The notes under the pieces are model-generated. The model was not told the DNA's origin, did no database searches, and saw nothing but the letters and a program-made list of their open reading frames with translations. Positions 1-49,701 of a stretch of DNA of 49,701 nt are shown here, one piece after another. The stretch is taken from NCBI GenBank assembly GCA_021298815.1, contig JAJTHE010000048.1:1-49701 (forward strand), written 5' to 3'. This DNA comes from Betaproteobacteria bacterium (GTDB lineage Bacteria > Pseudomonadota > Gammaproteobacteria > Burkholderiales > CAIKXV01). The first letter of the stretch is position 1; every line of letters begins with the position of its first letter. The translations under genes and the position numbers were made by a program.

Positions 1-1209
1 ACCGGCATCGCCCGCTTCCTGCCGCGGACCATCGACGAAGACCAGTGGCAGAGCGCGAACCGCGCGATGTACTGGCTGTGGACCGAGTACGCATCCAAGC
101 GCGGCACGATGCCCGAGCGCCGCCCAGTGAAGGAAGGCGACAAGCCGCGGGTGAACATCATCGGCCCGAGCTACGGCATGTTCAATTCGCCGAGCGACGT
201 CGCCGAGATCCGCCGCCTGGTCGAGGGCATCGGCGCCGAGGTGAACATGGTGTTCCCGCTCGGCAGCCACCTCGCCGACGTGCGCCGCCTGGTCGACGCC
301 GACGTGAACATCTGCATGTATCGCGAGTTCGGGCGCCTGCTGTGCGAGGCGCTCGACCGGCCCTACCTGCAGGCGCCGATCGGGCTGCACAGCACCACGA
401 AGTTCCTGCGCTCGCTGGGCGAACTGCTCGGGCTCGATCCGGAGCCCTTCATCGAGCGCGAGAAGCACACCACCATCAAGCCGATCTGGGACCTCTGGCG
501 CTCGGTGACCCAGGACTTCTTCGGCACCGCCAGCTTCGCGGTCGTAGCCAACGAGACCTACTCGCGCGGCATCCGGCACTTCCTCGAAGACGAGCTCGGG
601 CTGCCATGCACCTTCGCGGTCGCCCGCAAGGCCGGTGCCAAGACCGACAACGAGGCGGTGCGCCAGATGGTGCGCGAGAAGACGCCGCTGGTGATGTTCG
701 GCAGCTTCAACGAACGCATGTACCTCGCCGAGATGGGCGCGAAGGCGTCCTACATCCCGGCCTCGTTCCCCGGCGCGATCATCCGCCGCCATACCGGCAC
801 GCCGTTCATGGGCTACGGCGGGGCGACCTACCTGGTGCAGGAAGTCTGCAACGCGCTGTTCGACGCGCTGTTCCACATGATCCCGCTGGGCACCGACCTC
901 GACCGCGTCGAGGCGACGCCGGCGCGGCTGCATGCGGAACTGGACTGGGACGAGGATGCCAAGGCTGCGTTCGACGCGCAGGTCGAGGCCTATCCGGTGC
1001 TGGTGCGCATCTCGGCCGCCAAGCAGCTGCGCGACGAGGTCGAGCGCACCGCGCGCAACGCGGGCGAGGCGCGCGTGACGCTCGCCCGGATACCCGGCGC
1101 CGGGGCGAAGCCGGCCATGGCAGCGCAGGCGCCGGCCCCTTCGACGCAAGCCGACGCACCCCCATCAGCGAAGCCCGCGACGCAACCCGAACTGGAGCAG
1201 CCCGCATGA
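1..1209 (+). CDS. bchZ: Chlorophyllide a reductase subunit BchZ (5' end missing)
   Basis: Nitrogenase-like (NifK-type) subunit of chlorophyllide a oxidoreductase. With BchY it forms the catalytic component that takes electrons from BchX and reduces ring B on the way to bacteriochlorophyllide a. The reading frame is open from base 1, so the true start lies left of the window; 402 residues remain and roughly 90 N-terminal residues are missing compared with the usual length near 490. Typical BchZ segments are readable, including [33 protein letters not shown] and [20 protein letters not shown]. The last ~45 residues are a low-complexity Ala/Pro tail. The gene directly precedes the puf genes, the superoperon order (bchXYZ-puf) known from purple bacteria, so it probably feeds read-through transcription into pufBA. 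The identity is clear from the sequence and the neighbours. Confidence 0.95.
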
Positions 1210-1320
1210 GCGCGCGCCCGTCCGGCCATGCATGCAGCAAGCATCTTTCGACGCACACCGCGCGCATCGCGCGGCGCGCGTCGCCACCGGTTCTGTCCAG
1301 CCGCACCGGACGGAAGCGTT

Positions 1321-1344
1321 CGCCGCGATGAAGTCGTCGCGGCG
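1321..1344 (+). promoter_or_regulatory. Hairpin in the bchZ-pufB leader
   Basis: A perfect 8-bp stem, CGCCGCGA (1321-1328) and TCGCGGCG (1337-1344), encloses an 8-nt loop about 60 nt before pufB. The 194-bp stretch 1210-1403 has no convincing gene; the only frame (ATG 1206, overlapping the bchZ stop, to 1331) is a short basic peptide without recognisable similarity. The hairpin has no T-tract, so it is more likely an mRNA 5'-protecting or processing structure for pufBA than an intrinsic terminator. No TGT-N12-ACA site was seen here. Confidence 0.45.
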
Positions 1345-1403
1345 GTCCCTCTGCATGTCCCCAAGGCATGCGGCAACAGCCGTTAATCAGGAGGTATCAC
1401 CAA

Positions 1404-1547
1404 ATGGCTGAGCGAAGCTCGATATCCGGCCTCACGGACAGCGAGGCAGAAGAGTTCCACAGGTTCTATGTCCAGGGTTTCATCGGCTTCACGGCGATCG
1501 CCGTGGTCGCCCACGTCCTGGTCTGGGCCTGGCGTCCCTGGCTCTAG
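1404..1547 (+). CDS. pufB: LH1 antenna beta polypeptide PufB
   Basis: Beta polypeptide of the light-harvesting 1 ring, a 47-residue single-span inner-membrane protein that binds bacteriochlorophyll. The sequence shows a polar N-terminus with His19 (EEFHRF), a hydrophobic span, the ligating His37 in [17 protein letters not shown] and the family-typical WRPWL end. A strong ribosome site (AGGAGG, about 1389-1394) sits properly before ATG 1404. It is the first puf gene after the bchZ leader and would be cotranscribed with pufA and the reaction-centre genes. It is too short for many ORF callers. The identification rests on complete agreement with the antenna beta pattern. Confidence 0.96.
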
Positions 1548-1566
1548 ACCCTGAAAGGAACACGTG

Positions 1567-1791
1567 ATGACAGACCTGACCGCAAGTTCCGTGCAGACGT
1601 TCATGAAGGGCGAATCGAAGTCCTTCGGGGTCATCTATGCGGTGAGCTTCGCGATCATTCTCGCGATCGCCCTCGTCGCGCAGAAGTTGGGCTGGCACTG
1701 GCGTTCCTGGCTTCCGGGGGCAGAAGGCGTCGAGTCGTTGAACGACGGCGTGAAGGTAGCGGTCTACAACTTCATGTCGCATCTACTTTAG
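1567..1791 (+). CDS. His-less PufB-like polypeptide with C-terminal tail, between pufB and pufA
   Basis: A 74-residue single-span membrane protein encoded where pufB is normally followed directly by pufA. Its core [17 protein letters not shown] aligns without gaps to [17 protein letters not shown] of the adjacent PufB, but the bacteriochlorophyll-ligating His is Gln39 and the second conserved His (18 residues earlier) is Gly21. After the WRSWL motif, where beta polypeptides stop, it continues for about 25 residues (ending [10 protein letters not shown]), loosely reminiscent in length and position of the PufX C-terminal arm. ATG 1567 is preceded by AAAGGA (1554-1559); GTG 1564 is an alternative start. 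It is 19 bp from pufB and 11 bp from pufA, so it must be cotranscribed. Inference: a pigment-free or altered ring component, possibly a ring gap, cap or quinone-channel subunit. No named family is claimed. Confidence 0.85.
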
Positions 1792-1802
1792 GAGAAAGAC
1801 TC

Positions 1803-1991
1803 ATGTGGAGAATCTGGCGTTTGTTCGACCCCTTGCGGGCCATGGTTGCACAGGGCGTGTTCCTGTTCGCCCTCGCAGCGATGATTCACCTCATCCTGCT
1901 GAGCACGAACAAGTTCAACTGGCTGGATGGTCCGAAGGCAGGCCCGGCAGCCACGCAGAACGCGCCGATGCCGGCGGCAACGCCCAAGTAG
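1803..1991 (+). CDS. pufA: LH1 antenna alpha polypeptide PufA
   Basis: Alpha polypeptide of light-harvesting complex 1, 62 residues, inner membrane. It begins with the typical [13 protein letters not shown] interface segment, has one transmembrane helix with the bacteriochlorophyll-ligating His29 ([10 protein letters not shown]), and continues through FNWLDG into an Ala/Pro-rich tail. AGGAG (about 1791-1795) precedes ATG 1803. It pairs with PufB to build the ring around the reaction centre encoded downstream. A pair of hairpins follows it before pufL, as is usual for puf messages in which the pufBA segment is more stable than the reaction-centre segment. Confidence 0.95.
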
Positions 1992-2024
1992 CACGCAGCA
2001 GAAGCACGTCGTACCCCAGGGGGG

Positions 2025-2054
2025 CGAGGCACCGGCGCAGCTTGCCGGGCCTCG
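2025..2054 (+). promoter_or_regulatory. Intercistronic hairpin between pufA and pufL
   Basis: CGAGGC-A-CCGGC (2025-2036) pairs with GCCGG-GCCTCG (2044-2054), giving 11 base pairs with one bulged A and a GCAGCTT loop. It sits in the 197-bp gap between pufA and pufL. In Rhodobacter, hairpins at this place block 3' exonucleases and keep pufBA mRNA more abundant than pufLM. The same role is inferred here from position and stability. Confidence 0.7.
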
Positions 2055-2075
2055 TCCGCCGACCTGGGCGAACGA

Positions 2076-2090
2076 AGGGCCGCCGGCCCT
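2076..2090 (+). promoter_or_regulatory. Second pufA-pufL intercistronic hairpin
   Basis: AGGGCC (2076-2081) and GGCCCT (2085-2090) form a perfect 6-bp stem with a three-base loop, 21 bp after the first hairpin. It has no T-tract, so it is probably an RNA-stability element rather than a terminator, because pufL-M-C must be read through. Confidence 0.55.
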
Positions 2091-2188
2091 GCAGCACCGG
2101 CGCAACCTCGAACTGATTCGTACCTGACCCCGATTTCGATTTCGACCGCGATGGCGCAGCGAGGCGCCGCACGGCGGGAGGACCCAAG

Positions 2189-3013
2189 ATGGCAATGCTG
2201 AGTTTCGAACGAAAGTACCGTGTCCGTGGCGGCACGCTCGTCGGGGGCGACCTCTTCGATTTCTGGATCGGGCCGTTCTGGGTCGGGTTTTTCGGCGTGA
2301 CGACGCTGTTCTTCAGCATCGTGGGCACCGCGCTGATCCTGTGGGGCGCCGCGATGGGCCCGACGTGGAACATCTGGCAGATCAACATCGCGCCACCGGA
2401 CCTCAAGTACGGACTCGGCCTCGCGCCGCTCCTCGAGGGCGGGCTGTGGCAGCTGATAACGGTCTGCGCGATCGGTGCCTTCTGTTCATGGGCGCTGCGC
2501 GAGGTGGAGATCTGCCGCAAGCTCGGCATGGGATACCACGTGCCGTTCGGTTTCGCCTTCGCGATCGGCGCTTACGTGACGCTGGTGGTGGTGCGGCCGG
2601 TCCTGCTGGGCGCCTGGGGACATGGCTTCCCCTACGGCATCTTCAGCCACCTCGACTGGGTCTCGAACGTCGGCTACCAGTACCTGCACTTCCACTACAA
2701 CCCCGCGCACATGATCGCGATCACGTTCTTCTTCACATGCACCTTCGCGCTGTCGCTGCACGGTGGCCTGGTGCTGTCGGCGACCAACCCACCGAAGGGC
2801 CAGGCGGTGAAGACGCCCGAGCACGAGGACACGTTCTTCCGCGACACGATCGGCTACTCGATCGGCACCCTCGGCATCCACCGGCTCGGCCTGTTCCTCG
2901 CGCTGTCGGCCGTGTTCTGGAGCGCGGTGTGCATCGTGATCAGCGGCCCGTTCTGGACGCGCGGGTGGCCCGAGTGGTGGGGCTGGTGGCTCAACCTACC
3001 CATCTGGTCGTAG
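2189..3013 (+). CDS. pufL: Photosynthetic reaction centre L subunit
   Basis: L subunit of the type II (quinone) reaction centre, 274 residues with five transmembrane helices. With PufM it holds the special pair, accessory bacteriochlorophylls, bacteriopheophytins, quinones and the non-heme iron. The expected histidines are present in HLDWVSN (accessory pigment), YNPAHM (special pair), LSLHGGL and LGIHRLG (iron ligands). The start [15 protein letters not shown] is family-typical and is preceded by GGGAGG just upstream of ATG 2189. It is followed after 27 bp by pufM. The length matches the family. Confidence 0.98.
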
Positions 3014-3040
3014 GCGACAACGAGAATCGAGGGAATATAC

Positions 3041-4021
3041 ATGGCTTACTATCAGAACATCTTCACGCAGGTCCAGCCGACCGGGCCCGCCTCCCACGGC
3101 GTGCCGCTGGGCAAGGGCAACAGCCCGCGCACGGGTGACGAGCCGCTGATCATCCACCTGCTCGGCCGCATCGGCCATGCGCAGATCGGACCGATCTACC
3201 TCGGCGGGCTGGGCATCGCCTCGCTGATCTGCGGCCTGCTGGCGTTCTGGATCATCGGCTTCAACATGCTCGCCTCGGTGAACTGGGACCCGATCCAGTT
3301 CGTCCGCCAGCTGTTCTGGCTCGCGCTGGAACCGCCGTCGCCGAGCTACGGGCTCAGCCTGCCGCCGCTGAACGACGGCGGCTGGTGGCTGATGGCCGGC
3401 TTCTTCCTCACCGCGTCGATGCTGCTCTGGTGGGTGCGTATGTACACCCGCGCCCGCGCACTGGGCCTGGGGACGCACGTGGCCTGGGCCTTCGCCGCGG
3501 CAATCTGGCTCTACCTGGTGCTGGGCTTCATCCGGCCGGTGCTGATGGGCAGCTGGGGCGAGGCGGTGCCGTTCGGCATCTTCCCGCACCTCGACTGGAC
3601 GGCGGCGTTCTCGCTGCGCTACGGCAACCTGTTCTACAACCCGTTCCATGCGCTGTCGATCGCCTTCCTCTACGGCTCGGCGCTGCTGTTCGCGATGCAC
3701 GGCGCCACCATCCTCGCGGTCACCCGGTTCGGGGGCGAGCGCGAGATCGAACAGATCGTCGACCGCGGCACGGCCTCGGAGCGCGCCGCGCTGTTCTGGA
3801 GATGGACGATGGGCTTCAACGCCACGATGGAGTCGATCCATCGCTGGGCGTGGTGGTTCGCGGTGCTGTGCCCGCTCACCGGCGGCATCGGCATCCTGCT
3901 CACCGGCACGGTGGTGGACAACTGGTACCTGTGGGCGGTGAAGCATGGCGTGGCACCGATGTATCCGGCGGTGTTCCCGGCGGTCGTCGACCCGGCCACG
4001 CTGATCCAGGGGGTGAAATGA
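3041..4021 (+). CDS. pufM: Photosynthetic reaction centre M subunit
   Basis: M subunit of the type II reaction centre, 326 residues, five transmembrane helices. Visible ligands are YNPFHAL (special-pair His), FAMHGAT and ESIHRWAWW (iron ligands), and the acidic REIEQI segment that supplies the iron-binding glutamate. The N-terminal [12 protein letters not shown] is typical. Its stop overlaps the start of pufC (AAATGATGA), implying translational coupling to the cytochrome. Length and sequence fit the family well. Confidence 0.98.
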
Positions 4022-5400
4022 TGAGGTCCAACAGCGGTTTCTTCCGGATTGTTTCCCTGGCCACCGCGGCGCTCGCCGCCGGCACGCTGCTGACCGGCTG
4101 CGAGCGGCCGCCGATCGACAGCGTGCAACACGGCTTCCGCGGTACCGGCATGGTGCAGGTGTACAACCCGCGCATCCTGGTGCCCGAGACCTACAAGAAC
4201 GTCGTGCCCGACCCGCTGCCGGCGGTGCCGTCCGACGGTCCGAAGGCGAAGGACGCGTACAAGAACGTCCAGGTGCTGGGCGACCTCTCGGTGGCGGAGT
4301 TCACCCGCCTGATGGTCGCGATCAGCCAGTGGGTCGCGCCCAACGAGCAGTGCAGCTACTGCCATGCGCCGGGCGAGGACTTCTCGTCCGACTCGATGTA
4401 CACCAAGGTGGTCGCGCGCCGCATGATCCAGATGACGCAGGCGATCAACAGCCGCTGGACGTCGCATGTCGCCCAGACCGGCGTCACCTGCTACACCTGC
4501 CACCGCGGCAACCACAACCCCGCAGAGGTCTGGTATCGCGCGCCGCAGCACCCGCAGGCCACGCGCGGGCTCGGCAACGACGCCGGCCAGAACAAGGCGG
4601 CGGCGAACGTCGGCCTCGCATCGCTTCCGTACGACGCACTGCGCGAGTACCTGTCGACCAATCCCCAGGAAATCCGCAACAACGGGGCGACCGCGCTGCC
4701 TACCGGCAACCGCGCGTCGATCAAGCAGGCCGAGTTCACCTACTCGCTGATGATGCACATGTCGGACGGGCTGGGCGTGAACTGCACCTACTGCCACAAC
4801 ACGCAGAACTTCGCGCAGTGGGAAGGTGGGCCGCCGCAGCGCGTGACCGCGTGGCACGGCATCCGGATGGCGCGCGACATCAACGTGACCTACATCGAAC
4901 CGCTGACGCCGGTGTTCCCGGCCGCGCGGCTCGGGCCGACCGGCGACGTCGCCAAGGTGAACTGCGCGACCTGCCACCAGGGAGCCTACAAGCCGCTGTA
5001 CGGGGTGAGCATGCTTCGTGACTACCCGCAGCTGGGCAGGGTCACGGGTGCAACCGGCGCCACCGGCCGGGCCGCGGCTCCGCCGCCGGGCGTGCTCGGC
5101 CGCGTGCTGTTCGACACCGGCAGGTCCGAGCTTTCGGCGGCCGCGAGGGCCGAGATCGAGAAGGCAGCGAAGGCAGCCATGGCCGATGCCTCGGTGAAGA
5201 TCGCGCTGTCGGGCTTCACCGACCGCACGGGCAACCCGCAGGCCAACCTCGAGCTGGCGCGCAACCGTGCCGTGGCGGTACGCGATGCACTGACCGCAGC
5301 GGGCGTGCCGGTGGCGCGCATCGACATGCGCAAGCCCGAGTTCGTTATCGGCGGTGCCGACGCCAACTCGCGGCGCGTGGACCTGGTCGCCGCAAGGTGA
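4018..5400 (+). CDS. pufC: Reaction-centre tetraheme cytochrome PufC fused to an OmpA-like domain
   Basis: Four-heme cytochrome subunit that re-reduces the photo-oxidised special pair from the periplasmic side; 460 residues. A lipoprotein signal ends at LLTG-C28, so it is lipid anchored. Heme-attachment motifs are CSYCH (112-116), CYTCH (158-162), CTYCH (256-260) and CATCH (316-320), with axial Met candidates in the MIQMTQ and MMHM segments. After a Gly/Ala/Pro linker (about 341-360), residues 361-458 form an OmpA-like peptidoglycan-binding domain: [24 protein letters not shown] with Asp402, and [13 protein letters not shown] with Arg417. Ordinary PufC ends near residue 340-360, so this is a fusion. 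The frame is continuous from ATG 4018 (ATG 4021 is also possible). Inference: the domain tethers the reaction centre to the cell wall. Confidence 0.95.
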
Positions 5401-5504
5401 ACCCGGGCTCGCTGCACCGGTCGCTGCCCTCGGCGGCGGCCGGTCCAGCGGTGCGGGGAGCCGGTGCCGTCCCCGGGGATACGCCGGTCCTGACCGGCGA
5501 GCGC

Positions 5505-6206
5505 ATGGACCCCATGCAGCCGGCAGACCCCGCCGTCGTGGTCGTGCTGGCGGACATCGGGCCCGCGTCGCGGCTCTGGGGATACGGCCGCTTCGTGTTC
5601 GGCCGCGGCGCGGTGCGCCGCCAGCCCGGCGTGCGCTTCGCCAAGGTGCTGGGCAGCGGCTTCGAGGGCGGCTTCGGCCTGAAGCCGAGCGCATCGAGGC
5701 AGGGGTTGCTCTGCCTGTTCGACCATGGCGCCGATGCGCGCGACTTCCTGGAGCGCTCGGCGCTGGTGCAGGCCTACCGGGACCATGCACGCGAATACCT
5801 GGAGGTGCGGCTGCGTCCGTTCTCGTGCCGCGGCAGCTGGGACGGCATCCGCTTCGAGCCGGTGGCATCGCCACCGCAGGACGGGCCGGTCGCCGGACTC
5901 ACGCGCGCGTCGATCCGTCCGCGCCATGCACGCGAGTTCTGGAGCAAGGCGCCGCCGGCGGAACGTTCGCTCGCCGATGCCCGGGGCTGCCTGCTCGCGG
6001 TCGGGCTGGGCGAAGCGCCGCTGCTGCGCCAGGCTACCTTCACGGTCTGGGACAGCATCGCGTCGATGGACGGCTATGCACGCACCGGCGCGCACATGGA
6101 AGCGATCCGTGCCTCGCGCGAGGGCAACTACTTCTCCGAATCGATGTTCGTGCGCTTCGCCCCCGAAGGCCTGCACGGCACCTGGAAGGGACGCACCTAT
6201 GCCTGA
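5505..6206 (+). CDS. crtA: Spheroidene monooxygenase CrtA
   Basis: Introduces the keto group that turns spheroidene into spheroidenone, or acts on related acyclic carotenoids; a heme-dependent monooxygenase by family knowledge. Typical segments are VVVVLADIGPASRLWGYGRF near the N-terminus, VRFAKVLGSGFEGGFGL and SRQGLLCLFD in the middle, and TFTVWDSIASMDGYA followed by NYFSESMFVRF near the C-terminus. ATG 5505 (233 residues) fits the family better than the upstream GTG 5397, which overlaps the pufC stop and would add a low-complexity 36-residue extension; ATG 5514 is also possible. Its end overlaps crtD by 8 bp. The crtADC block after puf matches Rubrivivax-type clusters. Confidence 0.92.
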   Translation: MDPMQPADPAVVVVLADIGPASRLWGYGRFVFGRGAVRRQPGVRFAKVLGSGFEGGFGLKPSASRQGLLCLFDHGADARDFLERSALVQAYRDHAREYLEVRLRPFSCRGSWDGIRFEPVASPPQDGPVAGLTRASIRPRHAREFWSKAPPAERSLADARGCLLAVGLGEAPLLRQATFTVWDSIASMDGYARTGAHMEAIRASREGNYFSESMFVRFAPEGLHGTWKGRTYA

Positions 6207-7857
6207 TGGCGCTGCGCCCTCCGGTCCTGGCGGCATCAGGCACGGCCGTGCCATGAAGGACCATCGCACGGTGGTCGTCGGTGCCGGCGTCGGTGGGCTG
6301 GTCACCGCGCTGCAACTCGCCTGTGCCGGCGTGCGGGTGACCGTGGTCGAGCGCGCGTCGGCGCCCGGCGGCAAGATGCGGCGGGTCGAGGCCGGCGGTG
6401 CGTCGATCGACTCCGGGCCCACCGTGTTCACGATGCGCTGGGTGTTCGAACAGATCTTCGCGGGCGCCGGTGCCTCGCTCGACGAGCGGCTGCGCCTCGC
6501 GCCGCTGCCGGTGCTCGCGCGCCACGCCTGGCGGGACGGCAGCCGGCTCGACCTGTTCGCCGACCATGAACGGTCGGTCGATGCGATCGGCGACTTCGCC
6601 GGGGCCGCCGAGGCGAAGCGGTTCCGCGCCTTCTGCGGCCAGGCCCGCGACGTCTACGATACACTCGAAGGGCCGTACATCCGATCGTCGCGCCCCAGCC
6701 TGGTCGGCATGGGTACTTCGCTCGGCATGCGCGGCATGAAGGAACTGGTGAAGCTCGGTCCGTTCACCTCGCTGGCGTCGAACCTGGTGCGCCAGTTCGC
6801 CGATCCTCGGCTGCGCCAGCTGTTCGGCCGCTACGCGACCTACTGCGGCAGTTCGCCATGGACTGCGCCTGCCACCCTGCTGCTGGTCGCGCAGGTCGAG
6901 ATGGATGGCGTGTGGACGGTCGATGGCGGCATGCATGGCCTCGCCCGTGCGATCGCGACGCTGGCGGCCGAGCGCGGCGCCACGTTCCGCTACGGCACGG
7001 CGGTCGACGAGATACTGGTCCGCGGCGGCCGGGCCTGCGGCGTGCTGCTGGCCGATGGCGAGCGGATCGAGGCGGACAGCGTCGTGTTCAACGGCGATGC
7101 CAATGCGCTGGCCAGCGGCTGCCTCGGCAACGCGGCGGTGATGTCGGTGGACCGCGTGCCCCATGCCGCGCGTTCGCTGTCCGCGGTCACCTGGTCGATG
7201 CATTCGCGCACCCGGGGCTTCCCGCTGGAAAACCACAACGTGTTCTTCGATGACGACTATGCGTCGGAGTTCAGTGACATCTTCGGTGCCGGCCGGCTGC
7301 CTTCGAAGCCGACCGTGTATGTATGCGCGCAGGACCGCGTCGCGGAAGTGCTCGGCACGGGCGGCGGCGGACCTTCCACGGCCGCGCCGACCGCGGGCGA
7401 CGGCGGCCGCGAGCGCCTGCTGTGCCTGGTGAATGCACCGGCCAGCGGCGACAGCCGCCCCCTGCAACCCTTGGAGATCGAAGCATGCGAACGACGGATG
7501 CAGGCACTGCTTTCGCACTGTGGCCTGGAGATGCAGATCGACCCGGCCGCCACGGTGCGGACCAGTCCCGAGGATTTCGAGCGCCTGTTCCCGGCGACCG
7601 GGGGCTCGCTCTATGGAAGGGCGACGCAGGGGTGGATGGCCCTGTTCAAGCGGTCGTCGTCGAGCAGCCGGCTGCCGGGGCTCTACCTCGCGGGGGGCAG
7701 CGTGCACCCGGGGCCGGGGGTGCCGATGGCGGCGATGTCGGGGCAGCTGGCGGCCGCGACGCTGCTGGGGCACCTCGCTTCGACCAGCCGGTCGTCCCGG
7801 GTGGTTATCTCTGGTGGTATGTCGACGCGCTCAGTGACGACGGCCGCCACGGCCTGA
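6199..7857 (+). CDS. crtD: Acyclic carotenoid 3,4-desaturase CrtD
   Basis: FAD-dependent desaturase of the phytoene-desaturase family acting on hydroxy/methoxy-neurosporene in the spheroidene pathway. The N-terminal dinucleotide motif VVVGAGVGGLVTAL, the RVEAGGASIDSGPTVFTMR segment and the C-terminal GLYLAGGSVHPGPGVPMAAM signature are all present; about 552 residues from ATG 6199 or 534 from ATG 6253. The start at 6199 overlaps the crtA stop, suggesting coupling. The last ~25 residues after TLLGHLA lie in a frame that also encodes the N-terminal homology region of CrtC, so the natural C-terminus may be shorter or a frameshift may exist near 7770. Confidence 0.93.
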   Translation: MPDGAAPSGPGGIRHGRAMKDHRTVVVGAGVGGLVTALQLACAGVRVTVVERASAPGGKMRRVEAGGASIDSGPTVFTMRWVFEQIFAGAGASLDERLRLAPLPVLARHAWRDGSRLDLFADHERSVDAIGDFAGAAEAKRFRAFCGQARDVYDTLEGPYIRSSRPSLVGMGTSLGMRGMKELVKLGPFTSLASNLVRQFADPRLRQLFGRYATYCGSSPWTAPATLLLVAQVEMDGVWTVDGGMHGLARAIATLAAERGATFRYGTAVDEILVRGGRACGVLLADGERIEADSVVFNGDANALASGCLGNAAVMSVDRVPHAARSLSAVTWSMHSRTRGFPLENHNVFFDDDYASEFSDIFGAGRLPSKPTVYVCAQDRVAEVLGTGGGGPSTAAPTAGDGGRERLLCLVNAPASGDSRPLQPLEIEACERRMQALLSHCGLEMQIDPAATVRTSPEDFERLFPATGGSLYGRATQGWMALFKRSSSSSRLPGLYLAGGSVHPGPGVPMAAMSGQLAAATLLGHLASTSRSSRVVISGGMSTRSVTTAATA

Positions 7858-8699
7858 CCATCATCGCCTTCGTCGGCAGCGTGTTCTCGCCGTACTACCG
7901 ACGCGCGCTGTCCAAGGGCCCGGCCGACCCGGAGAACTTCTGCTCGATCAACGTGGCCCTCTATGGCGATGCCGGCAAGCGCTGGACGATGACCGAGCGG
8001 CGCCGGGCTTCGATGCAGCGCAGCCGGCATTCGTTCCGCGTCGGCCCGAGCAGCCTCGAGTGGGACGGCAACTGCCTGACCATCGACATCGACGAGATCG
8101 GCGTGCCGCTGCCGCACCGGGTGCGCGGACAGGTCAAGGTCCATCCGCATGCGCTGTCGCCGTTCTTCACCGCGCTCGACGACGGCGGGCGCCATCGCTG
8201 GGGGCCGATCGCGCCCGCGGCGACGGTGGAGGCCCGCTTCGACCGGCCCGGGATGGACTGGTCCGGCCATGGCTACTTCGACAGCAACGAAGGCGACGAG
8301 CCGATCGAGCGCCCGTTCCGCGAATGGGACTGGTCGCGCGCCAGCCTGCGCGACGGCAGCACCGCCGTGATCTACGACGTGCGGCAGAAGGCCGGCGACG
8401 ACCGGGTGCTCGCGTTGCGCTTCGACAAGTCGGCGCGGATGGAGCCCTTCGCCCCGCCGGCGCGCCAGCCGCTGCCGCGCACCGCATGGCGCATCGGCCG
8501 CACGATGCGCACCGATGCCGGCACTCCGGCGACGGTCACGCAGACGCTGGAGGACACGCCGTTCTACGTGCGCTCGGTGCTGTCCTCCGGCCTGCTCGGC
8601 GAGACCGTGGTGTCCATGCACGAGACGCTCAACGTGCCGCGCCTCATGTCCACGGCGGTGCAGCTGATGCTGCCCTGGCGCATGCCCCGGACCGGCTAG
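7632..8699 (+). CDS. crtC: Carotenoid 1,2-hydratase CrtC (start uncertain)
   Basis: Hydrates the C-1,2 double bond of neurosporene/lycopene in acyclic carotenoid synthesis. Diagnostic sequence runs from RFDQPVVPGGYLWWYVDAL (about 7779) through SDDGRHGLTIIAFVGSVFSPYY and GYFDSNEGDEPIE to the end, about 305 residues, which is the normal CrtC core. No ATG, GTG or TTG lies near 7780 in this frame; the only in-frame start codon nearby is GTG 7632, giving an implausible 225-bp overlap with crtD. Either initiation is unusual, or a base is missing or extra near 7770. Function is certain by sequence, start is not. It is the last recognised gene of the photosynthesis cluster. Confidence 0.88.
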   Translation: MDGPVQAVVVEQPAAGALPRGGQRAPGAGGADGGDVGAAGGRDAAGAPRFDQPVVPGGYLWWYVDALSDDGRHGLTIIAFVGSVFSPYYRRALSKGPADPENFCSINVALYGDAGKRWTMTERRRASMQRSRHSFRVGPSSLEWDGNCLTIDIDEIGVPLPHRVRGQVKVHPHALSPFFTALDDGGRHRWGPIAPAATVEARFDRPGMDWSGHGYFDSNEGDEPIERPFREWDWSRASLRDGSTAVIYDVRQKAGDDRVLALRFDKSARMEPFAPPARQPLPRTAWRIGRTMRTDAGTPATVTQTLEDTPFYVRSVLSSGLLGETVVSMHETLNVPRLMSTAVQLMLPWRMPRTG

Positions 8700-8710
8700 G
8701 ATCCACCGCC

Positions 8711-9619
8711 ATGCTGCCCTCGCACGACCGTTATCCCTACTCCGGCATCGACACCCGCCTGGCCTATGACTGGCCGGACGGCAAGCGCCTCGCCGTCTAC
8801 ATCGGGGTGAACGTCGAGCACTTCCCGTTCGGCGCGGGCGGTGGTATCGACCTCGATCGCGAGACGAAGCCGTGGAGCCAGCGCAGCTGGATGTGGCGCG
8901 AATACGGCAACCGGGTCGGCGGCTGGCGCCTGGCCGAGCTGTTCGACGAACTGGGCATCAACGTCGGCGTGATCGTAAATTCGGAGAACTACTCGCACAG
9001 CCCGGAGCTGGTGGCCCGCTACCGCGACCGCGGCGACGAGATGATCGGGCACGGCGTCTCGAACGGCACCGAGCGCCCGATCGACATGTCGCCCGAGACC
9101 GAGGCGCGCATGACGCGCGAAGTCACCGACCTGATGACCCGGGCGGACGGCGTGCGGCCCGAAGGCTGGCTGTCGCCCTACCTGACGCCCAGCCTGCAGA
9201 CGCCGGACTACCTGGTCGACAACGGCTATTCCTACGTGCTCGACTGGGGCACCTGCGACGAACAGCCGTTCTGGATGAAGGGCGGCAGCGACGGCCGCCA
9301 GGGACGCCTGCTGTCCATGCCCTACCCGATCGAGCTGAACGACCAGCCGGCCATCGTCGGGCGCCGGCACACGGCCGAACAGTACGCCGACATGCTGGTA
9401 GACCAGTTCGACGAGATGAAGCGCCGGTCGCGCAAGGCGCCCCTGGTGTTTGGCATGTCCCTGCATACCTTCATCGTCGGCCAGCCGTTCCGCATCGTGC
9501 ACCTGCGCCGCGCGCTCGAGCACATGCGAGCCAACAGCGAAGGCGTGTGGTGGACGCTGCCGCGCGACATCGCGCGCTACTACCGTACGCTGCCCGCGGC
9601 GGTGCAGCTGTCGTACTAG
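8711..9619 (+). CDS. Polysaccharide deacetylase family protein
   Basis: A 302-residue NodB-fold hydrolase of the PuuE/polysaccharide-deacetylase group. Recognisable parts are the early LAVYIGVNVEHFPFG strand, GDEMIGHGVSNGTERPIDM with the conserved His, the EGWLSPYLTPSLQTPDYL segment and the C-terminal GMSLHTFIVGQPFRI. There is no signal peptide, so it probably acts in the cytoplasm on a small amide substrate (allantoinase-like or formamide-type) rather than on a cell-wall glycan; this is inferred. It starts 11 bp after crtC and ends 10 bp before the convergent LytTR regulator. A link to photosynthesis is not evident. Confidence 0.85.
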   Translation: MLPSHDRYPYSGIDTRLAYDWPDGKRLAVYIGVNVEHFPFGAGGGIDLDRETKPWSQRSWMWREYGNRVGGWRLAELFDELGINVGVIVNSENYSHSPELVARYRDRGDEMIGHGVSNGTERPIDMSPETEARMTREVTDLMTRADGVRPEGWLSPYLTPSLQTPDYLVDNGYSYVLDWGTCDEQPFWMKGGSDGRQGRLLSMPYPIELNDQPAIVGRRHTAEQYADMLVDQFDEMKRRSRKAPLVFGMSLHTFIVGQPFRIVHLRRALEHMRANSEGVWWTLPRDIARYYRTLPAAVQLSY

Positions 9620-9629
9620 GCGCGGCCGT

Positions 9630-10403
9630 TCAACGCGCCAGGTCGCGCACGATGTGCTGCTGCCGGCGCGAGATCGCCAGCTTCTCGGCGAGCCCGCGCA
9701 GCAGCACCACCCAGTGCGCATCGGCTTCCGCGCTCGACAGCCGTTCGAAGCCGACGATGGCATCGCGCGACACGAGGCAGTTGCGGTGGATGCGCACGAA
9801 GCGCTTCGCATGCTCCTGCTCGAGCCGGGTCAGCGACTCCTCGATCAGGTACTCGCGCTGGGCGGTGCGGATGGTCACGTACTTCAGCTCGGCCTTGAAG
9901 TACAGGATGTCGGCGATCGGCACCAGGTAGACCTTGCCGCCCTCGGTCACCGACAGGTGGTGGCGCGGCGCATCGGACAGTCCGCGCAGCAGGTCGGCGC
10001 GCAGCGGCGCGATGGCGCGCGCCCTGGCCAGCGCCTCGGACAGCCGGGACGCGCGGATCGGCTTGAGCAGGTAGTCGATCGCGTTCAGTTCGAAGGCCTT
10101 CACCGCATACTCGTCGTACGCGGTGATGAAGATCACCGCCGGCGGGTCGGGCAGCTTGAGCAGGTGGTCGGCGAGTTCGACGCCGTCCATTTCGGGCATG
10201 CGGATGTCGAGCAGCACGAGGTCGGCGTCCTGTCCCTGCAGCAGCTCGAGCGCTTCGCGTCCGGTGGCGGCTTCGCCGACCACCTCCAGCGGTACCTTCG
10301 CCGCGCAGTCGACCAGCAGGTCGCGCAGGCGGCTGCGTGCCGGTGCCTCGTCATCGACGATCACGACACGCAGCAGGGGTTCGGCAGGCGGGCTCATCGG
10401 CAT
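9630..10403 (-). CDS. LytTR-family response regulator (AlgR-like)
   Basis: A 257-residue two-component response regulator. The receiver domain (about 10-125) has VVIVDDEAPARSR, the phospho-acceptor Asp in LVLLDIRMPEMDG and the Lys of YLLKPI. A LytTR DNA-binding domain follows (about 150-255: HLSVTEGGKVYLVPIADI, RFVRIHRNCLVSRDAI). ATG 10403 starts MPMSPPAEP; ATG 10397 is an alternative. It lies 52 bp downstream of the LytS-type kinase on the same strand, its likely partner. In Pseudomonas the AlgZ-AlgR pair also sits beside argH, as here. Confidence 0.92.
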   Translation of the reverse strand: MPMSPPAEPLLRVVIVDDEAPARSRLRDLLVDCAAKVPLEVVGEAATGREALELLQGQDADLVLLDIRMPEMDGVELADHLLKLPDPPAVIFITAYDEYAVKAFELNAIDYLLKPIRASRLSEALARARAIAPLRADLLRGLSDAPRHHLSVTEGGKVYLVPIADILYFKAELKYVTIRTAQREYLIEESLTRLEQEHAKRFVRIHRNCLVSRDAIVGFERLSSAEADAHWVVLLRGLAEKLAISRRQQHIVRDLAR

Positions 10404-10455
10404 CCTCGTTGCACGGGAAGGTTTACGGGGACTGTACCGGGAATCTGCCGGTACT

Positions 10456-11559
10456 CTACCGGGACTCGCCGCCACCCCAGGCCCTGCGGTCGGTGTCGGT
10501 GTAGGGCACGCGGATGGTGACCTCGTAGCGGCCCTCGTGCTCGCGGGTGCGCATGCGCGCCTCGGCGTCGAAGAACAGCTGCAGCCGCTCCCGGATGTTG
10601 TCGACCGCGATCCGGTTCCCCTGCCGCCGTTCGCCACCCACCGGCACCGGGTTGGACAGCAGCGCATGCACCTCGCTGCCGACCCGGAAGATCCGGATCA
10701 CCACGGTGCCCGGCGCCATCGACGGCTCGATGCCATGGTAGACCGCGTTCTCGAGAAGGGGCTGCAGGATCAGCGCGGGTATGCGCGCCTCGCCCGGCAT
10801 CTGTTCGATGTCCCACTCCACCTGCAGCCGGTCGCCGAGGCGCACCGCCTCGATCGCCAGGTACTGCCGGGCGAGCTCGACCTCGCTGGCGAAGGTCGAC
10901 AGCGCGCGGCTGTCGGCCATCAGCGCGCGGAACAGGTCGGCCAGGTCTTCCAGAACGTGCTCCGCCCGCTTCGGGTCGGCGCGGATCAGCGACAGCACCG
11001 CGTTCAGGCTGTTGAACAGGAAGTGCGGCCGGATGCGTGCCTGCAGCGCCTGCAGCCGCGCCTCGACCAGGGCCGGCGACAGTGCGCGGCTGCGCAGGTC
11101 GAACCAGACCAGCAGGATGCCCGACATGATGATCGTGAAGAACAGGTGCCTGGGCAGCGCGTCGCCGGTGGCGCCCGTCGCATCGCCGGCCAGCAGGTCG
11201 AACGCGGCGGTGACCGCCATCGCGGTGAGCAGCACCGCCGCGACGCCCACTTCGTAGCGCATGCGGTCGAGCAGCGGCCGCGCGGCCGCGAGCAGCAGCA
11301 GCGTGAGGAACATCACCGGCTGCACCAGCGCGGAGATCTCGATCAGCGTCTCGCCGATCGCGCGCAGCGACACGGTCTTGAGCACCGCGGCGACGAGCGA
11401 CGCCGCGTTCACCGCGAGCAGGATGCGCAGAAGCACGCCGAGGTTACGGAAATCGGGCAGCCGCGCGGCGCTGCGCAGCGAGCCCGCCTGTGCGTCGCGT
11501 GCCGCCGCCGTCCGGGCGGAGGCCGCGGGGTTTTCGCCTATACTCTGGCCGCCGTTCAT
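10456..11559 (-). CDS. LytS/AlgZ-type sensor histidine kinase
   Basis: A 367-residue membrane sensor kinase of the His_kinase (LytS/YehU) class. Four hydrophobic segments occupy about residues 40-160. The phospho-acceptor block is [20 protein letters not shown], and the ATP-binding region contains [17 protein letters not shown] and [20 protein letters not shown] 11559 (MNGGQSIG) is preferred; an 18-residue longer start exists at 11613 but would run into the divergent argH start region. It is transcribed toward its response regulator and is divergent from argH, 29 bp away. The stimulus is unknown. Confidence 0.9.
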
Positions 11560-11588
11560 CCCCCATTGTCGACGCCAGACTGCGCCTG

Positions 11589-13013
11589 ATGCAACCCGAA
11601 AATCCGAAGACACAGACCCCCGGCGCGACTGGCGGCATCAGCGGCGGCAGCGCCTGGTCCGGCCGCTTCGACGAGCCGGTGTCCGAGCTGGTCAAGCGCT
11701 ACACGGCTTCGGTCGACTTCGACAAGCGGCTGGCACCCTACGACATCCAGGGCTCACTCGCCCATGCGCGCATGCTGTACGCCTGCGGCATCCTGTCCGC
11801 GCAGGACCTCGCCGACATCGAACGCGGGATGGGCCAGGTCCTGCAGGAAGTGCAGTCCGGCGCGTTCACCTGGCGGCTTGACCTCGAGGACGTGCACCTG
11901 AACATCGAGCGCCGGCTGACCGACCTGGTCGGCGACGCCGGCAAGCGGCTGCATACCGGCCGTTCGCGCAACGACCAGGTCGCGACCGACGTGCGCCTGT
12001 GGCTGCGCGCCTCCATCGACGGCATCGATACTGCGCTGCGCACGATGCAGGAGGCGTTGCTCAAGCTCGCGGAACAGCATGTCGAAACCGCGATGCCCGG
12101 CTTCACCCACCTGCAGGTGGCGCAGCCGGTGTCGTTCGCGCACCACCTGATGGCCTATTTCGAGATGCTGGTGCGCGACCGCGAGCGCTTCGCCGACTGC
12201 CGCAGGCGGGTCAACCGGCTGCCGCTCGGTGCCGCGGCACTGGCCGGCACCAGCTTCCCGATCGACCGCGAGCGGGTCGCGCGCGAACTGGGCTTCGACG
12301 CGATCTGCGCGAACTCGCTCGACGCGGTGTCCGACCGCGACTTCGCGATCGAGTTCTGTGCCGCGGCCTCGCTGACCATGACCCACCTGTCGCGCTTCTC
12401 CGAGGAACTGATCCTCTGGATGAGCCCGCGCTTCGGCTTCATCGACCTCGCCGACCGCTTCTGCACCGGCTCATCGATCATGCCGCAGAAGAAGAACCCG
12501 GACGTGCCCGAACTGGTGCGCGGCAAGGTCGGCCGGGTCAACGGCCACCTGGTCGGGCTGCTCACCCTGATGAAGGGCCAGCCGCTCGCGTACAACAAGG
12601 ACAACCAGGAAGACAAGGAACCGCTGTTCGACACCGTCGACACGCTGCTGGTGACGCTCACCATCTATGCCGACATGGTCGGCGGCATCCGGGTCAAGGC
12701 CGATGCGATGCGCGATGCGCTCAAGCAGGGGTTCGCCACCGCCACCGACCTCGCCGATTACCTGGTGCGCAAGGGGGTGCCGTTCCGCGACGCGCACGAG
12801 GCGGTCGCACGCGCGGTGCGCCATGCGGAGCAAGCCGGCTGCGACCTGCCCGACCTGCCGCTGGCCGACCTGCGGGCGTTCTCGCCGGCGATCGGCGACG
12901 ACGTCTACGCGGTGCTCACCGTGGAAGGCTCGATGGCCAGCCGCAGCCATGCCGGCGGCACCGCGCCCTCGGCGGTGCGTGCGGCACTGGCCGCGGCACG
13001 TAACCGGATCTGA
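11589..13013 (+). CDS. argH: Argininosuccinate lyase
   Basis: Splits argininosuccinate into arginine and fumarate, the last step of arginine synthesis; cytoplasmic homotetramer of the fumarase/aspartase superfamily. 474 residues, near the family norm. Visible features are [49 protein letters not shown] and the superfamily signature [27 protein letters not shown] sequence at 11540-11545 could be the -10 box, without an obvious -35. The stop codon directly abuts the stop of the convergent phnC gene (TGATCA), so no terminator is left between them. Confidence 0.97.
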
Positions 13014-13733
13014 TCAGCGGTAGACCGCGGCCAGCGTCGCGGCATCCAGCGCCGAAGACGGCGCGTCGAGCACCACGCGTCCACCACGCAGGGCGACCAC
13101 CCGGTCGGCATGCTCGAGCGCGAGCGCCGGCTGGTGCAGGCTGCACACCACCGCGGCCTGCCGCTCGCGGCAGCAGTCGCGCAGCAGGCGCAGCACCGTC
13201 GCGCCCGCCTCGGGGTCCAGGCTGGCCACCGGCTCGTCGGCCAGCAGCACCGCTGGCTGCTGGGCAAGCGCGCGCGCCAGGGCGATCCGCTGGCGCTCGC
13301 CGCCGGACATCGCGTCGACGCGGCGCGCGGCATGCGCCAGGAGTCCGACCCGGTCCAGGCAGTCGATCGCCAGCAGCCGGTCCTCGCGCGTGAAGCGGCG
13401 CAGCCAGCCGCGCCAGCGCGGGTTGTAGCCGAGGCGGCCAGCCAGCACGTTGTCCAGCGCCGACAGGCGGTCGATCAGCACATGCGACTGGAACACCATC
13501 GCGATCGTGCGCCGGTCGCCGCTGCCGCAGGAGCGCACCTCGCCCCGCTCGAAGGCCAGCAGGCCGGCCGCGCCGCGCAGCAGCGTGGTCTTGCCCGATC
13601 CGCTGGCGCCCAGCAGCGCGATGAACTCGCCCGGCGCGCAGGCGAAGCTCACGTCGTCGAGCGCGACATGGTCGCCATAGCGGTGGCCGATGCGGTCGAA
13701 GGCGAGGGCCGGGGCGAGGAAGCGATCGTTCAT
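13014..13733 (-). CDS. phnC: Phn-type ABC transporter ATP-binding protein
   Basis: ATPase of a phosphonate/phosphite-type importer, 239 residues. Walker A is GASGSGKTT, the signature is MSGGERQRIALARALAQQ, Walker B is AVLLADEPVASLD and the H-loop is CSLHQP. It belongs to a three-gene set read leftward in the order binding protein, permease, ATPase, with a 22-bp gap after the permease. The true ligand cannot be read from sequence. This set is distinct from the second Phn/Ptx-type transporter near 31-33 kb. Confidence 0.9.
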   Translation of the reverse strand: MNDRFLAPALAFDRIGHRYGDHVALDDVSFACAPGEFIALLGASGSGKTTLLRGAAGLLAFERGEVRSCGSGDRRTIAMVFQSHVLIDRLSALDNVLAGRLGYNPRWRGWLRRFTREDRLLAIDCLDRVGLLAHAARRVDAMSGGERQRIALARALAQQPAVLLADEPVASLDPEAGATVLRLLRDCCRERQAAVVCSLHQPALALEHADRVVALRGGRVVLDAPSSALDAATLAAVYR

Positions 13734-13755
13734 CGGCGAGGGTCCGGTGGCGCCT

Positions 13756-14607
13756 TCACTTCAGCCGCGCCCGCAACGCGCCGCTCGCCTGGTCGATCAC
13801 CGTCACCACCAGCAGCATCACCGCCAGGATGGTGGCCAGCCGCGCGAAGTCGAGCAGGTCCATGCTGTTCTTCAGTTCCTGGCCGATGCCGCCGGCACCG
13901 ACCACGCCCAGCACCATCGATGCGCGCACGTTGAACTCGAACAGGTAGAGCGCGGTCGAGGCGGTGACCGGCGCGAGCTGCGGTACCAGGGCGTAGGCCA
14001 GCGCGGTCGAGCGCGTCGCACCGGTGGTGCGCATCGCATCGACGGTGTCGAGCGATGCGCTCTCCACCTGGTCGGCGAACAGCTTGGCCGCGCTGCCCCA
14101 GGTATGCAGGGCGACGCCGAGCATGCCGGCGAACGGACCGAGCCCGACCGCCGCGACCAGGATCAGCGCGAACACGAACGCGTCGATGCCACGCAGCGAA
14201 TTCAGGAACCAGCGCACCGGGTGGTAGGCCCAGCGCAGCGGCGTGATGTTGCGGCTGGCGAACACCGCGGTGGGCAGCGCCAGCAGCACTGCGAGGGTGG
14301 TGCCCAGCACCGCGATCGCGATCGTCTCGGCGGTGCGCAGCAGGATCACCGGCAGTTCGCCGATCGCCGGCGGCCAGGCCTGGCCGATCCAGAACGCGAG
14401 CTTGGGCAGTCCTTCGACCAGCCGTGGCAGGTCGACCCGGGCGAGCCATGCGCAGGCGGCATAGAAGCCGATCACCGCGGCCGCGACCAGGCCGATCTTC
14501 AGCCAGTGCCAGCGTCCGCGCCCGCCTGCCTCCAGCGCATCGCAGGCTGCAGCCACGTGGGGCGGGACGACGCGTACAGTCCGGGGCGCGGGGGAAGCCG
14601 GTGGCAT
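13756..14607 (-). CDS. phnE: Phn-type ABC transporter permease
   Basis: Inner-membrane permease of the PhnE family, 283 residues with about six hydrophobic spans. The family core is visible: LGTTLAVLLALPTAVFASRN, LRGIDAFVFALILVAAVGLG and the EAA-like loop around VDAMRTTGATRSTALAYAL, then the terminal MVLGVVGAGGIGQEL block. The N-terminal ~35 residues are cytoplasmic and low in similarity. It starts 7 bp after the binding-protein gene and would pair with the ATPase encoded downstream. Confidence 0.9.
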   Translation of the reverse strand: MPPASPAPRTVRVVPPHVAAACDALEAGGRGRWHWLKIGLVAAAVIGFYAACAWLARVDLPRLVEGLPKLAFWIGQAWPPAIGELPVILLRTAETIAIAVLGTTLAVLLALPTAVFASRNITPLRWAYHPVRWFLNSLRGIDAFVFALILVAAVGLGPFAGMLGVALHTWGSAAKLFADQVESASLDTVDAMRTTGATRSTALAYALVPQLAPVTASTALYLFEFNVRASMVLGVVGAGGIGQELKNSMDLLDFARLATILAVMLLVVTVIDQASGALRARLK

Positions 14608-14614
14608 GTCTGCC

Positions 14615-15550
14615 TCAGGCCGCGAGCTTCTTCAGGCGGCCGACGGCGATGCCTGCGCGTTCGATGGTGGCGTAGCTCGCATGGGTGGCCGGACTGAAGC
14701 CGGTGTAGCGGGCCGGCAGCAGCGCCTTCGCCTCAGCCGGACCGATCGCCGCCAGCACCGCCCGGATGCGCTCGACGTCGGCCGCCGGCATCGCCTTCGA
14801 TACCGCGATCGCGTCGTTCGGCAGGTCGGGCGAGGTCCAGACGATGCGCGTCTGCTCGGGCCGGATGCGGCCCGAGGCGATCATCGCGTTGCGGTTGCGG
14901 TCGAAGTCGGTGGCGAGGTCGACCTGTCCCGAGGCGACGGCGATCTGGTTGCCGGGGTGGGATGCGCCTTCGTTGTACTTCCAGAACGTCTTCGGGTCGA
15001 TCTTCCAGACTTCGCGTGCGAAGAAGGTCGGCACCAGCCAGCCGGAGGTCGAGCCCGAGTCCGCGAACGACATCGACATTCCGCGCGTATCGTCGGGGAA
15101 GGTGGCGATCGGCAGGCCGGGCCGTGCGACGACGATCGCGTTGTAGACCGGACGCTCGTCGTAGCGCACGGTGGCGATCGCCTGGCAACCGGACGCATGG
15201 TGCGCCAGCACGTAGCCCCACGGACCCATCCATGCCGCATCCAGGTTGCCGGTGGCCATCGCCACGGCGAGGCCGGCCCAGTCGGTCGTGACGTCCAGGC
15301 TGTGCTCCGCGGCGCCGAGCTGCTTTGCCAGGTGCGCGAACAGCGGGGTGAACGCGCGGCGCGAGTCGTCCGGCGTCGGCAGGAACGGCCCGACCCCGAA
15401 GCGCAGGCGCCGCCGCGGCTGGGCGGACGCACGGTCCGGCGACGCGGCGACCGCGCCGGCACCGACGGCGGCGAGGATATTCAGGAAGCGGCGGCGACCG
15501 CCGGGGGCACAGATCATCTTCGGCAAGGGTTCGTGGGGTCCGTACGTCAT
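14615..15550 (-). CDS. phnD: Phn-type ABC transporter substrate-binding protein
   Basis: Periplasmic binding protein of the PhnD/SsuA-like family, about 311 residues. The N-terminus carries a twin-arginine-like signal (GGRRRFLNILAAVGAG) ending near ASAQ; ATG 15517 directly before it is an alternative to ATG 15550. Family segments are LRFGVGPFLPTPDDSRRAFTP, NLDAAWMGPWGYVL and MSFADSGSTSGWLVP. It is first of the three-gene transporter set. The 49-bp space to the divergent metallophosphoesterase gene carries an array of GGATGC half-sites. Ligand (phosphonate, phosphite or another oxyanion) is not decided. Confidence 0.88.
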   Translation of the reverse strand: MTYGPHEPLPKMICAPGGRRRFLNILAAVGAGAVAASPDRASAQPRRRLRFGVGPFLPTPDDSRRAFTPLFAHLAKQLGAAEHSLDVTTDWAGLAVAMATGNLDAAWMGPWGYVLAHHASGCQAIATVRYDERPVYNAIVVARPGLPIATFPDDTRGMSMSFADSGSTSGWLVPTFFAREVWKIDPKTFWKYNEGASHPGNQIAVASGQVDLATDFDRNRNAMIASGRIRPEQTRIVWTSPDLPNDAIAVSKAMPAADVERIRAVLAAIGPAEAKALLPARYTGFSPATHASYATIERAGIAVGRLKKLAA

Positions 15551-15570
15551 GATACGTGCGACCCCGGCTG

Positions 15571-15592
15571 CCGGATGCATCCGGTAGGATGC
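15571..15592. promoter_or_regulatory. Overlapping inverted repeats between phnD and the metallophosphoesterase gene
   Basis: The divergent intergenic region holds a perfect 14-bp palindrome, CCGGATGCATCCGG (15571-15584), whose right half also pairs with a third half-site: GCATCC (15577-15582) and GGATGC (15587-15592). Three GGATGC half-sites in 20 bp between two divergent start codons suggest an operator that serves both genes. No regulator gene lies next to it. Confidence 0.45.
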
Positions 15593-15599
15593 CCGGGCC

Positions 15600-16667
15600 A
15601 TGGACGACACAGCCGCAGCGGCGAACGCCACCGACCCCACCGACCCCACCGGCCTCGCCGCGGCGACGGTGCCCGGGCGAAGTTGTCCGATCGCCTATCG
15701 GTATCTGCCGGCGGTCCTTGCGCAGCCCGCGAGTATCCGCGCGCGGGTGCTGTACGTGGTCGGCGGCCTGTACGGCAACCCGTATGCACTCGATGCGGTC
15801 GAGGCACTTGCGGCCGCCGAGGCGGAGGCGCCGGTGCTGCTGTTCAACGGCGACTTCCACTGGTTCGACACGGACCCGGCGACCTTCGCGGCGATCGACC
15901 GGCGGGTGGCAGGCCATCGCGCGCTGCGCGGCAATGTCGAGACGGAGCTGTCCGGCGACGACGAAGGCGCCGGCTGCGGCTGTGCCTACCCGGATTCGGT
16001 CGATGCCGGGGACGTAGAACGGTCGAACCGGATCCTGCACCGCTTGCGCGGTACTGCACTCGGGTTCCCGCAGGTACGCGAACGGCTCGCCAGCCTGCCG
16101 CGCTACGCGGTGGCCGAGGTCTGCGGGCGGCGCATCGCGGTGGTGCATGGCGACCTGCAGTCGCTGTCCGGCTGGTCGCTGTCCGAGGAAAGCCTGCGCG
16201 ATCCGTCGAACTGCCGCGCGGTGGCAGACAGCGCGCGCGCGGCCGCGATCGACATCATCGCGAGCACCCATACCTGCCTGCCGGTCGCGCAGTGGCTGCA
16301 TCCGGCGTCCGGCGCGCCGGTGCTGGCGATCAACAACGGTGCCGCGGGCATGCCGAACTTCCGCGGGGAATCCGGCGGGCTGCTCACCCGCATCTCGGTG
16401 CTGCCGCCGCCGTTCGCGGTGCGCCATGGCACGCGGATGCCCTGTGCTGCGCCCGAGGGGGGCGCGGTGGACGCAGCGGACGCGGGCGTGCATGTGCATG
16501 CGGTCGACCTGCACTGGCCCGTGGATGCATGGATGCAGCGCTTCCGCGAGGACTGGCCGGCGGGCAGCGATGCGCACCGCTCGTACTGGCAGCGCATCGC
16601 GCACGGACCGGCGTTCGAGCCTGCGCAGGCCGATCGCCTCGCAGCCACGGAAGGCCGACCCGGCTAG
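15600..16667 (+). CDS. Calcineurin-like metallophosphoesterase
   Basis: A 355-residue protein with the metallophosphoesterase motif series: YVVGGLYGN (first strand), LLFNGDFHWF (GD motif), LRGNVETEL (GN motif), IAVVHGDLQSLSG (H-GD) and IIASTHTCLPV (final His). The canonical first D-x-H is replaced by VVGGLYGN, which is unusual for the fold and may change metal binding. There is no signal peptide. It diverges from the Phn-type transporter across a shared operator-like region, hinting at a role in phosphorus-compound use; this is inference. Its stop codon overlaps the stop of the convergent carboxyltransferase gene (CTAG). Confidence 0.72.
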   Translation: MDDTAAAANATDPTDPTGLAAATVPGRSCPIAYRYLPAVLAQPASIRARVLYVVGGLYGNPYALDAVEALAAAEAEAPVLLFNGDFHWFDTDPATFAAIDRRVAGHRALRGNVETELSGDDEGAGCGCAYPDSVDAGDVERSNRILHRLRGTALGFPQVRERLASLPRYAVAEVCGRRIAVVHGDLQSLSGWSLSEESLRDPSNCRAVADSARAAAIDIIASTHTCLPVAQWLHPASGAPVLAINNGAAGMPNFRGESGGLLTRISVLPPPFAVRHGTRMPCAAPEGGAVDAADAGVHVHAVDLHWPVDAWMQRFREDWPAGSDAHRSYWQRIAHGPAFEPAQADRLAATEGRPG

Positions 16668-18142
16668 TTGCCGAACGTCATCTCGACATCGGCGAAGCGG
16701 ATGCGGCCGTATCCCACGTCCTTGCGCGTGGCGAGCCAGGCGACGAGTTCATGCAGCGGCGAGGTGCGTACCGGCAGCGGCGAGGGCAGCGGCCGGATCG
16801 CCGCCACCAGGTCGGGCGGGTAGAACGCGTGCAGCAGCAGCGTGTCGTCGTCGACATGCGGGCCATGCGCACGGCGCAGCCGCGGCAGCCAGGGCTCGAT
16901 GCGCGAACCCGCGCGCTCGCGCGCGAGGGCACCGGGGTCGAGGTTGGCGCGCGCCAGGAAGCGGTCGGACGGCCGCGCCGCCAGCCGGCCGTATGCGCCG
17001 CTCGCATACTTCTTCACCTCGTCCGGGATCGTCCGGTAGCGTTCGCCCTGCACCACGTTGAGCACGGCCTGGGTGACGATGTACTGCGCGAACGGGCTGA
17101 CCAGGATCGGATAGCCGAGGTCCTCGCGCACCACCGCGGTCTCCTCGAGGATCTGCGGCAGCTTGTCCGACAGCCCCATCTGCGCGAGCTGCGAATGCAG
17201 GTTGCTGACCATGCCGCCGGGGATCTGGTGCTCCCACTGCGCCGGGTCGAAGGTCGCCACCTTGCCCATCGGCTTGCCTTCGCGCAGGCACAGCCAGTGG
17301 AACCATTCGCGCGCCTCGCCCAGCGCGCCGGCATCGAGCCGGTGCGACCGGCCCAGCGCCGCGACGCGGCCGGACACATCGTCGACCGAGGGCAGCGATG
17401 CACCGTTGGCGAGCGGCGTGGCCGCGGTCTGCAGGTAGTCGAAGCCGGCCGCGATCGCATGCGCATACACGTCGACCGTGCGGCCCGACTGGCAGTGCGA
17501 GTGCAGTTCGACCGGCACCCGCCCGGCCGCCTTGCGGAACGCCGGCAGCAGGGTCGCCGCGCGCGCGGGCAGCAGCAGCCCGCTCGGATCCTTCAGCGAT
17601 ATGGTGTCCGCGCCGAGCGCGACCAGCTCCTTCACGCGCGCGGCGAAGTAGGCATCGTCATGGACCGGGCTGACCGCGTAGACGACCATCGCGTTCACCG
17701 ACATGCCGCAGGCGTGCGCGGAGCGGATCGACGACTCCAGGTTGCGGTTGTCGTTCAGGGCATCGTAGACCGTGGCCCGGCGGATGCCGTGGGCCGCGAG
17801 GCGCTGCATGTTCAGCGCGACGATGTCGTCGGGAAACAGTTCGAACGTATAGAGGCTCTGGCCGCGGGTCAGCGCGTCGCAGGGCGTGTCGAGGCGCGCG
17901 GTGAGTGCCGACATCCGCTCCCAGGGACTCTCGCGCAGGAAGCGCACGCAGACATCGAACACCGCACCGCCGAGGATGTTGATGAAGGCGTATCCCGCAC
18001 GGTCGATCGCGGGCAGGATCGGCGTCATCATCGCCGTGGTCATCCGGGTCGACCACAGGCACTGGTGCGCATCGCGCAGCGTGACATCGACGAATTCCAC
18101 CGGGTTCGACTTCACCGGACGTGATTTCGACGGGCGCGCCAT
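16664..18142 (-). CDS. Biotin-dependent carboxyltransferase (OadA / pyruvate carboxylase B-like)
   Basis: A 492-residue carboxyltransferase subunit of the 5S/oxaloacetate decarboxylase alpha type. Motifs include VEFVDVTLRDAHQCLW (metal Asp and Arg), GGAVFDVCVRFLRESPWERM, SLKDPSGLL with the catalytic Lys region, VELHSHCQSG with metal histidines, and the conserved NLHSQLAQMGL. It lacks an attached biotinyl domain; instead a separate biotin carrier is encoded one base upstream. No biotin carboxylase gene is nearby, so it must use one encoded elsewhere, or work as a decarboxylase or transcarboxylase. The substrate cannot be assigned from the window. Confidence 0.85.
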   Translation of the reverse strand: MARPSKSRPVKSNPVEFVDVTLRDAHQCLWSTRMTTAMMTPILPAIDRAGYAFINILGGAVFDVCVRFLRESPWERMSALTARLDTPCDALTRGQSLYTFELFPDDIVALNMQRLAAHGIRRATVYDALNDNRNLESSIRSAHACGMSVNAMVVYAVSPVHDDAYFAARVKELVALGADTISLKDPSGLLLPARAATLLPAFRKAAGRVPVELHSHCQSGRTVDVYAHAIAAGFDYLQTAATPLANGASLPSVDDVSGRVAALGRSHRLDAGALGEAREWFHWLCLREGKPMGKVATFDPAQWEHQIPGGMVSNLHSQLAQMGLSDKLPQILEETAVVREDLGYPILVSPFAQYIVTQAVLNVVQGERYRTIPDEVKKYASGAYGRLAARPSDRFLARANLDPGALARERAGSRIEPWLPRLRRAHGPHVDDDTLLLHAFYPPDLVAAIRPLPSPLPVRTSPLHELVAWLATRKDVGYGRIRFADVEMTFGN

Positions 18143-18143
18143 G

Positions 18144-18821
18144 TCAGGCCTCCGGCCGGAACACGATCAGCACCTCGTCGTGCGCGACCGGCGTCGCATC
18201 CCGTGCGCGGATCTCTACCACGGTGCCGGCGCTCGCCGCATCGACCGTGTTCATCAGCTTCATCACCTCGATGATGCACAGCGTGGCGCCGGCCTCGACG
18301 CGCTGGCCGACTTCGACGAACGGCGTGGCGCCCGGGGCTGGCGCGCGATAGAACGTGCCGACCATCGGCGCGGTGATCGCGAGGGTGCCCTGGGGCAGCG
18401 GTGCCGCGGCCGGTCGTTGCACGGCCGCATCGCCGGCAGCCGTGGCGGGCGCGACCGCCGGCGTTGCGGGTGCCGCTGCGGGTGCTGCCGCCGGTGCCGC
18501 CGCCGGCGATGCGTCCGATGGCGCCGTCCGCGGCGCGCTGCCTGCGCCATCGCTCCTGCGCCTGAACTCGATCTCGATCGCGCCGACCTTCAGCCGGAAC
18601 TCGCTGAACGCGCTGGCACGCTCGATCAGTTCGACCATCGAGATCAGGTCGGCATAACCGAGCGGTGCGGCCTGGGGCAACGGGAAGGCCAGGGGTGCGG
18701 CGTTCGCCTTCGGCGCAGCCTTCCTCGCAGCGGTCTTCTTCGCCGCGGCCTTTTTCGCCGCGGCCTTCTTCAAGGCTGCCTTCCCCGGCGCCGCCTTGCC
18801 CGCAGCCCGCGTCCTTGCCAT
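18144..18821 (-). CDS. Biotin carboxyl carrier protein (AccB-like) with Lys/Ala-rich N-terminus
   Basis: A 225-residue biotin carrier. The C-terminal biotinyl domain has the attachment motif EVMKLMNTV; the lysine between the two Met residues carries biotin. Residues about 55-90 (DLISMVELIERASAFSEFRL) resemble the AccB N-terminal part, followed by a long Ala/Pro linker. The first ~40 residues are a run of KKAAAKKAAAKK-type repeats like histone H1 or PhaF tails, unusual for a BCCP. ATG 18821 follows a strong GGAGGAAGG site. The gene is one base upstream of the carboxyltransferase, forming a two-gene unit. Confidence 0.88.
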   Translation of the reverse strand: MARTRAAGKAAPGKAALKKAAAKKAAAKKTAARKAAPKANAAPLAFPLPQAAPLGYADLISMVELIERASAFSEFRLKVGAIEIEFRRRSDGAGSAPRTAPSDASPAAAPAAAPAAAPATPAVAPATAAGDAAVQRPAAAPLPQGTLAITAPMVGTFYRAPAPGATPFVEVGQRVEAGATLCIIEVMKLMNTVDAASAGTVVEIRARDATPVAHDEVLIVFRPEA

Positions 18822-18903
18822 GCCTTCCTCCCCCGATGGGCCCGCTGCCGTGCGCGTCGCACGCATCTCGTCGCGGGCTGCCTGCCGCATCCCGCGCGGC
18901 GGA

Positions 18904-19767
18904 TCAGTCCGGCATTCGCGCCCCGGTGATCCGGTCGTGACCGGCCAGGTCCCGGTCGGTGAACACGTCGACCAGGCCCCGGTCCCCGAGCAGCCTGCGC
19001 ACGGCCGGGCCCTGGTCATGGCCGTGCTCCAGCAGCAGCCATCCGCCGGCGGCCAGTGCCGCCGGCGCCTGCAGCACGATCAGGCGGATCGCCGCCAGCG
19101 CATCGTCGCCCGGCGTCAGCGCCGAGCGCGGCTCGAAGCGCAGGTCGCCCTGGCCCAGGTGGAAATCGGCCGCGGCGATGTAGGGCGGATTGGCGACCAC
19201 CATCGACAGCCGGTGGCCGTCGATGCCCTTCAGCCAGTCGCCGATCACGAAATCGATGTTCGGGCACTCGAGCGCGGCGGCATTGCGCCGCGCGACCATG
19301 ATCGCATCGGCCGAGGCATCGATCGCCAGCACCCGCGTGTCCGGCCGTTCCAGCGCGATCGTGATGCCGACGCAGCCGCTGCCGGTGCCGAGGTCGACCA
19401 CTTCCGGGTTGCCTTCGACCGGCAACCGGGCCAGTGCCGCGTCGACCAGGCCTTCGGTCTCGGGGCGCGGGATCAGCACGCCGGGGGTTACCGCGAACCC
19501 GCGGCTGTAGAACTCGCGCGTCCCCAGCAGGTAGGCGATCGGCTCGCCCGAAGCGCGGCGCGCGACCAGCGATTCGAAGCGCATGCGGTCGACCGGGCCG
19601 AGCTGCCGCCCGGGGTAGGACACGATCTGCGCGACGGTGGCGCCGGTGACATGCTGCAGCAGCAGGCGCGCGTCGACCGCGGCCAGCGAATGGCCGCGCG
19701 AGGCGAGGGTCAGCGCGTCGGTGTAGGTGAGCACGGGAAACGAGGAAGAGGCGGGGGAGGCAGACAT
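18904..19767 (-). CDS. prmC: Release-factor glutamine methyltransferase PrmC
   Basis: Methylates the glutamine of the GGQ motif in release factors 1 and 2 using S-adenosylmethionine; 287 residues. Visible are the SAM-binding VVDLGTGSGCVGI, the catalytic NPPYIAAADF motif and the preceding REFYSRGFAVTPGVLIPRPETE segment. It follows prfA, its substrate, by 3 bp, in the conserved hemA-prfA-prmC order. The start MSASPASSSFPVL is consistent with this spacing. Confidence 0.95.
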   Translation of the reverse strand: MSASPASSSFPVLTYTDALTLASRGHSLAAVDARLLLQHVTGATVAQIVSYPGRQLGPVDRMRFESLVARRASGEPIAYLLGTREFYSRGFAVTPGVLIPRPETEGLVDAALARLPVEGNPEVVDLGTGSGCVGITIALERPDTRVLAIDASADAIMVARRNAAALECPNIDFVIGDWLKGIDGHRLSMVVANPPYIAAADFHLGQGDLRFEPRSALTPGDDALAAIRLIVLQAPAALAAGGWLLLEHGHDQGPAVRRLLGDRGLVDVFTDRDLAGHDRITGARMPD

Positions 19768-19770
19768 CGT

Positions 19771-20853
19771 TCAGGCGGCTTCCGACAGGGTTGCGAGCTG
19801 CTCGGCCTGGTGCTCGGCGACCAGCGCGGAGACCAGCGGGGCGATGTCGCCGTCCATGATCTGGTCGATCTTGTAGAGGGTCAGGTTGATCCGGTGGTCG
19901 GTGACCCGACCCTGCGGGAAATTGTACGTGCGAATCCGTTCGGAGCGGTCGCCGCTGCCGACCAGCGACTTGCGCTCGGCCGCCTGCTTCGCCTGCTGCG
20001 AGCGCACCTGCACGTCCTTGAGGCGCGCGGCGAGCACCGACATCGCCTGCGCCTTGTTGCGATGCTGCGAGCGGTCGTCCTGGCATTCCACCACGATGCC
20101 GGTGGGCAGGTGGGTGATGCGCACTGCGGAATCGGTCTTGTTGATGTGCTGCCCGCCGGCGCCCGACGCGCGGTAGGTGTCGATGCGCAGCTCCGCCGGG
20201 TTGAGCACGACGTCGCTCACCTCGTCGGCCTCGGGCAGCACGGCCACGGTACAGGCCGAGGTGTGGATGCGGCCCTGGGTCTCGGTCGCCGGCACGCGCT
20301 GCACGCGATGGCCACCCGACTCGAACTTCAGCTTCGAATAGGCGCCGTGGCCGACCACCTTGGCGATCACTTCCTTGTAGCCGCCGAGTTCCGCCGCGTT
20401 CTGCGAGATGACCTCGACCTTCCAGCCGTTGCGCTCGGCGTAGCGGGCATACATGCGGAACAGGTCGCCGGCGAACAGCGCCGACTCGTCGCCGCCGGTG
20501 CCGGCGCGCACTTCGAGGAACAGGTTGCGCTCGTCGTTCGGATCCTTCGGCAGCAGCGCCTGCTGCAGCTCGACCTCGAGCAAGGCCAGGCGTTCGCGCC
20601 CTTCGCGCAGCTCGATCTCGGCCAGTTCGCGCATGTCCGGGTCGGACAGCAGCGCGTCGGCCTCGCGCAGCGACTGCTCGACCGCGCCGTGCCGGCGGTA
20701 CAGCTCGACCACCGTCTCGAGTTCGGCGCGCTCGCGGGTCAGCCGACGGTACTGGTCGAGGTTGTCCGTGGCATCCGCGCGGCCGAGGATGGCGTTGACT
20801 TCGTCCAGCCGCTCGGCGAGCTGCGCGAGCTTGGCAGCGATGCTCGGGTTCAT
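19771..20853 (-). CDS. prfA: Peptide chain release factor 1
   Basis: Class I release factor recognising UAA and UAG; 360 residues, the standard length. The GGQ peptidyl-hydrolysis motif is present ([19 protein letters not shown]), and the domain-2 region includes the RF1-type anticodon-like tripeptide segment near [15 protein letters not shown] (PxT type). It lies 10 bp after hemA and 3 bp before prmC. Everything fits an intact gene. It is relevant that UGA is read by RF2, not RF1, given the candidate selenocysteine codon elsewhere in the window. Confidence 0.97.
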
Positions 20854-20863
20854 GGACGGGCCG

Positions 20864-22117
20864 CTACGAGCGGTCGCCGGCGCGTGCGCGTCCCGACAGC
20901 AGTTGGGCGAGTTCGTCCCGGCTGCCTTCGCCGAGATGGTTCAGCGCATGCGACGGCGCATGCAGCAGCTTGTTGGTCAGCGAACGCGACAGGCGGTCGA
21001 TCACCAGCTTCGGGTCGTCGCCCTGGGTCAGCCGGCGGATGGCCTGCTCGACCTCGCGCTGGCGCGAGCGCTCGGCCTCGTCGCGTAGCGCGCGGATGGT
21101 CGGCACCAGCTCGCGGGTCGACACCCAGTGCATGAAGTCGGACACGCCGAGCGAGATGATCGCCTCGGCATCGTGCACCGCGCCGGCGCGCGACTCGCGA
21201 CCCAGCTTGACGATCTCGCCGAGGTCGTCGACCGTGTACAGGAACACGTCGTCCATGCGCGCGGCTTCGGCTTCCACGTCGCGCGGCACGGCCAGGTCGA
21301 CGATGAACACCGGCTTGCGCCGCCGCGCCTTCAGCGTGCGTTCGAGCAGGCCCTTGCCGATGATCGGCAGCTGGCTCGCGGTGCAGGTGATGATGATGTC
21401 GTATTCGGGCAGGCGGTCGGGCAGGTCGGCCAGCCCCATCGCGTTGCCGCCATGGCGTTCGGCCAGCAGCTGGCCGCGCGCCTGGGTGCGGTTGGCGAAG
21501 CTCACCATGCGCGGCCTGCGCGCGCAGAAGTGCGCGGCGCAGAGTTCGATCATCTCGCCGGCGCCGATGAACAGCACGCGCTGCTCGGCGATCGACGGGA
21601 ACAGCCGTTCGGCCAGCGCGACGGCCGCCGCGGCCATCGACACCGAACTGCCGCCGATCTCGGTCTCGGAGCGCACCCGCTTGGCGATCGAGAAGGTACG
21701 CTGGAACAGCTTGTGCAGCAGCGATCCGAGCGTGCCGGCGTTTTCCGCCGAGCGCACCGCCTGCTTCAGCTGGCCGAGGATCTGCGGCTCGCCCAGCACC
21801 ATCGAATCGAGGCCGGCGGCGACGCGGAACGCATGGCGCGCGGCGTCCTCGGACGGCAGCGTGTAGACGTACGGCTTGAGCGAATCGCGCTCGAGCTTGT
21901 GGTAGTCGGCCAGCCAGCCGGTCGCGTACTGCGGGTCGTTCGTGCTGCAGTAGATCTCGGTCCGGTTGCAGGTGGACAGGATCGCCGCCTCGGTCACCGG
22001 GCCGGTCTGCACCAGGTCGCGCAATGCCTCGGACATCGTCTCGCCGTTGAAGGCGACCCGTTCGCGCACCTTGACCGGGGCGCTCTGGTGGTTGATGCCG
22101 ACTGCGTAGAGTTGCAT
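20864..22117 (-). CDS. hemA: Glutamyl-tRNA reductase
   Basis: First enzyme of the C5 pathway: reduces glutamyl-tRNA to glutamate-1-semialdehyde with NADPH, feeding heme and bacteriochlorophyll. 417 residues; the catalytic Cys lies in [13 protein letters not shown], and the NADPH domain contains [15 protein letters not shown] and [18 protein letters not shown]. It heads the hemA-prfA-prmC unit. Upstream are two PpsR/CrtJ-type palindromes 8 bp apart that overlap a TTGACA (-35-like) hexamer on the coding strand. This points to light- or redox-dependent control of tetrapyrrole entry flux. Confidence 0.97.
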
Positions 22118-22163
22118 GAATCGGGAACCCGGTAGGCGATGCAGGCTGGATGGTTCGGCGACG

Positions 22164-22207
22164 TGTCAGGAGAAGTTAACACATCTCCGTGTCAATATGG
22201 AAGTACA
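22164..22207 (-). promoter_or_regulatory. Tandem PpsR/CrtJ-type operators upstream of hemA
   Basis: Two TGT-N12-ACA palindromes occur at 22164-22181 and 22190-22207, separated by exactly 8 bp, the arrangement known for cooperative CrtJ/PpsR binding at Rhodobacter bchC. The right-hand site contains TTGACA on the hemA strand (22195-22190), a possible -35 box; no clear -10 was found. A GTTAAC-centred inverted repeat (GGAGA...TCTCC) overlaps the left site. Position is 47-90 bp upstream of the hemA start codon. Confidence 0.75.
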
Positions 22208-22304
22208 CAGGGCGAAACCCATGGCGGGATCGTCCGGCGCGGACCAGTCGCGGGCCGTACCTGTACCCTGGCCGGGCCGCAGCCCGATGCGCGACCGGCG
22301 ACGG

Positions 22305-22457
22305 CTAGAGGCAGAAGCCGCCCAGCGCGTCCAGGAAAAGCGCGACTCCGGTGACCTGCCAGGCGGCGAATGCGCCCAGCCCGCCGAGCGCGAGCACGAA
22401 CAGGGCCGTGCGGTGCGGCACGAGCGGAGCCATGGCGGAATCGGCGACCCTGTCCAT
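22305..22457 (-). CDS. Small hydrophobic protein, unknown
   Basis: A 50-residue frame (MDRVADSAMAPLVPHRTALF at the start) with one or two short hydrophobic segments (ALFVLALGGLGAFAAW and VTGVALFLDALGGF), placed between the MFS gene and hemA on the same strand. A TATACT sequence on this strand (22470-22465) ends 7 bp before the ATG, so a promoter here would give a nearly leaderless mRNA. No family is recognised. The remaining intergenic sequence 22208-22304 shows nothing further. Confidence 0.4.
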   Translation of the reverse strand: MDRVADSAMAPLVPHRTALFVLALGGLGAFAAWQVTGVALFLDALGGFCL

Positions 22458-22489
22458 GGCAGCGAGTATAGCGCGGTCGTGCGGCGCTT

Positions 22490-23734
22490 CTAGGTGGCGG
22501 GCGCGTTGCGCAGCCGGGCGGGGGAGGTCTCCGACACCGGCAGCAGCACCAGCGCGCCGAACACCCCCAACCCGATCGAGATCATCCAGGCGATGTTGTA
22601 GGAACCGGTGGTGTCGAACAGGTAGCCGGCGAACCAGGCGCCGAGGAAGCCGCCGATCTGGTGGCTCATGAACACCACCCCGAACAGGGTCGCCAGGTAG
22701 CGCGTGCCGAACAGCTGGGCCACCAGCCCGGAGGTGGGCGGAACGGTGCCCAGCCAGAGGAATCCGATGATCGCCCCGAACGCCAGCGCCAGCGTCGGCG
22801 TCATCGGCAGCACCAGGACCAGCACGAAGAGGACTGAGCGGCCAGCGTATATGGCTGATAGCAAGTGCTTCTTAGCATATCGAGAGCAGGCGGCGCCGAA
22901 CAGGTAGGAACCGAAGATGTTGCACAGGCCGATCAGCGCCAGCGAGTTGGCCGCCACCGCCGCCGAGATGCCGCGATCGGCCAGGTAGGCCGGCAGGTGG
23001 GTCGCCACGAACGACACATGGAAGCCGCAGACGAAGAACGACAGGGTCAGCAGCCAGTAGCCCGGATGCCTGCCCGCACGGGCCAGGGCCGCCCAGGCGC
23101 TGCTGTCCTCGCCCGCGGCAGGTACCGTCCCGCCCGCATTGGCCTTGTGGGCGAGGCCGAACGACACTGCGAAGGCGATCGCCATGAAGATCGACAGCAG
23201 GATGAACGCCCACTGCCAGTCGAAGGTGGAGACCAGGGCCTGCGCGCCGGGCACCATCGCGAACTGGCCGAACGAGCCACCGGCGGTGACCAGTCCGAAC
23301 GCCGTGCCGCGCTGCGCCGGCGTCACCACGCGCCCGACCGCGCCCAGCACGACCGGCAGGGTGAGCAGGCTCATGCCCAGGCCGACCACCACGCCGAGCG
23401 TCAGCACCAGGCTGTCGGGGCCCTGTGCGAAACCGGCCAGCACCAGTCCCAGTCCATAGATGAGGGTGCCGGCTGCGATCACCCGGTTCGGGCCGAACCG
23501 GTCGGACATCATGCCGGCGACCGGGCCGAGCAGGCCGGTCAGCAGTGTCTGCAGCGCGATTGCCAGTCCGAACACCTGCCGCCCGACCTCCAGGTCGGCG
23601 GTGACCGGCTTCAGGAAGATCCCGAAAGACTGCCGGATGCCCATGCCGAGGGTGATGACGATCGCGCCGCAGATCAGCACGGTCAGCGCGCCGGCCTGCA
23701 GGGACGTCTTCGGCGGGACTGATTCTTTCGACAT
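22490..23734 (-). CDS. MFS transporter
   Basis: A 414-residue major facilitator superfamily permease with about twelve hydrophobic spans. The inter-helix 2-3 motif is visible as GMMSDRFGPNRVIAAG, and the N-terminal GMGIRQSFGIFLKPV segment resembles the oxalate/formate antiporter or monocarboxylate-type (MCT/OFA) subgroup. ATG 23734 begins MSKESVPPKTSLQ. It stands alone, with the small hydrophobic protein 32 bp downstream. Substrate unknown; monocarboxylate transport is a guess from subgroup similarity. Confidence 0.85.
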   Translation of the reverse strand: MSKESVPPKTSLQAGALTVLICGAIVITLGMGIRQSFGIFLKPVTADLEVGRQVFGLAIALQTLLTGLLGPVAGMMSDRFGPNRVIAAGTLIYGLGLVLAGFAQGPDSLVLTLGVVVGLGMSLLTLPVVLGAVGRVVTPAQRGTAFGLVTAGGSFGQFAMVPGAQALVSTFDWQWAFILLSIFMAIAFAVSFGLAHKANAGGTVPAAGEDSSAWAALARAGRHPGYWLLTLSFFVCGFHVSFVATHLPAYLADRGISAAVAANSLALIGLCNIFGSYLFGAACSRYAKKHLLSAIYAGRSVLFVLVLVLPMTPTLALAFGAIIGFLWLGTVPPTSGLVAQLFGTRYLATLFGVVFMSHQIGGFLGAWFAGYLFDTTGSYNIAWMISIGLGVFGALVLLPVSETSPARLRNAPAT

Positions 23735-23906
23735 GGATCACTGCTCCTGGCGCTCCGCGCGCGGTGTGGCAGTGTAACAAGCGTGTTGCGGCGCTGACAT
23801 GGGCGCGTGCGCACCGCAGCACGCCGCCAGCCGCGTGATTTACCGCCCGGCAGGCGCAATAGTGCGCGGACCTGGGCCGGGGGCGTGGCTACAATCCCCC
23901 CCGTGA

Positions 23907-24000
23907 CCAGCTACAAAGCTGGCAACCCCGTTCGAACGGGGAGGATGCAGCACACCGAAGACGCAGTGAAGGCGCCACCGCGGCGGGTCCCTCGGACCCG
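23907..24000 (+). promoter_or_regulatory. Hairpin-rich 5' leader before the four-helix membrane protein
   Basis: Three perfect stems lie in 94 nt: CCAGCT/AGCTGG with an ACAA loop (23907-23922), CCCCGTT/AACGGGG (23926-23941), and CGGGTCC/GGACCCG with a CTC loop (23984-24000). A TACAAT hexamer (23889-23894) just upstream may be a -10 box, which would place all three in the mRNA leader of the gene at 24032. No known riboswitch class was recognised. The rest of 23735-24031 shows no gene. Confidence 0.45.
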
Positions 24001-24031
24001 GCGGGCGCACGCGAGCCATCAGGGGCAATTC

Positions 24032-24460
24032 ATGAGTGAAGAAGCGCAGCGCAACGTGAACAAGGTCGAGTGGATGTGGCTGCTGATGCTGCTCGGCAAC
24101 GTGATCACCGCCATGCTCGTGATCTGGATCGGGCCGACCAACCTGGACGAGTCCTACCAGCGTTTCGCCACGATGGCGCTGGTCGCCGGGGGCGCACTGG
24201 CGCTGCCCACGATCTTCGTCTACCAGAAGTGGAACCAGTTCCGCTATCGCACGCCGCGGCCGGACCCGGAAAGCGACAACGACCTGCAGTCCGCACAGGT
24301 CTGGATGACCACCGGCGCGATGGTGAGCAGCCTGCCGATGTATGTCGGCATCGGCTTCTACATGTTCAGCGGCAACAGCACGGTGCTGATGGTGCTGACC
24401 GGCATCTCTCTGGGCATCCTGATGAACTTCCGGCCGGCGACGCTGTTCGGCACGAACTGA
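24032..24460 (+). CDS. Four-helix membrane protein, unknown
   Basis: A 142-residue protein (MSEEAQRNVNKVEWMW...) with four hydrophobic segments: WLLMLLGNVITAMLVIWIG, MALVAGGALALPTIFVY, TTGAMVSSLPMYVGIGFYMF and STVLMVLTGISLGILMNF. ATG 24032 is preceded by AGGGG. The upstream region is hairpin rich, suggesting post-transcriptional control. Its stop TGA overlaps a CTG codon that is the only start-like codon near the photolyase-like reading frame that follows, so the two may be coupled. No family is recognised. Confidence 0.7.
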   Translation: MSEEAQRNVNKVEWMWLLMLLGNVITAMLVIWIGPTNLDESYQRFATMALVAGGALALPTIFVYQKWNQFRYRTPRPDPESDNDLQSAQVWMTTGAMVSSLPMYVGIGFYMFSGNSTVLMVLTGISLGILMNFRPATLFGTN

Positions 24461-25722
24461 GCACCGGCGCGACACCCCTGTCGATCCCCGGGCCCGCGAC
24501 GCGCGCGGCGGGCCTCGCCCGGCTGCAGGCGTTCCTGCCACGCGCCGGCCGCGACTATGCATCCGGCCGCAACCATGCGGACGGCGCGCAGGGCCGGGAC
24601 AGCGTGTCGATGCTGTCGCCCTGGATCCGGCACCGGCTGGTCACCGAGCCGGAGGTCGCCGCGGCGGTCCTCGCGCGGCACTCGCCCGCGGCCTGCGCGA
24701 AGTTCGTGCAGGAGGTGTGCTGGCGTACCTACTGGATCGGCTGGCTCGAACAGCATCCGGGCGCATGGGCGCGCTATCGCGAGGGCCTCGACCGGCTGCT
24801 CGAGCGGCTGGACCGCGACGCCGCGCTCGCCGAGCGGTACCGCGCGGCGGTCGAGGGCCGCACCGGCATCGCCTGCTTCGACGCATGGGCCGCCGCGCTG
24901 GTCGAGACCGGCTACCTGCACAACCATGCGCGGATGTGGACGGCCAGCATCTGGATCTTCACGCTCGGCCTGCCGTGGGAACTGGGTGCCGACTGGTTCC
25001 TGCGCCACCTGGCCGATGGCGATCCTGCCTCGAACACGCTGTCGTGGCGCTGGGTCGGCGGCCTGCAGACGCGCGGCAAGCATTACCTCGCGCGGGCCGC
25101 CAATATCGCCGAGTACACCGGCGGACGCTTCGATCCGCGTGGCGAGCTGGTCGAGCAGGCCGCACCGCTGCCGGCCGACGCACCGTTCGTGCGCGAAGCG
25201 CTGCTCGCGCCGGCCCGGCCGTTGCAGCAGGTGCGCAGCGGCCTGCTGGTCACGCTGGACGACCTGCATCCGGAGTCGGCGTGCGCATCGCCATCATCGC
25301 GGTCGTCGCCGTCGGAGGCCTGGGCGAGTTGCGCCGTGCTGGACGCGTCGGAGGTCGCTTCGCCGCTGCCCGCCGGCGCGGTGGCGGCCGGGTTCCGCGC
25401 CGCGGCGCTGGAAGATGCCGCCCTGCGCCAGTCGGCGCTGACGCAGGACGCGGTGGCGAGGGTCGATGCCGCATCCGTCGTCGACTGGGCGCGCGCACGG
25501 TCGCTGCGGCAGGTGGTCGTGTCCCATGGCCGAGTCGGCACGACGCGTGCGCTGCTCGGCTCGATCGGCCCGGCCCTCGATGCACATGGCATCGCGCTGG
25601 TGCAATGGCAGCGGCGGTGGGACGCGGTTGCCTGGCCGCATGCAGCGCGCGGCTTCTTCGCGTTCCGTGATCACATCGGTGCGCTGGTGGGCGAGGGCGA
25701 GGCGATGAACCGCTCGGCATGA
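24457..25722 (+). CDS. Photolyase/cryptochrome-like FAD-binding protein lacking the N-terminal domain
   Basis: About 420 residues. The photolyase FAD domain begins near the N-terminus: RLQAFLPRAGRDYASGRN, SMLSPWIRHRLVTEPEV, KFVQEVCWRTYWIGWLE, then NHARMWTASIWIFTLGLPW, DGDPASNTLSWRWVGGLQT and AEYTGGRFDP, all matching the usual order. The antenna-binding alpha/beta domain that normally precedes it is absent. Instead a C-terminal ~130-residue region (LRQVVVSHGRVGTTRALLGS, RRWDAVAWPHAARGFFAFRD) looks like an alpha/beta domain, as if permuted. No ATG/GTG/TTG start is available near the homology start; CTG 24457, overlapping the previous stop codon, is used here provisionally. DNA repair or blue-light sensing are both possible. 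Confidence 0.72.
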   Translation: MSTGATPLSIPGPATRAAGLARLQAFLPRAGRDYASGRNHADGAQGRDSVSMLSPWIRHRLVTEPEVAAAVLARHSPAACAKFVQEVCWRTYWIGWLEQHPGAWARYREGLDRLLERLDRDAALAERYRAAVEGRTGIACFDAWAAALVETGYLHNHARMWTASIWIFTLGLPWELGADWFLRHLADGDPASNTLSWRWVGGLQTRGKHYLARAANIAEYTGGRFDPRGELVEQAAPLPADAPFVREALLAPARPLQQVRSGLLVTLDDLHPESACASPSSRSSPSEAWASCAVLDASEVASPLPAGAVAAGFRAAALEDAALRQSALTQDAVARVDAASVVDWARARSLRQVVVSHGRVGTTRALLGSIGPALDAHGIALVQWQRRWDAVAWPHAARGFFAFRDHIGALVGEGEAMNRSA

Positions 25723-25794
25723 AGCGGTATAGTCCAGCGCATCCCGAGTCGTCCCGAACCCGATGGAGCCCCGATGCCCGTGCCTGCATCCGCC

Positions 25795-25830
25795 TGTGAG
25801 TGTGCGTCTGAGTGTGCACCTGAGTGTTTG
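25795..25830 (+). repeat. Three 12-bp direct repeats before the Bug receptor gene
   Basis: GAGTGTG recurs three times with 12-bp spacing (imperfect in the last copy). If the upstream ATG 25774 were used, it would encode an odd Cys-rich repeat (AsECASECAPECL). It lies after a TATAGT hexamer (25733-25738) and before the signal peptide start at 25876, so it probably belongs to the untranslated leader. Confidence 0.35.
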
Positions 25831-25875
25831 TCCCAGTCCGTGCCTGCTTCCGTTTCCGGGCCTGCATCGCGCGCC

Positions 25876-26865
25876 ATGCGCCGGCCGCGCACGATGCGCG
25901 CCGCTGCGTCCGTGCTCGGCGCTGCCCTGCTCGCCGGTGCGCTGCCCCTGCAGGCCGCCGAGGCGCCGTTCCCGACCCGTCCGATCCGTCTGGTGATCCC
26001 GCAGTCGCCCGGCGGCGGTTCGGATTCGATCGGCCGCCTCACCGCGCAGAAGCTGTCCGAGAACTTCGGCCAGAGCTTCGTCGTCGACAACCGCCCGGGC
26101 GCCGCCGGCATGCTCGGTGCCGAACTGGTGCGCCAGGCTACGCCCGACGGCTACACGATCCTGCTGTCTGCGATCGACACGATCACCGCGCCGCTGGTGA
26201 CGAAGAACGCGCCGTTCGATCCGGTGAAGCACTTCGCGCCGATCACCCAGCTCACCACCTCGCCGAACGTGATCCTGGTGACGCCGTCGTTCCAGGCGAA
26301 GACGATGCGCGAACTGGTCGACCTGGCCCGCGCGAAGCCGAAGACGATCGACTACGCGTCCTCCGGTATCGGCAGCATGCAGCACCTCGGCGGCGAACTG
26401 CTGAACGTGCTGGCGAAGATCGAGCTGTCCCATGTGCCGTACAAGGGCGGTGGACCGGCGCTGGTCGACCTGCTCGCCGGCCGGGTGCCGGTGATGGTGT
26501 CGGGTACCCAGGGCGCGCTGCCGTTCATCAAGACCGGCAAGGCGCGTGCGCTCGCGGTCACCAGCCCGAAGCGCAGCGCGACGATGCCCGACGTGCCGAC
26601 CGTGGCCGAGGCGCTGTCGCTGCCGGCCTACGAGGCGCTGAACTGGCAGGGCCTGTTCGCGCCGGCCGGCACGCCCGCACCGGTGGTCAAGCGGCTGGCC
26701 GACGAGACGATCAAGGTGCTCAACGCGCCCGACGTCAAGGCGCGCCTGGCGGAACTCGGCTTCGATCCGGTCGGCAACACGCCGGCCGCGTTCGCCGCGC
26801 TGGTGCTCGCCGAGCAGCGCAAGTGGATCAAGCTGATCCAGGCCGCCGGCATCAAGCCCGAGTAG
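25876..26865 (+). CDS. Bug/TctC-family periplasmic solute-binding protein
   Basis: Extracytoplasmic solute receptor of the tripartite tricarboxylate type, the large Bordetella/Burkholderiales 'Bug' family; about 329 residues from ATG 25876. The signal peptide is MRAAASVLGAALLAGALPLQ ending near AAEA. Family signature segments are RPIRLVIPQSPGGGSDSIGR, VVDNRPGAAGMLGAELV, HVPYKGGGPALVDLLAGRV and GLFAPAGTPAPVV. ATG 25774 would add an unlikely Cys-rich stretch before the signal peptide. No TctA/TctB partners are nearby, as is common for Bug proteins. It is first in an apparent operon with DUF1989, RidA and the glutaredoxin-DinB gene. Confidence 0.92.
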   Translation: MRRPRTMRAAASVLGAALLAGALPLQAAEAPFPTRPIRLVIPQSPGGGSDSIGRLTAQKLSENFGQSFVVDNRPGAAGMLGAELVRQATPDGYTILLSAIDTITAPLVTKNAPFDPVKHFAPITQLTTSPNVILVTPSFQAKTMRELVDLARAKPKTIDYASSGIGSMQHLGGELLNVLAKIELSHVPYKGGGPALVDLLAGRVPVMVSGTQGALPFIKTGKARALAVTSPKRSATMPDVPTVAEALSLPAYEALNWQGLFAPAGTPAPVVKRLADETIKVLNAPDVKARLAELGFDPVGNTPAAFAALVLAEQRKWIKLIQAAGIKPE

Positions 26866-26901
26866 TCGCTGCAGACACGACACGCGAAGAGGACAGTCCA
26901 G

Positions 26902-27594
26902 ATGGCGAAGGCAGCAACCGTGAAGAAGGCGCCCGGCGCCGCCCCGTTCCCCAGGCCCGCGGTACCGAAGATCGCCGCACCGCGCGGCCTGCGCCAGGTG
27001 TCGTCGACCCTGGTCGATGCCGGCGGCTCCTGGGGCGCGAAGCTCCTGAAAGGCCAGGTGGTGCGCTTCATCGACCTCGAGGGCCAGCAGGCGGTCGACT
27101 TCCTCTGCTACAAGGCGAGCGACACGCGCGACCGCTACAACGCCGCCAACACGATGAAGATGGCCGAGAACCTGTACCTGAACACCGGTACCGTGCTCTA
27201 CGGCGAGTACGCGACGCCGCTGATGAAGGTGGTCGCGTCCAACTGCCCGAACCACGACACGATCGGCGGCTGCTGCAGCGTCGAGATCAACCAGCTGCGC
27301 TACGGCCGGCGCACCCACAGCTGCCGCTCGAACTTCCTGCACGAGCTGGGCAAGTTCCGCATGGGCGAGCCGGACGTGGTCGCCAACGTGAACTGGTTCA
27401 TGAGCGTGCCGATCGGCGCCGACGGGCACATGGCGATCTCGGACAGCCCGTCCAAGCCCGGCGCCTTCGTGGATGTCGAGGCGCTCGTCGACGTGCTGGC
27501 GGTGATCTCCAACTGCCCGCAGAAGTACAACCCGGCCTGCGGCTACGACCCGACGCCGGTGCAGGTCGAGATCTATTCCAGGACCGGGCGCTGA
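26902..27594 (+). CDS. DUF1989 (urea carboxylase-associated family) protein
   Basis: A 230-residue protein of the DUF1989 family, members of which accompany urea/guanidine and amidase pathways. It contains the conserved LEGQQAVDFLCYKASDTRDR, TGTVLYGEYATPLMKVV, SNCPNHDTIGGCCSVE and NCPQKYNPACGYDPTPV blocks, with several conserved Cys/His that could bind a metal. GAGGA precedes ATG 26902. It lies 36 bp after the receptor gene and 43 bp before ridA, so the set is probably cotranscribed. The reaction is unknown. Confidence 0.88.
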   Translation: MAKAATVKKAPGAAPFPRPAVPKIAAPRGLRQVSSTLVDAGGSWGAKLLKGQVVRFIDLEGQQAVDFLCYKASDTRDRYNAANTMKMAENLYLNTGTVLYGEYATPLMKVVASNCPNHDTIGGCCSVEINQLRYGRRTHSCRSNFLHELGKFRMGEPDVVANVNWFMSVPIGADGHMAISDSPSKPGAFVDVEALVDVLAVISNCPQKYNPACGYDPTPVQVEIYSRTGR

Positions 27595-27637
27595 ACGCGC
27601 ACCCGGTCACGCGCGAACCGAACACAGGAGCGAAACC

Positions 27638-28036
27638 ATGCCGATCATCCGCGGCAACCCGCCGGGCCAGAAGCACATGCGCGCCACGGTTTACAACCAC
27701 TTCGTGCGGGTCGACCAGCCGAAGAGCATGATCTTCATCTCCGGCCAGCTCGCGCGCGGCGAAGACGGGCAGATGGTCGGCGGCAACAGCATGCTCGAAC
27801 AGTCGCGCCAGGTCCTGCGCAACATCCAGCTCGCGCTGGAAGCCGCGGGTGCGACCATGGCCGACGTGGTGTGGACCACCGTGTTCACCACCGACATGCG
27901 CGAGTTCCGCGAGATCGTCGCCGCGCGCGAGGAGTTCTGGCGCGACAACCTTCCCACCAGCACGATGATCGAGATAAGCCATCTCACCGAGCCGGCGGCA
28001 AAGATCGAAGTGCAGGTCATCGCGGCGGTCGCATGA
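27638..28036 (+). CDS. RidA-family protein
   Basis: A 132-residue member of the Rid (YjgF/YER057c/UK114) family, enamine/imine deaminases or related binding proteins. Visible are FISGQLARGEDGQMVGG, SRQVLRNIQLALEAAG and VVWTTVFTTDMREF. The Arg that binds carboxylates in RidA enzymes (usually in a C-terminal RxxxE-type segment) is not clearly present, so it may be a Rid subfamily with another role. AGGAG precedes ATG 27638. Its stop overlaps the start of the next gene (ATGA), strong evidence for coupling to the glutaredoxin-DinB fusion. Confidence 0.9.
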   Translation: MPIIRGNPPGQKHMRATVYNHFVRVDQPKSMIFISGQLARGEDGQMVGGNSMLEQSRQVLRNIQLALEAAGATMADVVWTTVFTTDMREFREIVAAREEFWRDNLPTSTMIEISHLTEPAAKIEVQVIAAVA

Positions 28037-28815
28037 GCGCCGCGTCCGCCGAGTCGGGCTACGTGCTGTACGTGCAGCCTGGCTGAAGCAGCTGTCTCCG
28101 GGCGAAGGAGTTTCTTTCGCGACACCAGATCCCGTACCGGGTGGCCGACATCCGGCGCGACCCTGCCGACCTCGCGGCGCTGCATGCGTTCGGGGTGCGC
28201 AACCTGCCGGTGCTCGCACGCGGCAGCGAGTTCGTGTTCGGACAGCAGCTCGCCGACGTCGCGCGCTTCGTCGGCGTCGCGCTCGAGGTGCATGTACCGC
28301 TGGTGCCCGAGGTGCTGATTCAGCGCTGGACGGCGATCCTGCGCAGCACGCAGCGGCTGTGCGAACAGCTGCCGCTGCAGGCGATCGGCGAGCCGCCGAT
28401 CGAGGGCCGGCCCGGCACGCTGGGCGAACTCGCCTGGCATGTGTTCGGCATCGGCGACGGCTTCATCGAATGCGTCGAAGGACGCGAGCGCGACTGGGTG
28501 GGCGTGTCGATGCGCTTCCCGGAAGGCGGCGTGCCCGACGGCAGCATCGCGCGCGACTATGGCGAGGGCGTGATCGGACGCCTCGGGCAGTGGTGGCGTG
28601 ACGCCGACGGCGCAAAGCGCGCCGGCGCCGGAGAGGTCGATACCCCGCAGGGTCGGGTCACGCTGCACGCCTTCCTCGAGCGACAGACCTGGCACAGCGG
28701 GCAGCATGCGCGGCAACTGGCCGACGTGATCGAGCGGCACGGCGGCAAGGCCGAGTGGCCGGCGCGCGACCGCGAACTGCAGGGGCTGCCGATGCCCGTC
28801 GCCGTCTGGGGCTGA
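28033..28815 (+). CDS. Candidate selenoprotein: glutaredoxin-like domain (UxxC) fused to a DinB-like domain
   Basis: Read through one in-frame TGA at 28084-28086, this frame encodes 260 residues. ATG 28033 overlaps the ridA stop (ATGA). Residues 1-85 form a glutaredoxin/thioredoxin fold: strand GYVLYVQPG, then U18-S-S-C21 where TGA stands for the first Cys of CxxC, helix LRAKEFLSRHQIPYRVAD, and the cis-Pro segment VRNLPVLARG. Residues 90-260 look like a DinB-type four-helix domain with candidate metal ligands His136 (ELAWHVF), His221 and His225 (TWHSGQHARQL). After the TGA the frame continues unbroken with perfect domain logic, while starting at GTG 28141 would delete half the fold. A SECIS-like hairpin follows. 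Alternatives are a nonsense mutation or a base error of TGC/TGT. Sec-tRNA genes are not in the window. Confidence 0.8.
28084..28124 (+). promoter_or_regulatory. Candidate bacterial SECIS element
   Basis: After the TGA, GCGAAGGA (28102-28109) pairs with TCTTTCGC (28113-28120), including one G-T wobble, and leaves the triloop GTT. The loop begins with G, and 23 nt separate it from the TGA; both agree with the published bacterial SECIS consensus (apical G, about 16-37 nt spacing). An outer TGTC/GACA stem (28093-28096, 28121-28124) extends it with a 5-nt bulge. Confidence 0.6.
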
Positions 28816-28864
28816 CCCGGAAATCCGGGGCAGAAATCCGGGTAATCCGGGTCAGAGACGATTT
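28814..28864. repeat. Dispersed repeat / inverted repeat after the glutaredoxin-DinB gene
   Basis: GACCCGGA (28814-28821, starting on the base before the ACC of the stop region) and TCCGGGTC (28846-28853) form an inverted repeat, and the right part (28844-28864) carries the core CCGGGTCAGAGACGA that recurs three more times at 33366-33510. It lies between two convergent genes and may act as a bidirectional terminator or REP-like element. Confidence 0.6.
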
Positions 28865-28882
28865 ATCGCATTTCGTCCGCGA

Positions 28883-29608
28883 TCAGCCGAAGCGCAGGAA
28901 CGCCTTCGAGTACGGGCCCTTCAGCGCGGGCACGGCTTCGCGGATGCGCCCGAGGTCGCCCTGCAGCAGCGCGCCGCGCAGGTTCTTCACCGAAGCCAGG
29001 ATGCTGCCGATCGCTGCGTCCAGCGCCGGGTCCGGCGGCAGGCTGGACTTCGCGCTGCCCAGCGCGTCGGCGAGGTAGGCGAGCACTGCGCTGTCGTCGC
29101 GCAACCGCGCCAGGCCTGCCTGGCTGAAGCCGTCGTAGCCGTCGAGCAGGATCTTCTCCATCTGCTCGTGGTACGCGTTCATCCGATCGGAGAAGCTCGT
29201 CACGCCGTTGCGGGCGCGCAATGCGCCGATCTCGTCTCGGATGGCCTCGAGCACCTCGTGTGCCTTCGCCAGGTCGCCGGCCGCGGCGATGCGTCCGGCT
29301 TCGTCGTTGATCGCAGCCACCGTGGCCAGCGTCTTCGCCAGCATCGGGTCGGCTGCGTACTGCGGCGGCGGTGCCTTGCGCCAGGCGGCCGCGAGCGCCG
29401 CCCACTTGTCGCGGAACGCCGCGATCGCGCCGACGCTGGCCTTCACGTCCTTCTGGTTGGTCATGAACAGCGCGGTGCGGTAGTCGGCATAGGCCGTGCG
29501 CACGGCGGCTTCGGCATCGGCGTAGGGCGATGGTGCCGAGCCCGCCCAGGCCGGGCTTGCCGCGAGCAGGAACAGGATGGCGACGAGCGCCGGCAGGCGT
29601 TGCTTCAT
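28883..29608 (-). CDS. Exported alpha-helical protein, unknown, behind an FNR-like box
   Basis: A 241-residue protein with a clear signal peptide (MKQRLPALVAILFLLAASPA, cleavage near AWA-G). The mature part is almost wholly helical and rich in Ala, Lys and acidic residues, with no CxxCH heme motif and no membrane segment. It reminds in outline of helical-bundle periplasmic proteins (cytochrome c' or c556 shapes), but no heme site is visible and no family is claimed. GAGGAAAA precedes ATG 29608. An FNR/Anr-type site 70 bp upstream suggests induction under low oxygen. It stands alone between the repeat and ptxD. Confidence 0.75.
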   Translation of the reverse strand: MKQRLPALVAILFLLAASPAWAGSAPSPYADAEAAVRTAYADYRTALFMTNQKDVKASVGAIAAFRDKWAALAAAWRKAPPPQYAADPMLAKTLATVAAINDEAGRIAAAGDLAKAHEVLEAIRDEIGALRARNGVTSFSDRMNAYHEQMEKILLDGYDGFSQAGLARLRDDSAVLAYLADALGSAKSSLPPDPALDAAIGSILASVKNLRGALLQGDLGRIREAVPALKGPYSKAFLRFG

Positions 29609-29670
29609 TTCGTTTTCCTCGATCGCGAACGGGTCGAAGACCAGCTTGCCGTGCCAGTGGGTGCGTCGTA

Positions 29671-29684
29671 TTGACCTGCATCAA
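29671..29684 (-). promoter_or_regulatory. FNR/Anr-type box
   Basis: TTGAC-CTGC-ATCAA matches the FNR consensus TTGAT-N4-ATCAA at 9 of 10 defined positions. Its centre lies about 70 bp upstream of the start codon at 29608, which would suit a class II site at -41.5 with a ~28-nt leader. No strong -10 box was recognised. It also lies just past the ptxD stop. Confidence 0.5.
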
Positions 29685-29691
29685 CCCTGCT

Positions 29692-30705
29692 TCAACGCTC
29701 CGGCGCGTTGATCGCGTGCGGCGGCCGCCGCCCGTGCAGCACCCCGACCACGTCCATCGCCGCCTGCATAGCGATATCGCGCCGGATGCGGTCGACTGCG
29801 GAACCGATGTGCGGCGTGAAGAAGGTACGGTCCGGCAGCGCCAGCAGGCGTGGGTTCACCGTACGCGGCCGTTCCGGCAGCGCCCAGTCTTCCATCTCGA
29901 AGACATCGGCGGCATAGCCGCCGAGGTGGCCGGATTCGAGGGCATCTGCGACCGCCGCCTCGTCCACGACCGAGCCGCGCGCGGTGTTCACCAGCAGCGC
30001 ACCCGGCCGCATCCGCGAAAGGAACGCGGCACCGACCAGGTGGAACGAATCGCGGTTGAGCGGGATGCAGACGCAGACGAAGTCGCTGCGCGCGGCGAGC
30101 TCGTCCAGGCTGGCGAACGTGAGGCGCAGCGCATCTTCCTGGTCGGGTACGAGCGGGGTGCGATCCCAGTAGAGCAGCTGTGCGCGGAAGCCGGCCAGCC
30201 GGCGCGCGACGGCCTTGCCGACCGCGCCGCCGCCGATGAGTCCGATGGTGCTGCCGTCCAGGCCGGTGCCGTACAGCGTCGGCCGCCAGCCTTCGAAGCG
30301 GCCGGCGCGCACGAGGCGATCGCCCGCCGGCATGTGGCGGCCGAGCGCGATCAGGTGCCCGACCGTGAGTTCCGCTGTGGGCGCGGTGAGCAGGTCGGTG
30401 ACGATGGTGATCCAGATGCCGCGGCGGGTGCACGCGTCGACATCGTAGTTGTCGAAGCCCTTGAGCGCGCAGGCGACGATCTTCAGTGACGGGCAGGCAT
30501 CGAGGAAGGCATCGTCCACCGTTTCGGTCATGAAGCCGATCAGTGCGTCGGCCTCGCGGCAGGCCTCGCGCAGTTGCGCTGAGGTCCAGGGTTCGCGCGA
30601 ATCGTTCGCGATGACCCGCGCATGGGGTTCGAGGAAGGCGTGCACTTCCGGGTGGACCCAGTTGGCGACGACGACGGTGCGCTTGCGGTCTTGTGACATG
30701 GGCAT
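29692..30705 (-). CDS. ptxD: Phosphite dehydrogenase PtxD
   Basis: NAD-dependent oxidoreductase of the D-2-hydroxyacid dehydrogenase fold that oxidises phosphite to phosphate; 337 residues, matching PtxD. Sequence blocks typical of PtxD are VACALKGFDNYDVDACTRRG, TDLLTAPTAELTVG, GRFEGWRPTLYGTGLDGST and GGYAADVFEMEDWALPERPR. The nucleotide motif is GLIGGGAVGKAVA followed by an acidic residue (LLYWDR), pointing to NAD. Catalytic blocks are VNTARGSVVDE and TPHIGSA. ATG 30705 (MPMSQDRK) fits the family length. It is divergent from ptxABC, unlike the classical single-direction ptxABCDE order, and shares a 55-bp regulatory region with it. Confidence 0.93.
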   Translation of the reverse strand: MPMSQDRKRTVVVANWVHPEVHAFLEPHARVIANDSREPWTSAQLREACREADALIGFMTETVDDAFLDACPSLKIVACALKGFDNYDVDACTRRGIWITIVTDLLTAPTAELTVGHLIALGRHMPAGDRLVRAGRFEGWRPTLYGTGLDGSTIGLIGGGAVGKAVARRLAGFRAQLLYWDRTPLVPDQEDALRLTFASLDELAARSDFVCVCIPLNRDSFHLVGAAFLSRMRPGALLVNTARGSVVDEAAVADALESGHLGGYAADVFEMEDWALPERPRTVNPRLLALPDRTFFTPHIGSAVDRIRRDIAMQAAMDVVGVLHGRRPPHAINAPER

Positions 30706-30719
30706 GAACGGTAGTTGAA

Positions 30720-30759
30720 GTGTCATCAGACGATCACACACGGTTGTTACAACTGTGTG
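30720..30759. promoter_or_regulatory. Pho-box-like site and palindrome between ptxD and ptxA
   Basis: GTGTCAT-CAGA-CGATCAC (30720-30737) resembles a Pho box (two CTGTCAT units spaced by 4). Immediately after, CACAC-g-GTTGT-t-ACAAC-t-GTGTG (30737-30759) is an almost perfect 23-bp palindrome ending one base before the ptxA ATG. Together they imply phosphate-starvation control plus a dedicated regulator. The first site also fits TGT-N12-ACA by chance. Confidence 0.5.
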
Positions 30760-30760
30760 C

Positions 30761-31624
30761 ATGGACGCCAGCCCTTTTCGTGTCATCGAGCCCGCCGCAG
30801 TTGCCGCCACCGACCCCGCGTTTTCTATCCGCGACGTCGAAGTCGTCTATCCGGATGGCACCGTCGGCCTGCGCCGGACCAGCCTGTCGTTCATGCCGGG
30901 CGAGTTCGTGGTGCTTCTCGGCCCCTCTGGCGCGGGCAAGTCGACGCTGCTGCGTTCGCTCAACGGGCTGGTGCAGGCGACCGCCGGCACGATCGAGGTT
31001 TCGGGCATCGGCGACATCCATGCCCGCGGCGCGTTGCGGCGACACCGCCAGCGTTGCGCGATGGTGTTCCAGCAGCACCAGCTGATCGGCCGGCTCACCA
31101 CGTTGCGGAACGTACTCACCGGGCGCCTGTCGTATCACTCGACGCTGCGCTCGCTGTGGCCGCTGCCGCTGGCCGACAAGCGGCTGGCGCTTGACTGCCT
31201 GGACCGCGTCGGACTGCTCGACTGCGCGCTGCGCCGCGTCGATGAGCTGTCCGGCGGCCAGCAGCAGCGGGTCGGCATCGCGCGCGCGATCGCGCAGCAG
31301 CCGCGCATCCTGCTCGCCGACGAACCGGTGGCCAGCCTCGATCCTGCGACCTCGATGCGCGTGCTCGGGCTGATCCATTCCATCTGCAAGGCCGACGGCA
31401 TCACCGCCGTGGTGAGCCTGCACCAGGTCGACCTCGCGCGCCGCTTCGCCGACCGGGTCGTCGGCATCGGCTCGGGGTCGGTGGTGTTCGACGGGCCGCC
31501 GGCGGCAATGGGCGAGCCGGTGCTCTCCGCGATCTACGGTCCTGGGACGCCATCGCCGCAGGCCAGGCGCGAACAATCCTCGACGCACCACGTATCGATC
31601 CCACTACCGGAGCACGCCGCATGA
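30761..31624 (+). CDS. ptxA: Phosphite ABC transporter ATP-binding protein
   Basis: ATPase of a PhnC/PtxA-type importer, 287 residues. Walker A is GPSGAGKST, Q-loop VFQQHQL, signature LSGGQQQRVGIARAIAQQ, Walker B ILLADEPVASLD, H-loop SLHQ. The C-terminal ~25 residues are an unconserved extension. ATG 30761 follows the palindromic operator directly, so binding there would block initiation. Its stop overlaps the ptxB start (ATGA). Assignment to phosphite rather than phosphonate rests on the divergent ptxD. Confidence 0.88.
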   Translation: MDASPFRVIEPAAVAATDPAFSIRDVEVVYPDGTVGLRRTSLSFMPGEFVVLLGPSGAGKSTLLRSLNGLVQATAGTIEVSGIGDIHARGALRRHRQRCAMVFQQHQLIGRLTTLRNVLTGRLSYHSTLRSLWPLPLADKRLALDCLDRVGLLDCALRRVDELSGGQQQRVGIARAIAQQPRILLADEPVASLDPATSMRVLGLIHSICKADGITAVVSLHQVDLARRFADRVVGIGSGSVVFDGPPAAMGEPVLSAIYGPGTPSPQARREQSSTHHVSIPLPEHAA

Positions 31625-32520
31625 ACCGCCGCCTCTTCCTGAACCATGTCCGGCATGCCACCGCCGCCACTGCGCTTGCCCTGGCTGCGGCCACGCCGTC
31701 GCTGCTGCATGCACAGACCGTAAATCCCGACCCGAAGACGATCCGCCTCGCGCTGCTGCCCGACGAGAACGCATCGACCATCATCCAGAACGCGCGGCCG
31801 CTGGAACTGCACCTCGAGAAGCTGCTCGGCCGCGAGGTCAGCGTGGTGGTGACCACCGACTACTCGTCGATGATCGAGGCGATGCGCTTCGGCCGCATCG
31901 ACGTCGCCTACTTCGGGCCGTTCTCCTACGTGCTGGCGCGCTCGCGGGCGCCGAACATCGAGCCGTTCGCCGTCGGCCTCGATGCGCGTGGCAGCCCGAC
32001 CTACACCAGCGTGTTCATCACCCTGGCCGACTCGCCGCTGAAGACGCTGGCGCAGGCGCGCGGCATGAACGTCGGCTATGGCGATCCCGCGTCGACCTCG
32101 AGCCACCTCGCGCCGCGTGCGCTGATCCAGGAGCAGGGGCTGGTCGGCGAGCGCGACTACAAGGTGATCCACCTCGGCACGCACGATGCCGTCGCGCGCG
32201 CGGTCGAGACCGGCAAGGTGCCGCTGGGTGCGCTGTCGCGGCCGATCTTCGAATCGCTGGTGAAGTCGGGCAAGCTCGATGGCGCGAAGCTGCGCATCCT
32301 CGCCGAGTCGAGGCCGATCCCGAACTATCCGATGGTGATGCAGAGCGGGCTGAACCCGAAGCTGAAGGAACAGATCCGCAGGGCCTTCCTCGACCTGAAG
32401 GATACCGCGCTGCTGAAGAACTTCCGCGCCACCGGGTTCGCCGCGACCGACGACAAGGCCTACGACGTGCTGCGCGAGACGGCGAAGATCCTCAACCTCG
32501 ACCTGTCGAAGCAGCAGTAG
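31621..32520 (+). CDS. ptxB: Phosphite ABC transporter substrate-binding protein
   Basis: Periplasmic binding protein of the PtxB/PhnD family, 299 residues, with an N-terminal signal (FLNHVRHATAATALALAAA, cleavage near HAQ). Conserved blocks are TIRLALLPDENASTIIQNAR, VTTDYSSMIEAMRFGRIDVA, YFGPFSYVLA and GYGDPASTSSHLAPRALI, the last forming the oxyanion site in family members. It is coupled to ptxA by overlap and followed by ptxC after 4 bp. Confidence 0.88.
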   Translation: MNRRLFLNHVRHATAATALALAAATPSLLHAQTVNPDPKTIRLALLPDENASTIIQNARPLELHLEKLLGREVSVVVTTDYSSMIEAMRFGRIDVAYFGPFSYVLARSRAPNIEPFAVGLDARGSPTYTSVFITLADSPLKTLAQARGMNVGYGDPASTSSHLAPRALIQEQGLVGERDYKVIHLGTHDAVARAVETGKVPLGALSRPIFESLVKSGKLDGAKLRILAESRPIPNYPMVMQSGLNPKLKEQIRRAFLDLKDTALLKNFRATGFAATDDKAYDVLRETAKILNLDLSKQQ

Positions 32521-32524
32521 GCCG

Positions 32525-33367
32525 ATGGAGACGAACGCCCAGGCCGCCATCGCGCGCAGCGGATCGACGCCGGGGGACCGGCTCGACACCTGGCTGCACG
32601 GGGACCGCGCGCGCGAGCGGCAGGCGTTGCGGCGGCTGGCCGCGCTGCTCGCGCTGGTGGCGGGTTCCTTCTGGCTGACCGGCCTGTTCGACCTGGAGCG
32701 GCTGGCCGAAGGTATCCCGGCAATCATCCAGATCGGCTCCGAGATGATGCCGCCGGACTTCGCGCGCTGGCAGGCGTGGATGCGGCCGCTGCTCGACACG
32801 CTGGCGATGAGCATCGCCGGCACTGCGTTCGCGGTGATCTTCTCGCTGCCGCTCGCCTTCCTGGCCGCGGCGAACACGACGCCGGGGCGCGGTACCTACC
32901 ATGCGACCCGGATGCTGCTGAACCTGTTCCGTTCGTTGCCGGAACTGATCCTGGGCATCATCCTGGTGGCGGCGGTCGGCTTCGGCGTGCTGCCCGGCGT
33001 GATCGCACTCGGCCTGCATTCGATCGGCATGGTCGGCAAGTTCTTCGCCGAGGCGATCGAGCACGTGGACCCGAAGCCGATCGAGGCGGCGCGCGCGGCC
33101 GGCGCGACGCCGGTGCAGGTGATCCTGCATGCCATCCTGCCGCAGGTGCTGCCGCAGATGGCCGACACCGTGATCTACCGCTGGGAGTACCACTTCCGCG
33201 CCTCCGTCGTGCTCGGCGCCGTGGGCGCCGGCGGCATCGGCACCGAACTGCTGTCGTCCCTTCGCATCATGGATTACCCCCAGGTGTCCGCCATCCTGAT
33301 CTGCATCCTCGCCTGCGTCACCGTCGTCGACGCCATCGGCATGGCCCTGCGCCGCCGCCTGAAATAA
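32525..33367 (+). CDS. ptxC: Phosphite ABC transporter permease
   Basis: PhnE-family permease, 280 residues with about six spans. The core FAVIFSLPLAFLAAANTTPG, LNLFRSLPELILGIILVAAV, the EAA-like IEAARAAGATPVQVILHAI loop and SVVLGAVGAGGIGTELL are all present. The TAA stop lies exactly at the left end of a 145-bp repeat element that separates it from the convergent MATE gene. Confidence 0.9.
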   Translation: METNAQAAIARSGSTPGDRLDTWLHGDRARERQALRRLAALLALVAGSFWLTGLFDLERLAEGIPAIIQIGSEMMPPDFARWQAWMRPLLDTLAMSIAGTAFAVIFSLPLAFLAAANTTPGRGTYHATRMLLNLFRSLPELILGIILVAAVGFGVLPGVIALGLHSIGMVGKFFAEAIEHVDPKPIEAARAAGATPVQVILHAILPQVLPQMADTVIYRWEYHFRASVVLGAVGAGGIGTELLSSLRIMDYPQVSAILICILACVTVVDAIGMALRRRLK

Positions 33368-33510
33368 TCCGGGTCAGAGACGAATTTCCGCGAATCGGAG
33401 TCTGGCCCGGATTGCGCGGGAATGACCAGCATCCGACGTTGGAGTCTGCCCCCGGGACTAAATCGTCTCTGACCCGGATTACCCGGATCAATTCGTCTCT
33501 GACCCGGATT
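33366..33510. repeat. 145-bp element bounded by a perfect 21-bp inverted repeat
   Basis: The left end (33366-33386) and right end (33490-33510) are exact inverted copies of a 21-bp sequence with core CCGGGTCAGAGACGA; a third copy (33460-33480) lies in the same orientation as the right end. Related GGAGTCTG-containing segments lie inside. The element fills the space between the stop codons of ptxC and the MATE gene precisely. A fourth copy is at 28844-28864. Confidence 0.8.
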
Positions 33511-34929
33511 TCAGAGGTGTATACGGCGCCAGGCGCCGCAGCGCCAGCGCAGGAGCAGGGTGAGGCCGAGCAGGCTGATGTAGGCGGTGATCGCGATCCA
33601 GCCGCCGGTGGCGCCGAGGCCGTACTGGGGCAGGTCGTCGATCCAGCCCTGTCCGGGGGCGAAGGTCAGGGTGTGGGCGAGCGGCACGAACAGGCCCCAG
33701 GACAGCATCAGCAGTGCGATCGCGGCGAAGCGGGTGTCGCCGGCGCCGCGCAGGCAGAACGAGCTGCCCAGGTGCAGGGCGTCGAAGGCCTGGTAGATGG
33801 CGGCAATCCACACCAGCGAGGTGGCGAGCGCGACGGTGGCAGCGAAGTTCGGGTCGCTCTCGGCCACGAAAAGGGGGATCAGCCACGGCCCGGACGCGGC
33901 TATCAGCACGCCGATTACGCCCATGTAGATCACCGACAGGCGGATGGTCGCATTGCCCACGCGCGCGGCCCAGTCGCGATCGCCGGCGCCGATCGACTGG
34001 CCGACCAGCGTCGTGCCGGCGATGCCGATGCCGACCGCCGGCATGAACGCGATCGAGGTCAGCATCATCACGATCTGCGTCGCCGCGCCATCGACCGGCC
34101 CGAGCTGCACCTGCATGATCTGGAACAGCGCGGCGCCGAGCACGTCCACCGAGATCGCCAGGCCGATCGGCAGCCCGAGTGCCAGCAGCACGCCGATGCG
34201 CCGCAGCTCCGGTCGCCAGTGCCGGTGCGAGCCGTATTCGTCGCGCACCCGCTTCGACAGGAACAGCAGCAGCGCGAGCACGATCCCGCAGGCCAGTGCG
34301 ATGTTGGTGGCCCAGGCGGCGCCGGCGATGCCCCAGCCGAGGCGGAACATCAGCAGTTCGTTCAGCGGCGCATTGAGCAGCGCGACGGTGAGCATCAGCG
34401 CCAGCGTCACGCGGGTGCGGCCGATGCCGTTGAAGAAGCCGGACACCGCCCACAGGCCGACGGCCAGCGGCGCGCCCAGCAGCCGCGGCCACCAGTACTC
34501 GACCGCGAGCGCCTCGATCGTCGGCGCCAGCGCGAACGGCCGCAGCAGAGCCGCGCCGGAGAAGGCCAGCAGCAGGAACAGCGGACTGATCGCCAGCGCG
34601 ACCCACAGCCCGGTCCACAGCGAACGCGCCGCATCGTGCAGCCGGCCGGCACCATGGTGCTGGGCGACCAGTGTCTGCACGCCCATGCCGACGCCACCGA
34701 GCAGGAAGATCGCGCCCAGGATCAGCCAGTGGATCGCGCCCATCGCCGCCGTCGCGTCGGTCGACACGCGGCCGACGAACCAGGTGTCGGTCAGGTTGAG
34801 CGCGGCCTGCACGGCGCTGTTGGCGAACAGCGGCGCGGCAAGCAGGATCACCGCGCGGTAGTCGATCCGCTCGCGGCCGTCGGCGTCGATGCGGCACGCC
34901 GGGCGCACGCGTTGCGTCGGCTCAGCCAC
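33511..34929 (-). CDS. MATE-family efflux transporter
   Basis: A 472-residue multidrug and toxin extrusion (MATE) family permease with about twelve spans in two homologous halves. Typical segments are PLFANSAVQAALNLTDTWFV near the start, GGVGMGVQTLVAQHHGAG in the first half, and GIGIAGTTLVGQSIGAGDRD in the second. The start MAEPTQRVRPA at 34929 leaves a short polar N-terminus. It converges on ptxC across the repeat element and has no obvious partner. Substrate unknown. Confidence 0.92.
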   Translation of the reverse strand: MAEPTQRVRPACRIDADGRERIDYRAVILLAAPLFANSAVQAALNLTDTWFVGRVSTDATAAMGAIHWLILGAIFLLGGVGMGVQTLVAQHHGAGRLHDAARSLWTGLWVALAISPLFLLLAFSGAALLRPFALAPTIEALAVEYWWPRLLGAPLAVGLWAVSGFFNGIGRTRVTLALMLTVALLNAPLNELLMFRLGWGIAGAAWATNIALACGIVLALLLFLSKRVRDEYGSHRHWRPELRRIGVLLALGLPIGLAISVDVLGAALFQIMQVQLGPVDGAATQIVMMLTSIAFMPAVGIGIAGTTLVGQSIGAGDRDWAARVGNATIRLSVIYMGVIGVLIAASGPWLIPLFVAESDPNFAATVALATSLVWIAAIYQAFDALHLGSSFCLRGAGDTRFAAIALLMLSWGLFVPLAHTLTFAPGQGWIDDLPQYGLGATGGWIAITAYISLLGLTLLLRWRCGAWRRIHL

Positions 34930-35072
34930 CGTCGGCGATCGCGCGGTCCTGTCCGGTGTCGTTCATCCGTGCCGGCCGCGGTAAGTCGGCGTGCGGTCGG
35001 CTAACATCGGCCTGCCGGTGCGCGATCTCGCCGTCGCGAGGCGACCCCTGCAGGCGTGGAGCGGTACGCCGA

Positions 35073-35183
35073 TCAGTGGTGATCGTCATTCCCATGCGGC
35101 GACTTGGCGCCGAACACGATGATCGCGACCATGACGACGGCGACGACTGCCACCGCGATGCCTACTGCGTAGTGAGTGATCAT
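35073..35183 (-). CDS. Very small single-span membrane protein, unknown
   Basis: A 36-residue frame: short MITHY start, one strong transmembrane segment (AVGIAVAVVAVVMVAIIVFG), then a polar His/Asp-rich tail (SPHGNDDHH). The sharp change from hydrophobic to polar and the neat length suggest a real microprotein, perhaps metal related, but the ribosome site is weak. It lies in the 356-bp gap between the MATE gene and tamA, which otherwise shows nothing recognisable. Confidence 0.45.
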   Translation of the reverse strand: MITHYAVGIAVAVVAVVMVAIIVFGAKSPHGNDDHH

Positions 35184-35285
35184 GCCGGGTTTCCGTCAGG
35201 GAGGACAAAAAGGCCGCAGAGTTTACCTGCGGGCGCCCGCGCGCGCCATCGGATGGCGCATGCCGCAGGCGTCCGTGGGCGGCGC

Positions 35286-37097
35286 ATGACGCAGGGACGG
35301 CTCCGCGCCGGCGTACTGGCGCTGGCGGCAGTCTTCTGGACCAGCATGGCCTGCCTGCCGGGAGGGCCGTTCGCGGTGCGCGCAGCCCATGCGCAGGATG
35401 CACCGGTGCCGGCCGCGGCAGACGCCTACCGGGTCGACATCGATGCGCCCTTCGCGCTCGCCAGCGTCCTGCGCCAGGACCTCGACCTGCTGCGCTGGCG
35501 CACCTACGAGGGCATGAACCGCGACCTGCTGGAGCGGCTTGCCGCCGAAGCGCAGGTGCAGCTCACCCAGACGCTCGCCACCGAAGGGTACTTCTCCCCG
35601 GTGATCGTGCGCACGATCACCGGCGACACGCGCCCGTGGACCGTCCGCTTCGAGGTCGACCCCGGTCCACCGACCCGGGTGTCCGAGGTACGCATCCAGC
35701 TGCTCGGCTCGGTCATCGCCGACCCTGCGCGGGTGCTCCGGCAGCGCGAGCGCATCCTGGCGCTGTGGCCCCTGCCGCAGGGTGCCCGGTTCCGGCAGCT
35801 CGACTGGGACCTCGGCAAGCGCCTGGCGGTCGAGTCGCTGGCGGCCGATCGCTTCGCCGGCGCCAGCCTGAAGCGCAGCCAGGCGACCATCGATCCCGAG
35901 ACGCAGCAGGCGACGCTGGAACTGGAACTGGACAGCGGCCCGGCGTTCCGCTTCGGCGAGATCCAGGTGCGCGGCCTGTCGCGCTATCCCGCGTCGTTCG
36001 TGCGCAACCTGGCGACCTTCTCCGCCGGCGACCCGTTCGACGAGGACGACCTCCAGCTGTTCCAGCGCAGGCTGACCGCCACCGGCTACTTCTCGGCAGT
36101 GCAGGTCGCGATGGACGACGATCCGGCCAACGCAGCGGCGGCGCCGGTGCGGGTGTCCGTGGTCGAGGCGAACTCGCGCCGGATCGAGGCGGGGCTCGGC
36201 TACAGCACCGACACGCTCTATCGCGCGCAGCTCGGCTACACCGACAATGACTTCCTCGACCGCGGCTGGCGCTGGCGCTCCGATGCGCGCGCCGAGAGCC
36301 GGTCCGCGCGTGCGACCTCGTCGATCGCCCTCCCGGCGCGCGCCGACGGCTGGCAGCACGCCTGGCTGCTGCAGTTCAACCAGAGCGACATCTCCGGCCT
36401 GTTCCAGCGCGAAGGCAGCATGACCTTCAACCGCACCGCGATCGACGAACGCCGGCAGCCGCAGTGGAGCATCGGTGCCCACCTGCAGCAGCAGCAGCCC
36501 GAGGGCAGCCCGAGCGACACGGTGCATGCGGTGTTCGGCGCCTACCGCTACACGCGGCGCGCGACCGATGACCTGCTGTCCCCCAACCGTGGCACGGTCT
36601 GGTCGGTGCAGGCCGGCATGGCGCCGCCCGGCCTGTCCACGCGCACCTTCGCGCGCGGCGTCGCCCAGGTCGCGCACTGGATCCCGCTCGGCCGCACCGC
36701 CACCGTGCTGCTGCGCGTCGAGGGTGGTGCGATCGCATCGAGCCGGACCGACGGCATCCCGGAGAGCTTCCTGTTCCGCACCGGCGGCGACACTTCCATC
36801 CGCGGTTACGCCTACCAGAGCATCGGCGTGAACAAGGGCGCGGCGGTGACCGGCGGGCGCATGTACGCGCTGGCCAGTGTCGAGGCGACGCGCTGGGTCA
36901 ACGAGCGCTGGGGCATCGCTGCCTTCTACGACGTCGGCAACGCCGCCGACACCGTGGCAGACCTGCGCGACGTCGTCCAGGGCGCGGGCTTCGGTGCGCG
37001 CGTGCGCACGCCGCTCGGTCCGGTGCGCGTGGACATCGCCTATGGAGACCGCTCGAAGGACGTGCGCCTGCACCTGTCGCTCGGGGTGAACTTCTGA
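35286..37097 (+). CDS. tamA: Translocation and assembly module outer-membrane protein TamA
   Basis: Omp85-family outer-membrane protein that works with TamB in envelope assembly and lipid transport. 603 residues: signal sequence (LAAVFWTSMACLPGG...AHAQ), three POTRA-like repeats (about 50-290; e.g. FRFGEIQVRGLSRYPASFV), then a 16-strand barrel with SLGYSTDT-type strands, the FLFRTGGDTSIRGYAYQSIG motif of Omp85 loop 6 and a terminal LGVNF. ATG 35286 is chosen; ATG 35250 is possible. Its stop overlaps the tamB start (TGATG). Confidence 0.92.
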   Translation: MTQGRLRAGVLALAAVFWTSMACLPGGPFAVRAAHAQDAPVPAAADAYRVDIDAPFALASVLRQDLDLLRWRTYEGMNRDLLERLAAEAQVQLTQTLATEGYFSPVIVRTITGDTRPWTVRFEVDPGPPTRVSEVRIQLLGSVIADPARVLRQRERILALWPLPQGARFRQLDWDLGKRLAVESLAADRFAGASLKRSQATIDPETQQATLELELDSGPAFRFGEIQVRGLSRYPASFVRNLATFSAGDPFDEDDLQLFQRRLTATGYFSAVQVAMDDDPANAAAAPVRVSVVEANSRRIEAGLGYSTDTLYRAQLGYTDNDFLDRGWRWRSDARAESRSARATSSIALPARADGWQHAWLLQFNQSDISGLFQREGSMTFNRTAIDERRQPQWSIGAHLQQQQPEGSPSDTVHAVFGAYRYTRRATDDLLSPNRGTVWSVQAGMAPPGLSTRTFARGVAQVAHWIPLGRTATVLLRVEGGAIASSRTDGIPESFLFRTGGDTSIRGYAYQSIGVNKGAAVTGGRMYALASVEATRWVNERWGIAAFYDVGNAADTVADLRDVVQGAGFGARVRTPLGPVRVDIAYGDRSKDVRLHLSLGVNF

Positions 37098-40000
37098 TGG
37101 GCATGGCGATGGGCATCGGCATGCGCCTGCGCCGGATCGCCGTCGGCCTGCTGCTGTTGCTGCTGGTGCTGTCGGTGGCCGCCGTGCTGTTCGCCCGATC
37201 GACGCACGCGCTGCAATGGGCGGCCGCCCGGCTGTCCGCGGTGGTTGCGGACGCCGGTGGCCGGCTCGAGTTCACCGAACTGTCCGGGTCGCTGTTCACC
37301 GCTATCGGTGCCGGGCGCATCGACTATGCACAGGCCGACGGCACGCGCGCGACGCTGGCCGGCGTGCAGATCGATCCGTCGCTCGCGGCGTTGTGGAACC
37401 GGCAGCTCGTGTTCGATCGCATCGCCGTGGCCGAAGCGGTGGTCGAGCGGCCTGCCTCGGACGCGCCGCTGGTGGAGCCGCAGGGCCTGGCGCTGCCGAT
37501 CGAGGTACGCATCGACCGCGCGACCGTCGGACGCCTGTCCTGGCGCAGTGGCGGCACGGCGATCGAGGCGGCTGCGCTTTCGTTCGCCTATCGCGGCGGA
37601 CCGTCGAGGCATGAAGTGGATGCATTCAGCGTGCGCCTGCCCGGCCTCGCCGGCCCGTCCGACGCAGGAACGATCGTCGTCGCGTTCGACGGTCGCATCG
37701 ATGCGACCGCACCGTTCGCGCTCGCCGCGAAGGGGCGCCTGTCGTCCGATGCACTCGGCGCGGCCGCGTTCACGCTCGGCGGACGCCTGGCGGAACTGGA
37801 CGTGCAGGCCACCCTGGCCGGCAGCGCGCCGCGCGACTGGCTGAAGGCACGGCTTGCCGCCACCGTCGCACCGTTCTCGCCGACGCTGCTGCCTGCGATC
37901 CGCATCGACGCCGAAGGCATCGACGCCGCGGCGATCGCGAAGGGCGCGCCGCAGACCGCACTCGACATCCAGGTGGATGCCAGGGCCACCCTAGGCATGC
38001 CGCTGCGCGGCCGGGTGCAGGCGGTGAACCGGATGCCGGGCGAGATCGGCGCGCGGCGGGTGCCGGTGACCGGCGTCGATGCCGGCTTCGAATTCGATCC
38101 GGCGACGCGGCGCGCGCTGCTGTCCGCGATGCGCATCGCGATGAGCGGCGGTGGCGGCGTCGAAGGGCGCGGCACGGTGGCCCTGCCGATCGATGGCAAG
38201 GGACCGGCGTTCGACAGCACCTGGGAACTGACCGTCGCCGCGCTGGACCTGAAGGCGATCGATACGCGCCTGGTGCCGACCCGGCTGTCGGGCAAGGTGG
38301 GGCTGGCGATCACGCCCGAGCGCCAGCGGTTCGATGTCGCGCTCGAGCAGCGTGGCGCAGGTCGCGGTGCCGGTGCCGCAGCCGCTGCGTCCCGCACAGC
38401 GTCCGCCAGCGCCGCCGCTGCCACGGCCGGTGCACTGCGCCTGGAGGCTGCCGGCCAGCGCACCGGCCCGGAGGTCGTGCTCGATCGCATCGTGCTGCGC
38501 AGTGGCGCTGCGGCAAGTGGTGCTGCCGCGGGCGGCGCCCCCGACGGCACCGGTGCCGCGACCGGCGGTGCCGGCGAAGCGAGCGGCCGCGGCCGCATCC
38601 GCCTCGACGGCGAACGGCCGTTCGAGGCCGACCTGCAACTGCGCGCGTTCGATCCGTCGCGCTTCATCGCAGCGGCCGGCGCCGCCGGTGCGCCCGCGGC
38701 GGCAGCGGCGGCGAAGGCGGGCATCCCACCGGCGTCGATCAATGCCACGCTCGCGGTGCGTGGACGCCTGCAGCCGGCATGGACCGCACGCATCGACGCG
38801 ACGCTGGCACCCAGCCGCATCGCGCTCGGTGGATCGCCTGCCGCCGGATCGCCCGGTGCCGCAGCGACGCCGCGCATGCTCACGCTGCGCGGACGGATAC
38901 GCGGCCAGTTCTCGGCCGAGCGCGTGGACGATGCCGACATCCTGCTGTCGGCCGGCCGCAACACGTTGCGGGCGACCGGTGCGAGCGGTACGCCGGGCGG
39001 CGTGCTGCACATCCTGCTCGATGCGAACGAACCGTCGCTGTTCCTGCCGGGCTTCGCCGGGCAGCTCAACGTCATCGCCAGCGTGGCCGGCAACCTGCGC
39101 GCGCCGCTGGTGAAGTTCACCGCGAAGGGCACGCGCCTCTCGCATGCCGGTCAGGCCGTGTCGCAGGTCGCCGCCAGCGGCGACGCCGACTTCTCGCGCA
39201 ACCCGCCGCGCTTCGATGTGTCGCTCGATGCGCGTGCGCTGTCGATCGCCGGCGTATCGCTGTCGCAGGCAGACTTGCGCGCTGGCGGTACGACCGTCGC
39301 ACACGTGCTGTCGCTGGCGCTGCGCGGGTCCGACGTGGATGCGAAGCTGCGGCTGGAAGGCGGGCTGGCGACGCCCCCGGGGTCGCCGCGCCCGCGCTGG
39401 ACCGGCCGCCTGGCCGAGGCACGCAACGACGGCCGCTATCCGGTGCTGCTCGCCGCACCCGCCGCCCTGGAACTGTCGCCGGTACTGGCGATGCTCGCGC
39501 CGGCACGCATGCAGGTCGGCGACGGGCGGGTGCAGGTCGACGAGTTGCGCTGGGAGCCCGGGCGCATCGCGACGCGCGGCTCGCTTGCCGCGTTCCCCGC
39601 GGGTGGCCTGGTCGACCTGCTTCTGTCTCCGCCGCCCGCGCCGACGCCGGCCGGTGCGTCGGCAAAGGCACGGGCGCCGGCGCCGGCTGCCCCGCCGCCC
39701 GGCTACGACTCGACGCTGCGCATCGGTGGCGAATGGGCGCTCGCATCCACGCCGCGCCTGAACGGGACGTTGTCGCTGCGGCGCGAGAGCGGGGATGTCT
39801 CGCTGCGCGGCACCCCGCCGTTCCCGCTCGGCCTGGGCCGGGTCGAACTCGAAGCGCGCTTCATCGAGGACCGCCTGCAGGCGAAGGCATCGATCGAGGG
39901 CAGCGCGCTGGGGCAGGGCAGTGCGTCGCTCGTGCTGGAACCGTCGCCGTCGCTGTCGATGGACTCGCCGATGGCCTTGCGTGCCGAGCTGGCGATCCGC

Positions 40001-41230
40001 ACGCTGAAGCCGTTCGAACGCTACGTGGGTGCGTTCGCCGACATCGACGGCATGCTGCGCGCGCGCATCGAGGGTGGAGGCACGCCAGCGAAGCCGCAGC
40101 TCGCGGGCAGCCTGCTAGGCGAACGCCTGCGCTTCAACGCACCGCAGATCGGCGTCGCGCTGCGCGATGGCCGGCTCGACGCACGGCTTGCCGACGGCGT
40201 GCTCGACGTGGTTCAGCTCGAGGCTAACGCCGGCGAGGGTACGTTCAGCGCGAAGGGGCGGGTGCCGCTGCGCGAAGGCATCAGCGCAGCCACGCTGGCG
40301 TGGCGCGCGGACCGCATGACGCTGCTGTCGCGTCCCGACCGGCGCGTGGTGGTGGACGGCTCGGGCACGCTCGCCACGGAGAAGAACCGCCTGCTGCTCT
40401 CCGGCCAGGTGGCGGTGCGCGAGGGTTACATCGAGTTCGGCCGCGGCACGCGCACCGTGCTGGGCGAGGACGTGGTGGTGAGGGGACGCAAGCCCGCGGC
40501 CGCGCCGGGCACGGTCGGGCGCAGTCCGCTCGCGCTGCGCCTGGACATCGAGCTGGGCAAGGCGTTCCGCGTCGTCGGTAGCGGCCTCGACGCGATGCTC
40601 TCCGGCAAGGTACGCATCGCTTCCGCCGAAGACGGCACGCTGCTCGCGCGCGGCACGATCAACACCGACCGCGGCACATTCGCGGCGTTTGGCCAGCGGC
40701 TCGAGGTGTCGCGCGGGCAGCTGGTGTTCAACGGGCCGATCGACAATCCGGGCATCGACGTGGTGGCGCTGCGCCGGCTGCCCTCGGTGGAGGTGGGGGT
40801 CGAGATCACCGGCACCGTTCGCGCACTGCGCGTGAACACCACGTCCAATCCGCAGATGTCGCAGGGCGAGCAGCTGTCCTGGCTGGTGCTCGGCCGCAGC
40901 CTCGCGAATGCATCACAGGCCGATGCCGCGCGGGTCGCCGGCATCGCCGGATCGATGCTCGGCGGGGACGGCGTGCCGGTCACGCGCCGGATCGCCGAAG
41001 CCTTCGGGCTCGACGACATCGGCGTCGGCGGCAGCAGCGCGCTGGCCGGACAGGTGCTCACCGTCGGCAAGCGCCTGTCGGACCGCATCTACATCGCCTA
41101 CGAGCAGGCGGTCACCACTGCGACCAACCTGCTGCGCGTGGACCTGGAACTGCACCGCTACGTGTCGCTTCGCGCGGAGGCGGGGGCAGTCAGCGGCTTC
41201 GGCATCTTCTACACTCGCACCCTGCGCTGA
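37097..41230 (+). CDS. tamB: Translocation and assembly module inner-membrane protein TamB
   Basis: A 1377-residue AsmA/TamB-family protein: one N-terminal membrane anchor (RIAVGLLLLLLVLSVAAVLF), a very long periplasm-spanning beta-taco body, and the conserved C-terminal DUF490 domain (about 1050-1377) with GTINTDRGTFAAFGQRLEVS, GQLVFNGPIDNPGIDVVALR and QLSWLVLGRSL. Ala/Gly/Pro-rich insertions (around 430-500 and 850-880) interrupt the body and look like flexible linkers. It is translationally coupled to tamA, its outer-membrane partner. Confidence 0.93.
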   Translation: MGMAMGIGMRLRRIAVGLLLLLLVLSVAAVLFARSTHALQWAAARLSAVVADAGGRLEFTELSGSLFTAIGAGRIDYAQADGTRATLAGVQIDPSLAALWNRQLVFDRIAVAEAVVERPASDAPLVEPQGLALPIEVRIDRATVGRLSWRSGGTAIEAAALSFAYRGGPSRHEVDAFSVRLPGLAGPSDAGTIVVAFDGRIDATAPFALAAKGRLSSDALGAAAFTLGGRLAELDVQATLAGSAPRDWLKARLAATVAPFSPTLLPAIRIDAEGIDAAAIAKGAPQTALDIQVDARATLGMPLRGRVQAVNRMPGEIGARRVPVTGVDAGFEFDPATRRALLSAMRIAMSGGGGVEGRGTVALPIDGKGPAFDSTWELTVAALDLKAIDTRLVPTRLSGKVGLAITPERQRFDVALEQRGAGRGAGAAAAASRTASASAAAATAGALRLEAAGQRTGPEVVLDRIVLRSGAAASGAAAGGAPDGTGAATGGAGEASGRGRIRLDGERPFEADLQLRAFDPSRFIAAAGAAGAPAAAAAAKAGIPPASINATLAVRGRLQPAWTARIDATLAPSRIALGGSPAAGSPGAAATPRMLTLRGRIRGQFSAERVDDADILLSAGRNTLRATGASGTPGGVLHILLDANEPSLFLPGFAGQLNVIASVAGNLRAPLVKFTAKGTRLSHAGQAVSQVAASGDADFSRNPPRFDVSLDARALSIAGVSLSQADLRAGGTTVAHVLSLALRGSDVDAKLRLEGGLATPPGSPRPRWTGRLAEARNDGRYPVLLAAPAALELSPVLAMLAPARMQVGDGRVQVDELRWEPGRIATRGSLAAFPAGGLVDLLLSPPPAPTPAGASAKARAPAPAAPPPGYDSTLRIGGEWALASTPRLNGTLSLRRESGDVSLRGTPPFPLGLGRVELEARFIEDRLQAKASIEGSALGQGSASLVLEPSPSLSMDSPMALRAELAIRTLKPFERYVGAFADIDGMLRARIEGGGTPAKPQLAGSLLGERLRFNAPQIGVALRDGRLDARLADGVLDVVQLEANAGEGTFSAKGRVPLREGISAATLAWRADRMTLLSRPDRRVVVDGSGTLATEKNRLLLSGQVAVREGYIEFGRGTRTVLGEDVVVRGRKPAAAPGTVGRSPLALRLDIELGKAFRVVGSGLDAMLSGKVRIASAEDGTLLARGTINTDRGTFAAFGQRLEVSRGQLVFNGPIDNPGIDVVALRRLPSVEVGVEITGTVRALRVNTTSNPQMSQGEQLSWLVLGRSLANASQADAARVAGIAGSMLGGDGVPVTRRIAEAFGLDDIGVGGSSALAGQVLTVGKRLSDRIYIAYEQAVTTATNLLRVDLELHRYVSLRAEAGAVSGFGIFYTRTLR

Positions 41231-41270
41231 GCCGGCATCGGCCGGAGCGCCACCGAGAAGCGGGGAACCG

Positions 41271-42287
41271 ATGGAGAAAGACCGGATGAAGGCGCTCGTC
41301 TGCCACGCCTTCGGGCCGTGGGACGACCTCAGGCTGGAAGAGACTGCAGCGCCCGGCCCGCTGGCCGCCGACGAGGTGCGCATCGCCGCCGAGTATGCCA
41401 GCGTGAGCTTCGCCGCCGGCCTGATGGTCGAGGGCAGATACCAGCGACGGCCGCCGTTGCCGTTCGTACCGGGTACCGAGTGCATCGGCATCGTCACCGA
41501 GGTCGGGCCGGCCGTGACCCGCGTGAAGCCGGGACAGCGCGCGGCTGCGACCCTCGACTGGGGCGGCTATGCCCAGCAGGTGGTGGTGGCCGAATACACC
41601 GTCTATCCGATGCCCGACGGCATCGATCCGCGCGCCGCGATGCACCTGCCGCTGTCCTACGGCACCGCCTACGGCGCACTGGCGTGGAGCGCCCGCCTGA
41701 TGGTCGGCGAGACGCTGCTGGTCACGGGCGCGGCCGGTGGGGTCGGCATCGCCGCAGTGCAGGTCGGCAAGGCACTGGGTGCGCGCGTGATCGCGGTTGC
41801 ATCGACCGAGGAGAAGCGCGCATTCGCGCTGTCGCAAGGCGCGGACATCGCGCTGCCCACCGACGGCTTCCGGGATGAAGTGAAGAAGCTCACCGGTGGC
41901 TGCGGCGTCGACGTCGTGTTCGATCCGGTGGGCGGGCCGGTGTTCGATGCCTGCCTGCGCGCCTGTGCCCAGTACGGCCGCATGGTGATCATCGGCTTCG
42001 CGCAGGGACAGATCCAGCAGGTGCCGGCCAACCTGCTTCTGGTCAAGAACATCGCGCTGCATGGCTTCTACTTCGGCGCGCATGCCGGCTGGGGACTCGT
42101 CGACGAGCGCGCCGAGCGTGCGCCGAAGGTGCAGGCGATGATGGACGAGCTGTTCGCGTGGACCGCGGCGGGACGGCTCGAGCCGCATGTGTCGCATGCG
42201 TATCCGATGGACCGGTACCGCGAGGCGATGGCCGCGCTGCAGGCGCGCGAGAGCCTGGGCAAGGTGGTGCTCGAGATCGGACGATGA
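41271..42287 (+). CDS. Quinone oxidoreductase / zinc-independent MDR-family dehydrogenase
   Basis: A 338-residue NADPH:quinone oxidoreductase-like member of the medium-chain dehydrogenase superfamily. It has the GroES-like N-terminal part (PFVPGTECIGIVTEVGPAVT), the nucleotide fold LLVTGAAGGVGIAAVQVGKALGA, and the C-terminal KNIALHGFYFGAH segment. Cysteine zinc ligands of alcohol dehydrogenases are absent, as in the QOR branch. ATG 41271 (MEKDRMKALV) or 41286. Its stop overlaps the start of the glycosyltransferase gene (ATGA), so the two are coupled. Confidence 0.9.
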   Translation: MEKDRMKALVCHAFGPWDDLRLEETAAPGPLAADEVRIAAEYASVSFAAGLMVEGRYQRRPPLPFVPGTECIGIVTEVGPAVTRVKPGQRAAATLDWGGYAQQVVVAEYTVYPMPDGIDPRAAMHLPLSYGTAYGALAWSARLMVGETLLVTGAAGGVGIAAVQVGKALGARVIAVASTEEKRAFALSQGADIALPTDGFRDEVKKLTGGCGVDVVFDPVGGPVFDACLRACAQYGRMVIIGFAQGQIQQVPANLLLVKNIALHGFYFGAHAGWGLVDERAERAPKVQAMMDELFAWTAAGRLEPHVSHAYPMDRYREAMAALQARESLGKVVLEIGR

Positions 42288-43507
42288 AGGTCCTGTTCGT
42301 CCACCAGAACTTCCCCGGGCAGTTCGGCCGGCTCGCGGCGAAGCTTGTCGCGGATCCGTCCAACCAGGTGGTGGCGATCGGCGAGTCGGACCTGATGCGG
42401 GCGCGCGGTCCGGTGCCGGGCGTCACCGCGATCGGCTATCCGAAGCCGCGGGGCGGCGGCAAGGAGACGCACCACTACCTGCGCCGCTTCGAGGGCGACG
42501 TGCGACGCGGCCAGGCGGCGGTGCGTGCGGCGATGGACCTGAAGAAGAAGGGCTTCGTGCCGGACGTGATCTACGGCAACCCCGGCTGGGGCGAGATGCT
42601 GTTCCTGAAGGACGTGTATCCGACCGCACGCCATGTCGCGCTGTTCGAGTTCTTCTTCCGCGCGAACGAAGGCGACCATGGCTTCGACCCGGAGCTGCCG
42701 GTGACGATGGACGACTGCCTGCGCCTGCGCATGCGCAACACGACGCTGGTGATGTCGCTCGACGTCGCCGACCGCATCGTCTGCCCGACGCACTGGCAGG
42801 CCTCGCGCATACCCGCGCCGTACCAGCCGAAGGTGGCGGTGGTGCACGATGGCATCGACACCGCGCTGTGCCGGCCTGATGCCTCGGCGGTGTTCGAGCA
42901 TCCGGCGGTGCCGGTGCCGCTTCGCTTCGGCGACGAGGTACTCACCTACGTCGCGCGCAACCTCGAGCCCTATCGCGGCTTCCACTGGTTCATGCGCGCG
43001 CTGCCGAAGGTGCTGGCCGAGCGGCCGCAGGCGCGCGTGGTGATCGTCGGCGGGGACGCGGTGAGCTACGGTCGCCCGGCGCCCGATGGCAAGACCTGGC
43101 GCGAGACACTGCTGGCCGAGGTCGGGCCGCGCCTGGACCTGTCGCGCGTGCACTTCACCGGCCGCCTGCCGTTCGCGCAGTTCGTGACGCTGATGCAGGT
43201 GAGCGGCGTGCATGCCTACCTCACCTATCCGTTCGTGCTGTCGTGGTCGGTGCTGGAGGCGATGGCCTGCGGCGCGCTGGTGGCCGGATCCGACACCGAG
43301 CCGGTGCGCGAGATCATCGACCACAAGGTGGATGGCTTCCGGGTGCCATGCCTGGATCCAGCGGCGCTGGCGGCGCACCTGGCCAAGGCGCTGTCGGTGC
43401 GCGAGTCGTCCGGCGCGATGCGCGCGGCCGCACGCGAGCGGGTGGTCGAGCGCTACGACTTCGAGCGGGTGTGCCTGCCGGCGCAGCTGGCGCTGCTGCG
43501 CGGCTGA
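42284..43507 (+). CDS. Glycosyltransferase (GT4-like)
   Basis: A 407-residue GT-B-fold glycosyltransferase. The N-terminal MKVLFVHQNFPGQFGRLAAK and the FFRANEGDHGFDPELPV segment match a proteobacterial GT4-type group; the C-terminal half has LTYVARNLEPYRGFHWFMRA (nucleotide-sugar site), VHFTGRLPFAQFVTLM and the EX7E-like LSWSVLEAMACGALVAGSDTEPVREII. No membrane segment. Acceptor unknown. It overlaps the upstream oxidoreductase by 4 bp. A GC-rich hairpin follows it. Confidence 0.9.
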   Translation: MKVLFVHQNFPGQFGRLAAKLVADPSNQVVAIGESDLMRARGPVPGVTAIGYPKPRGGGKETHHYLRRFEGDVRRGQAAVRAAMDLKKKGFVPDVIYGNPGWGEMLFLKDVYPTARHVALFEFFFRANEGDHGFDPELPVTMDDCLRLRMRNTTLVMSLDVADRIVCPTHWQASRIPAPYQPKVAVVHDGIDTALCRPDASAVFEHPAVPVPLRFGDEVLTYVARNLEPYRGFHWFMRALPKVLAERPQARVVIVGGDAVSYGRPAPDGKTWRETLLAEVGPRLDLSRVHFTGRLPFAQFVTLMQVSGVHAYLTYPFVLSWSVLEAMACGALVAGSDTEPVREIIDHKVDGFRVPCLDPAALAAHLAKALSVRESSGAMRAAARERVVERYDFERVCLPAQLALLRG

Positions 43508-43533
43508 AACGCCCGCCTGTCCCGGCACCGCTG

Positions 43534-43553
43534 GACGCGCACGCGCGCGCGTC
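43534..43553 (+). terminator. GC hairpin after the glycosyltransferase gene
   Basis: GACGCGC (43534-43540) and GCGCGTC (43547-43553) form a perfect 7-bp stem with a 6-nt loop, 27 bp after the glycosyltransferase stop. There is no T-run, so termination would have to be weak or assisted. Confidence 0.35.
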
Positions 43554-43629
43554 GTCCCTGTTCCGGCTTCGCCCGTCTGTGGCATGCTACTCGCAACGAC
43601 GCGACGGCTGCCGCTAGCGCAACGAAGCC

Positions 43630-46600
43630 ATGGCTACGATCACCTATTTTGCTGCCGCCGGCGCGGTCGACGAGAGCAACCCGGCTGCACTGGCCCAGTT
43701 GCTGTTCGGGTCCTTCGTGGCCGACCCGGTCGCCGTCCAGGTCGACGGGCTGACCATCGTCCTGCGCGATCCGATCACCGGCTATCGACTGGTCCTCGGT
43801 GGCACCTTCAACTTCGACTTCACCACCGGCGAGCTGATCGGCTCGACCAGCACGCTGGCGAGCCTGCGGGTGGAGAACGCGGCCCTGCAGCCGGTGGTGG
43901 CCATCACCGCGCTGCCGGCGCTGACCTTCGACCAGTGGGCTGCGCTGAGCGACGACGCCTTCCTTGCGCTGGTCGAGTCCGCGCCGGTCACGACCTTCGG
44001 CAATGACTTCGACAACACGCTCGAGGGAAATGCACAGGGTGACCAGCTCTACGGACAGGGCGGCGCCGATCGGCTGCTGGGCAAGGGCGGCAACGACACG
44101 CTCGACGGTAGTGGTGGCAACGACAGCCTGTACGGCGAAGCGGACGCGGACACGCTGTCCGGCGGCGAGGGGAACGATTTGCTGGACGGTGGGGCCGGCG
44201 CCGATTCCCTGTCCGGCGACGCCGGGAACGACACGCTGGTGGCTGTCGCCGGCGACGGGAACGACCGTCTCTCCGGTGGGGTCGGCGTCGATCGCCTCGA
44301 TTTCACTGGCCTGCCGTCCGGCGTCGTGGTCGACCAGCAGGCGGGCCGTGCTTCCGGGCCGTCCGGCGAGGACACGCTTGCCGAAGCCTTCGAGGAGGTC
44401 TCGGGCTCGTCCTTCGATGACCAGCTGATCGGCAGCAGCGGTACCGACTGGCTGTCGGGCAATGCCGGCAACGATGTCCTCCAGGGCAGCGGTGGTGCCG
44501 ACGAACTGCTCGGCGGTGCAGGGGACGACACGCTGTTCGGCGGCTTCGATGTGCGCATGGTCGGCGGGACCGGCGCGGATGTCTACGATCTCGGTGCCGT
44601 GGCTCCGCCGACGACGTACTACCGGCAGCAGGCCGGCGCCTTGACGACGCTGCGCGATGCCTCCCAGGGGACCTTCACCCTCACTTCGCTGGACGAGAAC
44701 GCGGACGGCGCGCTGGACGGCGTGACCATCCACTTCTCCGGGTCACCGGGCGAGTTCGGGATGTTCTACTTCTCGACGCGCCTGACCGGCGCGCCGATGA
44801 CCGAAGGCTCGACCTGGTCCAACGTGATGCGCTACCCGTTCGAGTCCGGCGCGTCCGCCGGCATGTGGGTGGCGTTGAACGGGTCCGGCGCCAACACCGT
44901 CACCGGATCCTTCACGGTCGATGAACTGGTGGTCAACGCCACGCCCTCGCCTCAAGTCGCGCGCCTGTCCATCCGTTATACCCAGTTCAACGACGGCAAC
45001 CCACAGCCGTGGACGGGCACGATCGCCTGGAACACGCAGCAGCCGATGGCGGGCCGGCAACTGGTCGAAGCACCTGGCGAAGGGACCGACACCATCCGGG
45101 CGGGCTTCTCCTTCACGCTGCCGACCGCCGGGTCGATCGAGATCGAGAACCTCCTGCTGACCGGGACGGGCGTGACCGACGGCACCGGCAATGCCCTCGC
45201 CAACCTGCTGACCGGCAACACCAGCGCGAACCTGCTGGCCGGCCTCGACGGGAACGACACGCTGGACGGCGGCGGTGGCGCGGACACGCTCGACGGCGGC
45301 GCGGGCGACGACAGCTACCTCGTGAACAACGCCGGAGTGACGCTGGTCGATGCCAGCGGCATCGACCTGGCGTATGCCGGCCTCGACTACGTGCTGCCGT
45401 CGATCATCGAGACCCTGGTGCTCACCGGCAGCGCGATCTCCGGTACCGGGCATACGGGCGCCAACCTGATGGTCGGCAACGCGCAGGCGAACACGCTGCG
45501 CGGCGAGGGCGGCAACGACACCATCGGTGGCGGCGAGGGGCAGGACACGCTGTACGGCGATGCCGGCAACGACGCGCTGTACGGGGAAGGCGGCAACGAC
45601 GTCATCCTCGGGGGCGAGGACGACGACACGATCCAGGGCGGTGCCGGCCACGACCTGATCGTCGGCGAGGCGGGCAACGACTCTGTGCTCGGTGGCGCGG
45701 GCAACGATTCGATCGACGGCCGCGCCGGCAACGACACGCTGCACGGGGCGGAGGAAGTCGACATCATCTTCGGGGATGCCGGGTCGGACCTTGTGTACGG
45801 CGGCAGCGGCAGCGACGTGCTCATGGGCGAGCGCGGCGGGGTGTCGGCCAGCGGTGGCAACGACACGCTGTACGGAGACCTCGACGCGAACGCACTGGAC
45901 GGCGGCGCGGACACGATCGACGGCGACGGAGGCGATGACGTCATACACGGCGGGGGCGGCGGTGACATCATCCTCGGCGACCATGGCAACGACACGATCG
46001 AGGGCGGAGCCGGAGCGGACATCATCGGCGGCAGCGCGGCCAGCCTCGCCAGCATGGAGACCACCGGCAGCGACACCTTCGTCTATCGGGCGCTGACCGA
46101 CGCCGGCGACCTGGTCTTCGGCTTCGACATCCGCAACGGCGACAACGACATCATCGACCTGCGCCCGCTGCTGGAGTCGGTGGGCTACTTCAGCGACACC
46201 GCGCGGGCGGACGGCTACGTGCGGGCTGTGGGCTCCGGCGCCGACGCGCTGGTGCAGGTCGACCTCGACGGCACGGCCAACGGCGCGAGCTTCACGACGC
46301 TGCTGACGCTGATCGACCGCGCGCCGGTGGACATCGTGGACGGTCTTTTCCTGTACATCGACCCGATCATCGGCACCGCCGACGCAGGACCGAACACGAT
46401 CACCGGCAACAAGGGTGCGAACACGCTGTCCGGGCTCGGCGGCAACGACACGATCGATGGGGCGGACAACAACGACACGCTGCTCGGCAACGAAGGAGCC
46501 GACTCGCTGATCGGCAACGCCGGCAACGACGTGATCCTGGGCGGTGACGACGGCGACACGGTGCTCGGCGGTGCCGGCAACGACCTGATCGTCGGGGAAG

Positions 46601-47271
46601 GCGGCAACGACTCGGTGCTCGGCGGCACCGGCAACGATTCGATCGACGGCCGGGATGGCAACGATACGCTCGACGGGCAGGAAGAAGTCGACATCCTCTT
46701 CGGCGATGATGGTGCGGACTCGATCCTGGGCGGCAACGGCAACGACGTGCTGATGGGCGAGCGCGGCGGCGCGAGCGCGACCGGCGGCAACGACACGATC
46801 CGGGGCGAGGACGGCGACGACCTGATCGACGGGGATGCCGGCGATGACCTGATCTTCGGCGGCAACGGCAGCGACGTGATCCTCGGGGACAACGGCAACG
46901 ACACGATCGAGGGCGGCGCCGGGGTCGAGATCATCGGCGGCAGCGCGGCGAGCCTCGCCGGGATCGAGACCACCGGCAGCGACACGTTCGTGTACCGGGC
47001 GATGAGCGATGCCGGGGACTCGATCTACGGCTTCGACGTGCGCCCCGGCGATAGCGACACGCTCGACCTGCGGCCGCTGTTCGATGCACTGGGCTACGTC
47101 GGCAGCACGCCGCGCGTGGACGGCTGGCTGCAGGTGGTGCAGTCCGGGGCGGACGCGCTGGTGCAGGTCGACGCCAACGGCAGCATCGGCGGAGCGAGCT
47201 TCTCGACGATGGTCACGCTGATCGATCGCACGGCAGCGGATATCGGGGACGGGATGTTCCTGTTCCAGTAG
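43630..47271 (+). CDS. RTX calcium-binding repeat protein, large
   Basis: A 1213-residue protein made largely of hemolysin-type nonapeptide repeats (GGxGxDxLx). Residues 1-125 form a unique N-terminal domain (MATITYFAAAG..., FNFDFTTGELIG). Repeat blocks lie at about 130-310, 520-560, 610-800 and 915-1110, separated by beta-rich spacers; the blocks bind Ca2+ in parallel beta-rolls outside the cell. There is no N-terminal signal peptide, and the end (VTLIDRTAADIGDGMFLFQ) fits a C-terminal type I secretion signal. No enzymatic domain is recognised. No secretion genes are in the window. The gene begins a tandem family of three; blocks share near-identical DNA. Possible roles are adhesin, matrix or surface-layer protein. 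Confidence 0.88.
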   Translation: MATITYFAAAGAVDESNPAALAQLLFGSFVADPVAVQVDGLTIVLRDPITGYRLVLGGTFNFDFTTGELIGSTSTLASLRVENAALQPVVAITALPALTFDQWAALSDDAFLALVESAPVTTFGNDFDNTLEGNAQGDQLYGQGGADRLLGKGGNDTLDGSGGNDSLYGEADADTLSGGEGNDLLDGGAGADSLSGDAGNDTLVAVAGDGNDRLSGGVGVDRLDFTGLPSGVVVDQQAGRASGPSGEDTLAEAFEEVSGSSFDDQLIGSSGTDWLSGNAGNDVLQGSGGADELLGGAGDDTLFGGFDVRMVGGTGADVYDLGAVAPPTTYYRQQAGALTTLRDASQGTFTLTSLDENADGALDGVTIHFSGSPGEFGMFYFSTRLTGAPMTEGSTWSNVMRYPFESGASAGMWVALNGSGANTVTGSFTVDELVVNATPSPQVARLSIRYTQFNDGNPQPWTGTIAWNTQQPMAGRQLVEAPGEGTDTIRAGFSFTLPTAGSIEIENLLLTGTGVTDGTGNALANLLTGNTSANLLAGLDGNDTLDGGGGADTLDGGAGDDSYLVNNAGVTLVDASGIDLAYAGLDYVLPSIIETLVLTGSAISGTGHTGANLMVGNAQANTLRGEGGNDTIGGGEGQDTLYGDAGNDALYGEGGNDVILGGEDDDTIQGGAGHDLIVGEAGNDSVLGGAGNDSIDGRAGNDTLHGAEEVDIIFGDAGSDLVYGGSGSDVLMGERGGVSASGGNDTLYGDLDANALDGGADTIDGDGGDDVIHGGGGGDIILGDHGNDTIEGGAGADIIGGSAASLASMETTGSDTFVYRALTDAGDLVFGFDIRNGDNDIIDLRPLLESVGYFSDTARADGYVRAVGSGADALVQVDLDGTANGASFTTLLTLIDRAPVDIVDGLFLYIDPIIGTADAGPNTITGNKGANTLSGLGGNDTIDGADNNDTLLGNEGADSLIGNAGNDVILGGDDGDTVLGGAGNDLIVGEGGNDSVLGGTGNDSIDGRDGNDTLDGQEEVDILFGDDGADSILGGNGNDVLMGERGGASATGGNDTIRGEDGDDLIDGDAGDDLIFGGNGSDVILGDNGNDTIEGGAGVEIIGGSAASLAGIETTGSDTFVYRAMSDAGDSIYGFDVRPGDSDTLDLRPLFDALGYVGSTPRVDGWLQVVQSGADALVQVDANGSIGGASFSTMVTLIDRTAADIGDGMFLFQ

Positions 47272-47305
47272 CGCGGCGCAACTCCAGAAACTGCTGTTCG
47301 GGCAG

Positions 47306-48058
47306 ATGCAGGGCGGTGATTCGACCGGCGTCTCGTTTTCCAGCTCGCAGGTCGTGCAGGTCTGGCCTACCGGCCTGACACTGACGCTGACCGGAAGCTT
47401 CGTCTACAACGGCGTGCCGTCCGACGCCACCCTCGACCGCAACGCGAGCGTGATCGGCGGCATCGTCTTTGCACTGGGCAACGCACAGGTCCTGGTGCGG
47501 ATGGATGACTTCCCGCCGCTCACGGACAACCAGCTCGACCAGTTGACCGACCCGCAGTTCATCCAGTTCTACGTGCTGGATGCGCTGGAAATGATCGGCA
47601 GCGCCTTCGCGAACGGGGTATACATCGTATTCGGCGACCTCGGGGCGGACTCGATCCTGGGTGGCAACGGCAACAACGTGCTGATGGGCGAGCGCCGCGG
47701 CGCGAGCGCGACCGGCGGCAACGACACGATCCGGGGCGAGGGCGGCGACGACCTGATCGACGGAGACGCCGGGAACGACGTGATCCTCGGGGACAACGGT
47801 TTCGACGTCATCGAAGGCGGTGCGGGGGCGGACATCATGGGTGGCAGTGCAGCGAGCCTCGCCGGCCCGGAGACTACCAGCAATGACTACTTCATCTACC
47901 GGGCGATGAGCGATGCCGGTGATTCGATCTACGGTTTCGACATCCGCGCGGCAAACAGCAATACGATCGATCTGCTCTCGCTGTTCACCACGCTGGTGAC
48001 GCTAATCGATCGGAACGCGGTGGACATCACGGACGCCTACTTCGCGTTCACCATCTGA
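47306..48058 (+). CDS. Shortened RTX paralog, probably eroding
   Basis: 250 residues from ATG 47306. In the same frame the homology extends upstream to the previous stop (AAQLQKLLFGQMQ matching PAALAQLLFGSFV of the first RTX protein), but the original start is gone. An N-terminal domain is followed directly by one short repeat block (GADSILGGNGNNVLMGER) and the family C-terminus. Compared with the large paralog, most repeats and a segment before the final VTLIDR are missing as in-frame deletions, and repeat positions are altered (NNV, GERRG). It may be a decaying duplicate or a small variant. No clear ribosome site is visible. Confidence 0.55.
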   Translation: MQGGDSTGVSFSSSQVVQVWPTGLTLTLTGSFVYNGVPSDATLDRNASVIGGIVFALGNAQVLVRMDDFPPLTDNQLDQLTDPQFIQFYVLDALEMIGSAFANGVYIVFGDLGADSILGGNGNNVLMGERRGASATGGNDTIRGEGGDDLIDGDAGNDVILGDNGFDVIEGGAGADIMGGSAASLAGPETTSNDYFIYRAMSDAGDSIYGFDIRAANSNTIDLLSLFTTLVTLIDRNAVDITDAYFAFTI

Positions 48059-48438
48059 TCGACCAGGATCCGCAGGGCGTCCGACCCGGGCGGGAGGCGG
48101 AGGGTGACTCCTCGCATTGGTGCCGCCCGCTCCCTCCGCGTCAGGCACGCGCGCACGTCCTGCTGATCGTTGCGCGGGGCGGCGGTGTGTTCGAGGGCTG
48201 CGTCAGAATGAACGGAGCAAGACGTCCTGGGCCGCAGGCAGGTCGTGATCTGCCTGTCGATGGTCCGAATGGAGCCACTCCTACTTTATGAGAATTTGAC
48301 GACGAAGACGCGATACAATAGCCTCGATAGTAAAATCGCGCAACCGGCCCTCGCATCGCATGGGCAGGCTTCTGCCTGGTCAGGGGACGACCCGATTGCG
48401 CAACCAACCATGAACCCTGAAACAGGGCGGCATTTCGA
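48059..48438. other. Intergenic region between second and third RTX genes
   Basis: 380 bp without a convincing gene. An inverted repeat GCGGAGGG (48097-48104) / CCCTCCGC (48132-48139) may end the upstream transcript. The stretch 48283-48333 is strikingly AT-richer than the surroundings, with TTGACG and TACAAT hexamers (12 bp apart, too close for a standard pair), and probably holds the promoter of the third RTX gene. Two related segments, GCGCAACC preceded by AATC or GATT, recur at about 48335 and 48396. Confidence 0.4.
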
Positions 48439-49701
48439 ATGGCAACCATAACCTCGAGCTTCTCCTCCCTGGCGTCGCTCAACTCGGCCGCGAGCCAGGT
48501 GGTTGGCACCCTGGGCATCAACGCCACCCACGACCGGGCCCAGGTCGCCTACAACAACGCGCTCAACGCGCCGCCGTCCGCCTACACCGTGGCCACGTCG
48601 ACCCAGGCAACTGCGGTGGTGAATGTCTGGGACCTGTTCACGGTCAGGGGCAGCAACCTGCTGTCGTTCCCGAGCGTGATCGACCAGCTGGACTACACCT
48701 TCGGATCGGACAACGCGCAGGTCAGGCTGAACGGGAGCATCGTGCAGTCGAGCCCCGGCGGGCAGGGGTCCGGCAGCATCACGCGCGAGCAGGTGTCGAC
48801 CCCGGGGTTCGGAACGACGACGCTCACGCTGAACTTCCAGCCCAGCTCGTTCAACCCCTACACGCTGTCCAGCGTGTCGTACGAGCGTGGCGGGGCAACC
48901 CTTCTCCTTTCGGGCAACCTGACCGGGCCCGGTTTCGTCCTCAATCCGTTCCCCGTCTTCGTGCCCACGGTCTCCGGGGATTTCACCTCCGGCGCCTTGT
49001 CGCTCGCGGCCGAATCGATGTCGTTCAGTGGGCTTGCGATCCCCGGCGCGACCGTTTTCGCTTCTGGAGACCAGGTGCTGTCGGCGATCCTGTCGGGCAA
49101 CGACGTGGTCAACGGTACATCCACTGCGAACTACCTCGTGGGCCTCGCCGGCAACGACACGGTGTCCGCCGGGGATGGCGACGACACGCTCTACGGCGAT
49201 GCCGGGAACGACTCGCTGTCTGGCGAGGGTGGAAACGACGTCATCCTCGGCGGCGATGACAACGACACCGTCTTCGGTGGCACGGGCAACGACCTCATCG
49301 TGTCCGAGGGCGGCAACGACTCGGTGCTCGGTGGCACGGGCAACGACTCGATCGACGGCCGCTCCGGGGACGACACGCTGCACGGCAACGAGGAAGTGGA
49401 CATCCTGTTCGGTGACGCGGATGGGGACCTGGTCTACGGCGGCAGTGGCAGCGACGTGGTGATGGGCGAGCGCGGCGGGGTGAGCACCTCCGGTGGCAAC
49501 GACACGCTGTACGGCGACCTCGACGCGAACGCGCTCGACGGCGGTGCCGACACCATCGACGGCGACGCGGGCGACGACGTCATCTACGGCGGTGGCGGCG
49601 GGGACATCATCCTCGGCGACAACGGCAACGACACGATCGAGGGTGGGGCGGGGGCGGACATCATCGGCGGCAGCGCGGCGAGCGTGGCCAGCATCGAGAC
49701 C
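48439..49701 (+). CDS. RTX calcium-binding repeat protein (3' end beyond window)
   Basis: The frame opens at ATG 48439 and is still open at the last base, 421 codons. Residues 1-215 form a unique beta-rich N-terminal domain (MATITSSFSSLASLNSAA..., QLDYTFGSDNAQVRL), different from that of the first RTX protein. Typical nonapeptide repeats then begin near residue 218 (LSGNDVVNGTSTANYLVGLA) and continue to the window edge. The last ~300 bp are nearly the same as 45750-46060 of the first RTX gene. No signal peptide, so type I secretion is expected. Because the gene is open-ended it is easily missed by ORF callers. Confidence 0.85.
   Translation, partial: MATITSSFSSLASLNSAASQVVGTLGINATHDRAQVAYNNALNAPPSAYTVATSTQATAVVNVWDLFTVRGSNLLSFPSVIDQLDYTFGSDNAQVRLNGSIVQSSPGGQGSGSITREQVSTPGFGTTTLTLNFQPSSFNPYTLSSVSYERGGATLLLSGNLTGPGFVLNPFPVFVPTVSGDFTSGALSLAAESMSFSGLAIPGATVFASGDQVLSAILSGNDVVNGTSTANYLVGLAGNDTVSAGDGDDTLYGDAGNDSLSGEGGNDVILGGDDNDTVFGGTGNDLIVSEGGNDSVLGGTGNDSIDGRSGDDTLHGNEEVDILFGDADGDLVYGGSGSDVVMGERGGVSTSGGNDTLYGDLDANALDGGADTIDGDAGDDVIYGGGGGDIILGDNGNDTIEGGAGADIIGGSAASVASIET

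Follow-up and report, generated by a model that had tools for sequence, protein, structure and literature searches.

Does the in-frame TGA at positions 28084-28086 of the 49,701-nucleotide stretch of DNA analyzed here (the window) end a reading frame, or is it read as selenocysteine (Sec)? On the forward strand, a frame of 260 amino acids plus stop runs from the ATG at 28033 to the terminal TGA at 28813-28815, and the TGA in question, codon 18, is the only one inside it. The start codon shares bases with the stop of the upstream ridA gene (28034-28036), as ATGA. The internal TGA lies within the motif VQPG-U-SSC-LRAKEFL, at the first position of a UxxC site whose second position is Cys21 (28093-28095, forward strand; invariant in alignments A1 and A2). 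Under translation table 11, the open reading frame begins only at a GTG at 28141 and yields 224 residues (28141-28815, forward strand), thereby losing the active site. Each of these features had been proposed in a preliminary description of the locus, namely the ATG overlapping the ridA stop, a single TGA followed by an open frame to 28815, its position at the leading cysteine of the CxxC motif, and the loss of the active site from a GTG start, and all were borne out by reading the frame and by homologs that align Cys at codon 18.

The same description had placed a glutaredoxin and a DinB-like domain in one frame, and Pfam confirmed both on the forward strand. Residues 11-68 (28063-28236) match the glutaredoxin family PF00462 (5.3e-9), scoring 36.6 bits with the UxxC motif against a gathering score of 22.9, in agreement with the predicted fold. 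Residues 103-229 (28339-28719) match DinB_2, PF12867 (3.6e-7), above its gathering score and with a predicted four-helix bundle, which places the domain in the DinB/S-transferase-like superfamily; the Pfam query extended two residues beyond the true stop. Three histidines, His136 (28438-28440) and the pair His221-x3-His225 (28693-28707), are predicted metal ligands. All three, including the HxxxH motif, are invariant in alignments A1, A2, and A3 and in a set of 60 sequences, and form a predicted three-His metal site. Among the single-domain glutaredoxin and Uxx-star types in NCBIfam, all eight families listed scored below their cut-offs. Together, the frame, the Pfam matches, and the orthologs define a predicted Sec-glutaredoxin-DinB fusion gene at 28033-28815 on the forward strand.

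Database homologs fell into short and full-length proteins. The best 12 of 120 listed matches are 201-224 residues long and have no glutaredoxin domain; the top one, P0002, equals the truncated frame in length (224 amino acids) and is 91% identical to it. Below these 12 come full-length fusion proteins with Cys, several of which carry the annotation "glutaredoxin/uncharacterized damage-inducible protein DinB." When 22 full-length Cys homologs were aligned with the window gene, Cys was invariant at positions 18 and 21, as were His136, His221, and His225, so that the in-frame TGA stands where these homologs have Cys. The fusion had been put forward as an arrangement not recognized as described. 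Because Cys homologs of the whole fusion are already annotated, that holds for the Sec form, which is new, but not for the fusion itself, which is known to annotators. By architecture, this would be a new selenoprotein family assembled from known parts.

We then examined the Sec machinery of the window's genome (G000, 88% complete). It encodes SelA, SelB, and SelD, with scores of 580, 409, and 410 bits, respectively, as well as tRNA-Sec (selC), which has the anticodon tca and is called tRNA-SeC by ARAGORN. The selA, selB, and selC genes are grouped on contig C23, and selD (L017:1501-2439) has an in-frame TGA of its own, in the motif GGGUGCK. On the strand of the selA match, and 52 bp upstream of it, lies a second TGA-form paralog of the fusion (C23:40104-40859; L047, L084). 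Like the best 12 matches of the window gene, the best 13 database matches of this paralog have no glutaredoxin domain; if the selenoprotein reading is true, this is a selenoprotein family whose active site is cut off by current gene calling.

To place the gene among relatives, we searched genomes at several taxonomic depths. A scan of a genome collection returned seven loci. Five are TGA-form fusions (L020-L024, the first four being the same as G010, G002, G004, and G003), and two, from a single deltaproteobacterial genome (L025:5001-5219 and L026:3079-3261), are short glutaredoxin-like proteins with the motif PGU-LFS and a similar downstream sequence, whose best NCBIfam match was Uxx_star (65.3 and 60.0 against a cut-off of 66). 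In 60 genomes including the window's, the TGA form was present in 10 of 11 members of the genus, G005 being the exception, and in 3 of 49 genomes outside it (G012, G015, and G055), with a TGA-less form in G025. A profile search of 399 genomes of the order found matches in 35 and comprised 42 TGA-form genes in 27 genomes, every one with the TGA at the same codon; the 42 genes analyzed make 14 clusters at 70% identity. There were also nine TGA-less rows, eight of them in eight other genomes and one a fragment (profile positions 187-252) in G295, a genome with the TGA form. Matches in 369 genomes of the class were confined to the window's genome and G517 (Cys form), and in 398 genomes of the phylum to the window's genome and G885; the order, class, and phylum searches scored first-look candidates, six or seven per genome, and may have missed genes. 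G885 (L083), a one-contig genome of a phylum-level relative, has a TGA-form fusion, a tRNA-Sec, and a weak hairpin after the TGA.

On a tree of 104 rows, the distribution of Sec and Cys labels needs four changes, three of them forced by starred branches, and a single origin of the Sec form therefore does not follow; the long branches of L083 and L106 are placed unsurely. The Cys proteins P0014-P0017 nest among Sec forms, at forks that are partly weak, and their position in the sequence tree may reflect a return to Cys.

The TGA form was associated with selA. This gene scored over the cut-off in all 27 TGA-form genomes, in 2 of 9 TGA-less-form genomes (G245 and G274), and in 107 of the 399 genomes of the order, that is, 80 of the remaining 372 (Fisher p 2.5e-17, from related genomes and counts uncorrected for kinship). 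A tRNA-Sec was called in 25 of the 27 TGA-form genomes and three of the nine TGA-less ones (G111, G245, and G274), and also in G005 and G885. In 23 of the 27 genomes, selA has a TGA-form gene on its own strand no more than 5.1 kb away, and in 12 of these the distance is 0.3 kb or less; in the other four, selA is on a different contig. In 15 of the compared contexts, the gene directly upstream of the fusion is of the tRNA-thiolation type, tRNA_Me_trans as judged from one representative, a type that goes by the name MnmA. Six sel contexts (L091, L098, L110, L111, L112, and L113) have a thioredoxin-reductase-like gene with a CADC motif after selB, and the spacers between the fusion and selA, judged by eye in three contexts, differ in each. 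We also note, on the opposite strand in the interval that separates the fusion from selA in one contig, a 654-codon frame (L097:6936-8897, reverse strand) whose UGAC motif includes an in-frame TGA; it partially matches the UGSC family (seleno)protein, at 50 bits where the cut-off is 125. The accessible text of PMC1794560 (2006) named fdhA as the sole selenoprotein among the Betaproteobacteria known at that time to decode Sec. Another putative selenoprotein beside selA in 23 of 27 genomes makes a link to the upkeep of Sec use testable.

The window copy has different neighbors, all on the forward strand: a TctC-type solute-binding protein gene (25774-26865), a DUF1989 gene resembling urea amidolyase-associated protein (26902-27594), and the RidA family gene that overlaps the fusion start codon (27638-28036). 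The preliminary description had the fusion cotranscribed with the RidA and DUF1989 genes. That context is indeed present in the window, but it is confined to close relatives (the pair is upstream of six of seven genus copies of the window paralog, and missing in G009, L102), and the wider neighbor is selA. Elsewhere, in G055 (L085:7434-9571), RidA, DUF1989, and TctC genes accompany, in convergent orientation, a TGA-form gene that belongs to another subfamily.

Next, we examined the sequence after the TGA. A SECIS-like hairpin with an 8-bp stem and a GUU loop is predicted at 28102-28120 on the forward strand, 16-34 nt past the TGA, from folding and pattern conservation; its core, CGAARGAGTTTCTTTCG, occupies 28103-28119. 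A hairpin soon after the TGA with a small apical loop containing G is what the accessible text of PMC1088965 gives for such elements. Each of the order's 42 TGA-form genes has the core after its TGA, and the element folds as a 7-8-bp stem with the GUU loop. The pattern CGAA[AG]GAGTTTCTTTCG is invariant save for one A/G across a set of 42 TGA-form genes, made up of L024 and all those of the order but the divergent L106 (41 of 42), with G885 excluded as well, while other codons are used in seven Cys genes. These seven come from the nine TGA-less-form genomes; the other two genes stood outside the codon comparison, that of G111 (L071/L120) showing Cys with no internal stop and that of G078 being assigned Cys from its lack of an internal stop. 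A search of 38 genomes (27 TGA-form, nine TGA-less-form, G005, and G885) returned 42 occurrences of the pattern, one inside each of the 42 TGA-form genes, and none elsewhere in these genomes, including the nine TGA-less-form genomes, G005, and G885; the reversed pattern, as a control, had 0 occurrences. Moreover, the element forces the codons TTT and CTT. From codon 14 past the TGA onward, TTT makes up 53 of 336 Phe codons in the same genes and CTT 51 of 868 Leu codons; in the window gene, the counts are 0 of 8 and 0 of 18. Hairpin energy was unremarkable (z -0.33 to +0.82; 844 of 5000 synonymous versions equally stable), and since these energy tests were weak, the analysis relied on the conservation of codons and of the pattern. 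Rfam returned nothing relevant at the gathering threshold for the window, or at E up to 10 for 28060-28180. The element is compact, its 17 bases hardly vary, and the Cys family provides a matched control, which would make it useful for SelB-SECIS studies.

Collectively, these data indicate, with a probability of about 0.92, that TGA 28084 is read as Sec and that the product of the gene at 28033-28815 is a selenoprotein. This reading is built from sequence evidence: the domains, the TGA in place of Cys, the conserved element, the sel genes, and the selA-adjacent paralog. The homolog and sel-gene searches that the preliminary description had proposed as checks, with absence of sel genes counting against a selenoprotein, thus both favor its Sec-glutaredoxin: Cys aligns at codon 18, orthologs and paralogs keep the TGA and the downstream element, and selA, selB, selC, and selD are present. 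TGA 28084 would be decoded with the help of the predicted hairpin, which would bind SelB. Sec18 would act as the attacking selenolate, and Cys21, presumably the "resolving Cys," would resolve the selenenylsulfide. The three histidines would coordinate a divalent metal, like those of bacillithiol S-transferases; a low-molecular-weight thiol or its conjugate would then be bound or activated by the DinB domain and reduced or exchanged by the glutaredoxin domain. In relatives with its gene in the sel cluster, the thioredoxin-reductase-like CADC enzyme may donate electrons. We propose this particular reaction, in which a thiol-redox site built on Sec would work for a three-His metal site of the S-transferase type, only tentatively.

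A competing and rather unlikely function is that of a selenium-metabolism enzyme, which would reduce selenite-derived thiol adducts and pass selenide to SelD or SelA. It would explain the copy in the sel cluster, and the same-strand proximity to selA described above speaks for it. Other copies, including the window's, are nevertheless away from selA; 7 of 9 genomes with a TGA-less form have no selA over the cut-off; and the accessible text of PMC1794560 reports, for proteobacteria, sel clusters next to one selenoprotein gene, fdhA, without such a role. A little less likely still is the fuller version, in which the sel clusters of several betaproteobacterial families would have the fusion as their resident selenoprotein, its Sec and metal sites processing selenium-thiol adducts to feed SelD or SelA; if selenium handling is its function, the Sec machinery would depend on its own product.

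The Sec reading itself also faces rivals, the strongest being that the protein truly starts at GTG 28141 and that what precedes it is a remnant, degraded or regulatory, as the table-11 call and the short best matches would have it. Substitutions between all pairs of six close orthologs argue against this: codons 9-17 count 29 synonymous changes and no nonsynonymous ones and codons 19-36 count 25 and 0 (54 and 0 together), compared with 176 and 15 in the remaining glutaredoxin part and 662 and 367 in the DinB part. Codons 1-17 taken entire are near even (57.5 and 56.5), owing to variation in the first residues. The pattern in these aligned sequences is that of coding on either side of the TGA; with 22 full-length aligned Cys homologs and one TGA kept at the same codon in 42 genes, the GTG start is highly improbable. 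TGA can in principle be read through by other routes, such as an altered code or a suppressor that would insert Trp or Cys. This is, however, even less probable than the GTG start: TGA also serves as a stop here (ridA and the fusion gene both end in it), the aligned residue is Cys rather than Trp, the tca tRNA is called tRNA-SeC, and TGA-form genes are linked to selA. A sequencing error for TGC or TGT, one base away, or a dead gene is the least credible of all, given the same TGA in assemblies L020-L024 and 27 genomes of the order, purifying selection flanking it, and its recurrence with a linked downstream element.

Finally, we compared the predicted Sec-glutaredoxin-DinB protein with known systems. 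Reviews and literature searches yielded no selenoprotein of glutaredoxin-DinB architecture, with the proviso that two Haft et al. papers on new selenoproteins, which lie outside these searches, may mention one. Table 1 of PMC13188914, as accessible, lists 119 families, glutaredoxin included, with no DinB fusion, and the word DinB has 0 occurrences in the accessible main texts of PMC13188914, PMC9312934, PMC1088965, and PMC12013277 (deep-Sep). Selenoprotein glutaredoxins (PF00462 with UxxC, e.g., C. oremlandii cGrx1, PDB 7c10/7c12) have chains of 84 amino acids, to which the fusion adds a DinB-fold domain, and the fusion stays below the NCBIfam cut-offs for Grx and Uxx-star. The HUGP/GUXX-star fusion selenoprotein and other Uxx-star families share a glutaredoxin-like Sec domain, once in a fusion, but the protein is far under their cut-off (27.7 against 66 for NF041212), and P0001 has no match to the HUGP fusion model at E 0.01, while L034 reaches 22.6 of its 325 bits. 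The DinB/S-transferase-like superfamily (BstA, mycothiol S-transferase, and MDMPI) shares the four-helix bundle predicted in the fusion. The fusion's His/HxxxH triad resembles H67, H160, and H164 of BstA as given in the accessible text of PMC5815605, whereas the metal site of mycothiol S-transferase is two His and one Asp in that of PMC10950700; neither accessible text mentions a glutaredoxin domain or Sec in these members. Closest is the Cys-form glutaredoxin-DinB fusion, with the same whole architecture and three histidines. It differs in having Cys where the window gene has predicted Sec, in lacking the conserved downstream element in the seven Cys genes compared, and in the absence of selA over the cut-off from seven of the nine TGA-less-form genomes. 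If the reading presented here is true, the Sec form would join selenium chemistry to the DinB/S-transferase-like fold.
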